Below the pieces are notes generated by a model. It made no database searches and had not been told where the DNA came from. It was given only the letters and a program-made list of their open reading frames with translations. Source: Halococcus salsus (GTDB taxonomy: Archaea; Halobacteriota; Halobacteria; Halobacteriales; Halococcaceae). From it: a stretch of 64,000 nucleotides of DNA. Where the stretch lies: the NCBI RefSeq assembly GCF_009900715.1, contig NZ_JAAAJC010000001.1, forward strand, positions 62,001 through 126,000. The letters are read 5' to 3'. The position numbers and the translations under genes were made by a program. Below, in pieces: positions 1 through 64,000 of the stretch. How positions within the stretch are numbered: the stretch's first letter is position 1; every line of letters starts with the position of its first letter.

Positions 1-888
1 CAGTACGACCACGAGGTAGACGATCGCGAGCGCGCTCGCCGCCCCGAGGTCGACGTAGGTGAAGCCGGTCTGGAAGATCTGGATCCCGATCAGCATCGTG
101 GCGTTCCCCGGTCCACCCTGGGTGAGGGTGTAGACCAGCCCGAACGACCGGAAGAGGTCGATCAAGCGAATGAGTATCGCCACGAACAGGACGGGTTTGA
201 GGTAGGGGATCACGACGTGGACGTACCGCCGCCACATCGGTGCGCCGTCGATCCGGGCGGCTTCGAGCAACTCGTCGGGCACCGACGAGAGGCCCGCGTA
301 GAAGATCAGGAACATGAACGGCGTCCAGTTCCAGGTGTCGATCAGGATCACCGTGAGCAGCGGGACGTCGGTGAGGAAGGCGGGTGCGACGAACGGGGTG
401 TAGCTGTTGATCAGGTAGGGGATGATACCGAGCTGGGGCTGGAGCATCACCTGGCCGATCGTCGCGAGGCTCACGGGCGCGACCGCCATCGGGAGGATGA
501 ACGCCACGCGGTAGAACGACTTCGCCCGCCCGCTCGCGACGTCGTTGACGAGCGCGGCGAGCCCGAACCCGAGCACGGTTTCGAGCACGAGCGCGCTCAG
601 CACGAAGACCGTCGTCACCGTGACCGACTGCCAGACGGTGGGGTCCGTGAAGACCACCGCGAAGTTGTGGAGCCCCGCGAACGTCCCCAACTGGTTCGGG
701 TTGACGTAGGTGTAGTTGACGAGGCTGAGATAGAGGTCGTAGACCCCGGGGAAGATCGTGATCAGGAGGACCACGAGCACCATCGGGGTCGCGAGCCAGA
801 CCGGGAGGTAGTCGTTCCAGACGCCCTTGAGCGAGCCGAGCGCGCCGTCGCCCTGGTCCGAGCCGACCGACCGGGTATCCGTACTCAT
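1..888 (-). CDS. Sugar ABC transporter permease (MalF/UgpA type), 3' end outside window
   Basis: Integral membrane permease of a carbohydrate ABC importer. The visible 296 residues start at the ATG whose complement lies at 886-888, four bases after the stop of the binding-protein gene, so the two are translationally close in one operon. Several hydrophobic segments are visible. Toward the end is the EAA loop (DELLEAARIDGA, encoded near 240-275) that docks the ATPase subunit, which is the diagnostic motif of binding-protein-dependent permeases. The reading frame is still open at base 1, so the C-terminus, a second permease and the ATPase probably lie outside the window. The substrate cannot be named. 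The neighbouring binding protein and AGE epimerase suggest a sugar or sugar derivative. Confidence 0.9.
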   Translation of the reverse strand, partial: MSTDTRSVGSDQGDGALGSLKGVWNDYLPVWLATPMVLVVLLITIFPGVYDLYLSLVNYTYVNPNQLGTFAGLHNFAVVFTDPTVWQSVTVTTVFVLSALVLETVLGFGLAALVNDVASGRAKSFYRVAFILPMAVAPVSLATIGQVMLQPQLGIIPYLINSYTPFVAPAFLTDVPLLTVILIDTWNWTPFMFLIFYAGLSSVPDELLEAARIDGAPMWRRYVHVVIPYLKPVLFVAILIRLIDLFRSFGLVYTLTQGGPGNATMLIGIQIFQTGFTYVDLGAASALAIVYLVVVL

Positions 889-892
889 CGGA

Positions 893-2311
893 TCACCCGC
901 TCCCCGCCGTGAGCTCGGCCTGCTGGGCGGCCTTCTCGAAGGCCGACTCCACCGACTTGTTGCCGGCGATGGCCTGCTGGAGCTGGATCGAGTACTTCTG
1001 GCCCCAGACGGGGTACTGCGGGTCGAACGGCTCGATCTTCGCGCTTTGGAGCGACTGGAGGGAGACGTCGGCGAAGTTCTGGCCGTACTTCTGGCGGTAG
1101 GGGTCGGCCTCCCAGATCGACCGCCGGACCGGGAACGAGGCCGAACCCTGAATGGCCATCGCGCGCTGGGTGGGCTTCGCGGTCGCCCAGATCATGAACA
1201 GGAACGCGGCCTCGGGGTTGGCGGCCACCGGCGAGGTCGAGAGCTGCCAGACGAACGCACCCGGCACGAACGAGCTGTCCTTCCCCTTCGGCACCGGCAT
1301 CTTCGCGATCGCGATGTCGTCGGCGACCTGCGAGGAGCTCGGGTCCGAGAGGCTCCCCCAGAACAGGTTGGCGTCGTTCAGGATGTGACCCGCCCCGCCC
1401 TGTTGCATCGTCGCGACCACCTGGGACCACTCCATCGTGGCGGCCGAGGCCGAGCCGTACTGCTGGAGGGTGTCGACGTAGAACCGACCCGCCTTCATCG
1501 CCGTCTCCGTGTCGAGCCCGGAGTCGTTGGGATAGGACTCCCAGAGCTGCCCACCGAACTCCCGGATCCACGGGTCCATCGTGTAGATGTTCATCCCGTA
1601 GCCCTTCTGCCCGCGGTTGACCACACCCACCACGTCGGATTCGTTCGCGTGGATCGCCTTCGCGTTCCGCAGGAACTGGTCGGTGGTCTTCGGGACCGAG
1701 AGCCCGTGCTTCTCGTAGAGGTCCTCCCGGTAGAACATCGTCTGGACCTCGACGGTGATCGGGAGCCCGGTCCAGTAGGGCTGGCGACCCGCGCCGTGGG
1801 CGGCCTGCCGACAGACCTGGAGGAGGTCCTGGGTGCCGTACCAGTCCTCGTCGAAGAGGGTGTCGCTGTTGAAGTACGGGTCGAGGTTCTTGAGCCAGCC
1901 CGCGCGGGCGAACTGGTTGACGACCTGGTCCATGAAGAACAGGTCGAAGTTACCTGCACCCGTGCTCACGTCGGTGAGACGTTTGGTGCGGAACTGCTGT
2001 TCGGGAAGGATGCTCCAGACCACGTCGATCCCCGTCAGCTCCTCGAAGACCGATACGTAGGGTCTGATGTTCGTCACCCAGTCGTGCTGGACGGCCCCGA
2101 GGTTGATGCTGGTCCCCTCGTGGGCCCGCCAGTCGATGTTCGCGTCCCGATAGGCCGAGGGGTCGAGCCTCGACGACGGGGACGTCGTCGACGAGTTCCC
2201 CGACGAATTGCTGCCGGAACTCGTGCCGCCACGGGTGCAGCCTGCGAGGCCGACACCGGTCGCGAGCCCGGCCGTCGTGAGGAATCGACGACGTGTCTGT
2301 TTATTAGTCAT
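893..2311 (-). CDS. Sugar ABC transporter substrate-binding lipoprotein
   Basis: Extracellular solute-binding protein of family 1 (MalE-like), 472 residues. The N-terminus has a twin-arginine motif (TRRRFLTTAG) followed by a lipobox (GLAGC, Cys25), so it should be exported folded by Tat and lipid-anchored outside the membrane. A Ser/Thr/Asn/Gly-rich linker follows, then a MalE-like domain. First gene of the operon, 4 bases before the permease. It is divergent from the AGE epimerase at 2542, which suggests shared control of uptake and conversion of the same sugar. Length fits the family. Substrate unknown. Confidence 0.9.
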   Translation of the reverse strand: MTNKQTRRRFLTTAGLATGVGLAGCTRGGTSSGSNSSGNSSTTSPSSRLDPSAYRDANIDWRAHEGTSINLGAVQHDWVTNIRPYVSVFEELTGIDVVWSILPEQQFRTKRLTDVSTGAGNFDLFFMDQVVNQFARAGWLKNLDPYFNSDTLFDEDWYGTQDLLQVCRQAAHGAGRQPYWTGLPITVEVQTMFYREDLYEKHGLSVPKTTDQFLRNAKAIHANESDVVGVVNRGQKGYGMNIYTMDPWIREFGGQLWESYPNDSGLDTETAMKAGRFYVDTLQQYGSASAATMEWSQVVATMQQGGAGHILNDANLFWGSLSDPSSSQVADDIAIAKMPVPKGKDSSFVPGAFVWQLSTSPVAANPEAAFLFMIWATAKPTQRAMAIQGSASFPVRRSIWEADPYRQKYGQNFADVSLQSLQSAKIEPFDPQYPVWGQKYSIQLQQAIAGNKSVESAFEKAAQQAELTAGSG

Positions 2312-2340
2312 AGATACGATGTCACCGGTTATTTTCCCAC

Positions 2341-2350
2341 ATTTTTATAC
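2341..2350 (-). promoter_or_regulatory. TATA-like promoter element of the sugar transporter operon
   Basis: On the minus strand the sequence gtataaaaat lies 30-39 bases before the start codon of the binding protein. This is a good archaeal TATA box and predicts a very short 5' leader. It stands out from the surrounding high-GC sequence. Confidence 0.6.
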
Positions 2351-2541
2351 TTATCGCCGAGGTCTGGATCTAACTCGATGCCATCCTCGCCGGAGTCGTC
2401 ACGGCTCGTTCCACGTGCGATACGTGCTCCCTACGGGCGTTTCGTCGGCACTGCGTGTCGTCGCTGGTCGTGACGAACCCGTGGTCCGGTCGTCGAACTC
2501 TCACCAGAACGACTATTGAAGCCACCGCTGTGTCTACGGGC

Positions 2542-3801
2542 ATGACCGACGCGGCCACCGTCGTCGAGACGTACCGTCCGAAGCTCGAAGCGGTGCTGGA
2601 GGAGAACGTCCTCGACTTTTGGTTTCCCCGATGCATCGACGAGGCGGGTGGCTTTCTGACGAGCTACGATAGCGAGGGCGAGTTCGCGGGCAACGGCCAC
2701 AAACAGGTCGTGACCCAGGCGCGGATGGTCTGGTTCACCGCACGACTCGCGCGCGAGGGCTACGGCGAGGAGTATCAAGAAATCGCCGAGCACGGCCTCG
2801 ATTTCCTGCTGGGCGAGATGTGGGACGGCCAGGATGGAGGGTTCGTCTGGGAAGTCGAACGCGACGGCACCACCTCGAAACCCAACAAACACTGCTACGG
2901 CCAGTCGTTCGGCCTCTACGCCCTCTCGGAGTACCATCGGGCGACCGGCGACGACCGCGCCGCCGAGTACGCCCACGAGCTCGTCGACCTGCTCGACGAG
3001 TACGCCAAAGACGAGGTTCACGGGGGCTACGTCGAGTACTTCACGCCCGAGTGGGAGCCGATCCTCGAAGGCAGAACCTACCTCGACAACATCGAGCCCG
3101 ACTGGTCGCCGAAGGAGTCCGGCGACGACGCGCTCGACGCCTCCCTGAAACTCATGAACACCCACCTCCACCTGATGGAGGCGTTCACGACCTACTACGA
3201 GGTGTTCGAAACCGACCGCGGTCGCGAGCGCTTGCACGAACTCCTCGACGTCCTCACGAACACCGTGGTCCGAAAGAAACTGGGTGCGTGTTCGGACAAG
3301 TACACAGCCACTTGGAAACCTAAGCTCGACGTCGAGGACCTGCGGGTGGTCTCGTACGGCCACGACATCGAGAACGTCTGGCTCTCGATGGACGCCGCCG
3401 ACGCCCTCGGACTCTCGAAGGACCTCTACACGGACCTCTACGAGACGCTCTGGGAGTACACCCTCGAATACGGCTACGACGACGACCATGGAGGATTTTA
3501 CTTCTACGGTGGCTTCGACGAGCCCGCGAGCTTCCGGGTCAAGGCGTGGTGGGTCCAGGCCGAAGGCATGACGAGTGCGCTTCGGATGTACGAACACACT
3601 GGCGACGAGCGCTATCTCGACGTCTTCACCGAGACCTACGACTTCCTCGACGAGTACGGTATCGACCACGACGTGGGTGAGTGGCACTCGGGCGTGACCG
3701 ACGACCTCGAACCCGTCGGGCGGAAGGGGGCGGTCTACAAGGCCGCCTACCACAACGGCCGCGCGCTCCTCGAATCGATCGCGGCGCTCGAACGGCTGTA
3801 G
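2542..3801 (+). CDS. AGE-family sugar epimerase/isomerase
   Basis: Member of the N-acylglucosamine 2-epimerase superfamily, an alpha/alpha six-barrel fold that includes mannose isomerase, cellobiose 2-epimerase and GlcNAc 2-epimerase. From ATG 2542 it has 419 residues, the usual length. An in-frame upstream start at 2455 would add 29 residues that do not look like family sequence. Recognisable segments are the N-terminal FWFPRCIDEAGGFLTSY-type motif, KPNKHCYGQSF in the middle, SYGHDIENVWL and the C-terminal KAAYHNGRALLE; the conserved His residues in these match family active-site positions. Divergent from a sugar ABC importer, so it probably converts the imported sugar. The exact reaction cannot be told from sequence. 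Confidence 0.85.
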   Translation: MTDAATVVETYRPKLEAVLEENVLDFWFPRCIDEAGGFLTSYDSEGEFAGNGHKQVVTQARMVWFTARLAREGYGEEYQEIAEHGLDFLLGEMWDGQDGGFVWEVERDGTTSKPNKHCYGQSFGLYALSEYHRATGDDRAAEYAHELVDLLDEYAKDEVHGGYVEYFTPEWEPILEGRTYLDNIEPDWSPKESGDDALDASLKLMNTHLHLMEAFTTYYEVFETDRGRERLHELLDVLTNTVVRKKLGACSDKYTATWKPKLDVEDLRVVSYGHDIENVWLSMDAADALGLSKDLYTDLYETLWEYTLEYGYDDDHGGFYFYGGFDEPASFRVKAWWVQAEGMTSALRMYEHTGDERYLDVFTETYDFLDEYGIDHDVGEWHSGVTDDLEPVGRKGAVYKAAYHNGRALLESIAALERL

Positions 3802-3865
3802 GGCGTCCGCTTCTCCCCGCCCACGGGAACGTGACCGGAATCGAGCGATATCGACCCAACCTCGT

Positions 3866-5173
3866 TCAGCGGTCGTACTGGCTTCTGACGAGGTGTGCGA
3901 TGCCGCGGTCTTCGAGCCGCTCCATCGGCGCGAGCAGGGTGAGTTGGACGACGCCCGGGAGACGGCCGATCTCCACCCCGCCGGTGAACGTACAGCGCCC
4001 ACGGACCTCGCCCTCGGACATCCCGAGGAGGGCGGTGGCGCGGTCGAAGGCGTTCTGTGTCGCGGCGTTGATCGTCTCGCCGCTTCCGACGACCTGGATC
4101 GGTCCCACGTCGTCGACCAGCTCGACCCCGTACTCCGCTGCGAGCCGTCGTCCGGTTTCGAGTTCCCGGTCCGTGTAGGGCGCGCTGATGTGCGGGAGGT
4201 CCGCCTCGTTGGGGAGCAAGATCGGGCCGTCGATGTCGAGCCCCTTGATGACCTCGACGCCGATCTCGGTGCGGCCGCTCACGTCGGTCGTGTGGAGCGA
4301 GAGCTCGCCGTCGCCCTGGTTGGCGTGGAGGTCGCCGACGTAGACCCCCGCGCCGTCGGTCTTCACCGGGCAGATCAGCACCGCGCCCTCGCGCACCGCG
4401 TTGACGTCCATGTGACCGTCGGTCCGCTGGCCGAGGGCCTCCTCGTCCGGGAGGCCCCAGTCGTGTTCCGCGCCGACGAGGAACTGGCCGAAGTCGCCCG
4501 CGTTGTGCGAGTCCGGGAGTTCGATCGGGGGTGTGGTGCCGATGTTCCCCACGAAGGGTCGGAGGTGGCCGAGCGTTCCCGGCATCCCTGAAGGCTTGTA
4601 GAGCAGGATCGGGTGCTGGCGGGCGTGTTCGGGGATCGCCATCGCCTCGCGCGCCTCGTTCGCGAGGTCGTCGGCGGCTTCCTCGTCCATCGTCAGTCCG
4701 ACAGTTCGATCCTCGTCGAACGCGACGGTGTAGCCGAACTCGAAGCCGAACGAGGAGGCGTTCTCGCCGCACTCGGCGCACTTGATCGCGTCCTCGCCCG
4801 TCCCCTCGACGACGCTCTCGGGCCACTCGGTGCCACACCCGGGGCAGCGGTGGTCGACGAACGGGTCGTCGCCGAACGCGCCCTCGCGCTCGGCCATGCT
4901 GCCGGTGCTCGTCGCGACGCTGGTGACCTCCACCGACCGGATCGTGAGCGCGACCGCGTCGCCGACCGCGGCGTTCTCGACCCGGACCGGTCGGGTGACT
5001 TCGTGGCCGCCGCGGAAGTCGGGGGTGATCATCGGTCCCCAGCACGCCGGCGGGGTGTGGGTGTGGATCGTCCCGCCGTCGGCGACGGTGCCCGCCCACT
5101 CCTGGTCCGGGCCGACCAGCCCCTTCGTGTACCGGTCGACCGTGATCTCCCGCTGGACTTCGTGTTGTGCCAT
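3866..5173 (-). CDS. Acetamidase/formamidase family protein with an internal four-Cys insert
   Basis: FmdA/AmdA family amidohydrolase, which releases ammonia from short amides such as formamide or acetamide, 435 residues. N-terminal features (THTPPACWGPMI around residues 38-50) and C-terminal blocks such as GHMDVN and CTFTGGVEIG match the family. Residues 110-135 hold two CxxC pairs (Cys110, Cys113, Cys132, Cys135) that look like a zinc ribbon inserted in the beta-rich domain. The gene stands alone, convergent with the AGE epimerase and divergent from the lysine operon. The cytosolic substrate is unproven; nitrogen acquisition is an inference. Confidence 0.88.
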   Translation of the reverse strand: MAQHEVQREITVDRYTKGLVGPDQEWAGTVADGGTIHTHTPPACWGPMITPDFRGGHEVTRPVRVENAAVGDAVALTIRSVEVTSVATSTGSMAEREGAFGDDPFVDHRCPGCGTEWPESVVEGTGEDAIKCAECGENASSFGFEFGYTVAFDEDRTVGLTMDEEAADDLANEAREAMAIPEHARQHPILLYKPSGMPGTLGHLRPFVGNIGTTPPIELPDSHNAGDFGQFLVGAEHDWGLPDEEALGQRTDGHMDVNAVREGAVLICPVKTDGAGVYVGDLHANQGDGELSLHTTDVSGRTEIGVEVIKGLDIDGPILLPNEADLPHISAPYTDRELETGRRLAAEYGVELVDDVGPIQVVGSGETINAATQNAFDRATALLGMSEGEVRGRCTFTGGVEIGRLPGVVQLTLLAPMERLEDRGIAHLVRSQYDR

Positions 5174-5314
5174 AGCTTGTTCACGAGTCGTGTCAACATA
5201 ACTCTATCAACTTGCGGTCGGAGCTCTCGCTGGTCGCGACCGACCCGTTCTGACTCATCGACGCTCTTCGTCCCGCGTTTCGCCCGCACTGGCAGGTTTC
5301 GCGCACGTCACAAC
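5174..5314. other. Divergent intergenic region between acetamidase and the dap operon
   Basis: No gene recognised. It must hold the acetamidase promoter: on the minus strand a weak AT-rich patch (gatagagttatgtt) lies about 25-35 bases before that start codon. The rest is ordinary GC-rich sequence up to the TATA-like element of the dap operon at 5315. Confidence 0.5.
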
Positions 5315-5322
5315 GCCTAAGT
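5315..5322 (+). promoter_or_regulatory. dapA: Candidate TATA element of the dap operon
   Basis: The motif gcctaagt resembles haloarchaeal TATA boxes. Transcription would start about 25 bases later, near 5345, giving a leader of about 170 bases before dapA, much longer than the near-leaderless transcripts predicted elsewhere in this window. Weak by itself; supported by the structured leader that follows. Confidence 0.4.
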
Positions 5323-5345
5323 CCTCCGGGTGCCGTGGTCGTGAT

Positions 5346-5459
5346 ATGCGACGCGTCACACCCTCACAAAGGCGGTCGACGACCGCCGGGTGTGACGAGT
5401 TCGAGGCGGCGACCGGGGCGAAAGCGAAACGCAGTGCGGTCGGTTCGCGGCGGGTGTAG
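5346..5459 (+). CDS. Possible 37-residue leader peptide upstream of dapA
   Basis: An ATG lies almost exactly at the predicted transcription start and opens a 38-codon frame ending in TAG at 5457-5459. It runs through the hairpin. The peptide is basic (Arg/Lys-rich), unlike most proteins here, and has no run of lysine codons as a classical attenuator would. It could be a chance frame; listed because position, promoter distance and hairpin coincide. Confidence 0.2.
   Translation: MRRVTPSQRRSTTAGCDEFEAATGAKAKRSAVGSRRV
5354..5397 (+). promoter_or_regulatory. Structured leader hairpin upstream of the lysine operon
   Basis: A 10-bp outer stem (cgtcacaccc at 5354-5363 with gggtgtgacg at 5388-5397) encloses a 7-bp inner stem (ggcggtc at 5371-5377 with gaccgcc at 5381-5387, loop gac). 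A 7-base bulge (5364-5370) lies on the 5' side only. All 17 pairs are perfect Watson-Crick pairs. It sits just after the predicted transcription start and about 120 bases before dapA, with no T-tract, so a control element of the leader is more likely than a terminator. Confidence 0.5.
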
Positions 5460-5516
5460 CGTCCCGTCGCGCGCCGTTTTCGTGTATCGACTCCAGAGTC
5501 TCCACTCCACCACCAC

Positions 5517-6434
5517 ATGACACACCAGATCGACCTCGACGGCGTCTTCCCCGCGATGGCGACGCCGTTCGAGGCGGACGAAAGCATCGATTTCGACGGA
5601 CTACGAACCGAAGCCCGACGACTCGCGGACGCGGGCGTCGACGGTTTGGTCCCCGTCGGCACCACCGGCGAGAGCGCGACCATGACCCACGACGAGCACG
5701 TCGCGGTCGTGGAGACCGTGGCCGAGGCGGTCTCGGTCCCCGTCGTCGCCGGCGCGGGCTCGAACTCGACACGCGAGGCGGTCGAGCTCGCCGAACGAAC
5801 CCGCGACGCCGGTGCCGACGCCCTGCTCCTGATCTCACCGTACTACAACAAGCCCGAACCCGCCGGGATGGAGACCCACTTCCGGACCGTGGCCGACGCC
5901 GTCGACCTCCCGCAGGTCGTCTACAACGTCCCCGGTCGGACGGGCCGCACGATAGAAGTCGACACCGCCGTGACGCTCGCCGAGCACCCGAACGTCGTCG
6001 GCTACAAGTCCGCGAGCGGCGACCTCGCCACGGTCAGCGAGGTCATCGAACGAACCCGCGAGACCGACTTCACCGTGCTCTCCGGTGAGGACGCCGTCAC
6101 GCTCCCGACCCTCGCGGTGGGCGGGCGCGGCACCATCAGCGTCGCGGCGAACGTCGAACCCCAGCGCGTGAGCCGGATGGTTCACGCCGGGCTCGACGGC
6201 GACTTCGAGCGCGCTCGCGACCGCCACCACGAGCTCGGGCCGCTGTTCCGTGCGCTGTTCTGGGAGACCAACCCGATCCCGCTGAAGGAGGCGCTCTCGA
6301 TCCGGGGTCACATGAGTCCGAGAATGCGCTCGCCGCTCTCGCGGCTCTCGGCGAAGCGCCGCGACGCGCTCGCCGAGATCCTCGCCGACCTCGCGACCGA
6401 CGACCAACGAACCCCCGCGGAGGTCGAACGGTGA
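5517..6434 (+). CDS. dapA: 4-hydroxy-tetrahydrodipicolinate synthase
   Basis: Class I aldolase that condenses pyruvate with aspartate semialdehyde, the first committed step to diaminopimelate and lysine. The 305-residue length is normal. Visible motifs are the GTTGES loop (48-53), Tyr136 in YNVPGRTGR, and the Schiff-base lysine Lys164 in VGYKSASGD. First gene of a six-gene operon whose members overlap by 1-4 bases; its TGA overlaps the GTG start of dapB. Cytosolic. Aldolases of this superfamily can act on other 2-keto acids, but the neighbours make DapA essentially certain. Confidence 0.96.
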   Translation: MTHQIDLDGVFPAMATPFEADESIDFDGLRTEARRLADAGVDGLVPVGTTGESATMTHDEHVAVVETVAEAVSVPVVAGAGSNSTREAVELAERTRDAGADALLLISPYYNKPEPAGMETHFRTVADAVDLPQVVYNVPGRTGRTIEVDTAVTLAEHPNVVGYKSASGDLATVSEVIERTRETDFTVLSGEDAVTLPTLAVGGRGTISVAANVEPQRVSRMVHAGLDGDFERARDRHHELGPLFRALFWETNPIPLKEALSIRGHMSPRMRSPLSRLSAKRRDALAEILADLATDDQRTPAEVER

Positions 6435-7195
6435 CGGCGGTCGGCGTCACCGGCGCGACGGGGACGATGGGCCGGGCGGTCCTCGAGACGGCCGCCGAGC
6501 GCGACGATACGACGGTCGTCTTCGCGGCGAACCACACCCCGACCGACGAGCGCGTCGCAGGCCACGAGGTACGGTCGACCGACGATCTCCCCGACCTCCT
6601 CACCGACCACGCGCCCGACGTCGTGGTGGACTTCACGGGTCCGGACTCCGCCGTCGAGTACGCGACGGCGTGTGCCGGATCGGGTGTCGGGTTCGTCACC
6701 GGCACCACGGGCTTCGAGGCGGACCATCGCGACGCGCTCCGCGAGGCCGCCGACCGGATCCCCGTTCTGTGGGCGGCGAACTTCTCGCGCGGGATCCACG
6801 CGCTCGGCGACGCGCTCGCCGAGACGGTGGAGACCCTCCCCGGCTCCGACATCGAACTCACCGAGACCCACCACAACCGAAAGCGCGACGCGCCGAGCGG
6901 TACGGCGACCACCCTGCTCGACCGGATCGACGACGCGAGCGCGGCGGACCGCGACCGGACCTACGGCCGCGAGGGCGAGCAACCCCGCGACGGAAACGAG
7001 GTCGGGGTTCACGTCCGGCGAGCGGGGAACGTCCGCGGCGAACACGAGGTCCTCCTCGCGGGCAACGATGAAGTGCTCACCTTGACGCACCGCGCCGAGA
7101 GCCGGGGCGTCTTCGCCGGCGGCGCGCTCGACGCGGCGGTCTGGCTCGCCGGGCGTGATGCGGGTTGGTACGGGTTCGAGGAGGTGCTCGCGTGA
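6431..7195 (+). CDS. dapB: 4-hydroxy-tetrahydrodipicolinate reductase
   Basis: NAD(P)H-dependent reductase for the second step of the diaminopimelate route, 254 residues. The Rossmann motif GATGTMG (8-14) is at the N-terminus. The catalytic/substrate block, equivalent to HHxxKxDAPSGTA, reads ETHHNRKRDAPSGTA and keeps the catalytic His-His pair, Lys and the SGT loop. Starts with GTG overlapping the dapA stop (GTGA), so translation is probably coupled. Confidence 0.96.
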   Translation: MTAVGVTGATGTMGRAVLETAAERDDTTVVFAANHTPTDERVAGHEVRSTDDLPDLLTDHAPDVVVDFTGPDSAVEYATACAGSGVGFVTGTTGFEADHRDALREAADRIPVLWAANFSRGIHALGDALAETVETLPGSDIELTETHHNRKRDAPSGTATTLLDRIDDASAADRDRTYGREGEQPRDGNEVGVHVRRAGNVRGEHEVLLAGNDEVLTLTHRAESRGVFAGGALDAAVWLAGRDAGWYGFEEVLA

Positions 7196-8019
7196 GCCTC
7201 GAAACCGAGATCGAGGAGCTCTGGGCGCGCGCCGACGAGGGACTGACCGCGAGCGAGGCCGGTGCGGACGAACGCGACACCCTCGACGCGTTCCTCGACG
7301 CGCTCGAAGCCGGCGAGGTCAGAGCGGCCGAGAAGCAGGGAAGCGAGTGGGTGGCGAACGAGTGGGTGAAGCAGGGTATCCTCCTGAACTTCAGTCTGCG
7401 TGAGACCCAGCGCCGGGAGTACGGCGACGTGGCCTACCACGACGTACTCCCGCTCCGCTCGACCGACGACCTCGGCGAGCGCGGCACCCGGAACACCCCC
7501 GACGGAACCGTCGTGCGGCGCGGGGCCTCGATCGGCAGCGATGCCATCCTGATGAGTCCGTGTTTCGTCAACGCGGGCGCGTACGTCGGCGACGGCACGC
7601 TCGTCGACTCATGTGATACGGTGGGGTCGTGTGCCCAGGTCGGCGCGGACGTGAAGCTGGGCGCGAACACGCTCCTCGGCGGCGTGCTCGAACCCGTCGA
7701 GGACACACCCGTGGTGATCGAGGAGGGCGTCTCGCTCGGTGCGGGCTGTCGCGTGACCTCGGGGTTCGTGGTCGGCCACGACTCGGTCGTGGGCGAGAAC
7801 ACCCTGCTGACGCCCCGGATCCCGGTCTACGACCTCGTCGAGGAGGAAGTCGTCTACGGCGAACTCCCGCCCGAACGCCGGGCGTTCACCCGGTTCGTGG
7901 AGTCCTCGATAGGCGAGCACGACCTCTTCGACGGCGGGGCCTACAAGCCCGCCGTGGTCGCCACCGCCGTCGAGAACAGGACGTTGGAGGCCACCGAGCG
8001 CGAGGAGGCGCTCCGGTGA
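7192..8019 (+). CDS. dapD: 2,3,4,5-tetrahydropyridine-2,6-dicarboxylate N-succinyltransferase
   Basis: Transfers succinyl from succinyl-CoA to tetrahydrodipicolinate, which identifies the succinylase branch of the pathway. 275 residues starting at the GTG (7192) that overlaps the dapB stop; an in-frame start 9 codons upstream lies inside dapB and is unlikely. The N-terminal helical region is followed by left-handed beta-helix hexapeptide repeats (roughly residues 100-200, for example AYVGDGTLVDSCDTVGSCAQ), typical of this trimeric acyltransferase. Confidence 0.95.
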   Translation: MSLETEIEELWARADEGLTASEAGADERDTLDAFLDALEAGEVRAAEKQGSEWVANEWVKQGILLNFSLRETQRREYGDVAYHDVLPLRSTDDLGERGTRNTPDGTVVRRGASIGSDAILMSPCFVNAGAYVGDGTLVDSCDTVGSCAQVGADVKLGANTLLGGVLEPVEDTPVVIEEGVSLGAGCRVTSGFVVGHDSVVGENTLLTPRIPVYDLVEEEVVYGELPPERRAFTRFVESSIGEHDLFDGGAYKPAVVATAVENRTLEATEREEALR

Positions 8020-9263
8020 TGGCGGGAGTCGCGGTAGATACGACGAGCGAGAACCCGGCCGTCCGACGGCTCTCCGATTGGTCGGCGGCGCGGCTGCGCG
8101 ACCTCGCCGGTGAGTACGAGAGCCCGCTCTACGTGGTCGACCTCGAACGCGTGCGCGAGAACGCGACCCGTCTCCGCGAGGCGTTCCCCGACGCCGCGAT
8201 CGACTACGCGGTGAAGGCCAACGCCAGGAAGCCAGTGCTCGAAACCCTCGCCGACGAAGGGTTGGGGGCGGAGTGTGCCTCCGCTGGCGAGGTCGTCCGG
8301 GCGCACGAGGCGGGTTTCTCGACCCTGCGCTACACCGCCGTCAACCCGCCCGCCCGCGACCTGGACCGAGTGACCGACCTCGCCGCCGAACGCGAGATCA
8401 CGATCACCGTCGGCGCGCGCGACACGCTGACCCGACTGGCCGACCGGGGCTGGACGGGGCGGGTCTACCTCCGGGCAAACCCCGCCGTGGGCGCGGGCCA
8501 CCACGAGAAGGTCCGAACCGGCGGCGACCCGACGTTCGGCATCCCGGCCGACCGAGTGGGGGAAGTCGCGACCGATGCCGAAGAGATGGGTTTCGACCTC
8601 GTCGGGCTCCACGCCCACGCCGGCAGCGGGATCCTCGACGACCTCGGTCGTCACGAGGCGCTAGTCGAGCGGGTGAGCGAGATCGCGACCGAGCTCGCCG
8701 ACCACGACCTCGACGCGGTGAGCATCGGCGGTGGGTTCGGGGTCCCCTCCCACGAGACCGAACCCCCGCTCGATCTCCCAACTCTCGCCGAGACGACGCG
8801 CGAGGCGTTCGCCGTCGACGCGCGGCTCGGGATCGAACCCGGCCGGTATCTCGTGGCCGACGCGGGCGTCCTCCTCACGCGGGTCAACACCGTCAAGCCG
8901 ACGCCCGAGACCACCGTTGTGGGTGTCGACGCCGGGATGACGGCTCTGGCCCGCCCCGCGCTCTACGACGCGTTCCACGAACTCCGCTCGCTCGCGGGGG
9001 ACGCGTCGGATCGCGAGACGGTCGCGGCGACCGTCGCCGGCCCGGTCTGTGAGTCCACCGACACGCTCGCCCGCGACCGACCCCTCTCGGCACCCGAGCG
9101 CGGCGACCTCCTGGCCATCGGCAACGCCGGCGCGTACGGCTACGAGATGGCGAGCACCTACAACTCCCGACCCCGACCCGCGGTCTGTGCCCTCGACGGC
9201 GACGCGTCGTGGGTCTGCGTGCGGCGCGAGACGGTATCCGACCTCACGAGGCTCGACCAATGA
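8019..9263 (+). CDS. lysA: Diaminopimelate decarboxylase
   Basis: PLP-dependent fold-type III decarboxylase converting meso-diaminopimelate to lysine, the last step. 414 residues from the ATG at 8019, which shares one base with the dapD stop (TGATG). The PLP lysine is in YAVKAN near residue 66. Further family motifs are the HAHAGSG segment, the GGGFG phosphate-binding loop, the EPGRYLV motif and the catalytic cysteine region PVCESTD. Placing the last enzyme third in the operon is a common dap arrangement. Confidence 0.96.
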   Translation: MAGVAVDTTSENPAVRRLSDWSAARLRDLAGEYESPLYVVDLERVRENATRLREAFPDAAIDYAVKANARKPVLETLADEGLGAECASAGEVVRAHEAGFSTLRYTAVNPPARDLDRVTDLAAEREITITVGARDTLTRLADRGWTGRVYLRANPAVGAGHHEKVRTGGDPTFGIPADRVGEVATDAEEMGFDLVGLHAHAGSGILDDLGRHEALVERVSEIATELADHDLDAVSIGGGFGVPSHETEPPLDLPTLAETTREAFAVDARLGIEPGRYLVADAGVLLTRVNTVKPTPETTVVGVDAGMTALARPALYDAFHELRSLAGDASDRETVAATVAGPVCESTDTLARDRPLSAPERGDLLAIGNAGAYGYEMASTYNSRPRPAVCALDGDASWVCVRRETVSDLTRLDQ

Positions 9264-10141
9264 TATCATTCGACAAGTTCCACGGCACCGGCAACGACTT
9301 CTTCGTCATCGACGCGGCCCAGCCGGTGACGGACCGACGACGACTCGCGATCGACCTCTGTGACCGCGAGAGCGGGGTCGGGGACGGAAACGGCTCCACC
9401 GGTGCGGACGGCGTGCTCTACCTCGCGCTCGAAGCCGGCTACGCCTCGCCGCGGGTCGTCATGACGCTGGTCCAGCCCGACGGCTCGACCGCCCCGATGT
9501 GTGGCAACGGCGCGCGCTGCGCGGCGGCGTGGGCCACCGAACGAACGGGCGAACGCGTCGTGATGGTCGACACCCAGTCGGGAACCCGGCGCGCGACGGT
9601 CGACGAGGAGAGCGTCTCGATCGAGATGGGGCTGCCACGCTTCTCGCCCGAGGCCGTCCCACTGGCGCGTGACGAACCGCTCGTCGAGGAAGCCATCGGC
9701 GACCTCGACGTGACCGCGGTCGACATCGGGGTCCCCCACGCGGTGGCGTTCGTCGAGGACGTCTCGACGACCGACCTCGAATCGGTCGCACCGCCGGTCC
9801 GCCACGCCGAGGTCTTCCCACACGGGGCGAACGTCACGCTCGCGAGCCCGGACGGCGAAGGCGGGTTCGACCAGCGGACCTACGAGCGCGGCGTCGAGGG
9901 CGAAACGAAGTCCTGTGGCACCGGCGCGGTCGCGGTCGCGGCGGTCGCCCGAAAGCTCGGCCGTGCCGAGGACGATTCGGTGACGGTCTCCCCGCCGGGT
10001 GGCGACCTCGAAGTCAGCTTTTCGGGCACCGAAGCCATCCTCCGCGGCCCCACCGAGCGCGAGTTCGCGGGCCGGGTCTCGATGGGCGGCTCGCGCTCGG
10101 TCGAGATCGACGGCGAAACCGGCGCGACCGCCGACGACTGA
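9260..10141 (+). CDS. dapF: Diaminopimelate epimerase
   Basis: Cofactor-independent racemase that converts LL- to meso-diaminopimelate with two catalytic cysteines. Both are visible, in MCGNGARC and in KSCGTGAVA. The N-terminus (MISFDKFHGTGNDFFVID) is canonical and fixes the ATG at 9260, overlapping the lysA stop by 4 bases. 293 residues, two pseudo-symmetric halves. Confidence 0.96.
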   Translation: MISFDKFHGTGNDFFVIDAAQPVTDRRRLAIDLCDRESGVGDGNGSTGADGVLYLALEAGYASPRVVMTLVQPDGSTAPMCGNGARCAAAWATERTGERVVMVDTQSGTRRATVDEESVSIEMGLPRFSPEAVPLARDEPLVEEAIGDLDVTAVDIGVPHAVAFVEDVSTTDLESVAPPVRHAEVFPHGANVTLASPDGEGGFDQRTYERGVEGETKSCGTGAVAVAAVARKLGRAEDDSVTVSPPGGDLEVSFSGTEAILRGPTEREFAGRVSMGGSRSVEIDGETGATADD

Positions 10142-11244
10142 TGGCCGACTTCGACCCGGTCGCGTTCCTCGAACGCGCGGTCGAGATCCCCTCCCACGAG
10201 GACGTCGACGGGATGCGTTCGTTCCTCTGTGAGACGCTCCGCGAGCACGACATCGACCCCACGGTGGACGACGCGGGCAACGTGACCGCGAGCCGAGGCG
10301 GCGATCCCGACGGCCCCCACCTCGTCCTCAACACCCACATCGACACGGTCGCGCCCCATATTCCTCCTTCCCGCGACGGCGACACCCTCTCGGGGCGGGG
10401 GTCGTGCGACGCGAAGGGACCGCTCGCGGCGATCCTCGCGGCGTTCTTCGACTGCGACCCCGAGGCCGGCCGCGTCACGCTCGTCGTCACCCCCGACGAG
10501 GAGGTCTACTCGACGGGGGCGGCGGCGATCGTCCCGGACCTCGACCTCGACCCCGAACGCGGCGACGCGGTCATCGTCGGCGAACCCACGGGCCTCGACG
10601 TCTGTACCGCTGCGAAGGGCCGGTTCGAGGGTGTCGTCGAGATCGAGGGCGAGAGCGCCCACGCCGCCGAACCCGAGAGCGGGACGAACGCCATCTCGCT
10701 CGCCGCCCGCGCGGTCGAGGCGCTCCCCGGCTTCGACGACCGACCCGACGGGCTCGACGCCCACCCCGACCTCGGCGCGCCGACGCTCACGCCCACCGTG
10801 ATCGACGGTGGCGACGCCACGAACCAGGTCGCCGGCGCGTGTGAGATCGTCCTCGACCGCCGAAGCGTCCCGCCGGAGACCGCCGACGGCTACGAGACGG
10901 GTCTCGACGAGTACCTCCGCGAGCGCCTCGGCTCGCGGGTCTCGTTCGAACTCACCGACCGGAAGACGCCGTTCCTCGAAGCCTTCGAGACGGATGCCGA
11001 CGCCGGTGTCGTGCAAGCCTTCCGGGAACTCGACTGTGCGACGCGGCCGTTCACCGCCGCGACCGAGGCCTCGTACTTCGCCCGACGTGCGCCTACCGTC
11101 GTGTTCGGCCCGGGTGTGCTCGCCGACAGCGAGGGGCCGGTGGCCCACGCCGACCGCGAGTACGTCCGTCTACCGGAGGTCGAACGAGCGGCTGAGACCC
11201 TCGAGAACGCCGTCGAAACGTGTCTCCGCGAAAGCCACTCTTAA
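10141..11244 (+). CDS. dapE: Succinyl-diaminopimelate desuccinylase (M20 family)
   Basis: Zinc-dependent amidohydrolase of peptidase family M20 that removes the succinyl group, 367 residues. Metal and catalytic motifs are LNTHIDTVAP (His ligand and Asp), GRGSCDAKGPLAA (Asp ligand), TPDEEVYSTGA (Glu pair) and GEPTGLD. Overlaps dapF by one base and ends the operon. M20 members include ArgE/LysK-type deacylases, but the operon context favours DapE. The aminotransferase step (DapC), aspartokinase and Asd are not in the window. Confidence 0.9.
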   Translation: MADFDPVAFLERAVEIPSHEDVDGMRSFLCETLREHDIDPTVDDAGNVTASRGGDPDGPHLVLNTHIDTVAPHIPPSRDGDTLSGRGSCDAKGPLAAILAAFFDCDPEAGRVTLVVTPDEEVYSTGAAAIVPDLDLDPERGDAVIVGEPTGLDVCTAAKGRFEGVVEIEGESAHAAEPESGTNAISLAARAVEALPGFDDRPDGLDAHPDLGAPTLTPTVIDGGDATNQVAGACEIVLDRRSVPPETADGYETGLDEYLRERLGSRVSFELTDRKTPFLEAFETDADAGVVQAFRELDCATRPFTAATEASYFARRAPTVVFGPGVLADSEGPVAHADREYVRLPEVERAAETLENAVETCLRESHS

Positions 11245-11247
11245 GTG
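11238..11247 (+). promoter_or_regulatory. TATA-like element for the ferritin-like gene
   Basis: ctcttaagtg lies 23-32 bases before the start codon at 11270 and overlaps the dapE stop codon. Its position predicts a leaderless or nearly leaderless transcript separate from the lysine operon. Confidence 0.45.
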
Positions 11248-11269
11248 TTCGACAGCCCTCCGGGGAGAC

Positions 11270-11731
11270 ATGAGCACCGAAGGCGACGAGGACGTTCTCG
11301 ACCTGCTTCACGCCGCACGTAACGACGAGTTCGAGACGGTGATCAACTACCAGACCGACGCCATCGCGATCGAGGGTGTGACGGCCGAGGAGGTCGCCAA
11401 CGGCCTCCGCGAGGACGTCGAGGAGGAGCTCGGGCACGCCGAGACGCTCGGCGAGCGCATCACCCAGCTCGGCGGCCAGCCGAAGGGCTCGTTCGACCTG
11501 GAGATGGGCCAGGAGAGCCTCCAGCCGCCGGAGGATTCGACCGACGTCCTGAGCGTGATCGAGGGCGTCATCGAGGCCGAACAGGGTGCGGTCGAGACCT
11601 ACCGCGAACTCATCGAGGCCGCCGAGGCGGCCGACGACCCCGTGACCGAGGACCTCGCGACCGAACTCCTCGCCGACGAGGAGGAACACCTCGCGGAGTT
11701 CGAGGGCTTCAAGGCCGAGTTCGACGACTGA
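11270..11731 (+). CDS. Ferritin-like four-helix protein
   Basis: 153-residue acidic protein of the ferritin/bacterioferritin-like superfamily. Two helical halves each carry Glu...ExxH-type metal ligands: EEELGHAETL in the first half, and EAEQGAVETYRELIEAAE plus DEEEHLAEFE in the second. This is the pattern of a di-iron carboxylate centre. The start at 11270 is chosen because of the TATA motif and because the upstream frame is antisense-like sequence inside dapE. Role in iron storage or oxidative protection is inferred from the family; the exact subfamily is not resolved. Confidence 0.8.
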   Translation: MSTEGDEDVLDLLHAARNDEFETVINYQTDAIAIEGVTAEEVANGLREDVEEELGHAETLGERITQLGGQPKGSFDLEMGQESLQPPEDSTDVLSVIEGVIEAEQGAVETYRELIEAAEAADDPVTEDLATELLADEEEHLAEFEGFKAEFDD

Positions 11732-11763
11732 ACCGTCGCTCCCGCTTCGTTCGACCCGACTCG

Positions 11764-11768
11764 TTTTT
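11764..11768 (+). terminator. T-tract terminator after the ferritin-like gene
   Basis: Five T residues in a GC-rich context 33 bases after the stop codon, consistent with archaeal T-tract termination. A 7-bp hairpin (acacggc-tcgc-gccgtgt, 11788-11805) and another inverted repeat (tccgacc 11806-11812 with ggtcgga 11830-11836) follow and may belong to the next promoter region. Confidence 0.35.
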
Positions 11769-11889
11769 CGACCGGTAAGAAGATCTGACACGGCTCGCGC
11801 CGTGTTCCGACCGCGTTCGTCCGTCGGAGGGTCGGAAACGAAATCCACATACGACGACGACGACGACTCCCAAACGTACACGACTTCGT

Positions 11890-13158
11890 ATGATCTCTGC
11901 ATTGCTCGTGGTTGGTCTCTTGGTCGCGGCGTTCGTCGGCTACAACATCGGTGGCTCCTCGACGGGGGTCGCGTTCGGGCCGGCGGTCGGGAGCCGAATC
12001 ACGGGCAAGACCCTCGCCGCCGGGCTCTTCACCCTCTTCGCGCTGATCGGCGGGTGGACGGTCGGGCGGAAGGTCGTCACGACCATGGGCGGGGAGATCG
12101 TGCCGTCGAGCCAGTTCACGCTGGTCGCGAGCACGGTCGTCCTCTTTTTCACCGGTCTCTCGCTGCTGATCTCGAACCTCTACGGTGTGCCCGCCTCGAC
12201 CTCGATGACCTCCGTCGGCGCGATCGTCGGGCTCGGCTTCGCCAGCAACACCCTCAACGAGACCCTGATGTTCTCGATCGTCTCGGCGTGGATCGTCGCG
12301 CCGTTGGTCGCCTTCTGGGCGGGGGTCGTCATCGGGCGATACGTCTACCCCTACCTCGACGCCCGGGTCTCGTTCGCCCGGATCGAAGGCGGCCTGTTCC
12401 ACCTCGACCGGTCGGGGACGGTTCCGACACCCCGGCTCAACGAGAACGTTGGGCCGCGCGACGTGATGGGGGCGGCGCTGGTGCTCGTGGTGGCCTGTTA
12501 CAACGCCTTCTCCGCGGGCGCGTCGAACGTCGCCAACGCGGTCGCCCCGCTCGTGGGGAGCGGCCAGATCACGGTCGAGCAAGGCGTCATCCTCGCGGTC
12601 GTCGCGATCGGCCTCGGGGCGTTCACGATCGCCCGGCGAACCCTCGATACGGTGGGCGACGGTATCACCGACCTCCCGATCCTCGCCGCGATGCTGGTCT
12701 CGCTGGTGGGCGCGACGATCATCACCGTACTCTCGAACATGGGGATCCCGGCGAGCCTCGCGGTCAGCATGACCTCCTGTATCATCGGTCTCGGCTGGGG
12801 ACGGTCCTCGCGGGCGGTGACGCTCGCCGACGCCGCCGGCTCCGCGATGAGCGGCGAGGGCGGGCCCGACCTCTCCGTGGGCGCGCTCGCCGCCGAGACC
12901 ACACCCAAGACCGGCGAGTCGCCGCTGCCGCCCGGTCCGACCGTCGGCGACCTCGCGACGGCCAAACCCGCCGAGGAGCCACCGGACACCGACGAACAAC
13001 CGGCGCAGGTCCCGAAGATCGGCGAGGAGGACCCCGACGAACTCGTCGCCGAGGAACTGTTCGACGCCGCGGCCACCAGCCGGATCGTGATGCTCTGGCT
13101 GCTGACGCCGACCATCTCGACCATCGGGTCGTACGTGATCTTCGCGTTCGTCCTCTGA
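11890..13158 (+). CDS. Inorganic phosphate transporter, PiT family
   Basis: Sodium- or proton-coupled phosphate permease (PF01384), 422 residues. The family duplication is visible: an N-terminal half beginning with GYNIGGSSTGVAFGPAVG and a second half with NAFSAGASNVANAVAPLVGSG, both versions of the GxNDxxN-type PiT signature. About ten membrane segments; an acidic, Pro-rich cytoplasmic loop spans roughly residues 320-390 before the last helix. Single gene with its own upstream region. PiT members can also carry sulfate, but the motifs favour phosphate. Confidence 0.92.
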   Translation: MISALLVVGLLVAAFVGYNIGGSSTGVAFGPAVGSRITGKTLAAGLFTLFALIGGWTVGRKVVTTMGGEIVPSSQFTLVASTVVLFFTGLSLLISNLYGVPASTSMTSVGAIVGLGFASNTLNETLMFSIVSAWIVAPLVAFWAGVVIGRYVYPYLDARVSFARIEGGLFHLDRSGTVPTPRLNENVGPRDVMGAALVLVVACYNAFSAGASNVANAVAPLVGSGQITVEQGVILAVVAIGLGAFTIARRTLDTVGDGITDLPILAAMLVSLVGATIITVLSNMGIPASLAVSMTSCIIGLGWGRSSRAVTLADAAGSAMSGEGGPDLSVGALAAETTPKTGESPLPPGPTVGDLATAKPAEEPPDTDEQPAQVPKIGEEDPDELVAEELFDAAATSRIVMLWLLTPTISTIGSYVIFAFVL

Positions 13159-13218
13159 CGGGCGATGCCGGACGCCGGATGAGCAACGGATTTGTCGTCA
13201 CCCGACCAACCGCTCCTC

Positions 13219-13683
13219 ATGAGCGACTCGTCCGCACCGAAACACGTGCTCGTTCCGATCGACGGCTCGCCGCAGTCCGAACGCGCCCTCGACTTCGCGT
13301 TGACGTTCGAGGACGCCAAAATCACCCTCCTCACCGTCATCGACCCGGTCGACGTCGACCCCCTCACGAGGGGCTATCAGTCGCCGACGGGCGTTCCGGG
13401 CATGGTCGGCTACAGCGAGGAGTGGTACGAAGGCGTACTGAACGACGCCGACGAACTCCACGAACGGCTCCGCGAACGCGCCGACGACCCGGACCGGGTC
13501 GAGGGGACCGAGGTCGTCTTCGGTCGGCCGACCCGTCGGATCTGCGGCTACGTCGCCGACCACGACATCGACCACGTCGTGATGGGGGCCCACGGCCGCA
13601 CAGGGATCACCCGGGTCCTCCTCGGCAACACCGCCGAGTCGGTGGTGCGCCGGTCGCCGGCCAACGTCACCGTGATCCGATGA
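13219..13683 (+). CDS. Universal stress protein (UspA) domain protein
   Basis: 154-residue single Usp domain with the ATP-binding type ending: HVLVPIDGS at the N-terminus and the C-terminal GxxGxxxxLLGNTAESVVRRSP motif (GAHGRTGITRVLLGNTAESVV). The start is placed at ATG 13219 because the nine residues before it are not part of the fold. It lies 60 bases after the phosphate transporter and may be co-transcribed with it; many haloarchaeal transporters have a Usp partner. Convergent with purB. Confidence 0.9.
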   Translation: MSDSSAPKHVLVPIDGSPQSERALDFALTFEDAKITLLTVIDPVDVDPLTRGYQSPTGVPGMVGYSEEWYEGVLNDADELHERLRERADDPDRVEGTEVVFGRPTRRICGYVADHDIDHVVMGAHGRTGITRVLLGNTAESVVRRSPANVTVIR

Positions 13684-13714
13684 TCTACCGAGCGCGCGCG
13701 GACAGCGGCTCCCG

Positions 13715-15097
13715 TCACTCCCGCGAGTCGGCCAGCCCGTTCGCGACCCCGGTGTAGCTCGCGGGCGTGAGCGCCCGTAGCTCCTCGCGGGTCGTCTCGC
13801 TCACGTCGAGGTCGTCGAACAGCTCGTGGAAGTCGTCGAGGCTCGTCCGCCGACCGCGGGTCAGCTCCTTCACCCGCTCGTAGGCGTCCGAGTGCCCCTC
13901 GCGCCGGAGGATCGTCTGGACCGCCTCGCCGACGACCTCGGGGTTGTCAGCCAGCTCCTCGCGCATGACCCGCTCGTTCGGGACCACCTTCGAGAGCCCG
14001 ATGCCCGTTTTTCGATAACCGATGAGACAGTGGGCGAACGCGCTCCCGACGTTTCGCTTCACCGTCGAGTCCGAGAGGTCGCGCTGGAGGCGGGAGGTCG
14101 TGACGTAGGAACCCAAAAATTCGAGGTCGGAGTTCGCCTTCTCCAGGTTCCCCTCGCTGTTCTCGAAGTCGATGGGGTTGACCTTGTGGGGCATCGTCGA
14201 ACTCCCGGTCTCGTCGTTTTCGCTATCCTGGCCGAGATAGCCGTCAGAGACGTAGCGCCACGCGTCGCGGTCGGCGTCGAGCAGGACTCGGTTCGCCCCG
14301 CGGAGCGCGTCGAACAGCCGTGCGAGGTCGTCCGAGGGGTTCAACTGCGTCACGGGTTCGACGTGCGCGAGTCCGAGGGAGTCGACGAACTCGGCGGCGA
14401 ACGCCTGCCAGTCCACTTCGGGGTAGGCGGCGTGGTGGGCGGCGTACGTCCCGCTCGCCCCGGCGAGCTTCCCGGCCAGACCGTCGGCCGCGCGTTCGAC
14501 CCGGTCGATACCTCTCCGAAGCCGCCCGGCGTAGACCCCCATCTCCTTACCGAACGTGGTGGGTGTGGCGGGCTGACCGTGGGTCCGCGCGAGCATCGGG
14601 GTGTCGGCATACGCCGTGGCGAGGTCGGCGAACTTCTCCCGTACTGCTTCGAGCTCGGGGACGAGCACGTCCTCGACCGCGGGTTTCCAGCACACCCGGC
14701 GGGCGAGGTTGTTGACGTCCTCGCTGGTGAGGCCGAAGTGGACCCACGAGGCGATAGCGGGGTCGGGGAGGCTGTCGCGGACGAAGTACTCGACGGCCTT
14801 CACGTCGTGATTCGTCGCAGGACGGTCGTCGGTCCCCTCGGTTTCGAGCTGCTTCACCCGCTCCGCATCCTCTTCCGAAAACGACTCGTAGACCTCGCGG
14901 AGGGTTTCGCGGTCAGTGTCGTCGATGGCGAACGGCGTGGCATCGAGGTCGGCAAGCGCGATCAGGTACTCGATCTCGACCCGGACGCGCGCGCGGATCA
15001 ACGCGCCTTCGCTCGCGTACTCGACCAGGGGCTCGGTGTAGCTCGCGTAGCGACCGTCGAGCGGTGAGACGGTCGCGAGCGGGCCGCGGGAAGTCAT
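13715..15097 (-). CDS. purB: Adenylosuccinate lyase
   Basis: Fumarase/aspartase superfamily enzyme that releases fumarate from SAICAR and adenylosuccinate in purine synthesis, 460 residues. The N-terminal SPLDGRYASYTEPL segment is characteristic of PurB and fixes the ATG at 15097. The superfamily signature GSSTMPHKVNPIDFEN is present, as is the RTHGQPATPTTFGKE block carrying the catalytic histidine. The frame stays open far upstream, but that part has no PurB similarity and overlaps rqcH antisense. Other purine genes in the window (PurN-AICARFT, ITPase) are not adjacent. Confidence 0.95.
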   Translation of the reverse strand: MTSRGPLATVSPLDGRYASYTEPLVEYASEGALIRARVRVEIEYLIALADLDATPFAIDDTDRETLREVYESFSEEDAERVKQLETEGTDDRPATNHDVKAVEYFVRDSLPDPAIASWVHFGLTSEDVNNLARRVCWKPAVEDVLVPELEAVREKFADLATAYADTPMLARTHGQPATPTTFGKEMGVYAGRLRRGIDRVERAADGLAGKLAGASGTYAAHHAAYPEVDWQAFAAEFVDSLGLAHVEPVTQLNPSDDLARLFDALRGANRVLLDADRDAWRYVSDGYLGQDSENDETGSSTMPHKVNPIDFENSEGNLEKANSDLEFLGSYVTTSRLQRDLSDSTVKRNVGSAFAHCLIGYRKTGIGLSKVVPNERVMREELADNPEVVGEAVQTILRREGHSDAYERVKELTRGRRTSLDDFHELFDDLDVSETTREELRALTPASYTGVANGLADSRE

Positions 15098-15240
15098 GCG
15101 CGATGGTGGGATGCTTTGGATGAAAGAGGTGTCGAACTCGAAGTGGTTTGGTCCTGTGTCGAGAGTCTTCGTTACGATGGGATTCGGTTGAAGGATGCGA
15201 CGATTCGATTTTGGCAATTCCTGACGACAGTGAGTGACCG

Positions 15241-15375
15241 CCCCGCGCCACGCCCTCCCCAACCGATTCGCGTCGCTCGTTGCACTCGCTCCGCTCATCC
15301 CTCGCACGAGTCGGCCGTCGAAGACGGCCTCCCGCGCGCCACACCATCCGCACCGCCACCGCTCGCCCAATGCTC
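15241..15375 (-). repeat. Dispersed intergenic repeat, copy A
   Basis: Read on the minus strand this segment shares blocks, in the same order, with the plus-strand segment at 43501-43740: ggtggcg, tgcgagggatgag, cgaatcggttggggagg and gcggggcg. Together they form an intergenic, non-coding repeat. The spacer between the second and third blocks is short (about 23 bases) in this copy. A 7-bp hairpin (ggccgtc-ttc-gacggcc on the minus strand) lies just before tgcgagg. The element fills most of the 342-base gap between purB and rqcH; the remaining bases next to purB show nothing recognisable. Confidence 0.6.
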
Positions 15376-15408
15376 GGCCCGCGACGGTCCCGGACGGCGG
15401 TAACGACA

Positions 15409-15418
15409 CCTCTTTTCG
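15409..15418 (+). promoter_or_regulatory. rqcH: TATA-like element for rqcH
   Basis: cctcttttcg lies 22-31 bases before the rqcH start, directly after repeat copy A, suggesting a leaderless or short-leader transcript. Confidence 0.35.
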
Positions 15419-15439
15419 GCGCGGGTTCGGTGGGAGAAC

Positions 15440-17533
15440 ATGAACCCGAAACGCGAGCTCACCAGCGTCGACCTCGCGGCGCTCGTGACCGAACTCGGGC
15501 GCTACGCCGGCGCGAAACTCGACAAGGCCTACCTCTACGGCGACGATCTGCTTCGATTGAAACTCCGGGACTTCGACCGTGGCCGCGTCGAACTCATGGT
15601 CGAGGTCGGCGAGACCAAACGCGCCCACGTCGTCTCGCCCGACCACGTGCCCGACGCGCCCGGTCGGCCACCGGATTTCGCGAAGATGCTCAGAAACCGA
15701 CTCTCGGGGGCCGACTTCGCCGGGGCCTCGCAGTTCGGCTTCGACCGCGTGCTGACCTTCGAGTTCGAACGCGAGGACCGGGACACGAGGATCGTGGCCG
15801 AACTCTTCGGCGAGGGCAACGTCGCGGTGCTCGACTCGACGGGGGAAGTCGTCGACTGTCTCAACACCGTTCGCCTCCAGTCCAGAACCGTGGCCCCCGG
15901 CGCACAGTACGAGTTCCCCTCCTCGCGCTTCGACCCGCTCGCAGTCGACTACGAGGGCTTCGCCGCCCGGATGGAGGAGTCGAACACCGACCTCGTGCGG
16001 ACCCTCGCGACCCAGCTCAACTTCGGTGGGCTCTACGCGGAGGAGATCTGTACCCGTGCCGGCGTCGAGAAGGAGCAGGCCATCGAGGACTCGGGTGAGG
16101 AGGAGTACACGGCGCTGTTCGACGCACTCACCCGCCTCGCGGAGCGCCTGTCGAGCGGCGACTTCGACCCGCGGATCTACCGCGAGGACGAGGAACCGGT
16201 CGACGTCACACCGTTCCCGCTCGAAGAGAACGACCACCTCGACAGCGAGGGTTTCGAGTCGTTCACCGAGGCGCTCGACGCCTACTTCGTCGACCTCGAG
16301 ACCACCGAGAACGAGGAGGGCGGCGGGCGCGAGAAACCCGACTTCGAGGAGGAGATCGAACGCCAGCAACGCATCATCGACCAGCAGGAGGGGGCGATCC
16401 AGGGCTTCGAGGAACAGGCCGAGACCGAACGCGCGAAGGCCGAATCCCTCTACGCCAACTACGGTCTCGTCGACGAGATCCTTTCAACTGTGCGCACGGC
16501 GCGCGAACGCGACACCCCGTGGGAGGAGATCGAGGACCGGTTCGAGGAGGGCAAAGCACAGGGGATCCCGGCGGCGGAGGCCGTCGCGGGCATCGATTCG
16601 AGCGAGGGAACGGTCGGGGTGGAGATCGACGGCGAGACGGTCACCCTCGACCCGCGCGAGGGCGTCGAGCAGAACGCCGACCGGCTCTACCGCGAGGCCA
16701 AACGCGTCCTCGGCAAGAAGGAGGGTGCGGAGGAGGCGGTCGCCGACACCCGTGCCGAGCTCGAAGCCCTCGAAAAGCGTCGCGAGGAGTGGAATTCAGG
16801 CGGCGCGGACGCGACCGACGCCGACGACGACGCCGAGGACATCGACTGGCTCGACCGCCGCTCCATCCCGGTCAGAACGAACGAGCAGTGGTACGAGCGC
16901 TTCCGGTGGTTCCACACCTCGGACGGGTTCCTCGTGCTCGGCGGGCGCAACGCCGACCAGAACGAGGACTTGGTCAAGAAATATCTCGACCGCGGCGACC
17001 GCTTCTTCCACACCCAGGCCCGTGGTGGGCCCGTCACGATACTCAAGGCCACCGGCCCGAGCGAACCGACCCGCGAGATCGACCTCCCCGAGACGACGCT
17101 CGACGAGGCCGCGACGTTCGCCGTCTCGTACTCCTCCGTCTGGAAGGACGGGCGCTTCGCGGGCGACGTCTACATGGCCGAACCCGACCAGGTCTCGAAG
17201 ACCCCCGAGAGCGGCGAGTACCTCGAAAAGGGCGCGTTCACCGTTCGCGGCGACCGCACCTACTTCAGGGATACGGCCGTGAGCGCGGCGGTCGGTATCA
17301 CCTGCGAACCCGAGACCCGCGTGGTCGGCGGTCCGCCGTCGGCGATCGAACCCCGAACGGAGACCTCGGTCACGCTCGAACCGGGTCAGTACGCCCAGAA
17401 CGACGCCGCGAAGCGCCTCTATCGGACCTTCCGCGAGCGGTTTCGGGATACCTCCTTCGTCCGGAAGGTGGCGAGCCCCGACCTCATCGCGGAGTTCCTG
17501 CCGCCAGGCGGGAGTCGCGTCGTCGAGGACTGA
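15440..17533 (+). CDS. rqcH: Ribosome-associated quality control protein RqcH (NFACT family)
   Basis: Archaeal homologue of bacterial RqcH and eukaryotic Rqc2/NEMF, 697 residues. In these families the protein binds the obstructed large subunit and peptidyl-tRNA and adds C-terminal tails to stalled chains. NFACT-N domain (about 1-190, including LRLKLRD and FAKMLRNRLSGADF), HhH-like middle (about 200-270), long charged coiled-coil region (about 280-480), then the NFACT-R/DUF814 domain (about 500-640) with WYERFRWFHTSDGFLVLGGR and FFHTQARGGP. Full length. Located 1.5 kb from pelA, another ribosome-rescue factor. Old annotations call this family fibronectin-binding protein. Confidence 0.93.
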   Translation: MNPKRELTSVDLAALVTELGRYAGAKLDKAYLYGDDLLRLKLRDFDRGRVELMVEVGETKRAHVVSPDHVPDAPGRPPDFAKMLRNRLSGADFAGASQFGFDRVLTFEFEREDRDTRIVAELFGEGNVAVLDSTGEVVDCLNTVRLQSRTVAPGAQYEFPSSRFDPLAVDYEGFAARMEESNTDLVRTLATQLNFGGLYAEEICTRAGVEKEQAIEDSGEEEYTALFDALTRLAERLSSGDFDPRIYREDEEPVDVTPFPLEENDHLDSEGFESFTEALDAYFVDLETTENEEGGGREKPDFEEEIERQQRIIDQQEGAIQGFEEQAETERAKAESLYANYGLVDEILSTVRTARERDTPWEEIEDRFEEGKAQGIPAAEAVAGIDSSEGTVGVEIDGETVTLDPREGVEQNADRLYREAKRVLGKKEGAEEAVADTRAELEALEKRREEWNSGGADATDADDDAEDIDWLDRRSIPVRTNEQWYERFRWFHTSDGFLVLGGRNADQNEDLVKKYLDRGDRFFHTQARGGPVTILKATGPSEPTREIDLPETTLDEAATFAVSYSSVWKDGRFAGDVYMAEPDQVSKTPESGEYLEKGAFTVRGDRTYFRDTAVSAAVGITCEPETRVVGGPPSAIEPRTETSVTLEPGQYAQNDAAKRLYRTFRERFRDTSFVRKVASPDLIAEFLPPGGSRVVED

Positions 17534-17542
17534 CCCGAGTAC

Positions 17543-18232
17543 TTACCACGAACGTTCGGTTTCCGGCGATTCACGACCCCGGTTTCGGTCGTCGTGTTCG
17601 CTTTCGAGCAGCCGTTCGAGCCGGCGTTCGAACTCGTCCTCGCCGATCTCGCCGCGGGCGTATCGGGACCGGAGCGTTGCCAGCGCGTCGTTGTCGGCCA
17701 CCGTTCCACCCGTCGATTTGCCAGTGCCGGACGTTCGACTCCGCTCGCTCGGTCCGCCGACGAGCTGGTCGGCGACGTCGGCCGCGAGAGGGATCCGGCG
17801 GGTTTCACCCCGGTAGGCCGTGATGATAAGGAACACCCAGAGGCCGAGCGTCACGAGCGAGACGAGGCCGCTCAGCGTCGCGCCGACGGAGGAGATCCCG
17901 ATGGCGGTGAACACTCCGAGAAAGACGTTTACCACCGCGAGCCCACCGAACACCGCGATGCTCTGGGCGGCGTGGAATCGGGAGAACTCGTCGTCCTCAA
18001 GCAGGTAGACCGCGATCCCGGAAACGAAACCGAGAACGTAGGCGAGCGCCGCCGTGATGTTCGTCTCTAACCCGAGCGTCGTGTCAGAGCGCTCCGACCC
18101 CAGCGTCGACCCCCCGTTGTAGCGGGCGTTGCGGACGCCGCAGTGGGGACAGACCTCGGCCTGGACCGAGATCACCTCCCCACAGTGGCGACAGAACACC
18201 TCGTCGGTGTTTCGGCGACGCTTAGAACTCAT
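17543..18232 (-). CDS. Zinc-ribbon membrane protein, DUF4870-like with C-terminal SHOCT domain
   Basis: 229 residues from the ATG at 18232, which overlaps the stop of the upstream gene by 11 bases. The N-terminal zinc ribbon has CRHCG and CPHCG pairs. It is followed by about three membrane segments (roughly 55-150) with a DUF4870-like FHAAQSIAVFGG motif, then a low-complexity linker. The C-terminal helical motif LATLRSRYARGEIGEDEFER is a typical SHOCT (short C-terminal) domain, often linked to oligomerisation. Function unknown. Convergent with rqcH, with only 9 bases between stops. The paired zinc-ribbon membrane gene upstream suggests a functional pair. Confidence 0.75.
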   Translation of the reverse strand: MSSKRRRNTDEVFCRHCGEVISVQAEVCPHCGVRNARYNGGSTLGSERSDTTLGLETNITAALAYVLGFVSGIAVYLLEDDEFSRFHAAQSIAVFGGLAVVNVFLGVFTAIGISSVGATLSGLVSLVTLGLWVFLIITAYRGETRRIPLAADVADQLVGGPSERSRTSGTGKSTGGTVADNDALATLRSRYARGEIGEDEFERRLERLLESEHDDRNRGRESPETERSW

Positions 18233-18674
18233 GATCCTCCCGATTTCGAACACCCGCATCGGCGGTGCGGTACGCGTCGTAGATAGCGTAGCCCCAGATG
18301 AGCGGCGTCGTGACGAACCCGATGCCGACGACGATGGATACCGTCGAGACGAACATCAGCGCCATCAGCGCAACACCGCGACCGATGTCGCCGTTGTAGA
18401 TCTGACCGGCACCCGTCCAGACCGCGGAGAGGAGCGCCGCGACGCCCGGATTCTTCCCGCTCTCGGTCGGCGGCGGTCGCTGTCTGACACCACACTCTGG
18501 GCAGATCTCGGCGGCCGCCGCGACGGAGCGGCCACAGTTCCAGCAGTAGACCTCGTCGGTTTCGTGGTGTCGCCTCGTCGTCGATCCCTCGACGGACCGT
18601 TCGTGGGACCCCGCCCGCGGTGAGCGCTCGTCGGTCGCATCGACCGTCGCCGTCGGCTCCCGCTGGTCGCTCAC
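18222..18674 (-). CDS. Zinc-ribbon TM2-type membrane protein
   Basis: 150 residues, GTG start. An acidic disordered N-terminus is followed by a zinc ribbon (CWNCG at about 44, CPECG at about 58), then two hydrophobic segments separated by a short polar turn. The first, AALLSAVWTGAGQIYNGDIG, matches the TM2 family signature of a helix ending in G-x-x-(R/Q)xY. Overlaps the following zinc-ribbon gene by 11 bases, so translation is likely coupled. Molecular function is unknown for this family; a membrane scaffold or sensor is a guess from the architecture. Confidence 0.75.
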   Translation of the reverse strand: MSDQREPTATVDATDERSPRAGSHERSVEGSTTRRHHETDEVYCWNCGRSVAAAAEICPECGVRQRPPPTESGKNPGVAALLSAVWTGAGQIYNGDIGRGVALMALMFVSTVSIVVGIGFVTTPLIWGYAIYDAYRTADAGVRNREDHEF

Positions 18675-18769
18675 GGAGCCCCCACGACGCGTGGATTCGA
18701 TGGTCGAGTCATCTGTCGTTCGTGAATCAGTTCACGATGGCATAACTCTTGTCTCCCGCTGACTCCGCG

Positions 18770-18943
18770 ATGGAATCGAGCACCAAACGTCGATACATAT
18801 TCAATCGTGTCGTTCGTTCTCGAATCGATGGATCTCGACTCGTCGCTATCGAGCGGCTCGTCACGACGACCCGGGTACTGGTCGGCTTCGCCGTGTTCGC
18901 CTCCGTCCTCGCGATCCCTGTCCTCCTGCTGATCCTGGGCTGA
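18770..18943 (+). CDS. Small single-span membrane protein, 57 residues
   Basis: Frame from ATG 18770 to TGA 18941-18943. The N-terminal two thirds is basic (RRYIFNRVVRSRIDG), then a clear hydrophobic helix of about 22 residues ends the protein (VGFAVFASVLAIPVLLLILG). Positive-inside charge distribution fits an inner-membrane small protein with its tail outside. Codon use is G/C-biased at third positions in the second half. Divergent from the zinc-ribbon pair and upstream of pelA. No family recognised; it may be spurious. Confidence 0.45.
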   Translation: MESSTKRRYIFNRVVRSRIDGSRLVAIERLVTTTRVLVGFAVFASVLAIPVLLLILG

Positions 18944-19021
18944 CGAGACCCGACCCGAGGACCGCGACGGCCATCCCGTCGTCCCTTCGGACCCACACGG
19001 GTCGGTACCGCGAACGACAGC

Positions 19022-19030
19022 GCACTTAGC
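19022..19030 (+). promoter_or_regulatory. pelA: TATA-like element for pelA
   Basis: gcacttagc lies 22-30 bases before the pelA start codon, fitting a leaderless transcript. Confidence 0.4.
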
Positions 19031-19051
19031 CCCACATCCCCGAGGACCACC

Positions 19052-20122
19052 ATGCGCATCAACGGCCGGACGACCGTCGAGGGCGGGCGCGAGCGCTGGA
19101 CGCTCGTCCCCGAGAGCCTCGACGACCTCTGGCATCTCTCCTACGTTCTCGAACCCGGCGACCTCGTGAGCGGCGACACCACCCGCCGCATCCAGCGCGA
19201 CGACGACCGGATGCGCGACACCGGCGGCGAGCGCGAACCCATGTCCGTCACCATCAGTGTAGAGGAGAGCGAGTTCCACAAGTTTGCCAACCGCCTCCGG
19301 GTTTCCGGGACTATCGAGTGGGCCTCGCGCGAGGATCAAGTCGGTCATCACCACACCCTGAACGTCGAGGAACGCGAGGAGGTCGAGATCGAGAAGCGCT
19401 GGCAGCCCGACCAGCGCGAGCGGATCGAGGAGGCCGTCGAGGCCACCGAGAACGCCGAGGTCGCCATCGCCACGGTCGAGGAGGGTGCGGCCTCGATCCA
19501 CACCGTCGCCCAGTACGGCACCGAGGAGTACGCCTCTCTGACGGGGCCGACAGGAAAGGGCGAGGACGCCCGCGACCGCGAGGAACTCTTCGGGGACCTC
19601 GCGAGCGCCCTCTCACACCTCGACGTCGACACCGTCCTGCTGGCCGGGCCGGGATTTACCAAAGAGGACGCCCGGAAGTACATCGAGCGCCACCACTCCG
19701 AGGTCGCCGAGAAGTTCGGCGCGACGGTCGACACCAGCGCCGCCGGGGATCGTGGGGTTCACGAGGTCCTGAAACGCGGCGCGGTCGAAGAGGTCCAGGC
19801 CGAGACTCGAATTGCAGAAGAGGCCGAGCAGATCGACGAACTCACCGAACGCATCGCCACCGAGGGTGCGGCGACCTACGGTATCGAGGCGGTGGCCGAG
19901 GCGGCGGAGTACGGCGCGGTCGAGGAACTGCTGGTGCTCGACGACAAACTCCGCGAGGAGCGTGCCGGCGAGGGCGACTGGGACATCGACGCGAACGAGG
20001 TCATCGAGAGCGTCGAACAGCAGGGCGGCTCCGTCACCGTCTTTTCGAGCGAGTTCGCGCCCGGTAATCAACTGGGTGCGCTCGGCGGTATCGCGGCGCT
20101 GTTGCGCTACCGGCTGGAGTGA
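19052..20122 (+). CDS. pelA: mRNA surveillance protein pelota
   Basis: Archaeal Pelota/Dom34, an eRF1-like factor lacking the GGQ loop that, with aEF1A or ABCE1, splits stalled ribosomes. 356 residues, the family length. Three domains: the N-terminal Sm-like domain (about 1-130, with [20 protein letters not shown] and the [18 protein letters not shown] segment), the central eRF1-2-like domain (about 135-260) and the C-terminal eRF1-3-like domain (about 270-350, including [22 protein letters not shown]). Sits near rqcH, so two arms of ribosome quality control are neighbours here. Confidence 0.95.
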
Positions 20123-20144
20123 TTCGAGCGGAACTCCAGCCCCG

Positions 20145-20726
20145 CTATCGGTCGAGTTCGTCCGCACTCACGCCGACGTAGGCCTCCTGTTCGGGGTAGG
20201 CTCCCCCATCTCTGAGATGGAGTGCGATCGCCACCGCTCGATGATTTCCGTCGGCGAGGTAGGCGTCCTCGTCGGCCTCGTCGGCGACGATCAGCTCCTC
20301 CATCTCGATCTCGTCGGGGAACTTCGAGGCGAAGTCCACCACCTGTTCGAGGTCCTTCGGGGTGTCGAGCTCCGCGAGGTCGTCGGCCTCGTGGATGTGG
20401 TCGGCGATGCTCGCGATGGTGTTCTCCTCGGTGATCGCCCGCCAGTCCTCGCCGGACTCGCCCTTGATGGTGTGGAGGGCTTCGAGCTCGTCCTCGTGGA
20501 GGTCGAGGTGGTGCCATCGGAGGTCGCTGTCGGCGAAGATCGACTCCGCGATGGGTTTCCGCTCGACGAGCTCGTCGAGCAGGCGGTCCTCGTCGTCGAT
20601 GGCGTCGACAGCGAGGTCGTCGCCGTCGTTCTCGTGGACCTCCTTTTCGAGCCAGTGGCGCAGCATCTCCTCGCGCGGGATCGATTCGACGGTGTCGTCG
20701 GTTCGGAGTCGGTCGTTGAAGAGCAT
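20145..20726 (-). CDS. Haloarchaeal hypothetical protein with ParB/sulfiredoxin-like motif
   Basis: 193 residues, highly acidic. Not matched to a named family. The segment YLADGNHRAVAIALHLRDGG near residue 157 resembles the D-G-x-H-R-x-x-A motif of ParB N-terminal/sulfiredoxin folds, which bind a nucleotide in that loop. The upstream two thirds is helical and charged (for example EEMLRHWLEKEVHEN). No membrane segment or signal peptide. A C2H2 mini-protein gene lies 63 bases upstream on the same strand and may be in the same operon. A 7-bp inverted repeat (tcccgac...gtcggga) lies between them. Confidence 0.7.
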   Translation of the reverse strand: MLFNDRLRTDDTVESIPREEMLRHWLEKEVHENDGDDLAVDAIDDEDRLLDELVERKPIAESIFADSDLRWHHLDLHEDELEALHTIKGESGEDWRAITEENTIASIADHIHEADDLAELDTPKDLEQVVDFASKFPDEIEMEELIVADEADEDAYLADGNHRAVAIALHLRDGGAYPEQEAYVGVSADELDR

Positions 20727-20789
20727 CTGTTGTGGGGGATATCAGGGGTTCCCGACACGACGGTCGGGAGTGGATGGTTCGTCCGTGGG

Positions 20790-20912
20790 TCAGGACGACT
20801 GATCGGGATGTTCCGATTCGGTGTGCTGTTCGAGCTCCCGCTCGGTCTCGAAGACGGCCCCGCAGGTCGAACACTCGAACTCGTCGTCGCCGCTCCACTC
20901 TCCGGAACTCAT
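20790..20912 (-). CDS. C2H2 zinc-finger mini-protein, 40 residues
   Basis: ATG complement at 20910-20912, TGA complement at 20790-20792. The peptide has one classical finger: Cys14-x2-Cys17, Phe21, Leu27, His30-x4-His35, with spacing C-x2-C-x12-H-x4-H and flanks rich in acidic residues. Nearly the whole protein is the finger. Such mini-proteins are frequent in Halobacteria and can act as regulators, as reported for some small zinc-finger proteins; the target here is unknown. Likely transcribed with the ParB-like-motif gene downstream. Confidence 0.8.
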   Translation of the reverse strand: MSSGEWSGDDEFECSTCGAVFETERELEQHTESEHPDQSS

Positions 20913-21008
20913 ATCGACCAACGGCGGGCCGGCGGATTAGGCTCCGGGCCGGCACTCGCAGGCGGCGCGTCGGTCGGTCCGTGGTACCGTCGCGTCGTGG
21001 GCACGGGA

Positions 21009-21016
21009 CCTAAGCC
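21009..21016 (+). promoter_or_regulatory. TATA-like element for the TrmB-type regulator
   Basis: cctaagcc lies 23-30 bases before the start at 21039, fitting a leaderless transcript. Confidence 0.4.
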
Positions 21017-21038
21017 CGCTCCGATCGAACTCCCGCCA

Positions 21039-22106
21039 ATGAACTCCGACGAGCTCCGGGCGGTGCTCGAAACGGCCGGGCTCTCGCCCTACCAGGCCGA
21101 CGCCTACGTCGCGCTCCTCGAACGTGGCTCGGGGTCGGCGAGCGACATCGCCGCCTGGAGCGACGTGCCCCAGCCCCGGGTCTACGACGTGCTCCGCGGG
21201 CTGGAGGACGCGGGCTACGTGACGACCTACGACCGCGACCGGCTCTACGCCCGGGCGAACGACCCCGACGAGGCGCTCTCGGGGTTGCGGACCGCCGTCG
21301 AGCGGTTCGAGGCCGCCATCGAGGAGGTCGAGACCCGCTATCGCGAGGCGACGGTCGAGGGCGGCGGCGTGAGCATCGTGCGCCGCCGCCGGACCGTGTT
21401 CGAACACGCCCGCGAGACGGTCGCGGGGGCGACCGCCCACCTCCAAGTCGCCGCGACGCCCGAGGAGTTTCGCCGGATCGACACCGACCTCCGCGAGGCC
21501 TTCGAGCGTGGCGTCCAAATCCAGCTCTCGCTCCACGTCCCGGACGACGACGGGCTCGACGTGTCGGCGTTCGAGGGGGCGTGTACCGAGGTGCGCCATC
21601 GGGAGCTTCCGGGGCCGTTCTTGTTGCTGGCCGACCGCCAGCGGGCGTGCTACGCGACCGCCGCGCCACAGTCCGACGGGTACGGCGTGCTCGTCGACGA
21701 CTACACCACCGCCTACGTCTTCCACTGGTACTTCCTGAGCCGGCTCTGGGAGGTCTACGACGAGGTCTACACCGCGCGGAGCGACGAGCCACCCCACTCG
21801 TTCGTCGAGATCACCGACTGCGTCCGGTGGCTCGAACCCGTTCTCGACGGCGGCGCGACCATCTCCGGACGGGTCGAGGGCGAGTTCGTCGGGACGGGGG
21901 AGCCGTGTACCCTCGCGGGGGAGTTCGTGGGGGTCGAGTACACCGGCACGACGGACGACGAACCCGCGTCGCTCCCCGAACTCGCCGGCGCGGCTCGGGT
22001 GTGTCTCGAAACCGACGACCGCACGTACACGGTCGGTGGGCGGGGTGCCATCACCGAGGACGTCGCGGTGACCCGGCTCGTCGTCGAGCGGGTCGAGTCG
22101 GGCTAG
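21039..22106 (+). CDS. TrmB-family transcriptional regulator
   Basis: 355 residues. The N-terminal winged helix-turn-helix (about 1-80: LSPYQADAYVALLERGSGSASDIA...VPQPRVYDVLRGLEDAGYV) is the typical TrmB sequence. A short coiled coil (about 85-110) is followed by the TrmB sugar-sensing region (PLD-like half and a C-terminal beta domain). Family members bind sugars and control sugar transport and central carbon genes. The start at 21039 is set by the family N-terminus and the TATA motif. Its stop overlaps that of the convergent MFS gene by 4 bases. Target genes are not deducible from position alone. Confidence 0.88.
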   Translation: MNSDELRAVLETAGLSPYQADAYVALLERGSGSASDIAAWSDVPQPRVYDVLRGLEDAGYVTTYDRDRLYARANDPDEALSGLRTAVERFEAAIEEVETRYREATVEGGGVSIVRRRRTVFEHARETVAGATAHLQVAATPEEFRRIDTDLREAFERGVQIQLSLHVPDDDGLDVSAFEGACTEVRHRELPGPFLLLADRQRACYATAAPQSDGYGVLVDDYTTAYVFHWYFLSRLWEVYDEVYTARSDEPPHSFVEITDCVRWLEPVLDGGATISGRVEGEFVGTGEPCTLAGEFVGVEYTGTTDDEPASLPELAGAARVCLETDDRTYTVGGRGAITEDVAVTRLVVERVESG

Positions 22107-23359
22107 TCGTCCCCGCTCGCGCCGACGGAACCGGTGTGGGAACCCCGAGTGACCGTCGGGAGGACGGTCGTCAGCGCCACGATGGCGACCGCGAGCCCGA
22201 GCGCCGGGAGGAAGGCCGTCCGGAGCGAGGTAGCGTCGGCGAGCAGCCCGATCAGCACCGGTCCGATCACGAACCCGCCGTACCCCGTCGTCGAGACCGC
22301 GGCGACCGCGCGCTCGGCCGGGGTGTCGGGGTCGTGGTTGCCCGCCATGCTCACCGCGACCGGCATCACGCCGGCCAGCCCCGCCCCGAGCACCGCGAAG
22401 CCGACGAGCGAGACGACCGGCTGGGCGACCAGCGTCAGGGCGAGTCCCAGCCCCGCGACCGTCGCCGTCAGCCGGAGGAAGCGCCGCGCGCCGAGCCGCG
22501 TCACGAGCCGGTCGGAGAGGAATCGCCCGACCATCATCAACAGCGAGAACGCCGCGAAGCCGAGAGTGGCGACCGCGGGCCCCGCACCCGCCGGGCCGTC
22601 GAGGAACACCGCGCTCCAGTCGTTGCCGACCCCCTCGATGAACAGCGCACAGAACCCGATCGCACAGAAGCCCGCGAGCTTCCGGGAGGGAAGCGCGAAC
22701 GCCGTGTCGCTCCCGGTGCTGGGTTCGAAGGGGAGCAGTCGCGTGCTGGCGGCGAGGCCGACGAGGAGCAAGGCCACGCCGACGATGGCGAAGTGTGTCT
22801 CGACCGAGAGACCGAGCACGACCGCGACCCCGCCGAAGCCCGACCCCACCAGCCCGCCGCCGCTGAACAGCCCGTGGAAACTCCCCATTATCTGGCCGGC
22901 GTAGCCGCGCTCGACACGGATACCCTGCGCGTTCGCGGCCACGTCGACCAACCCCTTGCCGAACCCGAACACCACCAACAGCCCCACGAGGCTCGCGAAC
23001 TCGCCGGCGAGCCCGACGACGGGGAGCCCGAGGCAGTAGACGAACAGCCCGCCCCGGATCACGCGCCGGCTGCCGTAGCGCGAGACCAGCGCGCTGCTGG
23101 TCACCAGACCGAGAATGCTCCCGACCGCGAGGCCGAGCAGCGCCAGCCCGATGGCCCCCGAATCGATCTCCAGAGACCCGCTCACAGCCGGGATCCGGAC
23201 CGCCCACGTCGCGAACGCCGCCCCGAGCACCCCGAATATCACCGAGTCGGCCACGCGGGCCCGACGTGGCGTGTCGGGGTCCGCCGACCCGGACCGGGGG
23301 TCGTCGGTCGCGCCGAACAGGCGTGCGATGCGCCCCGTCGTTCCCGTCCCCGTCTTCAT
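22103..23359 (-). CDS. MFS transporter, YbjJ/MosC-like
   Basis: 418 residues, 12 predicted membrane helices. The first helix region, GAAFATWAVRIPAVSGSLEI, with the following GLALLGLAVGSILGL, matches the YbjJ/MosC-like branch of the major facilitator superfamily. A charged cytoplasmic loop with RLLPFEPS separates the two six-helix halves. The long hydrophilic N-terminus (about 35 residues) may mean the true start is internal, but ATG 23359 has no strong rival. Substrate unknown. Convergent with the TrmB-type regulator. Confidence 0.85.
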   Translation of the reverse strand: MKTGTGTTGRIARLFGATDDPRSGSADPDTPRRARVADSVIFGVLGAAFATWAVRIPAVSGSLEIDSGAIGLALLGLAVGSILGLVTSSALVSRYGSRRVIRGGLFVYCLGLPVVGLAGEFASLVGLLVVFGFGKGLVDVAANAQGIRVERGYAGQIMGSFHGLFSGGGLVGSGFGGVAVVLGLSVETHFAIVGVALLLVGLAASTRLLPFEPSTGSDTAFALPSRKLAGFCAIGFCALFIEGVGNDWSAVFLDGPAGAGPAVATLGFAAFSLLMMVGRFLSDRLVTRLGARRFLRLTATVAGLGLALTLVAQPVVSLVGFAVLGAGLAGVMPVAVSMAGNHDPDTPAERAVAAVSTTGYGGFVIGPVLIGLLADATSLRTAFLPALGLAVAIVALTTVLPTVTRGSHTGSVGASGDD

Positions 23360-23448
23360 CGCTCGGCGGTCGGCACCGACTACGGATAAGACTTATCAGT
23401 ATAGTTAACAATTCTCGTTGTAAATCCCGCGTGGTCGCGGGTCGAGGC

Positions 23449-24240
23449 TCAGTCGAGCGCGTCGAGGTCGAGCGGCGTGGCGTGCTCCCAGTAGGCCGCG
23501 TGGGTCTCGCGTGCCCACGCGACCGCCGCCTCGTCGTCGGTGTCGATCCCCGCCCGGAGGAGGCCGCCCTCGTCCCGGAGCATGAGGTGGACCACGTCGT
23601 CGGCGAGCGTCACCGCGACCGGGATCGACCCGTCGTAGAGCCGGACCTCGGCGTCGTCGGCCGCGAGCAGGTCCTGGAGCTGGCGGCGGAGCGGGGCGTC
23701 GTCGGCCAGCGCCTCGACCGCGGCCGGCGAGAACACCCCCTCGAACCGCCCCTCGTGGTCGGCGATACGGCGCTGGAGCACGTCGAGGCTCCGGCCGTTG
23801 AACGCGTGCGAGAAGATCCTGACCTCGCTGGCGTCCCAGAGGAGCTCGAGCGCGCGCTGGACGGGTGCGTCGGGCCGGGTCTGGCTCGGGCGGGTGATCG
23901 TCGCGTCCCGGAGCCGCCGGAGGTCGAACGTCATCGTGTCGGTCGGCAGCCACGCCATCACCTCGCGGAGCCGCAGCTCCGTTTCGAGGGTCTCCCGGAG
24001 GTCGGTGAACTCCGCCGCGACCATCTCCCCCGTGGCGGTCGTCGTGTAGCGCTCGCCGTCGTGGGTCACCCAGTGGCGCTCGGTGAGGTCCCTGAGGACG
24101 CGTCCGAGCGTGGGCTGGGAGGCGTCGGTGCGCTCGGCGAGCTCCCGGCGGGTACACGCGTGCTCGCGCAGCGTCTCGAGCACCGCCACTCGATTCGCCG
24201 ACAGCGCGAGGAACTCGATCTCTTCGAGCGCCCGGTCCAT
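23449..24240 (-). CDS. HTH transcriptional regulator with FilR1 domain
   Basis: 263 residues from ATG 24240. The N-terminal winged HTH (LALSANRVAVLETLREHACTRRELAERTDASQPTLGRVLRDL) is followed by a C-terminal ligand-sensor-like domain resembling the methanogenesis regulator FilR1 middle domain (DUF1724), with SEVRIFSHAFNGRSL and VALTLADDVVHLMLRDEGG-type motifs. This architecture is common in Halobacteria. An upstream in-frame start would add 41 residues of unlike sequence; on the minus strand ggctatacgcg lies about 25 bases before the chosen ATG as a TATA candidate. Divergent from an EamA transporter it may control. Confidence 0.8.
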   Translation of the reverse strand: MDRALEEIEFLALSANRVAVLETLREHACTRRELAERTDASQPTLGRVLRDLTERHWVTHDGERYTTTATGEMVAAEFTDLRETLETELRLREVMAWLPTDTMTFDLRRLRDATITRPSQTRPDAPVQRALELLWDASEVRIFSHAFNGRSLDVLQRRIADHEGRFEGVFSPAAVEALADDAPLRRQLQDLLAADDAEVRLYDGSIPVAVTLADDVVHLMLRDEGGLLRAGIDTDDEAAVAWARETHAAYWEHATPLDLDALD

Positions 24241-24458
24241 GTCCTCCCTGACCCCCGCTCGCGTATAGCCGTTTTCGTCCCCTGAAATCCGCTCACGCCG
24301 TGAGCCGGCGACGTACCCCGACACTCTTTCATTCTCCGAAAACGTTTCTGAACACATATACAAACCCGGACGACGTATTGAGACTCGATGAACGACGAAC
24401 TCCCTCCCTTCGCGCGGAACGGTTTCGGAACGACGTCCTCGGTCGGGGGACGTCGGTA

Positions 24459-25454
24459 GTGTCGGAATCGCGTCGCCTGGTCGGTCTCTTCCTCGCTGCG
24501 GGTGTCTTCTTCGGCGGCACGTTCGTGGCCGCGAAGGCCGGCCTCGAGTACTTCCCGCCGCTGCTGTTCGTCGCCACCCGTTTCGACATCGGGGCGCTCG
24601 TGCTGGTCGGCTACGCGGTCTATCGGTTCCCGCGCGAGGAACTGCTCCCCCGAACCCGGTCGGACCTCCTCGGGATCGCGGGGGCGGGCGTGTTCGCGAT
24701 CGGGCTCACGAACGCCTGTATCTTCGTCGGTCAGCAGTTCACTTCCAGCGGCGTCGCGTCGATCGTTTACAGCCTCAACCCGATCCTGACGCCGGTGCTC
24801 GCGGCGGTGCTCCTCTCCGACGAACGCCTCTCGCGGGCCGGCGGCGTCGGGATGGCGCTCGGGTTCGTCGGGGTGGCGCTCGTGGTGGGTATCGACCCCG
24901 CGAGCCTCCTCGGCGGCGGCCTGCTCGGGAAGGCCCTCATGCTCGCGGCGGCGGTCTTCGGCGCGCTCGGGAGCGTGACGATCCGTCGGGCGGACTCCTC
25001 GCTTTCGAGCACCGTCAGAACGGCCTGGGCGCTCCCGGTCGGGGCGCTGGTCTGTCACGGCCTCAGCCTCGCCGCCGGCGAGAGTCCCGCGATGGTGGAG
25101 TGGACCTTGCCCGGGGTCGCGGCGCTCGGCTACGTCGGGGTGTTCTCGGGTGCGCTGGCGTTCATCGCCTACTTCGGCCTCCTCGACGAGGTCGGCGCGA
25201 TCCAGGGCAACCTGATCTTCTACCTCTCGCCCGTGGTGGCCACCCTCGGCGGCTGGGTGCTCCTCGGCGAGTCCGTCTCGACCACGACCCTCGTCGGGTT
25301 CGTCGTCATCTTCTGCGGCTTCGCGGTGTTCGGCCGCGACTCGATCGTCGCCGAACTCGCCCGCCTCCGCCGGATGGTCCGCGATCGGACCGAGGCCGAA
25401 GCCCGGCCCGTGCGGGACGCGGTCCACGACTCCGCCTGGGGCGACCAGGACTGA
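24459..25454 (+). CDS. EamA/RhaT-family (DMT) transporter
   Basis: Drug/metabolite transporter with two EamA repeats and ten predicted helices, 331 residues from GTG 24459. Typical signatures are FFGGTFVAAKAGL (repeat 1) and the conserved end of repeat 2, LSPVVATLGGWVLLGESVS. The frame is open further upstream to 24300, but the extra residues are hydrophilic and unlike the family; the exact start is uncertain. A TATA-like catatacaaa lies at about 24353-24362. It probably exports a small metabolite; the substrate is unknown. Divergent from the FilR1-type regulator. Confidence 0.85.
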   Translation: MSESRRLVGLFLAAGVFFGGTFVAAKAGLEYFPPLLFVATRFDIGALVLVGYAVYRFPREELLPRTRSDLLGIAGAGVFAIGLTNACIFVGQQFTSSGVASIVYSLNPILTPVLAAVLLSDERLSRAGGVGMALGFVGVALVVGIDPASLLGGGLLGKALMLAAAVFGALGSVTIRRADSSLSSTVRTAWALPVGALVCHGLSLAAGESPAMVEWTLPGVAALGYVGVFSGALAFIAYFGLLDEVGAIQGNLIFYLSPVVATLGGWVLLGESVSTTTLVGFVVIFCGFAVFGRDSIVAELARLRRMVRDRTEAEARPVRDAVHDSAWGDQD

Positions 25455-25652
25455 CTCGGACCGATCGAGACTGACTGGGCCTCGACCCCTCATCGAGTAT
25501 TCGTACTTCGCTTACGGTGTTCTCACTCCCGGACAGTTCAACATCCGAGGTGAACGGCTCCCCACAGTTCGCCACTGAAACCGCTCGGCGACGACGACGA
25601 TGCTATCGAAGGCACAACCCACGAAAGGGACGACCGTGTAGATCGAGACACG

Positions 25653-26981
25653 ATGGAGAAACGTGATTACGCGATCCTCACGGTGCTCGCGCTGCTCGCG
25701 GTCGCCGTCGGAGCGGTCACGACCCGGGAGCCCCTCGGGTCGTTTCTCGTCGACGGCGCGGCCGAGACCGCGACGACGGCGGTCACGATGGGTTGGATAA
25801 CGTGGTGGGCGCTGGTGGTCGGCTTCGCGATCGCCGGCGGCGTGGAGGCGTGGGTCCCGAGCGAGAAGGTCTCGGAGCTCCTCGAAGGAAACGGCCCGCG
25901 CGAACTCGCCTACGGGACCTTCTTCGGGTTCGTCTCCTCGTCCTGTTCGTACTCGGCGACCGCCACCGCGAAGAACTTCTTCAAGAAGGGCGCGTCGGCG
26001 GCCGCCGCGCTCGGCGCGTTCATGTTCGCCTCGACCAACCTCGTGATCGAGATCGGCGCGGTGATCTGGATCCTGCTCGGGTGGCAGTTCCTCGTCGCCG
26101 ACTTCCTCGGCGGGTTCCTCCTGATCGGCCTGATGGCGCTCGGGTTTCGCTATCTCGTCCCCGACGACGTGATCGAGCGCGCCCGCGAGAACGCCACGTC
26201 CGACGACGACCCCACCGCCCGCGACCCGGTCTGTGGGATGGACGTCGATCCCGAAGAGACCGACTACTCCACCGAGCACGACGGCACGACCTACTACTTC
26301 TGTTCTGCGAGCTGCATGGAGAGCTTCGACCCCTCGGACGCGAACGACTCGATCCGCGAGCGCGCCACCTCGCTCGACGGCTGGCGCGCGCTCGCCGACA
26401 AACAGTGGAAGGAGTGGGGGATGCTCTGGGAGGACATCCTCGTGGGCTTCGTCTTCGCCGGGATCCTCTCCGGGTTCGTGCCCGATTCGGTCTGGACCGG
26501 CCTGTTCGCGGGCGAACTCCTCGGCCTCCCGGCGTTCGTCGTCTGGACCACCTTCCTCGGCGCGGTGATCGGTATCGTGACGTTCGTCTGTTCGGTCGGG
26601 AACGTCCCGTTCGCCACCATCCTCTGGACGGAGGGGCTCTCGTTCGGCGGCGTGCTGAGTTACATCTACGCCGACCTCATCATCCCGCCGCTGATGGACG
26701 CCTACCGTGGCTACTACGGGACGCAGTTCGCGGCGGTCCTCTCGGGGATGATCTTCGTCGCGGCGGTGGTCACGGGACTGGCGGTCCACGCGGTCTTCGC
26801 CGGCGTTGGACTCATCCCGCCTCGCGCGGGTACACAGGTCGCCGAGACCTCGATCGAGCTCGACTACAAGGCCGTCCTCAACGTGTTCGCGACGCTCCTG
26901 TTCGGCGTGCTCTACTACCTCCACCGCGACTCCTCGATGACGGAGGACTCCCACGGCGGGGCGGGCTCGGCGGCGGATTGA
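25653..26981 (+). CDS. ArsP/DUF318-type permease with inserted YHS metal-binding domain
   Basis: 442 residues. Two blocks of membrane helices (about 5-170 and 260-430) match the PF03773 permease family, with the conserved Cys regions SSCSYSATATAK (Cys98) and VCSVGNVPFATILW (Cys313). Between them, residues 191-226 form a YHS domain: DPVCGMDVDP, then YYFCSASCMESF, giving Cys194, Cys217 and Cys221 as likely metal ligands. Relatives transport organoarsenicals or are of unknown function; YHS domains usually bind Cu or other soft metals. A metal(loid) efflux or handling role is an inference. About 200 bases of upstream DNA hold no other gene. Confidence 0.85.
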   Translation: MEKRDYAILTVLALLAVAVGAVTTREPLGSFLVDGAAETATTAVTMGWITWWALVVGFAIAGGVEAWVPSEKVSELLEGNGPRELAYGTFFGFVSSSCSYSATATAKNFFKKGASAAAALGAFMFASTNLVIEIGAVIWILLGWQFLVADFLGGFLLIGLMALGFRYLVPDDVIERARENATSDDDPTARDPVCGMDVDPEETDYSTEHDGTTYYFCSASCMESFDPSDANDSIRERATSLDGWRALADKQWKEWGMLWEDILVGFVFAGILSGFVPDSVWTGLFAGELLGLPAFVVWTTFLGAVIGIVTFVCSVGNVPFATILWTEGLSFGGVLSYIYADLIIPPLMDAYRGYYGTQFAAVLSGMIFVAAVVTGLAVHAVFAGVGLIPPRAGTQVAETSIELDYKAVLNVFATLLFGVLYYLHRDSSMTEDSHGGAGSAAD

Positions 26982-26984
26982 GGC

Positions 26985-28085
26985 TCAGTCGAACGGGTCC
27001 TCGAGGTCGCCGGCGATCGCCTCGAACGCGTCGGTCGTCGTCACGAGCCCGACCACACGGCTTTCGTCGCGCTCGTTCGTTCCCTCGACCAGCGCGAGCT
27101 CCTGGTTCTCGGCCTGGAACCGGTCGATGAGCTCGCTGACCGGGAGGTCGTCGGGCACCGTCATCGGCGGGGTGGCGATGGCGTCGAGCGCGAGTTTTCC
27201 CTCCCGGAGGGCGTCGATGTTCGCGAGCACCACCGGCGCGTAGACGACCCCGACGAACTCGTCGAGCGACTCGCCGACGAGCGGGAGCCGGGTGTGCTGG
27301 CGCTTCCGCATGACTTCAATGTTGTCGGCCACCGAATCGCCCGTCGAGAGCGCCACCACCGCCTCGCGGGGGATCATCACGTCCGCCACGGGCGTCTCGC
27401 CGATCTCGAGTGCGTTGAGCACCTCCTCTTCGCGTTCGTCGGGGATCTCCCCACCGAGGATCGACCCCATCCGGCTCTTGAGCTCGCCACGCGAGGCCGG
27501 CCGGTCGTCGCCGTCGCCTTCTTCCATCTCCTCGTCGGCCCACGACCGGGTGATCTCGATGCCGACGAGGCCGAGTAACCCCTTCGCCACCCAGTCGGCG
27601 AACCGGATCACGGGGCCGAGGAGCGTCGTCCACCAGTAGAGCACCGGCGCGCCGTAGCGCGCCGCGAGCTTCGTCCGTTCGATCCCGAGGTAGGTCGGGG
27701 CCTGCTCGGCGACGATGACGTGGAGCAGGTTGACGCTCGCGAGCGCGAGCCCTACCGCGAGCGCGGTGTGGCCCTCCGACCCGCCGAGCACGCCGGCCAG
27801 CCCCACCGCCCGCACCGCCGGGTCGAGCACCGCCACGAGCGCCGGTTCGGCCACGATCCCCAGCCCGACGCTCGATATCGTGATCCCGAGCTGACAACCC
27901 GAGAGGTAGATCTCGAGCTCCTCGGTCATCTCCCAGGCGCGTTCGAGCCCGCTCCGGCCGCGGAACTCGCTCTCCGAGAACTGTCTCACCCGCGTCAGCG
28001 CGAACTCCGTGACGACGAAGAAGCCGTTCGAGAACAGCAATCCGAGACCGCCGAGCAACTGGAGCCCCGTCGCGAACGTCACCAT
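26985..28085 (-). CDS. CNNM/CorC-type membrane protein (DUF21 plus CBS pair)
   Basis: 366 residues: an N-terminal DUF21/CNNM transmembrane domain (about 1-175, with NGFFVVTEFALTRVR and the LSGCQLGITISSVGLGIVAEPAL signature), then a tandem CBS domain (about 215-355, including DVMIPREAVVALSTGDSV and a second motif VVGLVTTTDAFEAIAGDLEDPFD). No C-terminal CorC_HlyC domain is evident. The family is implicated in Mg2+ or other divalent cation transport and sensing. Tail-to-tail with the YHS permease, 3 bases apart. Confidence 0.9.
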   Translation of the reverse strand: MVTFATGLQLLGGLGLLFSNGFFVVTEFALTRVRQFSESEFRGRSGLERAWEMTEELEIYLSGCQLGITISSVGLGIVAEPALVAVLDPAVRAVGLAGVLGGSEGHTALAVGLALASVNLLHVIVAEQAPTYLGIERTKLAARYGAPVLYWWTTLLGPVIRFADWVAKGLLGLVGIEITRSWADEEMEEGDGDDRPASRGELKSRMGSILGGEIPDEREEEVLNALEIGETPVADVMIPREAVVALSTGDSVADNIEVMRKRQHTRLPLVGESLDEFVGVVYAPVVLANIDALREGKLALDAIATPPMTVPDDLPVSELIDRFQAENQELALVEGTNERDESRVVGLVTTTDAFEAIAGDLEDPFD

Positions 28086-28138
28086 TGCCCTCCCTTTTCA
28101 GGCCGGAACCGTGAACGCGTTGACTCGCTCGCGAAGGA

Positions 28139-30244
28139 TCAATCGTCCCGACCCAGCAGCGCCCGCGCCGCACCGACTGCGACCGCGCCGGCCGCCGCGA
28201 GCACGCCGAAGCCGGGCCCCGAGCCCTCGGTGGTCCCCTCCGAACTCCCGTTCCCGGTCCCGCCGGCCGAGCCACCCGTTCCGGCTGAACCGCCCTCCGA
28301 CCCGGCCGTCGTGCCGCCCGTCGTCCCGGCGGTCCCGGTCGCCGTCGCACCCGTCCCGGTGCCCGCTCCGGTTCCGGTCGCCGTCGCGCTCGTTCCGGTT
28401 CCGGCGGTTCCGGAGGCGGTCGAGCTGCCGTTCGTGGCGACCGTGGCGTTGCCGGTCGCCGTGGTCGCGTTGCCGGTCGTGGTGGCTTCCTCGTTCTCCG
28501 GCGGCAGGATCCGCCGAACCCGGCCGGTCTCGTCCCCGCCGGTGTTGTCCGTCGTCAGGACGTAGAGCTCGCCGTCGTCGTCCCGTCCGAGCGCGAGCAC
28601 GTAGCCGCCGACGTAGCCGTTCTCGGTGTTCTCGATCTGGAGGTCCTCGAGCTCCCAGAGCCCGTCGCCCTCGGCCGGCGTGGCGGCGAACAGCGACCCC
28701 GTCGGGGTCTCGGTCTCCTTCGTCTTCCGGAAGTCGCCGAAGACGTACTTCCCCTGGAGGGCGGGGATGGCGTCGTTCTCGTATATGTAGCCTCCGATCG
28801 ACGCCGACCCGACCCCGACCCCCTCGTGGGTGTGGGGGTACTCGATGATCGGGTCGACGAGGGGTTCGCCGCCGCGGACGTCCTCGGGGGTGTGGGTGGG
28901 ACACGACTCCGGCGGATTTCGACTCCCCTCGGGACCGGGGCTGAAGCAGTGGGTCCCCTCGCGGACGTTCCAGCCGTAGTTGGTGCCCTTCTCGATCAGG
29001 TCGATCTCCTCGAACATGTTCTGCCCGACGTCGGAGGCGTAGAGGTCGCCCCCCGAAAACCCCATCCGCCAGGGGTTACGGAGGCCCCACGCGTAGTACT
29101 CGTCGAGCCCTGCTCCCTCCACCAGCGGGTTGTCGTCGGGGATCCCGTAGGCTTTCTCGCCGTCCTGTGAGTCGACGTCGATCCGGTGGATGCCACCCAG
29201 CAGGTTCTCGGAGACGTTCTGGCCGTTGCCGCCCTCGTTCGCCTCGTACCAATCGGAGACGTGGCCCAGGTCGGTGTCGTGGGCCCCGCCGCCGTCGCCC
29301 ATGCCCATGTAGAGGTAGCCGTCCTCGGGCCCGAAGACGATCGCTCCCGAGTTGTGGGTGTCGTACGGCGAGGGGATCTCCATGACCGTCCGCTCGGAGT
29401 CGGGGTCGGCGCTGGTACCGTCGTCGTTCGCCGTGAACTCGGCGAGGACCTCGGTGTGGTCGAACTCCTCCGGGGTTCCCTCCCGGATCGGGGCGCTGTA
29501 ACGCAGGTAGAACTTCCGGTTCTCCTCGTAGTCGGGGTGGAAGGCCATCCCGAGCAGTCCCATCTCGCCGGTGATCTCGACGATCCGGTCGCTCACGTCG
29601 ATGAACGGCTCGTCACGGAGGCCGTCGGAATCCCGGAGGTAGACCTGGCCGAACCGGTCCACGATGTACATCGCCGACCCGCCCGGCGGGGTCTCGAAGT
29701 CGAGCGGTGCGACGAGACCGCCGTCGGCGACGGTTTCGAGCCGCACCGACGCGCCCTTCGGGACGTACGGTTCGGCGTTCGTGTTCTCCGGTGTCGCGGT
29801 CTCGTCGCCGAACAGTATCTCCCCGCGCATCGAGACGGGATGGACGTCGCAGATGTAGGCCGCCATCTCCTCGGTCGCGGTGAACTCGTAGCTCTGGGTC
29901 GCGCCCTGTTCCGAGACGATCTCGCTGCGCTCGATGGAGTTGTCGTCGTCGTCGAGGAAGGCGACGTTGTGGGGCTGGCCGTCGGTGTTCTCCCACTCGA
30001 ACACGTAGGTCGTGCCGGCTTCGAGCCGGAGCGGGGGGTTGGTCTCGTCGGCGACCGAATCGGGCGAGCGCCCGATCCAGCCCCCGACCTCGCCACCGAA
30101 ACTGAACGTCTCGGGCTCCGACTGTGCGCCGGCGAGGCCCCCGACACCGGCGAGCGCGCCGACCGAGGCCGCCGTCCGGAGGAATCGTCTGCGGGTCGTT
30201 CCGTTCGGTGCGAGCCGTTCCGTCGTGGTGGTATCGAAGTTCAT
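28139..30244 (-). CDS. Cupredoxin / PQQ-type sugar dehydrogenase fusion, PGF-CTERM-like anchor (paralogue 1)
   Basis: 701 residues from ATG 30244. The Tat signal TTRRRFLRTAAS is followed by a plastocyanin-like domain (about 45-150) with type-1 copper ligands His92 (PHNV) and Cys132/His135/Met139 (YICDVHPVSMRG). A GSDH beta-propeller (about 165-560) of the soluble glucose/aldose dehydrogenase family follows, with LLGMAFHPDY, GPDGYLYMGMGDGG and YGWNVREGTHCF-type motifs. A long Thr/Gly/Ser-rich linker and a C-terminal GPGFGVLAAAGAVAVGAA helix plus basic end resemble a PGF-CTERM archaeosortase anchor. Predicted role: extracellular sugar oxidation passing electrons to copper. Tandem with paralogue 2, 73 bases upstream. 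Confidence 0.88.
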   Translation of the reverse strand: MNFDTTTTERLAPNGTTRRRFLRTAASVGALAGVGGLAGAQSEPETFSFGGEVGGWIGRSPDSVADETNPPLRLEAGTTYVFEWENTDGQPHNVAFLDDDDNSIERSEIVSEQGATQSYEFTATEEMAAYICDVHPVSMRGEILFGDETATPENTNAEPYVPKGASVRLETVADGGLVAPLDFETPPGGSAMYIVDRFGQVYLRDSDGLRDEPFIDVSDRIVEITGEMGLLGMAFHPDYEENRKFYLRYSAPIREGTPEEFDHTEVLAEFTANDDGTSADPDSERTVMEIPSPYDTHNSGAIVFGPEDGYLYMGMGDGGGAHDTDLGHVSDWYEANEGGNGQNVSENLLGGIHRIDVDSQDGEKAYGIPDDNPLVEGAGLDEYYAWGLRNPWRMGFSGGDLYASDVGQNMFEEIDLIEKGTNYGWNVREGTHCFSPGPEGSRNPPESCPTHTPEDVRGGEPLVDPIIEYPHTHEGVGVGSASIGGYIYENDAIPALQGKYVFGDFRKTKETETPTGSLFAATPAEGDGLWELEDLQIENTENGYVGGYVLALGRDDDGELYVLTTDNTGGDETGRVRRILPPENEEATTTGNATTATGNATVATNGSSTASGTAGTGTSATATGTGAGTGTGATATGTAGTTGGTTAGSEGGSAGTGGSAGGTGNGSSEGTTEGSGPGFGVLAAAGAVAVGAARALLGRDD

Positions 30245-30317
30245 TGTCAACTCTCACGCTCCGGCGAGTGGTCCCGTCCGCGTCGCCGTCCGGCCCGGAC
30301 GGGCGATCCGGCCTCGG

Positions 30318-32390
30318 TCATTCGTCCCCGCCCCGGGACACCAGTCGGGCGGCGATGCCGACGACGCCCGCCAGCCCCGCGAGCACGCCGAACCCGGGTC
30401 CGCTCCCCGGGACGAACCGGCCGACCCCACCGTCCTCGGTTCCGTTCGACGTGTTCGTGGTCGTCGCGCTCTCGGTCGCGGTCGGTGTCGGTTCCTCGGT
30501 CGCGGTGGCCGTCTCGGTGGCGGTCGCGGTCGGGGTGGGCTCGGCGGTCGCCGTCGCGGTCGGCGGTCGACCCGGCGTCTCGGTGTCGGCGGCCGTCGTC
30601 TCCTCGGCCGCGGGCGGCCGGAGGCGCTGGACGGCCCCGGTCTCGCCCGTCGGGCCGAGTTCGTCGGTCGTCAGCGCGTAGAGTTCGCCGTCGTTGTCCC
30701 GACCGACACACAGCAAGAACCCGTTCAGATGACCGTTGTCGGTGTCGGCGAGCGTTATCTCTTCGGTCGACCACTGGCCCTCGTCGGTCGGGGTGGCGGC
30801 GAACAGCGACCCCGTCGGTTCGGCCTTCCCCTTCGAGTAGTCGCCGAAGACGTACCGGTCTTCGAGCTCCGGGATGGTCGCGTTCTCGTAGAAGTAGCCG
30901 CCGATCACGGAGATGCCGGCCCCGGGGCCGTCCTCGACGTTCGGGTGGGGGTACTCGACGACGGGGTCGATCAGCGGCTCGCCGCCGCGCACCGAGTCGG
31001 GGGTGCGGCTCGGACACGACGCCCGCGTGTCGCCCGGGTTGCCGGTCGCGGCGAAACAGTGGGTCCCTTCCTTGATGTTCCACCCGTAGTTGCCGCCCTT
31101 CTCGACGACGTCGACCTCCTCGTATCGCGCCTGTCCGACGTCGGCGGCCATCAGCCGACCGCCGGAGAAGTCCATCCGCCAGGGGTTGCGAAAGCCCCAG
31201 GCGTAGTGTTCGTCGAGGCCCGCGTCGTCGACCAGCGGGTTGCCGTCGGGGATCCCGTAGGCTTTCCCTCCCTCCTGCGTATCGACGTCGATCCGGAGGA
31301 TGCTCCCCAGGAGGTTGTGGCCGACGTCCTGGCCGTTCCCGCCCCGGTTCGGGGCGTACCAGTCGTCGACCTGCTTCTCCGACTTCAGCGCGCCGCCCCC
31401 GTTGCCGATGCTGATGTAGAGGTAGCCGTCGTCGGGGCCGAACGCGAGCGCGCCGCCGTTGTGGGTGTAGTACGGCGAGGGCATTTCGAGCAGCACGCGC
31501 TGGGTTTCGGGTAACGCCGCCGTGCCGTCCGCGTTTGCCTCGTACTCCTCGACCACTTGCGTGTGGGTGTAGTTCGAGGGCGTGCCCTCGCGCCGCGGGG
31601 CGCTGTAGGCCACGTAGAACTTGCGGTTCTCGGCGAAGTTCGGGTGGAACGCGAGTCCGAGCAGGCCGCGTTCGTCGATCACCTTCTCGTTCGGGAGGTT
31701 CCCGAAGTCGACGAGCTGGTCGCTGAGGTCGAAGAAGGTCTCGCGCTCGCCGGAAGCGGTGTCGTAGACGTAGATCTGGCCCACTTGGTCCACGATGAAG
31801 AGGCGGCCGCGCTCGCCAGGCGGCACTGCGAGGTCCAGCGGCGCGGTGAGACCCTCGTCGGCGACCGTCTCGGTTCGTATCTGCGGTCCCTTCTCGAAGT
31901 ACGACTCGTCCACTTCGACCCCGCTCGTCGTGGTCTCGGTCGCCGGCTCGAAACTGACGTCACCGACCATCGTGGTCGGGTGGACCTCACAGAGGTAGGT
32001 CGCCATCTCCTCGGTCGCGGTGAACGCGAGGGTCTGGGTCTTCCCCCTCCCGGAGATGACCTCCGTCCGTTCGAGGACGGTGCCGTTGGCGTCGTGTATC
32101 TCGATGTTGTGTGGCGCGCCGTCGGTGTTCGTCCACGTGATCCGGTAGTCGGTACCGGCTTCGAGGTGGAGGGTCGGGTTGGTCGCGCCCTCGATCCGGC
32201 CGGGGGCTCGACCGACCCAGCCGGCGGTCGTGCCATCGAGCTCGATCGTCTCGGGCTGTGACTGGGCGGCGGCTCCCGTGAGCCCGCCGACGCTGGCGAG
32301 CGTGCCGGCCGCGGCCACAGTCAGAAACCGTCGGCGCGAGGGCAGACCGGACGAACTGGAGGACGCTCCCGTATCTGGTCCCTGTGTCAT
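30318..32390 (-). CDS. Cupredoxin / PQQ-type sugar dehydrogenase fusion, PGF-CTERM-like anchor (paralogue 2)
   Basis: 690 residues from ATG 32390, same architecture as the next gene. Tat motif SRRRFLTVAAAGT; copper domain ligands His94 (PHNIE) and Cys134/His137/Met141 (YLCEVHPTTMVG); GSDH propeller (about 185-560) with LLGLAFHPNF, GPDDGYLYISIGNGGG and YGWNIKEGTHCFA; a Thr/Glu-rich linker; and GPGFGVLAGLAGVVGIAARL near the C-terminus as anchor. The frame is open about 770 bases further upstream, but that lies antisense to the purine gene and is not part of the protein. First of two tandem genes; probably a duplication that has since diverged, most obviously in the linker. Confidence 0.88.
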   Translation of the reverse strand: MTQGPDTGASSSSSGLPSRRRFLTVAAAGTLASVGGLTGAAAQSQPETIELDGTTAGWVGRAPGRIEGATNPTLHLEAGTDYRITWTNTDGAPHNIEIHDANGTVLERTEVISGRGKTQTLAFTATEEMATYLCEVHPTTMVGDVSFEPATETTTSGVEVDESYFEKGPQIRTETVADEGLTAPLDLAVPPGERGRLFIVDQVGQIYVYDTASGERETFFDLSDQLVDFGNLPNEKVIDERGLLGLAFHPNFAENRKFYVAYSAPRREGTPSNYTHTQVVEEYEANADGTAALPETQRVLLEMPSPYYTHNGGALAFGPDDGYLYISIGNGGGALKSEKQVDDWYAPNRGGNGQDVGHNLLGSILRIDVDTQEGGKAYGIPDGNPLVDDAGLDEHYAWGFRNPWRMDFSGGRLMAADVGQARYEEVDVVEKGGNYGWNIKEGTHCFAATGNPGDTRASCPSRTPDSVRGGEPLIDPVVEYPHPNVEDGPGAGISVIGGYFYENATIPELEDRYVFGDYSKGKAEPTGSLFAATPTDEGQWSTEEITLADTDNGHLNGFLLCVGRDNDGELYALTTDELGPTGETGAVQRLRPPAAEETTAADTETPGRPPTATATAEPTPTATATETATATEEPTPTATESATTTNTSNGTEDGGVGRFVPGSGPGFGVLAGLAGVVGIAARLVSRGGDE

Positions 32391-32542
32391 GTTCTTTGAT
32401 GAAGGCCGATCCCGGTGCCGGGAGTCGGTTTTAGCTATCTCGAAAACGGTGCGGGATTCACTTAGCGGTTGTGATACCAGCATCGCCGACGGTTCGTCGA
32501 TAGGTGGATTGCTCGAACCTTCTGGGCCGCGAATCGACCGGT

Positions 32543-34126
32543 TCAGTCGTGGCGGAAGGCGCGCTGACCGGTGTGGGCCATCGCGAGACCGAGGTCGTCG
32601 GCCGCCGCGACCACCTCGTCGTCCCGCATGGAGCCGCCGGGCTGGACCACGGCTTCGACGCCGGCCTCGGCCGCCGCCTCGATGCCGTCGGGGAACGGGA
32701 AGAACGCGTCCGACGCCAGCACCGACCCCTCGGGACCCTTCCCCTCGGCGTGTTCGTCGGCCTTCATCGCCGCCAGCCGCACCGCGTCGACCCGCGAGAC
32801 TTGGCCCATCCCCACCCCGACGGTCTCGGTGCCGTCGGCGAGCAGGATCGCGTTCGACTTGACGTGTTTGATGACCTGCCAGGCGAAACACATCGTCTCC
32901 AACTGCTCGTCGGTGGGTTCGCGTTCGGTGACGACCTCCAAGTCGTCGGGCGTGATGACCTGGGCGTCGCGCTCCTGGACGAGCCGACCGCCGGCGAGTG
33001 GTTTCTCGCGAAAGCGTGCCTGCGCGCCGAACTCGCCGACGTCGAGCACCCGGAGACTCTCCTTCTCCCGGAGGGTCGAGAGCGCGTCGTCGGTGTAGCC
33101 CGGCGCGACGACGACCTCCTTGTAGGAGTCGATGACCTGCTCGGCGGTCGCGGCGTCGCACTCGCGGTTGAGCGCGACGATCCCGCCGAACGCGCTCATC
33201 GGATCGGTGGCGAGCGCGTGTTCGTAGGCCGTCGCGAGGTCGTCGGCGGTCGCACAGCCCGCGGGGTTGGTGTGTTTGATCACCGCGGCGGCCGGCTCGT
33301 CGAACTCCTCGATCAGCCCGAGCGCGCCGTCGGCGTCGTTGTAGTTGTTGTACGAGAGCGCCTTCGCGTCGGGGTTCAACTGGTCGGCGTCGACCACGCT
33401 CGTCGCCTCGCTCGTCGGGTCCGAGTAGACCGCCGCGGCCTGGTGTGGGTTCTCGCCGTACCTGAGCTGTGCCCCGCGCTCCTCGGTGGCCATCCGCCGG
33501 CTCGGGAAGTCGTCGGTCGCGTCGCGTTCGACGCGCACCTGCCGGTCGTCGCCCTCACCCTTGATCTCGATCGCGCCCTCGGCGAACCACCGGACGGCAC
33601 GCGGGTAGGCCACGAACTCGGCCCGCTGGAGCACCCTGGTCTTCAGCGACTCGGCGTCGTCGTTGGCGTACACCGGTACTGCCTCCTGGGTCACGATCGG
33701 TCCTTCGTCGACCTCCTCGGTCGCGATGTGGACGGTGCAGCCCGTGACGCTGACGCCCGAATCGAGGACCTGTTCGTGGGCGTCGGCCCCCGGGAAGGCG
33801 GGCAGCAGCGACGGGTGGACGTTGAAGGTGAGCGGCGCGTCGTCGAGGTACTCGTCGGTGAGCACGCGCATGTAGCCGTCGAGGCAAACGAGGTCGACGT
33901 CGTAGCCGTCGAGCGCGTCGAGCAGCCGGCGCTCGTGGGCCTCACGCGAGTCGTCGCCCTGCTCGACGACTTCGGTGGGAACCCCGCGCTCGGCCGCGCT
34001 ATCGAGCACCGGCGCGTCGGGGTCGTCGGTGAGGACGACCGCGAGCTCCGCCCCGCCGGGTTCCCGTTCGGCGATCCGCAGCAGGTTCCGGCCCCGGTTC
34101 CCCGCCAGCCCCGCGATCCTGGTCAT
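32543..34126 (-). CDS. Bifunctional GAR formyltransferase / AICAR formyltransferase (PurN-PurH-C fusion)
   Basis: 527 residues from ATG 34126. Residues 1-190 are a PurN-type glycinamide ribonucleotide transformylase with catalytic Asn102 and His104 (FNVHPSLLPAF) and Asp140 (EEVDEGPIV). Residues about 205-527 are the AICAR transformylase domain of PurH with RYGENPHQ (222-229), the catalytic Lys284-His285 in KHTNPAGC, and a C-terminal LGLAMAHTGQRAFRHD. The IMP cyclohydrolase domain is absent, as expected where an archaeal PurO does that step. Both formyl-transfer steps of purine synthesis are thus in one polypeptide, an arrangement known in Halobacteria (often called PurNH). Confidence 0.93.
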   Translation of the reverse strand: MTRIAGLAGNRGRNLLRIAEREPGGAELAVVLTDDPDAPVLDSAAERGVPTEVVEQGDDSREAHERRLLDALDGYDVDLVCLDGYMRVLTDEYLDDAPLTFNVHPSLLPAFPGADAHEQVLDSGVSVTGCTVHIATEEVDEGPIVTQEAVPVYANDDAESLKTRVLQRAEFVAYPRAVRWFAEGAIEIKGEGDDRQVRVERDATDDFPSRRMATEERGAQLRYGENPHQAAAVYSDPTSEATSVVDADQLNPDAKALSYNNYNDADGALGLIEEFDEPAAAVIKHTNPAGCATADDLATAYEHALATDPMSAFGGIVALNRECDAATAEQVIDSYKEVVVAPGYTDDALSTLREKESLRVLDVGEFGAQARFREKPLAGGRLVQERDAQVITPDDLEVVTEREPTDEQLETMCFAWQVIKHVKSNAILLADGTETVGVGMGQVSRVDAVRLAAMKADEHAEGKGPEGSVLASDAFFPFPDGIEAAAEAGVEAVVQPGGSMRDDEVVAAADDLGLAMAHTGQRAFRHD

Positions 34127-34195
34127 AGTCGTGGTGGGGACGCCAGCCACTTTGTGCGTTCCCATTCGGTACCCGCTCGCCGCGCCCAGGTCGGG

Positions 34196-34831
34196 TTACT
34201 CCCCGCGCTCGCCGAGCCACTCGCCGAACGACGCCAGCGCGCGTCCGCGGTGGGAGACCGCGTTCTTCTCCGCCGTGTCCATCTCCGCGAACGTGGTGCC
34301 GTCGTGTTCGAAGATCGGGTCGTAGCCGAACCCGCCGTCGCCGCGCGCCGGGACGATCCGCCCGCGCACCACGCCCTCGAAGAGCTTCACCGGCAGGCCC
34401 TCGTTCGACTCGTCGCCCGCCGCGGCCGCGAGCGCGCGGTCGTCCCGGTCGACCGGGTCCGGACTCGCGTCGAACGACCCGCCGTCGCAGTAGGCCAGCA
34501 CACACCGGAAGGCCGCCCGGGTGTCCTCGGCGGACCCGTCCTCGCCCTCCTGATTGGTCACGAGCCGCCGGACACGCTCGACGCCGAGGGTGTCCTCGAC
34601 GTACGCGGAGTACGGCCCCGGGAACCCATCGAGGGAGTCGACGAACAGGCCGGCGTCGTCGACGATCACGGGTTCGTCCGCGTGGGTGTAGGCCTCGCGC
34701 GCGCCGTGGGCCGCGATCGTCCCGAGGTCGGGGGCCTGCACCTCGGTGTAGTCGTAGTCGAGGGGGTCACAGTCGATGTACGCCCGCGCCTCGCGGACCT
34801 TCCCCTCGTTGGTCGTCACGTACCTGAGCAT
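34196..34831 (-). CDS. Non-canonical purine NTP pyrophosphatase (ITPase/HAM1)
   Basis: 211 residues. The N-terminus LRYVTTNEGKVREA is the family signature (T/S-x-N-x-x-K). Further motifs are EPVIVDDAGLFVDSLDGFPGPYSAY and the C-terminal GDGGFGYDPIFEHDG and SHRGRAL. Removes ITP, dITP and XTP from nucleotide pools, in the cytosol. Longer in-frame starts upstream lie antisense to the DUF5808 gene and lack family sequence. Same strand as its neighbours but with real gaps, so co-transcription is uncertain. Confidence 0.93.
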   Translation of the reverse strand: MLRYVTTNEGKVREARAYIDCDPLDYDYTEVQAPDLGTIAAHGAREAYTHADEPVIVDDAGLFVDSLDGFPGPYSAYVEDTLGVERVRRLVTNQEGEDGSAEDTRAAFRCVLAYCDGGSFDASPDPVDRDDRALAAAAGDESNEGLPVKLFEGVVRGRIVPARGDGGFGYDPIFEHDGTTFAEMDTAEKNAVSHRGRALASFGEWLGERGE

Positions 34832-34869
34832 GCCGGGTATGGGGAACTCGCCGAAAAGTAGGCGTCGAT

Positions 34870-35145
34870 TCAGTCGACGATGACTTCGACCGGCTCCTCG
34901 TTCTCCTCGTACTCGCTCGTCTCCTCGCCCTTGCTCTCCTGGGCGACCAGGAAGGCGGCGACGCCGAGGACGATCCACGACCGCCAGTTGGCGAGGTTCA
35001 GGGTGTAGCCGACCCCGAACGGCTTCTTCACCAGCATCTCCTCGCCGGGCTGCCAGTACGCCGACAGCATCCGACCGAGGCTCGGGCGGTTGAAGTTGTA
35101 CGGGACGCCGAAGATCTCGCCGGACGGTGGTCGTTCGTCTGCCAT
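34870..35145 (-). CDS. DUF5808 small membrane-associated protein
   Basis: 91 residues. The core (FGVPYNFNRPSLGRMLSAYW followed by KPFGVGYTLNLANWRSW) is the DUF5808 motif seen in Halobacteria. One hydrophobic segment (SWIVLGVAAFLVAQ, about 54-68) is followed by a highly acidic tail. Start at ATG 35145; an open frame beyond it is antisense to kae1-bud32. Function unknown. Confidence 0.75.
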   Translation of the reverse strand: MADERPPSGEIFGVPYNFNRPSLGRMLSAYWQPGEEMLVKKPFGVGYTLNLANWRSWIVLGVAAFLVAQESKGEETSEYEENEEPVEVIVD

Positions 35146-35191
35146 GTCCCCCCATTGGGCGGCCCCCGTTAAGTGATTTACTGGTTTTGCC

Positions 35192-36796
35192 CTACTGGTA
35201 TCGCCCGCGACCCTCGATCTCCCGGAGGCGGTCGAGCACCGCTCCCTCGCCACGTTCGGCGTAGCGCGCCTCGAAGGCCTCGCGGAGCCGGTCGGGCTCC
35301 GTGGCGGTTCCCGAGAGCGACTGTTCGAAGACGTGACAGTCCATCGCGTGGTCCTCGACCGCGTCGGTGTAGTAGCCGAGCCCGAAGTCGATGAGGTATG
35401 TTCTGCCGTCGTCGGCCGTCTCCCCACTCACCCGGACGTTTCGGGTCGTCGGGTCGCCGTGGACGATCCCCGAGCCGTGGAGCCTCGCGAGGTGGTCGGC
35501 GACCGCACGGACCCGGTTCGTGCCCGCCTCCGCGTCCACCTCCAGCCGGTCGCGGAGGTCGGCGTCGCCGACGCGTTCGAGGACCAACCGCGTCTCGTGG
35601 GTGTCGACGTCGTAGACCACCGGCGTCGGCACCCCGAGCCGACGCGCGGCGCTCGTGAGGCGCGCCTCCTCGACGACGCGCTCGCGCCGGAGCCGGTCGT
35701 CGAGCGTGGGATGGCGGTAGGATTTGGGGAGACGGCGTTTCACCACCCGGTCGCCCTCGAACTCGACCACCGCCTCCGCGCCCTGGTGGTCGGTCTCGGG
35801 GTCGGACTGCCGTGGCGGGTCGGGGTCGCGCCACGTCACCGCGACCTGGTCGGGGCGGAACCCCGAGTCGATCCGCGAGGACTCGACCGGGATGGTCTCC
35901 CCGGTCTCGGCCATCCTCGCGCCGAGCACCGCGATCATCCCGGCGTTGTCCTGGAGGAAGCGTGCCTCGGGTGCGAAGAACTCGGTCCCGCGGGCCGCAC
36001 ACATCTCCCCGAGCATCGCTTGGAGCCGCGCGTTCTGCCCAACGCCGCCGCCGAGCACGAGTTCGGTCTTCCCGGTGAGCGCGAGCGCGCGTTCGGCCAC
36101 CTCGGTGAGCATCGCGAACGTCGTCTCTTGCAGCGAGAAACAGACGTCCTCGACGGGGACCCCGTCGTCGACGGCCTCCTTCGCGGCGCTCATGATCCCG
36201 GAAAAGGAGAAATCCATCCCGGTAACGACGTAGGGGAGTTTGGTGTAGCTCCCCTCGCGCGCGGCGCGTTCGACCTTCGGCCCCCCGGGGTGCGACCAGT
36301 CGAGGTGGCGGGTGAACTTATCGAGCGCGTTGCCGATCCCGGTGTCCATCGTCTCCCCCAGGATCCGGTACCGGCCGCCGACGAACCCGAGGACGTGGGC
36401 GTTCGCGCCGCTGGTGTTGAGACAGATCGGTGAGTCGAAGTTCGATCGGTGGCGACCGATCTCGGCGTGGGCGAGCATGTGGTTCACCCCGACGAGCGGC
36501 ACGTCGAGCGAGAGCGCGAGCGCGCGGGCGGCGGTGCCCGCGATACGGAGACACGGTCCGAGCCCGGGTCCCTGGGAAAACGCCACCGCGTCGATACCCC
36601 CCTCCCCCGCGTCGTCGAGCACCGTCTCGACCACGTCCGGGATCGCCGTGCGCATGTGTTCGGCGGCCTCGCGCGGATGGATCCCGCCGGTCTCGGGTTG
36701 ATAGGCGTCGCTCTCGATGTATACCTCCTCGATTTCGGGATCGAACAGCGCCGCGCTCGCCGCCCACGCGGTACCCTCGATACCGAGAACGCGCAT
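35192..36796 (-). CDS. Kae1-Bud32 fusion: tRNA threonylcarbamoyladenosine synthase / protein kinase
   Basis: 534 residues from ATG 36796. The N-terminal Kae1 (about 1-325) catalyses t6A formation at A37 of ANN-decoding tRNAs within the KEOPS complex; iron/zinc ligands His106 and His110 (NHMLAHAEIGRH) and Asp285 (QDNAGMI) are present. The C-terminal Bud32 kinase/ATPase (about 335-534) has Lys353, HGDPTTRN (446-453) with catalytic Asp448, and IDFG with Asp470. A natural fusion known in Halobacteria and some methanogens. Upstream on the same strand are S27ae and S24e, as in many archaea. Another KEOPS subunit, Pcc1, is at 59812. Confidence 0.95.
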   Translation of the reverse strand: MRVLGIEGTAWAASAALFDPEIEEVYIESDAYQPETGGIHPREAAEHMRTAIPDVVETVLDDAGEGGIDAVAFSQGPGLGPCLRIAGTAARALALSLDVPLVGVNHMLAHAEIGRHRSNFDSPICLNTSGANAHVLGFVGGRYRILGETMDTGIGNALDKFTRHLDWSHPGGPKVERAAREGSYTKLPYVVTGMDFSFSGIMSAAKEAVDDGVPVEDVCFSLQETTFAMLTEVAERALALTGKTELVLGGGVGQNARLQAMLGEMCAARGTEFFAPEARFLQDNAGMIAVLGARMAETGETIPVESSRIDSGFRPDQVAVTWRDPDPPRQSDPETDHQGAEAVVEFEGDRVVKRRLPKSYRHPTLDDRLRRERVVEEARLTSAARRLGVPTPVVYDVDTHETRLVLERVGDADLRDRLEVDAEAGTNRVRAVADHLARLHGSGIVHGDPTTRNVRVSGETADDGRTYLIDFGLGYYTDAVEDHAMDCHVFEQSLSGTATEPDRLREAFEARYAERGEGAVLDRLREIEGRGRYQ

Positions 36797-36859
36797 CCGC
36801 CCGCTCACGTCCCCGTCACTCGGTCGTTCACGATGCCCGTGCCCGCCCGACACATCGCC

Positions 36860-36994
36860 TCAGTTCCACTCGGTGTAGCCACACCGACCGCAGTGCGAGC
36901 GGTCGCCGTGGTCGGCGAGGAACGCGTCGCCACACCGGGGACACTGCTCGCGGTCGGTGGTGCCGTCGTCGTTGTAGAGGTCCGAACGGGACAT
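36860..36994 (-). CDS. rps27ae: 30S ribosomal protein S27ae
   Basis: 44-residue protein, too short for routine ORF lists. It carries a full C4 zinc ribbon: CPRCG and CGRCG, with the family sequence [15 protein letters not shown] at the end. Its ATG follows the S24e stop with no gap (TAAATG). The zinc ligands are intact here, in contrast to L37Ae elsewhere in this window. Part of the small-subunit head. Confidence 0.93.
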
Positions 36995-37306
36995 TTAGGC
37001 CTCCTCCGCTTCGACGTCGTCCCCGTCGCCCGCGATCTTGTTGCGTTCGAGCATGTAGGCCTGCTCGACTTCGAGGGCGTCGTCGGCGCTGTCGTAGACC
37101 TTGGCGTAGCCGAGGGTTCGGCGCATCCCGAACTTGGTGTCGAGTTCGTGGATCACGACCTCGCCCGCGTCCTTGTTGAGCCGCGCGGCGAGGCTGTCGC
37201 GAACCGAGAGCCGCGACGGCGTCTCCTGGTCGTGGATGAGCTCGAACCGCACGTCGGTGCGGTGGAGCATCGGGTTCTCCTCCTCCGCAGTGATCTCTAT
37301 TTCCAT
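36995..37306 (-). CDS. rps24e: 30S ribosomal protein S24e
   Basis: 103 residues from ATG 37306. Family features are MEIEITAEEENPMLHRTDV at the start and the basic-acidic core GEVVIHELDTKFGMRRTLGYAKVYDS. An acidic C-terminal extension is typical of halophiles. First gene of the S24e-S27ae-(Kae1-Bud32) run. An upstream in-frame codon adds 9 residues not found in the family. Confidence 0.95.
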   Translation of the reverse strand: MEIEITAEEENPMLHRTDVRFELIHDQETPSRLSVRDSLAARLNKDAGEVVIHELDTKFGMRRTLGYAKVYDSADDALEVEQAYMLERNKIAGDGDDVEAEEA

Positions 37307-37330
37307 TACCCCACCTTCTCCCTGAAACGG

Positions 37331-37340
37331 CAAAAAGGAT
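37331..37340 (-). promoter_or_regulatory. rps24e: TATA-like element for rps24e
   Basis: On the minus strand atcctttttg lies 25-34 bases before the rps24e start codon. It shows the ribosomal run has its own promoter and is not just read through from the Nudix-like gene. Confidence 0.45.
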
Positions 37341-37377
37341 TTCGTGTTGGCTTCCGGCTTTCGAGGTGTTCAGCGAA

Positions 37378-37875
37378 CTATTCGACGAACAGCCGGATGT
37401 CGTTCAGCACGTCGTTGTTCGGGTCGTCGGGGAGGTCGAGGGTCCCCATCTCACGCCACGACGCACGCCAGTCGTGGCCCCCGTTCGGATCGGTCCCGTC
37501 GTCCACCGGCGTCGCGGCGAACACCACGTCGCAGCCGGTCGTCTCCGCGCCCGACTCGGACCGGTAGGTGTGGCGACGGACCCGCCGCACGCCCTCGATC
37601 GCGACCTCGACGTCGGTCGAGTCCGCGACCGCCTCGCGCGCGGTCGTCACCCAGTCGTCGCCGGGTTCGGTCCGGCCGTAGGGCAACACCGGGACCGGTG
37701 CGTCCTCGCGCTCTAAGAGCAGCAGTCGGCCGCGCCCGTCGGTGACCCCCACGATCGCCATCCCCGCGATGGGTTCGTACAGCTCGAAGTGATCCTGATG
37801 CGCTTCCACCGACTCCTCGACGAACTCGACGTCGTCGCGGTCGCGCAGCGTTTCGGGGTCGGTGAGCCCGTCCAT
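37378..37875 (-). CDS. Nudix-fold protein with degenerate catalytic box
   Basis: 165 residues. The overall pattern fits a Nudix hydrolase: a central strand-rich segment AGMAIVGVTDGRGRLLLLERED, then YGRTEPGDDWVTTAREAVAD, then RRHTYRSESG. The box normally reads REUxEExG after a Gly; here only Arg80-Glu81 are clear and the following Glu pair reads Ala84-Asp85, so the catalytic metal site is weakened or altered. Either a non-hydrolytic Nudix relative or an unusual substrate class. Located 11 bases downstream of the aldo/keto reductase start region's operon partner, on the same strand. Confidence 0.7.
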   Translation of the reverse strand: MDGLTDPETLRDRDDVEFVEESVEAHQDHFELYEPIAGMAIVGVTDGRGRLLLLEREDAPVPVLPYGRTEPGDDWVTTAREAVADSTDVEVAIEGVRRVRRHTYRSESGAETTGCDVVFAATPVDDGTDPNGGHDWRASWREMGTLDLPDDPNNDVLNDIRLFVE

Positions 37876-37884
37876 CCTCCCGAC

Positions 37885-38868
37885 CTACCACCGATGGTGG
37901 ACGTGCTCGGCGATCCGGCTCTCGTAGACGTCGCGCGTCGCCCCGTGGCGTTCGTGGCTCAGCGGGTCGACGTCGCTCGCCGCGACGTTCTCGGCGATGT
38001 GCTCGGGGCTGGTCGAGCCCGGGATCACCGTCGAGACCGCGTCGAAGTCGAGGATCCACCGGAGCGCGAACTGCGCGAGCGTGAGTTCCTCGGGCACGAC
38101 TCGTTGAAGGTCTTCGACGGCCGCGACGCCCTCCTCCAGCGGGACGCCCGCGAACGTCTCGCCCACGTCGAACGCCTCGCCCTCGCGGTTGAAGTTGCGG
38201 TGGTCGTTCTCCTCGAACTCGGTGTCGGCGTCGATGGCCCCCGTGAGGAGGCCGGAGGCGAGCGGGACGCGTACGATGATCCCCACGTCCGCGCGCTCGG
38301 CTTCGGCGAACAGCGCCTCCGCGGGCCGCTGGCGGAACGGGTTGAAGATCACTTGGACCGTCTCGACGCCGGGATACTCGATGGCCTTCAGCCCCTCCTC
38401 GATCCGCTCGACGCTGACGCCGTAGTGGTCGATACGGTCCTCCTCGACGAGGACGTCGAGCGCGTCGAACGTCTCGGGCTGGTAGTAGGCCTCGGTCGGC
38501 GGGCAGTGGAGCTGGAGCAGGTCGAGGGTCTCCTGACCGAGGTTCTCGCGGCTCCGGTCGACGAACCCACGGAGGTGTTCGAGGTCGTAGTCCTCGGCCT
38601 CGTGGGGGTCGAGCCGCCGACCGGCCTTCGTCGCCACGGTCGGGTCCTCGTCCCGGTCGTCGAGCACCTCCCGAAGCAGACGCTCGCTCCGGCCGTCGCC
38701 GTAGACGTCGGCGGTGTCGAGAAACGTGACCCCCTCGTCGAGCGCCGCCTCGATGGCCGCGTGGCCCTCTTCGTCCGCGACGTCGCCCCAGCTTCCGCCG
38801 ATGTTCCAGGTTCCGTACCCGACTTCCGAGACGTCGTGACCGGTCGAACCCAGTGGTCGATGATCCAT
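37885..38868 (-). CDS. Aldo/keto reductase
   Basis: 327 residues from ATG 38868. NADPH-dependent (beta/alpha)8 oxidoreductase with the catalytic tetrad recognisable: Asp in FLDTADVYG, the Tyr of that motif, Lys in VATKAG and His in LLQLHCP. The cofactor-binding C-terminal region VSTVIPGSTSPEHIAENV is also typical. Substrate unknown; carbonyl or sugar-aldehyde reduction is the family role. Its stop lies 9 bases before the Nudix-like gene, so the two are likely co-transcribed. Confidence 0.9.
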   Translation of the reverse strand: MDHRPLGSTGHDVSEVGYGTWNIGGSWGDVADEEGHAAIEAALDEGVTFLDTADVYGDGRSERLLREVLDDRDEDPTVATKAGRRLDPHEAEDYDLEHLRGFVDRSRENLGQETLDLLQLHCPPTEAYYQPETFDALDVLVEEDRIDHYGVSVERIEEGLKAIEYPGVETVQVIFNPFRQRPAEALFAEAERADVGIIVRVPLASGLLTGAIDADTEFEENDHRNFNREGEAFDVGETFAGVPLEEGVAAVEDLQRVVPEELTLAQFALRWILDFDAVSTVIPGSTSPEHIAENVAASDVDPLSHERHGATRDVYESRIAEHVHHRW

Positions 38869-38933
38869 CACGAACCGTCCGGCCGTCCCCCGTGTAGGTG
38901 TGTCGGTCCCGGCGACCCGTTCGTTCCGCCGAC

Positions 38934-40220
38934 TCACGCCGCAGAGCGCTGCCCCCGGACGAACACGACGTCGACGGCGACCGGTTCGCCCGTCTCGTTC
39001 GTCAACCGGTCGTCGATGTCCTGGGCGACCCCGGGTGGGATCCGTGCGTTGGGTCCGTGTTCGGCGACGACGGCCACCGTCGCCGGGTTGCCGAGGAGCA
39101 CGTCGGTGATGGTATAGTCGACGCTCGCGGATTCGAACTGAAGCCCGTCGAACCGGCCGTCATCGAACATCGTTTCGACCTCGCTGTTCGTGGTGTACTC
39201 GACCGTCCCGGTTTCGAACGAGGCCACCGTGACGAGCCCGAGCACGACCGAGAGCAGCGCGATCCCGCCCACGACGGCCGCGACGTGGGCCCGGACTCGG
39301 CGACGGGTCCGGGCCGCGTACGTCCCGAGCTCCGGGCGGTAGCCGGCGAGCCAGAACAGCACGAGCGCCGAGAGGTTGACCGCGAGCAGGTTCACCAGCA
39401 CGAGCACGCCCGCGGCGAGCGTGACGCCCGGATAGCCCCACGCGAGCCCGAGCCCCGCGGTGGCAGCCGGCGGGATGAGCGCCACCGCGATCGCGACGCC
39501 GACGAGCGCCGACCCGGCCCTCCGAATCAGGCTCACGGCACCCGCGATACCCGAGCCCAGCGCCAGAAACAGCGAGAGGAAGTTCGGCGAGGTGCGTTCG
39601 GCGACCTGTGGGATAGTACGAATATCGACCGGCGGCAGGAGGACGGTTTCCTTCAAGAGGAGTCCGAAGAGCGCACCCGTCGCGACCGCGGCGGACAACC
39701 CGGTCACCTGAAGCATCAGGCCGCGCGAGGCCATGTCGTCCTTCGCGAGCACCGTGCCGACGCTCGCCGAGATCGCCGGTCCCATGAGCGGGGCGATCAC
39801 CATCGCGCCGATGATGGTCGCCGTCGAGTCGAGCAGGAGCCCCGCCGTCGCGATGAGCGTGCTCACCACGAGGAAGATGAAGAACGTCGAGGTCTCCGGC
39901 GCGAGTTCGGCGGCCCGCGCGACGAGTTCCTCACGCGAGATGCGGAGGTCGGTGTACCGCCCACGAAGGTCGTCTATCCGGCGTGAGACGACCGTCTCCG
40001 TGGATTGAACGATCGTGTAGGCGTCCTCCTCCAACCCTTCCTCACGGAGGCGCGAGAGAACCGGCTCGACGCCACCGGTCGGCACCGGAAAGGAGACCAC
40101 GGCCTCGAAATCGCCGCGCCCGGTCTCCGCCCACATCGCGTAGTCGATCCCCTCGTCGTCGAGCGATCCCACGATCGACTCGCGTGCCCCCTCGGGGATC
40201 AGTATCTGAACGAGCCTCAT
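38934..40220 (-). CDS. DUF389/TIGR00341-family membrane protein
   Basis: 428 residues. A cytosolic N-terminal ACT-like region (about 1-95, MRLVQILIPEGARESIVGSL) is followed by about six to seven membrane segments with the family blocks STATIIGAMVIAPLMGPAISASVG and VGVAIAVALIPPAATAGLG, then an outer C-terminal domain (about 330-428). Function of the family is unknown. Lies 65 bases upstream of the aldo/keto reductase on the same strand. Together these genes separate two halves of a usually contiguous archaeal gene cluster. Confidence 0.88.
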   Translation of the reverse strand: MRLVQILIPEGARESIVGSLDDEGIDYAMWAETGRGDFEAVVSFPVPTGGVEPVLSRLREEGLEEDAYTIVQSTETVVSRRIDDLRGRYTDLRISREELVARAAELAPETSTFFIFLVVSTLIATAGLLLDSTATIIGAMVIAPLMGPAISASVGTVLAKDDMASRGLMLQVTGLSAAVATGALFGLLLKETVLLPPVDIRTIPQVAERTSPNFLSLFLALGSGIAGAVSLIRRAGSALVGVAIAVALIPPAATAGLGLAWGYPGVTLAAGVLVLVNLLAVNLSALVLFWLAGYRPELGTYAARTRRRVRAHVAAVVGGIALLSVVLGLVTVASFETGTVEYTTNSEVETMFDDGRFDGLQFESASVDYTITDVLLGNPATVAVVAEHGPNARIPPGVAQDIDDRLTNETGEPVAVDVVFVRGQRSAA

Positions 40221-40289
40221 GCCACTCTACTGTTCGTTCGTGAAGATAACTGCGCCGTGCGTTCGACCCGTTCTCGGGGCCAAAAAACG

Positions 40290-40871
40290 CTATTCGAGGT
40301 CGAGCGCGCGCCGCGCTCGGTCGTGGTCGCCGTCCATTCGCGAGAGGAGCCCGCGCGCGTGTTCGCCGATCTCGGTGTCGATCTCGACGTGGACCATCCC
40401 CGCACCCGGTTGGCCGTAGACCACGCTCGCCCCCTCGGGGGCGATGGCGAGCACCGGCAGCGCCGCGAGGTCCTCCTCGCCCTCGACCACGACGACGGCG
40501 GTCTCGCCCCGCTCGATCCCGTCTTGGAGGGCGTCCAGGAGTTCGTGGGCCAGCCCCGCCGCCGGGTTCTCGACGTCGATCCGGCTGTCGTAGCCCGTGA
40601 TATCCGGGAGTTTGTCATCCGGGAGCGCCTCACGTTCAGTGACCCAGTCCACGACCGCGAGGTCGGGACGGACGCCCGCCCGTGTGAGGTGGCGGGTCAC
40701 GACGTCGCCGACGGCGATGACCGGGTCGCCGAGTTCTCCGACGAGTCGGTCGGTATCGGTGAAGACCGGTCCGAACGGTTCCTTGAACGCGCCGCGGAGT
40801 TCCTCGGGAAGGGTGAGAACCACGCCCGATTCGTCGGTGTCGCTCTCCTCGTCCGTCCCGTGGTCGGCCAC
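40290..40871 (-). CDS. GTP-dependent dephospho-CoA kinase (DUF359)
   Basis: 193 residues. The DUF359 family was shown in Thermococcales to be the archaeal GTP-dependent dephospho-CoA kinase, the last step of CoA synthesis. Conserved blocks here are GDPVIAVGDVVTRHLTRAG, PDLAVVDWVTEREALPD, VVVVEGEEDLAALPVLAIAP and VVYGQPGAGMVHVEI. An acidic N-terminal extension (about 15 residues) is a halophile feature. Follows spt4 with a 1-base gap, the usual archaeal order. Confidence 0.9.
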   Translation of the reverse strand: MADHGTDEESDTDESGVVLTLPEELRGAFKEPFGPVFTDTDRLVGELGDPVIAVGDVVTRHLTRAGVRPDLAVVDWVTEREALPDDKLPDITGYDSRIDVENPAAGLAHELLDALQDGIERGETAVVVVEGEEDLAALPVLAIAPEGASVVYGQPGAGMVHVEIDTEIGEHARGLLSRMDGDHDRARRALDLE

Positions 40872-40872
40872 G

Positions 40873-41076
40873 TCAGCGGACCTTCAGCGCGTAGCGACCG
40901 GGTTCGGTGACCTGCATCTCGGCGGCGATCTCGCTGGTCTCGGGGTGGGCGATCACCACGTAGCCCGCCCAGTCCTCGGTGAGGCTCGACGAGCCGCAGG
41001 CGGGACAGGTCTGCTGGTCGGGCGAGTCGAGCACCCGGTGGCACTCGCGGCAGACGCGTCTAGTCGCCACGCTCAC
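40873..41076 (-). CDS. spt4: Transcription elongation factor Spt4 (RNA polymerase subunit E'')
   Basis: 67 residues with a C4 zinc ribbon (CRECHRVL, CPACGSSSL) and the family end EDWAGYVVIAHPETSEIAAEM. Partner of Spt5 (NusG) in the processivity factor that binds the RNA polymerase clamp. Overlaps the rpo7 stop by 4 bases, so it is translationally coupled. Confidence 0.95.
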   Translation of the reverse strand: MSVATRRVCRECHRVLDSPDQQTCPACGSSSLTEDWAGYVVIAHPETSEIAAEMQVTEPGRYALKVR

Positions 41077-41648
41077 TCACCCGCCGCGGCGGCCTCGCGC
41101 TCCTCGCGGAGCCAGCCGTGTTTGCCGAGTCCGACCTGTTTCGCGGTCAACCCGATCTTCGAGTCGCGTGGGTTGCGCTCGTCGATGCTCTTGGTGACGA
41201 TCCGGGCCCGAACGGCATCACCGACCCCGAGGGTCTGGTTCGACTCGCGCGAGGCGAGCATCTGACCCTCCTCGTCGTAGGCGAGATATTCGTCCGAGAT
41301 CTGCGAGACGTGGAGCAGGCCGTCGATGGGGCCGATCCCGACGAACGCGCCGAAGCTCACGATCTCGACGACCTCGCCGTCGATGACCTCCTGCATCTGG
41401 GGGTCGAAGGTGATCGCGTCGAACTCGGCCTCGTAGTAGACCGAGCCCTCGTGACCACGCCGACCGGGCAGCACACGGCCATCGCCGATGTCGTGGACCT
41501 CGGTGACGCTGACCACGCTGCCGACGTCCTCGTCGAGGCGACCCTCGAGCTTCTCCTGGAGGAGGTGTTTCACCATGGTCGACGAGACGTCGGCGAGCAG
41601 GTGTGGCGGTACTTCGATCGTGTCGGTGAGTCTGACTCGTTTGTACAT
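41073..41648 (-). CDS. rpo7: DNA-directed RNA polymerase subunit Rpo7 (E')
   Basis: 191 residues. Stalk subunit that pairs with Rpo4. The N-terminal RNP-like tip domain (MYKRVRLTDTIEVPPHLLAD) is followed by an S1/OB RNA-binding domain (about 80-160, with GEVVEIVSFGAFVGIGPIDGLLHVSQIS). An acidic C-terminal tail ends the protein. Between the PIN gene, which stops one base before the Rpo7 start region, and spt4. Confidence 0.95.
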   Translation of the reverse strand: MYKRVRLTDTIEVPPHLLADVSSTMVKHLLQEKLEGRLDEDVGSVVSVTEVHDIGDGRVLPGRRGHEGSVYYEAEFDAITFDPQMQEVIDGEVVEIVSFGAFVGIGPIDGLLHVSQISDEYLAYDEEGQMLASRESNQTLGVGDAVRARIVTKSIDERNPRDSKIGLTAKQVGLGKHGWLREEREAAAAGE

Positions 41649-42023
41649 TTATGACTCCGTGATCGCGAGGGTGTTGCCCCGGGCTCCGATGACCGGGACG
41701 CCGGTCTCCAGCAGGCGGTCGCGCAGCGGGCGGTCGTTGGTGCAGACGAGGTCGCACCGACGGTCGGTCGCGAGTTCGACGCAGGCGTCGTCGGCGTACT
41801 CCTCTCGATGATCGAGCGGCGAACACCGCTCGGCGAGGTCGCGCCCGACGCTCGCCGCGACGGCTTCCTCGCCGTGTGACCCCGCGAGCTCGTCGAGTTC
41901 GTCGAGCACGGCACGCGGAACGAGGAGTTCGGGGTTCGTCAGGAGGCGTTCGAGCTCGTCGAACACCCGGACGTCGCACTCGATCGGCATCATCAGCGCG
42001 TTGGTGTCCATCAGGACCCTCAT
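41649..42023 (-). CDS. PIN-domain protein of the aIF2-gamma/Rpo7 cluster
   Basis: 124 residues from ATG 42023. PIN nuclease-like fold, Fcf1/UPF0129 type: [11 protein letters not shown] at the N-terminus (first Asp), LDELDEL in the middle, YADDACVEL and [13 protein letters not shown] (further acidic residues). It sits between aIF2-gamma and Rpo7 as in many archaea, which suggests a role in rRNA processing or translation rather than a toxin. No antitoxin partner is present. Overlaps the aIF2-gamma stop by 4 bases. Confidence 0.88.
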
Positions 42024-43249
42024 CCCGTGAGCGTTCCGATACCGATGAGCCGCCACCGCGCGCCGACCCGGCGGTTGATGGCGATCTGGGTGCCCTCGGC
42101 CGCACAGACCGGCCGCTTCAGCGAGACCTCACACTCGTCCTCGCGCGCGCTCGTCACCGCCCCCACCGTGGTCGCGGTGCCGACGGTGAGCATCAGGGGT
42201 TCGCCCGTCGAGACGGGCTCGATCGCCTCGTCCTCGCCGACGATCCGGTCGAGCAGCGAGACGTCCATCGTGAAGTCCTCGCGGGTCGGCGGGAGCGAGC
42301 CCGGCGGCCCGGCGATCTGGCCCGCCAGCCCGTCGCCCTTCGTGAGGCTCGGGTCGAGGCCCGTCCCGACGCCGAGCAGCCCGCCCGGCGTCACGGTCTC
42401 GACGTCCTCGCCACCGGCCTGGAGCGACCGGATGTCGGTGGCGATCGGCTGCCACTCGGTCTCGCCACCGTGTTCGACTTCTCGCCCTGGGCGGAGTTCG
42501 AGCTCGTCGTCGACGTTCATCTCGCCCGCGACGAGGCTGCCACCGAGCACCCCGCCCAGCAGCTCGTCGGCGTGCGTTCCTGGCCTGTTGATGTCGAAAC
42601 TCCGAGCGACGTGGAGGCGGGCGTCCGAATCCGGGTCGCGTTCCGGGGTGGGGATCTCCTCCTCGATCGCCTGGATCAGGATGTCGAGGTTCGCCTCCTG
42701 GCCCGCGCTCACGGGAACCACCGGCGCGCCCTCGGCCACGGTGCCGGAGACGAACTCCTGGATCTCCTCGTAGTTCCGGCGCGCGCGGTCGGCATCGACG
42801 AGGTCGACCTTGTTCTGGGCGATCACGATGTTGTCGATCCCGATAGAGTCCAGCGCCATCAGGTGTTCCTGGGTCTGGGCCTGTGGCACCGTCTCGGTGG
42901 CGCTCACGACCAGCACCGCGCCGTCCATCAGTGACGCGCCCGACAGCATCGTCGCCATCAGTGTCTCGTGGCCCGGGGCGTCGACGAACGAGACGGTACG
43001 AATGGGTTCGCTCTCGACCCCGTTCTCGTCGGTCTCGGCCACCGTGTAGCACTCGGGGGCGTCGCGGTCCGGGAAGCGCCGAAAGGTCGCGTCGGCGTAG
43101 CCGAGTCTGATGGAGATGCCGCGCTTCATCTCCTCGGAGTGCTGGTCGGTCCACGAGCCCGACAGCGCCTCGACGAGGGTCGTCTTGCCGTGGTCGACGT
43201 GGCCGACCAGCCCGATGTTCACCTCCGGTTGTTGGTGGTTCCGTGTCAT
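42020..43249 (-). CDS. eif2g: Translation initiation factor aIF2 subunit gamma
   Basis: 409 residues. GTPase core of the heterotrimer that brings Met-tRNAi to the small subunit. G1 [11 protein letters not shown]3 DAPGHE, G4 NKVD are intact, followed by two beta-barrel domains ending in [17 protein letters not shown]. Heads a run of overlapping minus-strand genes (PIN, rpo7, spt4, DUF359). Confidence 0.96.
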
Positions 43250-43282
43250 CTCGAAAGGAATAGGATGGGTACGCCCGAACCG

Positions 43283-43292
43283 TTGATAAATC
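43283..43292 (-). promoter_or_regulatory. eif2g: TATA-like element for eif2g
   Basis: On the minus strand gatttatcaa lies 34-43 bases before the eif2g start codon, in an otherwise GC-rich upstream region. Confidence 0.45.
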
Positions 43293-43500
43293 TGCTGTTC
43301 CGCGCGCGGCGGTCGCGAACCGGCGTCTCACGGGGTGAAAGCTACGCTCGTAGGCCGCGACCGACTCGCCGACGAGCCACCGCAAGAGACGGCTCCCCTA
43401 CAGCGCGACCGTTAACGGCACCGAGGTTCGCCACGGCAGGAACGTGACGCTCCGTCGCCAGCGGTCGTGACCCTTGACACGAAGACCGTCCGTGGTGCTG
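43293..43500. other. Intergenic DNA between eif2g promoter and repeat copy B
   Basis: About 200 bases with no gene, hairpin or tRNA that I could recognise on either strand. It is part of the 633-base gap (43250-43882), the largest gene-free stretch in the window. Confidence 0.5.
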
Positions 43501-43740
43501 CGGTTACGGTGGCGACGATGCGGTTGTGGTGGTTGCTGTTGGCGCGCGCTCGCGGTCGTGCGCGAACGGATGTGAGCGCGCGACCGCGGACACTGTGCGA
43601 GGGATGAGTGAGCGACTGAAGGGAGTCGTTCGAAAGGCGCTTCGCGCCTTTCGTGATGACGAAAATCGCTACGCGATTTTCGAACCACGAACGAATCGGT
43701 TGGGGAGGCGTGTGGCTGTCGCGGGGCGATGGCGGTTCTC
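43501..43740 (+). repeat. Dispersed intergenic repeat, copy B, with twin hairpins
   Basis: Shares ordered blocks with the inverted copy at 15241-15375: ggtggcg, tgcgagggatgag, cgaatcggttggggagg and gcggggcg. Here the spacer between the second and third blocks is longer and contains two adjacent perfect hairpins, each with a 10-bp stem and 3-base loop: 43631-43653 (cgaaaggcgc-ttc-gcgcctttcg) and 43660-43682 (cgaaaatcgc-tac-gcgattttcg). No convincing protein is encoded. From 43741 to 43882 the DNA is more AT-rich and probably carries the promoter of the next gene. Confidence 0.65.
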
Positions 43741-43882
43741 AGTTGCGTCGGGAGTCGTAATCGTGCTCGCTTCACTATCCAGACCGACATCTTACAGAAA
43801 CACGCTTTCACGGACCAGTAAATCATCCTACAAAAACGTGGTTCAGGCAACGGCTTTGTCAATCGAGTCCGTATGAGGAATC

Positions 43883-44818
43883 ATGAGCGAACGAACGATC
43901 CTGGCGTGCGAGGACTGCCTTCCACCGGCGGAGGCGTTCTCGGTGGTCGCCAACGAATCCCGGCTGGCGATCCTCGACGCGCTCTGGCGCGCGCCGGAGA
44001 CCCCGGTGAGCTTCTCGGAGCTCCGGCGGGCGACCGGGATGGACGACAGCGCGCAGTTCAACTATCACCTGGGAAAGCTCACGGGCCAGTTCGTCCGGAA
44101 GGTCGAGGGTGGCTACGAGTTCCGCCACGCCGGCGAGAAGGTCGTCCGGGCGATCCTCGAGGGCTCGTTCACCGAGGACCCCCGCATCGAGTCGTTCGCG
44201 GTTGACGGGACCTGCGTCGCCTGCGGGGGCGACCTCCAGGCGCGCTACGCCGACGAGCGCCTCACGGTGGCGTGTCCCGACTGCGGGATGCGCCACGGTC
44301 ACGCGCCGTTCCCGCCGGGCGGGCTGAACGACCGCACCCACGAGGAGGTCGTGGCGGCGTTCGACCAGCGGGTGCGCCACCTTCACTGTTTGGCGGCCGA
44401 CGGGGTGTGTCCCGAGTGCGGCGGTCGGATGGAGACCGCGTTCGAGCGCGACGGCGACCGACTCACCGGCGTCGTCCACGAGTGCCGCCAGTGTCACCAC
44501 GCCATCCGATCGACCGTGGGGCTCCGGCTGCTCGACCACTCGGCGGTCGTCGCGTTCCACCACGACCACGGGGTCGAACTCTGTGCGACGCCGTTCTGGC
44601 ACCACGCGTGGTGTGTCGACCACGACGCGGTGACGGTCCGCTCGGCCGACCCCTGGGAACTCGACGTCTCGATTCGACTCGACGGCGAGACGCTTCGGGT
44701 GACGCTCGACGGCGACCTCGGGGTCGTCGAAACCGACCGTGGCTACGGCGCGCTCGACGGCGGCGAGCGGCCCGCCGGGGCCTCGGGCTCGCCGGCGGGG
44801 ATGTCCGGCGAGGGTTGA
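43883..44818 (+). CDS. HTH regulator with multiple zinc ribbons
   Basis: 311 residues. ArsR-like winged helix at the N-terminus (about 15-90: AFSVVANESRLAILDALWRA...SFSELRRATGMDDSAQFNYHLGKL). It is preceded by CEDC (Cys9, Cys12) and followed by Cys pairs in CVACGG, CPDCGM, CPECGG and CRQCHH, so at least two further zinc ribbons are likely. The C-terminal third is a beta-rich domain (ELCATPFWHHAWCVDHDAV). This architecture is widespread in Halobacteria; targets unknown. Metal or redox sensing is possible but unproven. Ends with a short Gly/Ser-rich tail. Confidence 0.82.
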   Translation: MSERTILACEDCLPPAEAFSVVANESRLAILDALWRAPETPVSFSELRRATGMDDSAQFNYHLGKLTGQFVRKVEGGYEFRHAGEKVVRAILEGSFTEDPRIESFAVDGTCVACGGDLQARYADERLTVACPDCGMRHGHAPFPPGGLNDRTHEEVVAAFDQRVRHLHCLAADGVCPECGGRMETAFERDGDRLTGVVHECRQCHHAIRSTVGLRLLDHSAVVAFHHDHGVELCATPFWHHAWCVDHDAVTVRSADPWELDVSIRLDGETLRVTLDGDLGVVETDRGYGALDGGERPAGASGSPAGMSGEG

Positions 44819-44843
44819 AACGCCGCGACCCACTGGATCGGGC

Positions 44844-45527
44844 ATGAGCTTCGACCCCGATTCGGTGACGACGGTGACCTTCGATTCCTACGGCACGCTG
44901 CTCGACGTCGAGGCGGTCGAGCGCGAACTCGCCGACCACGTAGAGGACCCAGAACCCGTCTCGAACCTCTGGCGCTCGCGCTCGCTCGCCTACACCTACG
45001 TCGCGAACCACGTCGACGCTTACAAGCCCTTCTACGACATCAACCGCGACGCGCTCGAATACGCGCTCGCCGCCCACGGCGTCGACCTCGACGAGGCCGA
45101 ACGCGAGGCGATCCTCGAACAGTACCACGACCTCGACGTCTTCGACGACGTCCGCGACGGCATCGAACGCCTCAACGACGCGGGCTACGACTGCTACGTC
45201 CTCTCGAACGGGAACCCCGAGATGCTCGACTCGCTCGTGGAGTCGGCGGACATCGGCGAGGTCCTCGAAGACACCATCAGCGCCGACGAGATCTCGACGT
45301 TCAAACCCGATTCGGCTATTTATCGCCACGCCGCCGCGAGGACTGGCACGCCGGTCGAGGAGATCGCCCACGTCGCCGGTGGGTGGTTCGACATCCTCGG
45401 GTCGATGCACGCCGGCAATCAGGGGGTGTGGGTCGACAGAAAGAACTCGCCCTGGGACGGCTTCGCCGGCGATCCCGACCTCACTATCGAGACGCTCGAC
45501 GAACTCGCCGAGGAACTCGGGGTCTGA
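44844..45527 (+). CDS. HAD hydrolase, haloacid dehalogenase type II-like
   Basis: 227 residues from ATG 44844. Nucleophile motif TFDSYGTLLD (Asp14) has the DSYGTL form typical of L-2-haloacid dehalogenases, not DxDGT phosphatases. Also present are the WRSRSLAYTY helix, LSNGNP (motif 2) and KPDSAIY (motif 3 Lys). The fourth motif, usually SSNxWD, reads AGGWFD, so the Ser/Asn that hold the substrate carboxylate in known dehalogenases are absent. Substrate therefore open. Confidence 0.85.
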   Translation: MSFDPDSVTTVTFDSYGTLLDVEAVERELADHVEDPEPVSNLWRSRSLAYTYVANHVDAYKPFYDINRDALEYALAAHGVDLDEAEREAILEQYHDLDVFDDVRDGIERLNDAGYDCYVLSNGNPEMLDSLVESADIGEVLEDTISADEISTFKPDSAIYRHAAARTGTPVEEIAHVAGGWFDILGSMHAGNQGVWVDRKNSPWDGFAGDPDLTIETLDELAEELGV

Positions 45528-45569
45528 CCCCGACGCGTCGCTTTTGCCGCTTGCTCCCGTAGGTCTGCT

Positions 45570-46535
45570 GTGCGCGAGTTCGCGTTCGAACTGGCGGTCT
45601 GTGCCCACCTCGAAGCCGACTTCGACGGGGTCGTGAGCCGCCAGCTCGGAGCCAGCCTCGCGGGAACGCGCGTGATGGACGTCGTCTGTGTCGAACCGGG
45701 CCCCGACTTCGAGGACCGAACGCGACTCACCGCGGGGACGGTTCCCGACGCGGCCATCGAGAGTCGCGTGGGGGTCGGCGAGGCGCGCTACTGGAAGGAC
45801 TGCTTCGACTGCCATCCCGAGCGCGCCCGCGAGGCAACCGACCACGCCGTCGAAAGCGGCTTCTTCGAATCCGAGCGCCGTCGTGGTCGGGAGTACGTCC
45901 GGCAAGCGGCGCGCTATCCCGACGACTGGTTCGGGAGACTGGTGGGCATCGAGAACAAACCCGACCTCGACAGGCCAGGCGATCTCGAACGCCAGCTCCG
46001 GACCGACGTGAGTCTGGGGATACTCGACGAGGTGGTGCTCGCGACCGCTTCCCACGTCACCGGCGCGCACCTCCACCGCATCCCCGACGAGGTCGGCGTC
46101 TGGCGGTTCGACCCGGACGCCGGGATCGACGAGATGATTCGCGAGCCGACCCCGCTCGCGCCCGACGCACCGGGGGTCGAACCGCTCGGCCACGAGGCGA
46201 TGCGAACCGACGTTCGAATCGTGAGCGCCGCCGAGAAAGCGCGGGCGCGGCGGCGGATCGCCGAACGCGCCTACGGCAAGGGCTGGCGAACCTACGGGTT
46301 TCCGGCGTGTACCAACGCCCGGACAGCCGACCACGCGGGCGCACGCGGGTTGCCGTACTGCGAGTGGAAGGGTCGGTTCGTCGACGCGGCGACCGAGTGC
46401 GGCCCCGACTGTCCGGGTCACGACCCCGGCGACGCGCTCGACGTGGACCCCGACGCGGAGCGCGACCGCCGAACCCCGTGGGTTCGCGACCCGGTGGGCT
46501 ATCGCCGCCGACAGGTCGGCCTCGACCGGTTTTGA
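45570..46535 (+). CDS. DUF5787 protein, possible PD-(D/E)XK-type nuclease
   Basis: 321 residues, GTG start. Conserved haloarchaeal family of unknown function. What is visible: RVMDVVCVEPG (Asp37), then VGIENKPDL (Glu128-x-Lys130) and QLRTDVSLGILDEVVLAT, the spacing and flavour of a PD-(D/E)XK nuclease core. A cysteine/histidine-rich C-terminal segment follows (Cys247, His255, Cys264, Cys277, Cys281) that could hold zinc or an Fe-S cluster. Nuclease activity is inferred from these motifs only. Stand-alone gene between the HAD hydrolase and the thermosome. Confidence 0.75.
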   Translation: MREFAFELAVCAHLEADFDGVVSRQLGASLAGTRVMDVVCVEPGPDFEDRTRLTAGTVPDAAIESRVGVGEARYWKDCFDCHPERAREATDHAVESGFFESERRRGREYVRQAARYPDDWFGRLVGIENKPDLDRPGDLERQLRTDVSLGILDEVVLATASHVTGAHLHRIPDEVGVWRFDPDAGIDEMIREPTPLAPDAPGVEPLGHEAMRTDVRIVSAAEKARARRRIAERAYGKGWRTYGFPACTNARTADHAGARGLPYCEWKGRFVDAATECGPDCPGHDPGDALDVDPDAERDRRTPWVRDPVGYRRRQVGLDRF

Positions 46536-46544
46536 CATATAAAC
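46536..46544 (+). promoter_or_regulatory. Upstream TATA element ahead of the thermosome region
   Basis: catataaac begins right after the DUF5787 stop codon and is a strong AT-rich TATA match. Transcription would begin near 46565, where an ATG opens a 27-codon frame. Confidence 0.4.
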
Positions 46545-46564
46545 AAGGTCTGTGGGTGGGTATC

Positions 46565-46648
46565 ATGGCCACTACCGCGGCCATGTGGCGCGATCCGAGC
46601 GACCGTTTCCGTCACTTTTATGTAGAACTCCAATCAATCGGTAGGTGA
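46565..46648 (+). CDS. Possible 27-residue upstream ORF before the thermosome gene
   Basis: ATG 46565 to TGA 46646-46648, ending two bases before the thermosome start. The first bases form an inverted repeat (catggcc 46564-46570 with ggccatg 46579-46585). It could be translated from a leaderless transcript starting at the upstream TATA, or be a chance frame that simply contains the proximal promoter. No homology known. Confidence 0.2.
46615..46623 (+). promoter_or_regulatory. Proximal TATA element of the thermosome gene
   Basis: cttttatgt lies 28-36 bases before the thermosome ATG; preceded by cgtttcc as a possible BRE. Position fits a very short leader. Confidence 0.55.
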
Positions 46649-46650
46649 CT

Positions 46651-48348
46651 ATGGCTCAGCAAATGGGCAACCAGCCCCTCATCGTACTCTCGGACGACTC
46701 GCAGCGGACCTCGGGAAAGGACGCGCAGTCGATGAACATCACGGCGGGTCAGGCCGTCGCTGAGGCGGTACGCACCACGCTCGGCCCGAAAGGGATGGAC
46801 AAGATGCTCGTCTCCGACGCGGGCGACGTCGTCGTCACGAACGACGGTGTCACCATCCTCTCGGAGATGGACATCGAGCACCCCGCCGCGAACATGATCG
46901 TCGAGGTCGCCGAGACCCAGGAGGACGAGGTCGGCGACGGGACGACGACCGCCGTCGTCGAGACCGGCGAGCTCCTCGAGAAGGCCGAGGACCTCCTCGA
47001 CCAGGACATTCACGCCACCACGCTGGCCCAGGGCTACCGAGAGGCGGCCGAAGAGGCCAAGAACATCCTCGAAGAGACCGCGATCGAGGTCGACGAGAAC
47101 GACACCGAGACACTCGAACACATCGCCGCGACCGCGATGACGGGCAAGGGTGCCGAGAGCGCCCGCGACCTGCTCTCGGAGCTCGTCGTCGAGGCCGTCA
47201 CCGCGGTGGTCGACGAGGACGGCATCGACACCGACAACGTCTCGATCGAGAAGACCGTCGGCGGCAGCGTCGACGAGTCCGAGCTCGTCGAGGGCGTCAT
47301 CGTGGACAAGGAGCGCGTCCACGACAACATGCCCTACTTCGTCGAGGACGCCAACGTCGCGCTGCTCGACTCCGCGATGGAGGTCAAGGAGACCGAGATC
47401 GACGCCGAGGTCAACGTCACCGACCCCGACCAGCTCCAGCAGTTCATGGACCAGGAGGAGGAGCAGCTGAAGGAGATGGTCGACCAGCTCGTCGACGTCG
47501 GCGCTGACGTCGTCTTCTGCCAGCAGGGCATCGACGACATGGCCCAGCACTACCTCGCCCAGGAGGGCATCCTGGCCGTGCGCCGCGCCAAGTCCAGCGA
47601 CATCACCCGGCTCGCACGCTCGACGGGCGCACGCGTCGTCTCGAACCTCGACGACATCACCGCCGAGGACCTCGGCTACGCCGGCAACGTCGCCGAACGC
47701 GACATCGCTGGCGACCAGCGGATCTTCGTCGAGGACGTCGAGGACGCCAAGGCCGTGACCCTCATCCTCCGCGGCGGCACCGAGCACGTCGTCGACGAGG
47801 TCGAACGCGCCATCGAGGACTCCCTGGGTGTCGTGCGCGTCACGCTCGAGGACGGGAAGGTCCTCCCCGGCGGCGGCGCGCCCGAGACCGAGCTCTCGCT
47901 CGGCCTGCGTGACTACGCCGACTCCGTTGGGGGCCGCGAGCAGCTCGCCGTCGAGGCCTTCGCCGACGCCATCGACATCATCCCCCGGACGCTCGCCGAG
48001 AACGCCGGCCTCGACCCGATCGACTCCCTCGTGGACCTCCGGAGTCAGCACGACGCCGGCAACACGACCACCGGCCTCGACGCCTACACCGGTGAGGTCG
48101 TCGACATGGAGGCCGACGGCGTCGTCGAGCCCCTCCGCGTCAAGACCCAGGCCATCGAGAGCGCCACCGAGGCCGCCGTGATGATCCTCCGCATCGACGA
48201 CGTCATCGCTGCGGGTGACCTCAAGGGCGGCCAGACCGGCGACGACGACGACGGCGGCCCGCCCGCGGGCGGCGCACCCGGCGGTATGGGTGGCATGGGC
48301 GGGATGGGCGGCATGGGCGGTATGGGTGGCATGGGCGGCATGATGTGA
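46651..48348 (+). CDS. Thermosome subunit (group II chaperonin)
   Basis: 565 residues from ATG 46651. ATP-dependent folding chamber subunit. Classic motifs are [30 protein letters not shown] near the N-terminus and [10 protein letters not shown] in the equatorial domain; the apical domain spans about 210-365. The C-terminus has seven Gly-Gly-Met repeats, typical of haloarchaeal CCT subunits. Which of the two or three paralogues (CCT1/2/3) this is cannot be decided here. A T-tract after the gene (48412-48416) may end its transcript. Confidence 0.96.
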
Positions 48349-48411
48349 CGACCGGGAACTACCACACCCACCCCCGACGCCGCTGACCGCATCGCGCCAC
48401 GACCGACCGAA

Positions 48412-48416
48412 TTTTT
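48412..48416 (+). terminator. T-tract terminator after the thermosome gene
   Basis: Five T residues in GC-rich DNA 64 bases after the stop codon. The rest of the 215-base gap to the convergent Lrp gene shows nothing else recognisable. Confidence 0.4.
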
Positions 48417-48563
48417 CCAGCGTCGATCCGTTAGCGACAGCCTTCGCCTCGGTTCTCGACCTCGCCGCCGCGTTCTCGGTCGTCCGGAGCGGCCGCTCGG
48501 CGTGTGGTGAAATCGTGAAAAGGGTGTTTCGACGGTTCGGTCGGGACGCGAGCGAAGGTCGGC

Positions 48564-49022
48564 TTACTCTTCGAGGTCGAGTTCGAACTGTTCGTGTTCG
48601 CTCACGGCGTTCAGGACCACGCTGGTGTTCGACTCCTTGACGTCGGGTTCGGTGATGAGGCTCTTGATCTGGTCGTTCATGTCGTCGGTGTCCTTGAACT
48701 TCCCGACGGCGACGACGTCGTGGTCGCCGGTGACCTCGTAGACCGAGATCATCTGGTGGTGGTCGCGGAGGCGGTCGGTGACCTCGGGGAGCGAACTCCC
48801 CTCGACCTTGAGCTGGATCACGGCGGTGACGTCGTAGCCGAGCGCGTCGTAGTCGATCTCGGGCGAGTAGTCCCGGATCACGCCCTCGGATTCGAGGTCC
48901 GCGAGGTGGTTCGAGACGGTCGTGACCGAGACGTCGAGCTGGTTGGCGAGGCTCCGGAGGCTCGCGCGGCCGTCGCCCAGCAGTGCGTTGATGAGTTCGG
49001 TGTCGAGGTTCTCGTACGTCAT
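48564..49022 (-). CDS. lrp: Lrp/AsnC-family regulator next to glnA
   Basis: 152 residues. N-terminal HTH (about 5-60: [44 protein letters not shown]) and C-terminal RAM/AsnC ligand-binding domain (about 70-140, [18 protein letters not shown]). Divergent from glnA across 125 bases. In Halobacterium an Lrp gene with this placement is known next to glnA and is linked to amino-acid and nitrogen control; the same role is likely here. Confidence 0.9.
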
Positions 49023-49041
49023 ATCTACCCGTGATAGGTGT

Positions 49042-49082
49042 GGATAGTAAAACTTTACGAATATCCAATTCTGAGCCGGCTC
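49042..49082. promoter_or_regulatory. Palindromic operator region between lrp and glnA
   Basis: Contains gtaaaactttac (49047-49058, 5-bp arms) flanked by ggata (49042-49046) and tatcc (49062-49066), then a perfect 10-bp palindrome gagccggctc (49073-49082). The first overlaps the likely lrp promoter (gttttactat on the minus strand); the second lies upstream of the glnA TATA. Good candidates for Lrp sites or autoregulation. Confidence 0.45.
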
Positions 49083-49106
49083 TCAATATTTGCGAAGAAC
49101 AGCAAT

Positions 49107-49115
49107 CCTTTTACT
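49107..49115 (+). promoter_or_regulatory. glnA: TATA-like element for glnA
   Basis: ccttttact lies 33-41 bases before the glnA start, just after the palindromic region. Confidence 0.5.
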
Positions 49116-49147
49116 CCGGCCGGTATCCCACCGAGTAGGCACGAAGT

Positions 49148-50518
49148 ATGACAAACGAAACCTCTGTCCCCGACGGTGGCCTCTCGACGGAAGCCCAACA
49201 CGTTCTCGACCAGATCGACGAGCAGAACGTGGACTTCCTCCGGCTCCAGTTCACCGACATCCTCGGCACGGTGAAGAACGTCTCCATCCCCGCTTCGCAG
49301 GCCGAGAAGGCATTCGAGGAGGGGATCTATTTCGACGGCTCCAGTATTGAAGGGTTCGTCCGGATCCAGGAATCGGACATGCGTCTCAAACCCGACCCCT
49401 CGACGTTCGCGGTGCTGCCGTGGCGGCGCACCGAGGAGAGCGCGGCCGCGCGCCTCATCTGTGACGTGATGGACACCTCCACCGGCGAACCCTTCGAGGG
49501 CGACCCGCGCGGCGTCCTCAAGCGCGCGGTCGACCGCGCCGAGGGGATGGGCTACGACGTGAACTTCGCCCCCGAACCCGAGTTCTTCCTCTTCGAGGAG
49601 GACGAGGACGGGCGGGCGACGACGAAGACCAACGACGCGGGTGGCTACTTCGACCTCGCACCGAAGGACCTCGCCCAGGACGTCCGCCGGGACATCATCT
49701 TCGGGCTCGAGAGCATGGGTTTCGAGATCGAGGCCTCCCACCACGAGGTCGCCCGCGGCCAGCACGAGATCAACTTCACCTACGACGACGCGGTCTCGAC
49801 GGCCGACAACGTCGCGACGTTCAGGTCGGTCGTCCGCGCCATTGCGGCCGAACACGAACTTCACGCGACGTTCATGCCCAAACCCATCGCGGGGATCAAC
49901 GGCTCGGGGATGCACACCCACATGTCGCTGTTCGAGGACGGCGAGAACGCCTTCCACGACGAGGACGACGAGTTCAACCTGAGCGGCACGGCGAAGGAGT
50001 TCCTCGCGGGCGTCCTCGAACACGCGCCGGCCATCACGGCGGTCTCGAACCCGACCGTCAACAGCTACAAGCGGCTCGTACCGGGCTACGAGGCTCCCGT
50101 CTACGTCGCGTGGTCCGACCGCAACCGCTCCGCGCTCATCCGCAAGCCGGCCGCACGCACCCCGGCCGCCAGCCGCATCGAGGCCCGCTTCCCCGACCCC
50201 TCGTGCAACCCGTATCTCGCCTTCGCGGCGCTCATCCACGCCGGTCTCGACGGGATCGACCAGGGCTACGAGGCCCCCGACCCGGTTCGCGAGAACATCT
50301 ACGACTTCGACGAGGCGAAACGCGAGGAGTACGGTATCGAGACCCTGCCGACCACGCTCGAATCCGCCGTCGAGCAGCTCGAAGCCGACGAGGTCGTCAT
50401 GGACGCCCTCGGCGAGCACGTCTCCGAGACGTTCCTCGAAGCCAAGAAGGCCGAGGTCACCGACTACCACGTCTCGGTGAGCGAGTGGGAGAAGGAGCGC
50501 TACCTCGAAACGTTCTGA
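49148..50518 (+). CDS. glnA: Glutamine synthetase type I
   Basis: 456 residues. ATP-dependent amidation of glutamate, main entry of ammonium. Motifs: [12 protein letters not shown] (beta-grasp domain), [11 protein letters not shown] (metal Glu pair), [12 protein letters not shown], the ATP-binding block [20 protein letters not shown] and [20 protein letters not shown]. Full length. Divergent from an Lrp regulator that likely controls it. Confidence 0.97.
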
Positions 50519-50533
50519 ATCGGCCAACCACCC

Positions 50534-50539
50534 TTTTTT
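50534..50539 (+). terminator. T-tract terminator after glnA
   Basis: Six T residues 16 bases after the glnA stop. They overlap the stop codon of the convergent PAP2 gene, so the two transcription units meet here. Confidence 0.5.
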
Positions 50540-51428
50540 ATCTCGGTGACGGCGTGACGCGCTCGGCGAGCACCGGCAGCGAGAGCAGTCCGCCGAAGAC
50601 CGCGGCGGCCGCGACCCCGGTTACGACGAGCGGCGGTTCGAGCACGTAGACCACACCGAAGAGGCCGCCGAGAACGGCGATCCCGACCGCCAGCCCGAGG
50701 ATCGCAACGGATGGAAGCCGACTCGGAACCCGGGATCCAAGCACTTCCCACGCGCCGAGCGCGCCGAGCGCGCCCCCGAGGATCAACACGTCGTCGAACG
50801 TCACCGGACCGGCGAGCACGCAGACGACGGCGGGGACCGCGGCGACCCGGAAGGCGGCTCGGGTCCGGCCGCCCGCCAGCCCGAGCACGACCCCGAGATA
50901 GGCCAGCCCGATCGTGACTCCGACGACGACGTCGACGGCGTAGTGAACCCCGAGGACGAGCCGTGCGAGACAGATCACCGCCACGACGCACCCGGCGACC
51001 GCCGCGCGGGCCCGCCGGCTGCCGACGGTGAGCGCGCTCGCGAGCCCACCCCAGAAGACCGTCGAGAGGAGGGCGTGGCCGCTCGGGAAGCCGTAGCCGG
51101 TCGCGGTCGCCGCCTCGACGTACGCGCCCCGGAGGAGGCCCGGCACGTAGCGAACCCCCGGAACCGAGGCCGGGGCCGGCGGGCGGGGGAAACCGAAGAT
51201 CGCCTTCAGCGCGGTCGTGAGGGCGATCCCGCCGAGCACGAGGCCGAGCACGAACGCGACCCGTCTCCGCGGCGCGCCGAGAACTGGGAGGCGCTCGCCC
51301 GCCGCGTAGAGCAGTACCAGCACGAGGAAGACGAACCAGACGTCGCCGAGCTGGGTGAGGAGCGCGAACACCGGCGCGAGAACGTCGGGCAGCCGCTGGA
51401 GGGCCTCGGTGATGCCGACGCCGCGCAT
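50538..51428 (-). CDS. PAP2-family membrane phosphatase
   Basis: 296 residues, about eight membrane helices. All three acid-phosphatase motifs are present: KAIFGFPRP (Lys75...Arg82-Pro), PSGHA (115-119, His118) and RLVLGVHYAVDV (Arg156, His162, Asp166). Family members dephosphorylate lipid phosphates such as undecaprenyl/dolichyl diphosphate or phosphatidate. A C-terminal group of extra helices (about 180-290) is unassigned. Starts immediately after the stop of the 2-TM gene (TAGATG), so it belongs to the YihY operon. Confidence 0.9.
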   Translation of the reverse strand: MRGVGITEALQRLPDVLAPVFALLTQLGDVWFVFLVLVLLYAAGERLPVLGAPRRRVAFVLGLVLGGIALTTALKAIFGFPRPPAPASVPGVRYVPGLLRGAYVEAATATGYGFPSGHALLSTVFWGGLASALTVGSRRARAAVAGCVVAVICLARLVLGVHYAVDVVVGVTIGLAYLGVVLGLAGGRTRAAFRVAAVPAVVCVLAGPVTFDDVLILGGALGALGAWEVLGSRVPSRLPSVAILGLAVGIAVLGGLFGVVYVLEPPLVVTGVAAAAVFGGLLSLPVLAERVTPSPR

Positions 51429-51911
51429 CTACGAACGGAAGTCCCGAACCCGGTCGGCGACCCGTCCGGGCGCGCCGAGCGCCGCGACGCCGAAGCCGAC
51501 CAACACCATCAGGGCGTAGAGCCCGAGCGTCGAGAGCCAGACCACGAGCATGGCGAGGATCGCCCACCCACCCTCGAGGTAGAAGAAGGCCCCGATGGTC
51601 ATCGCCGTCCCATAAAGAAGGACGAGATACGGCCCCCAGCCGCGGGCGTGGCCGCGGCGCTGGCGGCTACGGACGTAGCCCTTGAGCTCGCTTTCGAGGT
51701 CGTTGCGCTTGACGATCCGGTCTTCGACCTCCTCGGCGAACGCCACCACGTCGCTCCGGAGGGTCTCGACGTCGTCGACGGTCGCGGTCCGGTCGCGGCT
51801 CGTCGACGTGTCGGCCCCCTCTCGAACGGGGTCGCCGACGTCGGTCGCGTCCGTCGCCTCGGTCTCGTTCTCGGTTCGGGTTTCGTCGTCAGTTTCGGGT
51901 TCTCGGCTCAT
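51429..51911 (-). CDS. Two-helix membrane protein with acidic, coiled-coil N-terminus
   Basis: 160 residues, no family recognised. Residues 1-45 are acidic and low complexity, 47-85 are likely coiled coil (VETLRSDVVAFAEEVEDRIVKRNDLESELKGYV), then two hydrophobic helices (about 95-115 and 120-145), ending in a short basic tail. Its start overlaps the stop of the first YihY gene by 4 bases, and its stop abuts the PAP2 start; the three genes are one translationally coupled unit. A membrane adaptor role is a guess. Confidence 0.75.
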   Translation of the reverse strand: MSREPETDDETRTENETEATDATDVGDPVREGADTSTSRDRTATVDDVETLRSDVVAFAEEVEDRIVKRNDLESELKGYVRSRQRRGHARGWGPYLVLLYGTAMTIGAFFYLEGGWAILAMLVVWLSTLGLYALMVLVGFGVAALGAPGRVADRVRDFRS

Positions 51912-52768
51912 TGTCGACCACCTGTCTTCAACCGCGCCGCGAGTCCACCGTCGTTCGACGCCTCGAAACCGGCCGCACGCCCCGCGAGGACCGCGTTCAA
52001 CACCACACCGAGCAACACCACCATTCCCGCGAAGTAGAGTACCGTCACGAGCAACAACACCGCCCCCAGCACGCCGTAGGCCTCGTAGCTCCCCGCGTTG
52101 GCCGCGTAGATCCGGAAGACGACCTGAAGCACCGTGAGGCCGACGGCGGCGAACGCCGCCCCCGGTATCGCCTCGCGGACGGTCACGTCGTCGCCCGGGA
52201 GGAAGTAGTAGAGCGGCAACAGTACGATCGCGAGCGCGAGCAGCGTCGCGAACGTGCCGACGACCGCGACCGCGGAGACCCCGGCGACCGTGATCTCGAC
52301 CGGCCAGAACGAGACCGCCGCACCGATACCGACCGCCACCACCGCACCGAGGATCACCGCGACCAGCGTGACGACCCCGTTTTTCACCTGGCCGACGATC
52401 CCGGCGGATTCACGACCGTAGGCCCGCGAGAACGCGGTGTCGAGCCCACGGAACAGCTTGAGGGCGCTCCAGAGCAACACGAGCACGCTGGCGATCGTCG
52501 CCCCGCCGGCCCCGCTCTGTCCGCCGACCGCGCTCTGGACGAGGCTCTGGGCGCTCGACGGGAGCGAGGTGGTCGCCGAGGTCACGATCCGGTTCGCGGT
52601 CGCCGGGTTCACGGCGACCGAGATCGTGACCAGCAAGAGCAACAAGAGGGGTATCAGCGAGACGAACGCGTAGTACGCGGTGCTCGCGGCGATGAACGTG
52701 ATCTCCTTGTCCTGTACCTCCCCGACGAACGTCCGACCGAAGGAGGTCACGCGTGCGCTGGTACTCAC
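51908..52768 (-). CDS. YihY/BrkB-family membrane protein (copy 1)
   Basis: 286 residues, six or more membrane helices. Family blocks: FIAASTAYYAFVSLIPLLLLLL near the N-terminus, LLLVTVLYFAGMVVLLGVVLNAVLAGR near the end, and LPLYYFLPGDDVTVREAIPGAAFAAVG in the middle. Old names (ribonuclease BN, virulence factor BrkB) are misleading; the function of the family is not established. Third in a run of three paralogues on the same strand, most divergent of the three at the C-terminus. Confidence 0.88.
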   Translation of the reverse strand: MSTSARVTSFGRTFVGEVQDKEITFIAASTAYYAFVSLIPLLLLLLVTISVAVNPATANRIVTSATTSLPSSAQSLVQSAVGGQSGAGGATIASVLVLLWSALKLFRGLDTAFSRAYGRESAGIVGQVKNGVVTLVAVILGAVVAVGIGAAVSFWPVEITVAGVSAVAVVGTFATLLALAIVLLPLYYFLPGDDVTVREAIPGAAFAAVGLTVLQVVFRIYAANAGSYEAYGVLGAVLLLVTVLYFAGMVVLLGVVLNAVLAGRAAGFEASNDGGLAARLKTGGRQ

Positions 52769-52835
52769 GAACCCGGTTTCGGCCGACGGCCATATAAATC
52801 AGCGGGAACCCGCTCGTCCCGGTCGCGGCCCGGCC

Positions 52836-53651
52836 TTACGGCTCGATGGGGAGCCACCCGTCGTCGGGGTCGACCCGGTCGGCGAGCACGGCGTTGAGCG
52901 CCGCGCCCACCAGCAGGACGAACCCGCCGACGTAGAGCCAGACCATGATCAACAGGAAGGCGCTCGCCGCGCCGTAGAGTCGCGTCAATCCCGATACCTG
53001 GGTGTAGTAGCCGAACAGCCACTGGAGCACGGTCCACGCCGCGGCCGCGAACGTGGTGCCGGGGAGAGTCTCCGTGAACCCCACGTCGACGTCCGGGAGG
53101 ACGTAGTAGAGCGGCCCGAACACCATGGCGAGCACGACGAACACCACCAGCGGGCCGACGGTCTGCCAGAGCCGCGTCTCGACGAACGCCGACAGCCCGA
53201 CGCCGCCGAGCACCAGCGCCACCGCGGTGGCGACGATGATGACGAACACGAGCACGATGTCGAGCAGCGTCGAGAGCATCGAGGGCTCGCCGTGGGTGCC
53301 GTAGATCCCCGCGAAGGCGGTGTTGAGCGACCTGAAGGTCAACAGCGAGCCCCAGAGGAGGACCGCGACGCCGATGACGGTCGCCCGGTCGCGGTCCGCC
53401 GCGCTGAAGACGATCTCGCGAAGCAGGTCGGCGCTCTCGGGGGTCAGCGTGGTGGTCGCCCGACCCACCGCCCGCATCGCGAGTTCGTTGCCCCCGAGCG
53501 CCGTCACCGCCACCACGAGCAACAGGAGCAAGGGGACCATCGAGATGAACGCGAAGTACGCGAGGCTCGCCGCCGTGAGCACCATCCGCTCGCGCCGCCC
53601 GAGCGCGACGATGGCGGCGACGACCTCGACGACCCTGTCAGCGTTCGGCAC
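52836..53651 (-). CDS. YihY/BrkB-family membrane protein (copy 2)
   Basis: 271 residues from GTG 53651. A longer frame exists, but its first 39 residues overlap the next gene and lack family features, while a TATA-like element sits 20-29 bases before this GTG. Family blocks: TAASLAYFAFISMVPLLLLLV, FGPLYYVLPDVDVGFTETLPG, MVWLYVGGFVLLVGAALNAVLADR. The C-terminus RVDPDDGWLP resembles copy 3 (RVDPDAEWIP), so copies 2 and 3 are closer to each other. Confidence 0.85.
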   Translation of the reverse strand: MPNADRVVEVVAAIVALGRRERMVLTAASLAYFAFISMVPLLLLLVVAVTALGGNELAMRAVGRATTTLTPESADLLREIVFSAADRDRATVIGVAVLLWGSLLTFRSLNTAFAGIYGTHGEPSMLSTLLDIVLVFVIIVATAVALVLGGVGLSAFVETRLWQTVGPLVVFVVLAMVFGPLYYVLPDVDVGFTETLPGTTFAAAAWTVLQWLFGYYTQVSGLTRLYGAASAFLLIMVWLYVGGFVLLVGAALNAVLADRVDPDDGWLPIEP

Positions 53652-53670
53652 GGCTGGTCTGGGGCGCGAA

Positions 53671-53680
53671 AACGTAAGTA
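53671..53680 (-). promoter_or_regulatory. TATA-like element for YihY copy 2
   Basis: On the minus strand tacttacgtt lies 20-29 bases before the GTG start at 53651 and supports that start over the longer frame. Confidence 0.4.
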
Positions 53681-53743
53681 CACCGTCGTTCGTGGCCGAC
53701 GTTTCCGATGGTCCGCCGACCCCGCCGACGTCGAAACCGGTCG

Positions 53744-54583
53744 TCAGAGGGACGTATCCGGGATCCACTCGGCGTCGGGGTCGACCCGCCCGGCGAGCAC
53801 GGCGTTGAGCGCCGCACCGACCAGCAGCGCGAGCCCGCCGACGTAGAGCCAGGTCAGCACGAGCAACACGCCGCCGGCGACGCCGTAGAGGTGGACGCTG
53901 CTCGACGTCGTCGCGTAGAGGCGCACCACGACCGCCGAGGCCGTCCAGACCGTCGCCGCGAGCAGGGTTCCGGGGAGGACCTCGGCGAGCGAGACCCCCT
54001 CGACCTCCGGGAGGACGTAGTAGAGCGGCGCGAAGACGACCACGAGCGCGACCAGCAAGAAGAGGGGCGTCACGAGCCTGAACAGCAGCCGGTTCGCGAC
54101 CGTGTTCGCGAGCACGACCCCGACGACCGCGAACGCGACGACCGCGAGCGCCACCGCCACGAACACCACCGCCGCGTCGACGACCTTCCCGGCGAACGAG
54201 ACCGACTCGCGCTCGTCGTAGACCGCGGCGAACGCACCGTCGACCGCCCCGAACGTCCGGAGCGCGCTCCAGACCAGGATGACCGCCCCGAGCGCCCCCG
54301 CCCGGAGCCGACCGTTGGAGTTTGCGAGGAACTGGTTCGGGATCGAGACCCCGCTCGGGAGCACGGTCCCCGAGGCGGCCCCCATCACCGACGCGAGGCT
54401 CCCGTTGCCGAGCGTCGAGAGCGCGATCACCGAGAACAGGAGCAACGGGAGGAGCGCCGAGAAGAGGTAGTACGCGAGGCTCGCCGCCATCAGCGTGACC
54501 TGACGCTGGTGGGCCACCGCGATGACGGTCCTCGCGACCGACGCCAGGCGTTCGGTTCTCGGTCCACTGGCCTCGACCTGCAC
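53744..54583 (-). CDS. YihY/BrkB-family membrane protein (copy 3)
   Basis: 279 residues. Same architecture as the two following copies: LMAASLAYYLFSALLPLLLFSV, then FAPLYYVLPEVEGVSLAEVLPG, and LTWLYVGGLALLVGAALNAVLAGR at the end. Gap of 92 bases to copy 2 and 60 bases from Trm1 upstream, all on the minus strand. Function unknown; tandem duplication suggests either dosage or non-identical partners. Confidence 0.88.
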   Translation of the reverse strand: MQVEASGPRTERLASVARTVIAVAHQRQVTLMAASLAYYLFSALLPLLLFSVIALSTLGNGSLASVMGAASGTVLPSGVSIPNQFLANSNGRLRAGALGAVILVWSALRTFGAVDGAFAAVYDERESVSFAGKVVDAAVVFVAVALAVVAFAVVGVVLANTVANRLLFRLVTPLFLLVALVVVFAPLYYVLPEVEGVSLAEVLPGTLLAATVWTASAVVVRLYATTSSSVHLYGVAGGVLLVLTWLYVGGLALLVGAALNAVLAGRVDPDAEWIPDTSL

Positions 54584-54644
54584 ACCCCGGCTTCAGAGCC
54601 CGACGGTATGAACGGTCCGCTCTCGCGGTCCGTCCGCCCGCCGC

Positions 54645-55754
54645 TCACGCACCGTCGGTCGCGGCCTCGATCTCCTCGACCGTGGCGTCGGTCTTGAACG
54701 TCGTGCCGCCGTACTGCGCGCGCGAGGCCCGGTAGCCCGCCTCGCGGAGCGACCCGAGGAACTCGTCCATCGCGTTCGCCGACCGGCCCCACCGCCGACA
54801 GAGCCGGTGCTGGTCGTAGTGGGTGGGGAGGTGGAGTTCGTCGTCGAGCGTCGCGAGCAGGTCGAACGCCCGCGAGGCGGTGCCGAGCTCGCCGGTGACC
54901 TGTTTGCGAACCCGATCGACGAACCCGGCCTCGTGGGTCGGTCCGAGCCAGACCGGGCCGGCGGTGGCGACCGACTCCCCGCACGTCGGACAGGCGTCGG
55001 GTGGATGGGCGATCAGTCCCCTCTCCGACTCACGGTCGAGACACGCGAAGCAGTGGTGGATGTAACCGAGTTTTTCGACGGCGGCGTTCGCGTCGGTCGC
55101 GCGCCGGGAGACCGAGAGGTAGGTCCGGACGTAGTGGTTCGTGGCGTGGCTCAGTACGGGCGTCGCGGCGACGTCGTAGCGCGCGGCGGTACGGACCAAC
55201 GCGCCGAGAAGCACGCGAAGCCCCATCTCGGCGTGGTACTCGGTGTTCTGCGGCAGTGCGCTGTACGACCGGACCCCGCTCTCGCGGTGGGCCCCACACA
55301 GCGGCGCGGTGTCGGTCGCCGTCACGCAGACGAGGTCCGCGGCGCTCCGGAAGGCCGCGTCGGCGAACGGGATCGGCGTTCCGAACGGGTCGAGGTCCAC
55401 GACGTCGAAGCGCTCCTCGTGCATGAGCGCGTTCGCGTTCCGCTCCTCGACCCGGCCGTCGAGGTCGTTGCGCACGAGGTTCTCCCGACAGAGCGCCGCG
55501 GCGTCGGTGTCGTGGTCGCAGAGCGTGGCGTCGTAGCCCGCGTTCGCCGCCCGGACCCCGCGAGCCCCGGTGGCTGCGTTGGCGTCGAGGTACGACAGCC
55601 GGTCGCGGTCGGCCTCGCTTTCGTGGGCTCGGAGCACGGCGACCGTGAGGTCGCGGTTGAACTCCTGGACGGGGTTGAAGAACACCGCGTCGCCGACGCC
55701 CGTCTCGGGCTGTTCGGGGACCACGAGCTCGACCTCGCCCTCCGTGACGTGCAT
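54645..55754 (-). CDS. trm1: tRNA (guanine(26)-N(2))-dimethyltransferase Trm1
   Basis: 369 residues from ATG 55754. SAM-dependent enzyme that makes m2,2G26 in tRNA. Features: [21 protein letters not shown] at the N-terminus, [16 protein letters not shown] (SAM motif I region), [13 protein letters not shown] (motif IV, DPFG) and a C-terminal zinc-binding pair (CFAC... and CPTCG). The frame extends 33 residues upstream without family similarity. Cytosolic. Confidence 0.94.
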
Positions 55755-55850
55755 GGCGGGGATCGACGGCCGAGTGCGAAAAGCAGCGCGTCCTGAAGCG
55801 AGGACCCGCCGGACCGGGGGTCCCGGTTCGATACCCGAACGAACACAACG

Positions 55851-55859
55851 CACTTAATG
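55851..55859 (+). promoter_or_regulatory. trkA: TATA-like element for trkA
   Basis: cacttaatg lies 37-45 bases before the trkA start, in the short divergent gap with trm1. Confidence 0.35.
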
Positions 55860-55895
55860 ACACCCATCGGACGTGCCACGTATGAGTGAGTTCGT

Positions 55896-57227
55896 ATGCG
55901 GATAGTGATCGTCGGGGCTGGCGACGTCGGGACCCACATCGCCGAGGACCTCGCGGACGTCCACGACATCGCGATGGTCGACCAGGACGAGGAGGACATC
56001 GAGCGTCTGGTGACCGACTTCGGCGTCACCGGGGTGACGGGCGACGGCCGGTCGCTCGATACGCTCGAAGAGGCGGGTATCCGCGACGCCGAGGTCGTGA
56101 TCGCGAGCACCGACGACGACGCGGTCAACGTCATGGTCTGTGGCGCGGCGCGAAACGTCACCGACGCGCGCACGATCGCCCGGGTGAAATCGCCCGACCT
56201 CTACGAGACCTGGCAGCACTTCGAGGGCGCGCTCGGGGTCGACATGATGCTCTCCGTCGACCGACTCCCCGCCGAGTCGCTCGTCCGGACGGTCTCGCTG
56301 CCGGGGGCGCTCGCGACGAACATGTTCGTCGAGGGCCAGGTCGAGATGGCGGAGTTCGAGGTGGACGAGAACGCGCCGATCGCCGGCAAGACCGTCGAGG
56401 AGGGCGACGAGTACCCCTCGCTGACGTTCGCGGGCGTGCTCCGCGGCGACGAGGTCGTGATCCCGAGCGGCGATACGACGATCGAGGCGGGCGACCGCGT
56501 GGTGGCGATCGGGAGTCCATCGAGCATGCGGCGGTTCGCGCACGCGCTCACCGATAGCGACTCGCTCGATATCGACGACGATATCGTGATCGTCGGCGGT
56601 GGCGAGGTCGGCATCCAGGTCGCCGAAGCGTTCGAGCGCAGCGAGTACGGACCGCGACTGATCGACCACGACTCGGAGCGTGTCGCAGCGCTCGAGGAGC
56701 GTCTCGACCGAACCACCGTGGTCGAGGGCGACGTGCGGTCGTTCTCGTTCCTCGCCGACTCCGACGTCGGCGACGCCGACCTCCTGGTCGGCACGCTCGA
56801 CGACGAGACCAACTACGTGCTGGCGCTGCTCGCGCGCGACATGGGTGTCGAGTACACCGCGGCGGTGGTCGACGAGGCCGACTACGGCGACCTGTTCGAG
56901 GCCGCCGGCGTCGACGTGGTGGTCCAGCCCCACACCGTCGTGGCGCGCCAGACCACCCGCGTGACGCGGGGCTACACCAACGAGGCCGCGGTGCTCGAAC
57001 AGGACAGCGCCGAGGTCCTCGAGATAACCGTCGAGTCCGGGAGCGCGCTCGCCGGCGACTCGCTCAGCGACGTCGCGCTCGACCTCCCCGACGGGTTCGT
57101 GATCGGCGCGGTGGTGCGCAACGGCACGCTCCGGACGCCCCGCGGCGGCACCGTGATCCAGACCGGCGACCACGTCGTGGCCTTCGTCGACACCGACGAC
57201 CTCGACGAGGTCGCGGCGGCGCTCTGA
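55896..57227 (+). CDS. trkA: Trk potassium uptake system protein TrkA
   Basis: 443 residues: two repeats of an NAD-binding RCK_N domain ([15 protein letters not shown] at 4-18; [15 protein letters not shown] at about 231-245), each followed by an RCK_C domain. Peripheral regulatory subunit that gates a TrkH-type K+ channel; halophiles depend on high cytosolic K+. TrkH is not adjacent. Seven bases before truD on the same strand. Confidence 0.94.
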
Positions 57228-57234
57228 GCGCTGG

Positions 57235-58587
57235 ATGCGACCGGCCCATCCCACCGAGCGCGCGGTCGGCATCGCCCACTACGTCAGCGACGCCGACGGC
57301 GTCGGTGGAACGATCCGTGCCGAACCGGCGGACTTCCGGGTGCGCGAACTCGAAACCACGGGCTTCGAACCGCTCGACGCCGACCCCGGTCCCTATCCGC
57401 ACGTCGTGGTCCGTGCCACGCTCGAAAACTGGGACACCAACGACTTCGCGCGGGCGCTCTCGAATAGACTGGAGATCAGCCGCGAGCGGGTCGATTGGGC
57501 GGGAACGAAGGACAAACGAGCGGTGACCACTCAGCTGTTCTCGGTACGCAACGGCGATCCTCGGGCGCTCGACGCGGTCGACTTCGACGGGGTGGAACTC
57601 GAGATGGTCGGCCGGGCGGGCCGCGGGCTCCAGTTCGGCGACCTCGCGGGCAACGCCTTCGAGGTCGTCGTTCGCGACGCCGACACCGACCCCGTCGCGG
57701 CGATCGCCGACGACCTCCAGGCGTTCGGCGGGGGGGACGACGGGACGGTCGGCCTTCCCAACTACTTCGGCCAGCAGCGGTTCGGGAGTCTCCGGCCGGT
57801 GACCCACGAGGTGGGGCTCGCGGTCGTCCGCGGCGACTGGAAGGGGGCGGTGGTGGCGTATCTCGGGGACCCCGACGACGCCGAACCGCCCGGCACCCGC
57901 GAGGCGCGCGGGTTCGTGGACGACGAAGTGGCGGCGGCGGGCGACGAAGACTGGGCCGGCGCGCTCGACCGGTTCCCGCGGCGGCTGGGCTTCGAGCGGG
58001 CGATGCTCCACCGGCTGGCCGAGGACGGAGCCGGCGGCCCCGAGGATTACCGGGCGGCGCTCGAAACCGCTCCTACCAACCTCCAGCGGCTGTTCGTCAA
58101 CGCCGCGCAGTCATTCGTCTTCAACCGGATCCTCTCGGCGCGGCTCGACGCCGGATTGCCGTTCGACGCGGCGGTGGCGGGCGACGTGGTGTGTTTCACG
58201 GACGAGGGCGGGCGGGACGACCTCGCGGTGCCCGACCCCGACCGAGAGCAGCGCGTCACGTCGGACCGGGTCGGTACCGTGAACCGCCACACGGCGCGTG
58301 GACGGGCGTTCGTCACCGCGCCGCTGGTGGGGACCGAAACCGACCTCGCCGAGGGCGAACCCGGCGAGATCGAGCGCCGGGTACTCGACGACGTCGGGGT
58401 CGAACCCGGGGACTTCGACCGCCCGGGGGAGTTCCACTCGACGGGCACCCGGCGGGCGATACTGGTCCGCACCGACCTCGCGATCGAGCGCGACCCGCTC
58501 ACGTTCGGCTTTCGGCTGCCGAAGGGGTCCTACGCGACCGTGGTGCTCCGCGAGTTCTGCAAGACGGACCCACGGAACCTGGGCTGA
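57235..58587 (+). CDS. truD: tRNA pseudouridine(13) synthase TruD
   Basis: 450 residues. Catalytic motif [12 protein letters not shown] with Asp93, plus NYFGQQRFG and the FRVRELE N-terminal block and [13 protein letters not shown]. The TRUD insertion domain spans the middle (about 190-330). Converts U13 (in archaea also other sites) to pseudouridine. Likely co-transcribed with trkA. Confidence 0.95.
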
Positions 58588-58625
58588 AGCGACCGGGTTA
58601 TCCGTTTTCGTGATCCAGTTCGAGC

Positions 58626-59354
58626 ATGGAGTGTCGTCGGTGTGGGGGCTCGCTCGACCGCGCCGGCGACTTCTGTCTGGCGTGTGATACCGCCAACGCC
58701 GACTGCGTGGTCTGTGAGGTCGGTCGCGAGCGCGCGACCGTCACCAGCCTGCTCGACGGCGAGCGCGTCGGGACGTGGACGGTGACCACGGTCGAGGAAT
58801 CGGGCGAGAACGAGAAGCGCGAGCGCCGGAACTTCGCGGGTCGGCTCGCCGACGAGATCCATCGAAAACGACCCGAGGAAGTGTACGCGACCGGCGACCG
58901 CGACGTCTTGCGGGCCCTGCGCGCACAGCTCCACTACGACCTCCGGCGGGTGGCCGACCCCGATGGGGACCCGGTGCGGGCGGTGGTCGAGCGGAGCGGC
59001 GAGGTCCCGCTCGAAGTGGTCGAGACCCCGCCGCGCGAGAAGGTGGGCGGGAGCCACTCGACGCTGGTCGGCGGTCGAGCGGGCAAGCGGATCGTGCGCC
59101 TCGCCGCGGACCACCCCCACGTCAAGAAAGTCATCCCAGGACCGATCGACGCCGGCGGTCGTGGGTCGCGCACGGGCGTCCGAGCGAAGGCGACCCGGGC
59201 GGACGGGACGGGAAACGTCCGATTACTGGTTCGGGACGGTTCGAGCGTCCAGGAGGTGCGGGTGGTGACGACCGCCGCCGACCGTGCCCAGGGCGAGCGG
59301 GTTCGCGGCGACCTGAACGCGGGGCTCGACGAGGCGGGCTTTCGGGCGGCGTGA
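58626..59354 (+). CDS. DUF2103 metal-binding protein
   Basis: 242 residues. N-terminal cysteine motifs CRRCGG, CLACDTAN and CVVCEVG make a likely zinc-binding module (residues 3-32). A middle region follows (about 35-120), then the DUF2103 core (about 130-235) with KVGGSHSTLVGGRAGKRIVR and HVKKVIPGPIDAGG. The family is archaeal and uncharacterised. Sits between truD and the L37Ae operon on the same strand, which hints at an RNA-related role. Confidence 0.8.
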   Translation: MECRRCGGSLDRAGDFCLACDTANADCVVCEVGRERATVTSLLDGERVGTWTVTTVEESGENEKRERRNFAGRLADEIHRKRPEEVYATGDRDVLRALRAQLHYDLRRVADPDGDPVRAVVERSGEVPLEVVETPPREKVGGSHSTLVGGRAGKRIVRLAADHPHVKKVIPGPIDAGGRGSRTGVRAKATRADGTGNVRLLVRDGSSVQEVRVVTTAADRAQGERVRGDLNAGLDEAGFRAA

Positions 59355-59380
59355 GACCGGTCACCACGACGAACACGAAG

Positions 59381-59389
59381 GGTTTTAGC
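59381..59389 (+). promoter_or_regulatory. TATA-like element for the rpl37ae operon
   Basis: ggttttagc lies 27-35 bases before the rpl37ae start codon. Confidence 0.5.
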
Positions 59390-59415
59390 CGCGCGCCGGT
59401 CTACCGGGATCCACT

Positions 59416-59679
59416 ATGGTCAACAAGAAAGCCGGAAGTGCGGGTCGGTTCGGCGCGCGGTACGGCCGTGTCTCGCGGCGACGCGTCGCCGAGATCGAGG
59501 CCGACATGGAGGACGCGACGGTCGACGGCGACGACGTGACCCGCGTCGGGACGGGCATCTGGAAGAACGAGGAGACCGGCGAGACGTTCGCCGGCGGGGC
59601 CTACCGCCCCGAGACGCCCGGTGGCCGCACCGTCAAGCGCTCGATCCGGGCGGCGCTCGCCGAGGAGAACGACGAGTGA
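59416..59679 (+). CDS. rpl37ae: 50S ribosomal protein L37Ae lacking the zinc-ribbon cysteines
   Basis: 87 residues. N-terminal [22 protein letters not shown] and C-terminal [22 protein letters not shown] are clear L37Ae. In characterised archaeal and eukaryotic L37Ae a CxxC...CxxC zinc ribbon lies between. Here the positions read DATVDGDDV and [11 protein letters not shown] and the protein has no cysteine at all. The gene is otherwise intact and in its normal operon, so this looks like a functional zinc-free form. It precedes rpo12 with a 4-base overlap. Confidence 0.93.
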
Positions 59680-59810
59680 GCTACAAGTGTTCGCGGTGCA
59701 AGCGCGACGTCGAACTCGACGACTACGGCGGCGTTCGATGTCCCTACTGCGGACACCGCGTCCTGTTGAAGGAGCGCGCCCGCGACGTCAAGGAAGTCGA
59801 CGTCGAGTAG
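59676..59810 (+). CDS. rpo12: DNA-directed RNA polymerase subunit Rpo12 (P)
   Basis: 44 residues, GTG start overlapping the rpl37ae stop (GTGA). Zinc ribbon [14 protein letters not shown]...[13 protein letters not shown] intact; C-terminal basic/acidic tail VKEVDVE. Standard archaeal order L37Ae-Rpo12-Pcc1. Too short for routine ORF lists. Confidence 0.94.
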
Positions 59811-59811
59811 C

Positions 59812-60075
59812 GTGCGCCACGAGACGGTTCTGACGCTCGACTACGACGACCAGAGCGACGCGGCTCTCGTCGAACGGAGCCTCGCGCCCGAGATCGGCGA
59901 CATCGAAGGCGACCGGACGACGGCGACGCTCGCGCGCGACGGCGACGAACTCCGGATCACCATCGACGCGGCGGACCTCGTCGCGCTCCGGGCAGGCCAG
60001 AACACCTGGCTCTCGTTGGTCGGTGTCGCCGAGCGGTGTGCAGCGGCCGGAGCGGATGCGTCGGGGTCTCGCTAA
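59812..60075 (+). CDS. pcc1: KEOPS complex subunit Pcc1
   Basis: 87 residues, GTG start one base after the rpo12 stop. Small alpha/beta subunit that dimerises KEOPS and contacts Kae1; motifs: RSLAPEIGDIEGDRTTATL and ADLVALRAGQNTWLSLV. Works with the Kae1-Bud32 fusion encoded at 35192-36796 in this window for t6A modification. Confidence 0.9.
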   Translation: MRHETVLTLDYDDQSDAALVERSLAPEIGDIEGDRTTATLARDGDELRITIDAADLVALRAGQNTWLSLVGVAERCAAAGADASGSR

Positions 60076-60144
60076 CGCCGCCGTTTCTCCTGGACACCAC
60101 TGTTCCTCCCGAGTACCGTCGTCCCTCTGCATACGGGTCGATGG

Positions 60145-60441
60145 TCACTCCCGTTTTCGGATCCGACTCTCGTCCCTGGTCTGATACCAGGCGACGCCGG
60201 CGACGACGCAGCCGGCGACGAGGCTCACCCCCGCGATCCCGTTGGTCAGGAGCGACGAGCGAACCAGGTCGTTGGCGACGGAGAACTGGATCCCAGCTGC
60301 GAGGAAGATCAGCCCGAAGCCGGCGACTCGCTTGCCGCTGGCCGTCCGAACACGCTTCCCGGTGAAACCGAGGGCGATACTCGTGATACTGAGCACGAAC
60401 AGAATGACGACTGCTACGACGAGGGATAGGTCCGGACTCAC
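60145..60441 (-). CDS. Small three-helix membrane protein, unknown
   Basis: 98 residues from GTG 60441, with three hydrophobic segments (about 6-25, 40-58 and 67-85) and a basic C-terminus. The longer frame has a non-hydrophobic N-terminal part; the GTG is preferred because gtatatacca on the minus strand lies 31-39 bases upstream of it. No family recognised. Divergent from prefoldin beta. Confidence 0.6.
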   Translation of the reverse strand: MSPDLSLVVAVVILFVLSITSIALGFTGKRVRTASGKRVAGFGLIFLAAGIQFSVANDLVRSSLLTNGIAGVSLVAGCVVAGVAWYQTRDESRIRKRE

Positions 60442-60471
60442 GACGCTCTCGGTGTTCAACGGATGCCCGAT

Positions 60472-60480
60472 GGTATATAC
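60472..60480 (-). promoter_or_regulatory. TATA element for the small membrane protein
   Basis: gtatatacc on the minus strand is one of the best TATA matches in the window and supports the GTG start at 60441. Confidence 0.5.
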
Positions 60481-60573
60481 GTCCGTGGTTCGGTCCGGAC
60501 ACGATCCCGCTCTCGCGACGCGGCGTAGTCCCGAAAGCAGGGGTTTTTCCCTCCGGACGGCCACGGAGGCAGT

Positions 60574-60978
60574 ATGCAGGGTAACCTTCCGCCGGAAGCA
60601 CAGGAGAAAATCGAGCAGCTCCAGGACCTTCAGGACAGCGCCCAGCAGGTCGCAGCCCAGAAACAGCAGGCCGAGAGCACGCTCACCTCCTCACAGACCG
60701 CGCTCGACGAGCTCGACGACCTCGACGGCGACGCCACGATGTACCGCGAGGTCGGCGAACTCCTCATCGAGACGGAGTACGACGAAGCCAAAGACGACCT
60801 CGAGGACAAGGTGTCGAGCCTCGAAGTCCGCGTCGAGACGCTCCAGAAGCAGGAGGACCGCGTTCGCGAGCAGTTCGAGGACCTCCAGAGCGAGCTGCAG
60901 GAGATGCTGAGCGGCGGTGGCGGTCCGGGTGCGGGCGGCCCTGGCGGGATGGGTCCCGGCCCGAGCGCCGGCGGATAG
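60574..60978 (+). CDS. pfdB: Prefoldin subunit beta
   Basis: 134 residues. Coiled-coil chaperone subunit: N-terminal helix ([26 protein letters not shown]), beta-hairpin region with [18 protein letters not shown], second helix ([21 protein letters not shown]). The C-terminus is Gly/Pro-rich with Gly-Met, somewhat like the thermosome tail. Hands unfolded proteins to the thermosome, encoded at 46651. Adjacent to a DUF3194 gene, as in other archaea. Confidence 0.94.
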
Positions 60979-61212
60979 ATGCCGACCGACGAGGAAGTGG
61001 TCGAAACGGCCAGCGACGCCGCCGAGGGACTGGTTCTCTCGCGCTACAAACAATCGGCGATCCGCGACCTCGACGTCACGGTGCGCTTCGAGGACGGCGT
61101 TCTCGACGTCGACGTCTACCTCGACGCGCCCGCGGACCCGGATCCGGAACTGGTCGCGGAGGAGGCGGTGCTCGCAGCGGAGTCGGCGGTCGACGAGTTG
61201 TTCGACGAGTAA
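60979..61212 (+). CDS. DUF3194 protein
   Basis: 77 residues starting right after the prefoldin stop with no gap. Compact acidic alpha/beta protein (EEVVETASDAAEGLVLSRYKQ, RDLDVTVRFEDGVLDVDVYL). Archaeal family of unknown function regularly found next to prefoldin beta, so a link to protein folding is plausible. Confidence 0.8.
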   Translation: MPTDEEVVETASDAAEGLVLSRYKQSAIRDLDVTVRFEDGVLDVDVYLDAPADPDPELVAEEAVLAAESAVDELFDE

Positions 61213-61239
61213 CGAAACGGCTCGCTTTCCGCGGTCTAA

Positions 61240-61668
61240 TTACTTGAGCCGCTCTTGGAGGAAGGAGGGGTGGGCAGCGGTGACGCCCTCGACCGAGAGG
61301 ATCTTATCCGAGATAACGCGCCCCACGGCGTCGCCGTCGGGGGCGCGGATCTCCGCCATCAGCATGTGGTCGCCGCTGGAGGAGTAGAGCGTTTCGACCT
61401 CGTCGAGCGCCTCGATAGCGCGGACCGCGTCGACGTACCGCCCGCTCTCGACCTCGATGCCGACCAGGGCGATCGAGCGTCCCGAGAGCTTCTTCGGGTC
61501 GATGTCGGCGGAGTAACCCGTGATCACCCCGTCGGTTTCGAGTTTGTCGATGTACTTTCGAACCGTGGGTTTCGAGACCCCCGCTCGGTCCGCGATAGCC
61601 GCATAGGAGGCCTGGGCATCCTCCTCGAGAACGGAGAGGATGCGGTCCTCGGTCGAGTCGACGCTCAT
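61240..61668 (-). CDS. Lrp/AsnC-family regulator
   Basis: 142 residues from ATG 61668; the longer frame adds 22 basic residues not in the family. HTH (DRILSVLEEDAQASYAAIADRAGVSKPTVRKYIDKLETDGVI) and RAM domain (ALDEVETLYSSSGDHMLMAEIRA). Resembles the LrpA1-type branch of Halobacteria. Target unknown; convergent with the DUF3194 gene. Confidence 0.9.
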   Translation of the reverse strand: MSVDSTEDRILSVLEEDAQASYAAIADRAGVSKPTVRKYIDKLETDGVITGYSADIDPKKLSGRSIALVGIEVESGRYVDAVRAIEALDEVETLYSSSGDHMLMAEIRAPDGDAVGRVISDKILSVEGVTAAHPSFLQERLK

Positions 61669-61690
61669 GAGTAGTAATTGGCGTCGGTGA

Positions 61691-61700
61691 AAAAATATCT
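61691..61700 (-). promoter_or_regulatory. TATA element for the Lrp/AsnC regulator
   Basis: agatattttt on the minus strand lies 23-32 bases before the start codon at 61668. Confidence 0.55.
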
Positions 61701-61840
61701 TCCGAATCGGAAACCCCTCTTTTGGCCGGAACACACCCCTCAGCTACCGTCGCTCGTGGTTGCGCCGCCGAACGATCGTTCGCTACCGACTTCCCGGGAC
61801 GCCCGACGGTCGCGGTTCGTCGGGTCGTGGTCGGAGCGGT

Positions 61841-62668
61841 TCACTCGGCCGCCGTGGCCTCGAAGCGGTCCAGGTCCATCTCGTAGAGCCGGGAGCCACA
61901 CTCCGTACACGAGAAGGTGAGCACCTGAAAGGAGCGACAGCAGGAGGAGACGTGGCCCTCGCTGGTGTCGATCGGTCCCTCACAGGCCGGACATCGGTCG
62001 AGGAAGAGGCGGAGCGCGGCCAGGACGTCCGCCCGTCGGGCGGGTTCGAGCCGCTCCCATCCCGGCAGCCGTTCGTCGAGTGCGTCCGCGGCGGTCACGT
62101 CGGCGAGCGCCGCGGTGTGGGACGGCCACTGTGCGATCAGGGTGGTCGCGGTGGTGGCGACGAAGGCGTCGTCGTCCGGCACGACACGGGTCTCGGAGTG
62201 CTCGGGGATGCCGAGCGCGTTCGCGAGGTGGGTCCCCTCGATGGCCGTCGATCGCCGTGACCCGATGCGCTCGTGCCACGCGTCTCGGAACCCTTCGGTG
62301 AGGCGGAGGTCGGAGCCGTCCGCGGTGGGTTCAAGCGCGTCGGCGGCGACGAGAAGCCGCTCGACGTCGACCCCGTCGCTGTCGTCCCTGGGGGCGGATG
62401 CCGGGGTCGGTGCCTTGTCGAACCACCGAAGCACGCCGTCGGGGAGATACCGTTTCGTGAGCTCCGGCGTGCCCGGAACCAGGTAGCCACGGAAGTGGAT
62501 CGCGGCGATCGAGGCCACGAGGACGCCCACCGGAACGACCACCCCGCCGGCGACGAGCAGCAATCCGGTCGAGAGCAGGAGGGCGATCCCGACGTTGACG
62601 GTGGTGCAGGGAAAGCACCGGTTCTCGCCGACGTACGCCGGCTGGTACAGGCGGTCGAGCGCGCTCAT
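61841..62668 (-). CDS. Haloarchaeal membrane protein with C-terminal zinc ribbon
   Basis: 275 residues, no named family recognised. N-terminal CFPC pair after a short lead (GENRCFPCTTVNVG), then two hydrophobic helices (about 25-65), a cytosolic middle domain (about 95-220), and a C-terminal four-Cys zone (RCPACEGPIDTSEGHVSSCC, then SCTECGSRLYEMDL). Membrane-bound and metal-binding. It stands alone between an Lrp regulator and ferredoxin oxidoreductase genes. Confidence 0.75.
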   Translation of the reverse strand: MSALDRLYQPAYVGENRCFPCTTVNVGIALLLSTGLLLVAGGVVVPVGVLVASIAAIHFRGYLVPGTPELTKRYLPDGVLRWFDKAPTPASAPRDDSDGVDVERLLVAADALEPTADGSDLRLTEGFRDAWHERIGSRRSTAIEGTHLANALGIPEHSETRVVPDDDAFVATTATTLIAQWPSHTAALADVTAADALDERLPGWERLEPARRADVLAALRLFLDRCPACEGPIDTSEGHVSSCCRSFQVLTFSCTECGSRLYEMDLDRFEATAAE

Positions 62669-62861
62669 GGATACCGATCCGCGGCGTTCGGGATAACCCC
62701 TCGGGAACGCGCCCTCACCGCTCCGCAGGAGTCGCGCACCCTCTCACCGACGCGACCGCCGCGCTCTCGACACGGTGCCTCCGCTCGCATCGTGATGCGC
62801 TGACGGGACGAGTCGGTGCAGCTGGGTCGGAGCGAAAAATTCGGGGAGCCGGCGCGCGGTG

Positions 62862-63806
62862 TTACTTGTGGGCGTCGAGCAGGTCGTAGCTGCGCTCCCA
62901 CTCGTAGTCGTCGTCGAAGTAGCGTTCGGCGAGCGGCTCCTCGGGCATCTCGCCCGTCGAGCGCTTCTCCTGGCCGTAGGAGTGGCGGTTCTCGTCGACG
63001 TAGAACCGGCCGGTGAGGACTTCGCCCTCGTGGAGTTTGTCCTCGGTCTCGTGCATCATCTCGGCCGCCTCGCGGCGGTCGGTGACGTCGAAGTCGTAGT
63101 CGTCGGACTGCTGGACGTCGGTGTAGGGCACGTACTGCTTCGCGTCCTTGTTCCAGGTCGGACACTGGGTCAGGAAGTCGATGTGGGCGAAGCCGTCGTG
63201 CTCGATGGCCTCGGTGATGATCTCGGTGGCCTGGCGGGGGTTGACCGCCGCGGTCCGGGCGACGTACGACGCCCCGGACGTCAACGACAACGAGAGCGGT
63301 CGGACTGGGTCCTTCGCCGAGCCGTGGGGCTGGGTCTTGGACTTGTGACCCTTCGGGCTCGTCGGCGAGGTCTGGCCCTTCGTGAGCCCGAAGATCTCGT
63401 TGTTGAACACGATGTAGGTCATGTCGTGGTTCTCGCGGGCGGTGTGCATGAAGTGGTTCCCGCCGATTCCGTAGCCGTCGCCGTCACCGCCTGCCGCGAT
63501 GACTTCGAGGTCGGGGTTCGCGAGTTTGGCCGCGCGCGCGATCGGGAGCGAACGGCCGTGGATCGTGTGCATCCCGTAGGAGTCGAAGTAGCTCGAGAGC
63601 TTCCCCGAGCAGCCGATCCCGGTGGCGAGCAGCGTCTCGTCCGGCGACCGGCCGACCTCGGGCATCGCGCCCTTGAGGGCCTTGAGGACACCGAAGTCAC
63701 CACAGCCCGGACACCACGTCGGCTGCGGCTCGATACCCGGCGTGAACGCGTCGCGGTCGATCTCCTCGTCCTGTTCCCCGCTGCCGATGGCGCTGAATGC
63801 ACTCAT
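62862..63806 (-). CDS. 2-oxoacid:ferredoxin oxidoreductase, beta subunit
   Basis: 314 residues from ATG 63806, one base after the alpha stop. TPP- and Fe-S-containing subunit: WCPGCGDFGVLKAL and GIGCSGKLSSYF (cluster Cys), and the TPP motif GGDGDGYGIGGNHF...VFNNEIFGLTKGQ. Oxidises pyruvate or 2-oxoglutarate, passing electrons to ferredoxin; Halobacteria use these enzymes in place of dehydrogenase complexes. Pyruvate (Por) versus oxoglutarate (Kor) specificity is not decided here. Confidence 0.93.
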   Translation of the reverse strand: MSAFSAIGSGEQDEEIDRDAFTPGIEPQPTWCPGCGDFGVLKALKGAMPEVGRSPDETLLATGIGCSGKLSSYFDSYGMHTIHGRSLPIARAAKLANPDLEVIAAGGDGDGYGIGGNHFMHTARENHDMTYIVFNNEIFGLTKGQTSPTSPKGHKSKTQPHGSAKDPVRPLSLSLTSGASYVARTAAVNPRQATEIITEAIEHDGFAHIDFLTQCPTWNKDAKQYVPYTDVQQSDDYDFDVTDRREAAEMMHETEDKLHEGEVLTGRFYVDENRHSYGQEKRSTGEMPEEPLAERYFDDDYEWERSYDLLDAHK

Positions 63807-63807
63807 G

Positions 63808-64000
63808 TTAGTCACCTGCTGCGGGCTCGATGCGCACCTGTGCGTTGGGTGGCTCGTCCCCGCCGTTGATCTGGATCTCGAACCCTTCGACGACCTCGGC
63901 GGGTTCGAACGGATTGCCGTTGTACTTCAGGAGGCTCGACATCTTCTCGCCGAACCGCCCGAGTTCCTTCTGCGTGAGGCCGCGGAACTGCGCCGTGATG
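63808..64000 (-). CDS. 2-oxoacid:ferredoxin oxidoreductase, alpha subunit (C-terminal part only)
   Basis: The last 63 residues are visible (TAQFRGLTQKELGRFGEKM...), ending in TAA at 63808-63810 just before the beta start. The start of the gene lies beyond base 64000. Assignment rests on adjacency to the beta subunit and the usual alpha-beta order in Halobacteria. Confidence 0.85.
   Translation of the reverse strand, partial: ITAQFRGLTQKELGRFGEKMSSLLKYNGNPFEPAEVVEGFEIQINGGDEPPNAQVRIEPAAGD

Follow-up and report, generated by a model that had tools for sequence, protein, structure and literature searches.

A twin-hairpin insert of haloarchaeal genomes that keeps its shape while its stem letters change

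Two adjacent hairpins that lie between divergently read open reading frames of Halococcus salsus raise the question of what they are, how they came to stand at this place, and what has kept their stems matched. The window, that is, the whole stretch of 64,000 bases analysed here, contains hairpin 1 at positions 43631–43653 (CGAAAGGCGC-TTC-GCGCCTTTCG) and hairpin 2 at 43660–43682 (CGAAAATCGC-TAC-GCGATTTTCG), both located by a stem search and by folding the DNA as a single strand. As the initial annotation had claimed, the stems are perfect over 10 bp and close loops of 3 nt (TTC and TAC, which are GAA and GTA on the opposite strand), and the two hairpins differ at two paired positions, both of them compensated. 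No other perfect stem in the window reaches 10 bp with a loop of 3–8 nt; the next-longest stems of that loop size are two of 9 bp. The single-stranded DNA fold of 43624–43689 consists of exactly these hairpins, and its energy of −23.4 kcal/mol compares with −11.67 ± 2.26 kcal/mol in 200 shuffles (z = −5.19). One of the flanking reading frames, of 409 aa on the minus strand with its start at 43249, resembles an aIF2 gamma gene; the other, of 311 aa, is on the plus strand at 43883.

The hairpin pair as an inserted unit

The pair was correctly placed by the initial annotation inside a larger dispersed repeat. This repeat, R, has approximate limits of 43520–43760 on the plus strand (core GTGCGAGGGATGAG ... 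GGTTGGGGAGGCGTGTGG), and repeat comparison within the window finds a second copy, which carries no hairpin pair, at approximately 15180–15330 on the minus strand. In the whole genome, the R core pattern (GTGCGAGGGATGAG...GGCTGGGGAGGCGTGTGG) occurs at 20 places (loci L029–L048). Because copies of R elsewhere have the flanks of the hairpins joined to each other without the hairpins, the hairpin pair is defined as an insert, here called element E. At this site E is a unit of 62 bp on the plus strand (43626–43687), which reads TCGTTCG-hairpin 1-CGTGATGACG-hairpin 2-CGAACCA with the central linker TGATGA at 43654–43659. The target base to its left is the G at 43625, and the insertion point is G43625^C43688.

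A search with half-element patterns finds 11 copies of E in this genome. All 11 are whole, and the right end is intact in every one of the 11 found by the left half. Copies occur in either orientation within R, one R copy (at C1:778 kb) contains two of them in opposite orientation at two different sites, and some copies sit outside R altogether. By a rough test, nine of the ten loci that cover these 11 copies have no overlapping acidic reading frame, and one has. Collected copies (120) range from 54 to 66 bp, so that E is too short to encode a transposase. Its ends are 7-bp inverted repeats with one mismatch (TSGTTCG), TCGTTCG being complementary to CGAACCA at six of seven positions. When the joint was left free and counted by eye among the matches listed, TGATGA was exact in 139 of 147 hairpin-bearing places (150 places were listed, and three without hairpins were omitted). 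The sets of E were gathered with fixed joints, and conservation of the joints was checked for TGATGA and for the right end in the own genome. As a separate observation on the host repeat, many copies of R have a long stem upstream of the core; the letters of this stem vary among copies, and R may therefore also be maintained by structure.

Empty sites were sought in G007, the genome of a sister species. Such a site exists for two of the three E loci examined, with no duplicated target base, and any movement of E is read from these presence/absence differences between species. The third locus is uninformative in this respect because G007 differs there over a longer stretch. At the orthologue of the window site, the R copy of G007 reads ...CGGGAG^CGAACGA... 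without E, in surroundings that are not identical. For the E copy at C7:78676 the empty site is exact over both flanks, GGAAGACGCGAAG^CGTCTTCC; it forms an unbroken hairpin, CGGAAGACGCGAAGCGTCTTCCG, which E splits after GCGAAG without duplicating a base. A tie between the hairpins and insertion points had been suspected from the start, and it proved stronger than suspected: what was inserted is the hairpin pair itself, which sometimes enters other hairpins.

By eye, the R copy of G007 at the orthologue of the window site (L341, minus strand, bases 1851–2900) also holds an element resembling E, with a further two-hairpin insert breaking its central joint. A third insert with two hairpins stands between GAGG and GGATGAG; by this reading, several families of small elements are nested in the R copy. 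A different dispersed repeat (CCACCTTTTGCTG ... GGCAAAATGTGGATCAAAAGCCT) has been struck by E at TTTTGCTG^CG (loci L005, L011, L304, L319, L323 and, in G007, L352), and G007 has an E-free copy of it at the orthologue of the locus at C2:318 kb.

As judged by comparison of sequences, E is present as an insert without target-site duplication that favours CGNNG^CG. This consensus is drawn from 97 distinct contexts, in which C stands at −5 in 76, G at −4 in 82, G at −1 in 96, C at +1 in 80 and G at +2 in 73; positions −3 and −2 are free, and the preference thus extends over both flanks. The 120 copies with their 97 contexts were used for the counts of flanks, targets and lengths. This set lost a few copies whose left flank contains another GTTCG, and a fuller recount gives 124 distinct contexts. 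When the two flanks are joined, a stem of at least 5 bp centred on one triloop position is found in 19 of the 97 contexts, each counted once, compared to a mean of 1.1 in 1000 shuffles (maximum 5 at this centre and 9 at any centre). This position is one pair before the insertion, and in these 19 contexts the site is immediately 3' of the triloop of a small hairpin that the joined flanks would form. The mean flank stem is 3.95 vs 3.79 in the control, and stems of at least 6 bp occur in 20 vs 9.6 contexts; counts made offset by offset overlap, one long stem scoring at several offsets. The flanks overall are hardly more palindromic than shuffled ones, and hairpin targets are therefore a favoured minority. 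The proposal that the target is always a hairpin was rejected, as 78 of the 97 contexts have no triloop-centred stem.

E is widespread in haloarchaea. Its full pattern is present in 38 of 60 genomes, the own genome included, and in 17 of 30 genera, and a slightly looser pattern in 172 of 292 genomes and 61 of the 77 genera searched in the class; backwards-pattern controls gave 0 in both searches. Carriers among the matches listed in a GTDB scan with a loose pattern include Halorubrum, Natrinema, Halovivax, Haloquadratum and Halovenus. Among the 80 titled matches listed in that scan, at least 22 loci pass the stem test, all 22 of them haloarchaeal, and the other 58 (55 bacterial, 3 haloarchaeal) fail it; 15 of a further 40 matches listed pass. 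The bacterial matches were dismissed as chance matches to the loose pattern, none of those among the matches listed passing the stem test. Plasmid records that match E number 19, all from haloarchaeal genera, and in 11 the match spans at least 80% of the query; no annotated feature of the incomplete gene table lies under the best place in any of the 19. A virus-borne element was rejected: of 68 pattern matches in viral contigs, none has paired stems.

Conserved shape, changing letters and unlike partners

The compensated differences between hairpins 1 and 2 had been taken by the initial annotation as the signature of selection for structure. Its conclusion, that shape is kept and letters are not, holds for the collected copies. 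Its argument from two hairpins alone is insufficient, because comparison of the two hairpins within a single copy cannot demonstrate covariation and because template switching alone can keep stems perfect. According to the excerpted text of PMC8794818, template switching can keep stems perfect and invert loops as well.

In the copies collected, stems stay paired while their letters change, contrary to the loss of stems in other copies that the initial annotation had named as a refutation. A set of 236 distinct pairs of hairpin 1 and hairpin 2 has Watson-Crick pairing at 3393 of 3482 stem positions. A perfect stem and a 3-nt loop are found in 383 of the 472 hairpins, and the 5' arms of the set come in 88 different versions, 25 of which serve in both hairpins. 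These pairs combine the 120-copy collection with strings from the matches listed in two genome searches and are not a random sample. The sets were gathered by their fixed joints and include copies related to one another, so that the counts lack independence and relatedness inflates them. When arms are swapped between copies of equal length, pairing is 0.82 and 0.72 vs 0.99 and 0.96 in the real hairpins. In 75 gapless elements, in a repeat of the analysis run without the outer letters, the covariation score is 0.264 vs a maximum of 0.124 in 500 shuffles, and double changes are seen at 11 of 19 pairs. An alignment of 26 rows agrees with this result; its row 1 is not an observed element, and rows 13 and 15 are real though absent from the pooled set. 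Helix 1 of that alignment is uninformative, because the outer letters GTC and CAC were entered as consensus in every row. The outer stem of E has no covariation support.

The two hairpins of one element obey a further rule, in that they never share a stem (0 of 236, compared to a mean of 18.3 and a minimum of 8 in 5000 shuffles of partners). Likewise, the same outer four bases appear in both hairpins in 10 pairs vs 53.7 in shuffles. Folding offers a reason why this difference could matter: like stems pair with each other, and the two-hairpin fold is therefore lost. In constructs with consensus outer letters and the same stem twice (120), the mean pair probability of the two-hairpin form is 0.0005, compared to 0.94 in the real elements (236) and 0.86 with random partners (120). 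The lack of a shared stem in hairpins 1 and 2 points to something beyond template switching, and we read the rule as probable selection, on this folding model, for a form in which the two hairpins are present together. Clean deletion of like-stem copies was rejected as a reason for the rule, as one-hairpin forms are almost absent: there are 12 matches in 60 genomes (the backwards control had 1), and only 2 of these have hairpin remnants, both being fusions of different stems.

The loops and the mismatches bear on the level at which the structure acts. The triloops of the 383 perfect hairpins are mostly GNA (155) or TNC (138), and these similar counts mean that the two strands are alike. The most frequent loops are GAA (98) and TTC (83), followed by GGA (40) and TCC (42), and the intermediates between GAA and TTC are fewer (GAC 11, GTA 9, TAC 6, GTC 5, TTA 1, TAA 0). 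Even copies that share both stem and flank context differ by the entire loop, GAA vs TTC, and such whole-loop differences are the mark of loop inversion via template switching. Stem mismatches in the 236 pairs comprise 36 G.T and 29 A.C; one selected RNA strand should give a clear excess of G.T, and nothing here therefore favours RNA. The original suggestion of 'RNA or single-stranded DNA' is narrowed accordingly, towards DNA. Because the mismatches are without RNA-strand bias and the loops look inverted between copies, we read E as a DNA-level, shape-recognised small mobile element.

GNA triloops closed by a C-G pair form unusually stable DNA mini-hairpins, and GCGAAGC mini-hairpins are reportedly treated in published papers. 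Outside E, 239 kb of haloarchaeal loci, some of them overlapping, contain 135 perfect hairpins with stems of at least 8 bp and loops of 3–8 nt, and the commonest loop length is 3 nt, seen in 72. The 72 triloop hairpins compare with a mean of 10.3 (4 to 16) in ten block shuffles; 64 of them are closed by C-G and 48 have GNA or TNC loops. Such loops being common outside E, the loop type is not special to it. Stems that recur outside E (GGAAGACGC, GTCAGAGC and AGGAGAGC) suggest further families.

What kind of element, and how it might move

Insertion without duplication, a preferred site, conservation of shape and the distinctness of the two hairpins are demonstrated for E. On the broader question of what E is, we consider it probable that E is a non-coding, haloarchaeal small mobile repeat, moved as folded single-stranded DNA, recognised by its shape, and served by an enzyme in trans. 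In such a mechanism, E would travel as a folded single strand, and recognition would be of its shape, namely the two hairpins, possibly closed by an outer GTT/AAC stem into a three-way junction, together with the fixed joints. The enzyme would be supplied in trans; a search for an autonomous parent or enzyme of E found none. Template switching would re-match the arms and flip the loop so that stem letters drift, and selection would remove copies whose two hairpins pair together. A more general formulation is possible, and we offer it tentatively: E may be mobile DNA that inherits a fold and not a sequence, consisting of two hairpins that do not pair with each other, set on constant joints. It would move as a folded DNA single strand, in part into other hairpins and through an enzyme not yet described, would be distributed across the class, and would have further families of the same construction beside it.

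Three other explanations deserve to be weighed against these. It is unlikely that E is a palindrome element derived from IS200/IS605 (PATE-like or REPIN/BIME-like) and mobilised by a Y1 HUH transposase acting in trans, although two subterminal hairpins, no target duplication and a short left-end preference (CGNNG) would suit it and Y1_Tnp (PF01797) is present in 25 of 60 genomes, this one included. The copy number of E is uncorrelated with Y1_Tnp (Spearman 0.14, p 0.29), and in present-day gene content PF01797 is missing from 14 of the 32 E-bearing genomes that are at least 90% complete. Moreover, the site preference of E lies on both flanks with −3 and −2 free, and its short inverted ends set it apart from PATEs as they are defined in the available text of PMC3119063. 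A Y1 transposase was rejected as the mover of E on the lack of association with copy number, a test that speaks to present genomes and leaves past activity outside it. We regard as still less probable an explanation by mutation only, in which template switching copies arm onto arm and inverts the loop, shape is not selected, and E is an old neutral insert. The loops do look block-flipped (GAA/TTC and GGA/TCC), with few intermediates and also within one flank context, and both stem maintenance and loop inversion by template switching are reported in the excerpted text of PMC8794818. However, mutation by itself does not predict the complete absence of same-stem pairs or the avoidance of shared outer bases. 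Deletion acting between like stems would be expected to leave elements with a single hairpin behind, whereas the 2 remnants among the 12 matches are fusions of different stems, and the near-constant TGATGA joint also needs explanation.

That E is a structured RNA element under selection at the RNA level, for example one like box C/D RNAs, appears highly improbable. Box C is RUGAUGA, which the joint GUGAUGA resembles, and the near-constancy of TGATGA among the matches listed would be in keeping with such an element. Against it, the box D word CTGA is found inside none of the 120 copies, and within 40 nt of them in only 10 on the left and 10 on the right. The excess of G.U on the E strand is little (the 36 vs 29 given above), GNA and TNC loops are about equally frequent so that the strands are alike, and E lies in either orientation inside R. 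A known RNA family was rejected, as the window has 0 Rfam matches at gathering scores.

About half of the letters of E change, and recognition or counting of mobile elements by sequence therefore misses it easily. With hundreds of copies, E is a natural experiment on template switching vs fold selection in keeping stems matched. That the two hairpins have to be unlike can be tested directly as a prediction about the active form of E. E also reopens a question raised in 2011 for Haloquadratum, namely what enzyme mobilises haloarchaeal repeats that have no transposase of their own.

E among known repeats and mobile elements

No description of E was found in the literature on haloarchaeal repeats, REPs, SMRs, MITEs and REPINs, as covered by titles and the starts of abstracts, with subscription papers and supplements outside that scope. 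A text search for two stretches of the E centre returned papers that are, by title, on other subjects. Several known systems nevertheless share features with it. The attC site of integrons, which lies next to a gene cassette, is a single imperfect hairpin carrying extrahelical bases, and it is recognised by shape with variable stem letters. Recognition of a fold with variable letters would be common to attC and E, and in contrast to attC, E has two hairpins and no cassette. REP, BIME and REPIN sequences are paired small palindromes that are dispersed in genomes and proposed to be mobile through TnpA-REP transposases. E is also a dispersed pair of small palindromes, but it lacks a GTAG-type tag, its stems are not conserved within a genome, its two hairpins differ from each other, and no E-linked transposase was found when PF01797 was scored by presence in genomes. 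The RepRanger survey of REPs, in the portion of PMC12306157 available, tabulates six archaeal genomes, none of them haloarchaeal.

The CGTC-tagged palindromic repeats described in the accessible text of PMC3733652 resemble E in being palindromes with a CCA tail and without a dedicated transposase. They have stems of 8–9 bp, near-fixed outer AT pairs and loops of mostly 4–5 nt, and occur in five bacterial phyla; the CGTC tag, as that text gives it, is not placed at the hairpin end as in E (PMC3733652). PATEs, in the part of PMC3119063 that defines them, have palindromes near both ends, no target duplication and a non-coding length, with terminal-only forms of 52 bp. E is like them in these three respects of palindromes, target and length; they lack inverted ends and resemble IS605 termini, whereas E has near-perfect 7-bp inverted ends (PMC3119063, same part).

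The nearest known kind is the small mobile repeats (SMRs) of Haloquadratum. SMR-A and SMR-B of Haloquadratum walsbyi are described, in the available text of PMC3119063, as short and non-coding, with inverted terminal repeats and no target duplication. Their mobilisation is called enigmatic there, and SMR-A inserts within palindromes of PATEs and IS605-type transposons. The same text gives about 110 bp for SMR-A and 80 bp for HqIRS41, with copies of the same type commonly more than 95% identical. E is also short, with inverted ends and no target duplication. Compared by the description of SMRs, it differs in its length of 54–66 bp, in stems that change freely (88 5' arms in 236 pairs) and in its presence in 61 of 77 genera. 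We therefore file E as a member of no named family, set apart by description from the SMRs to which it stands closest.
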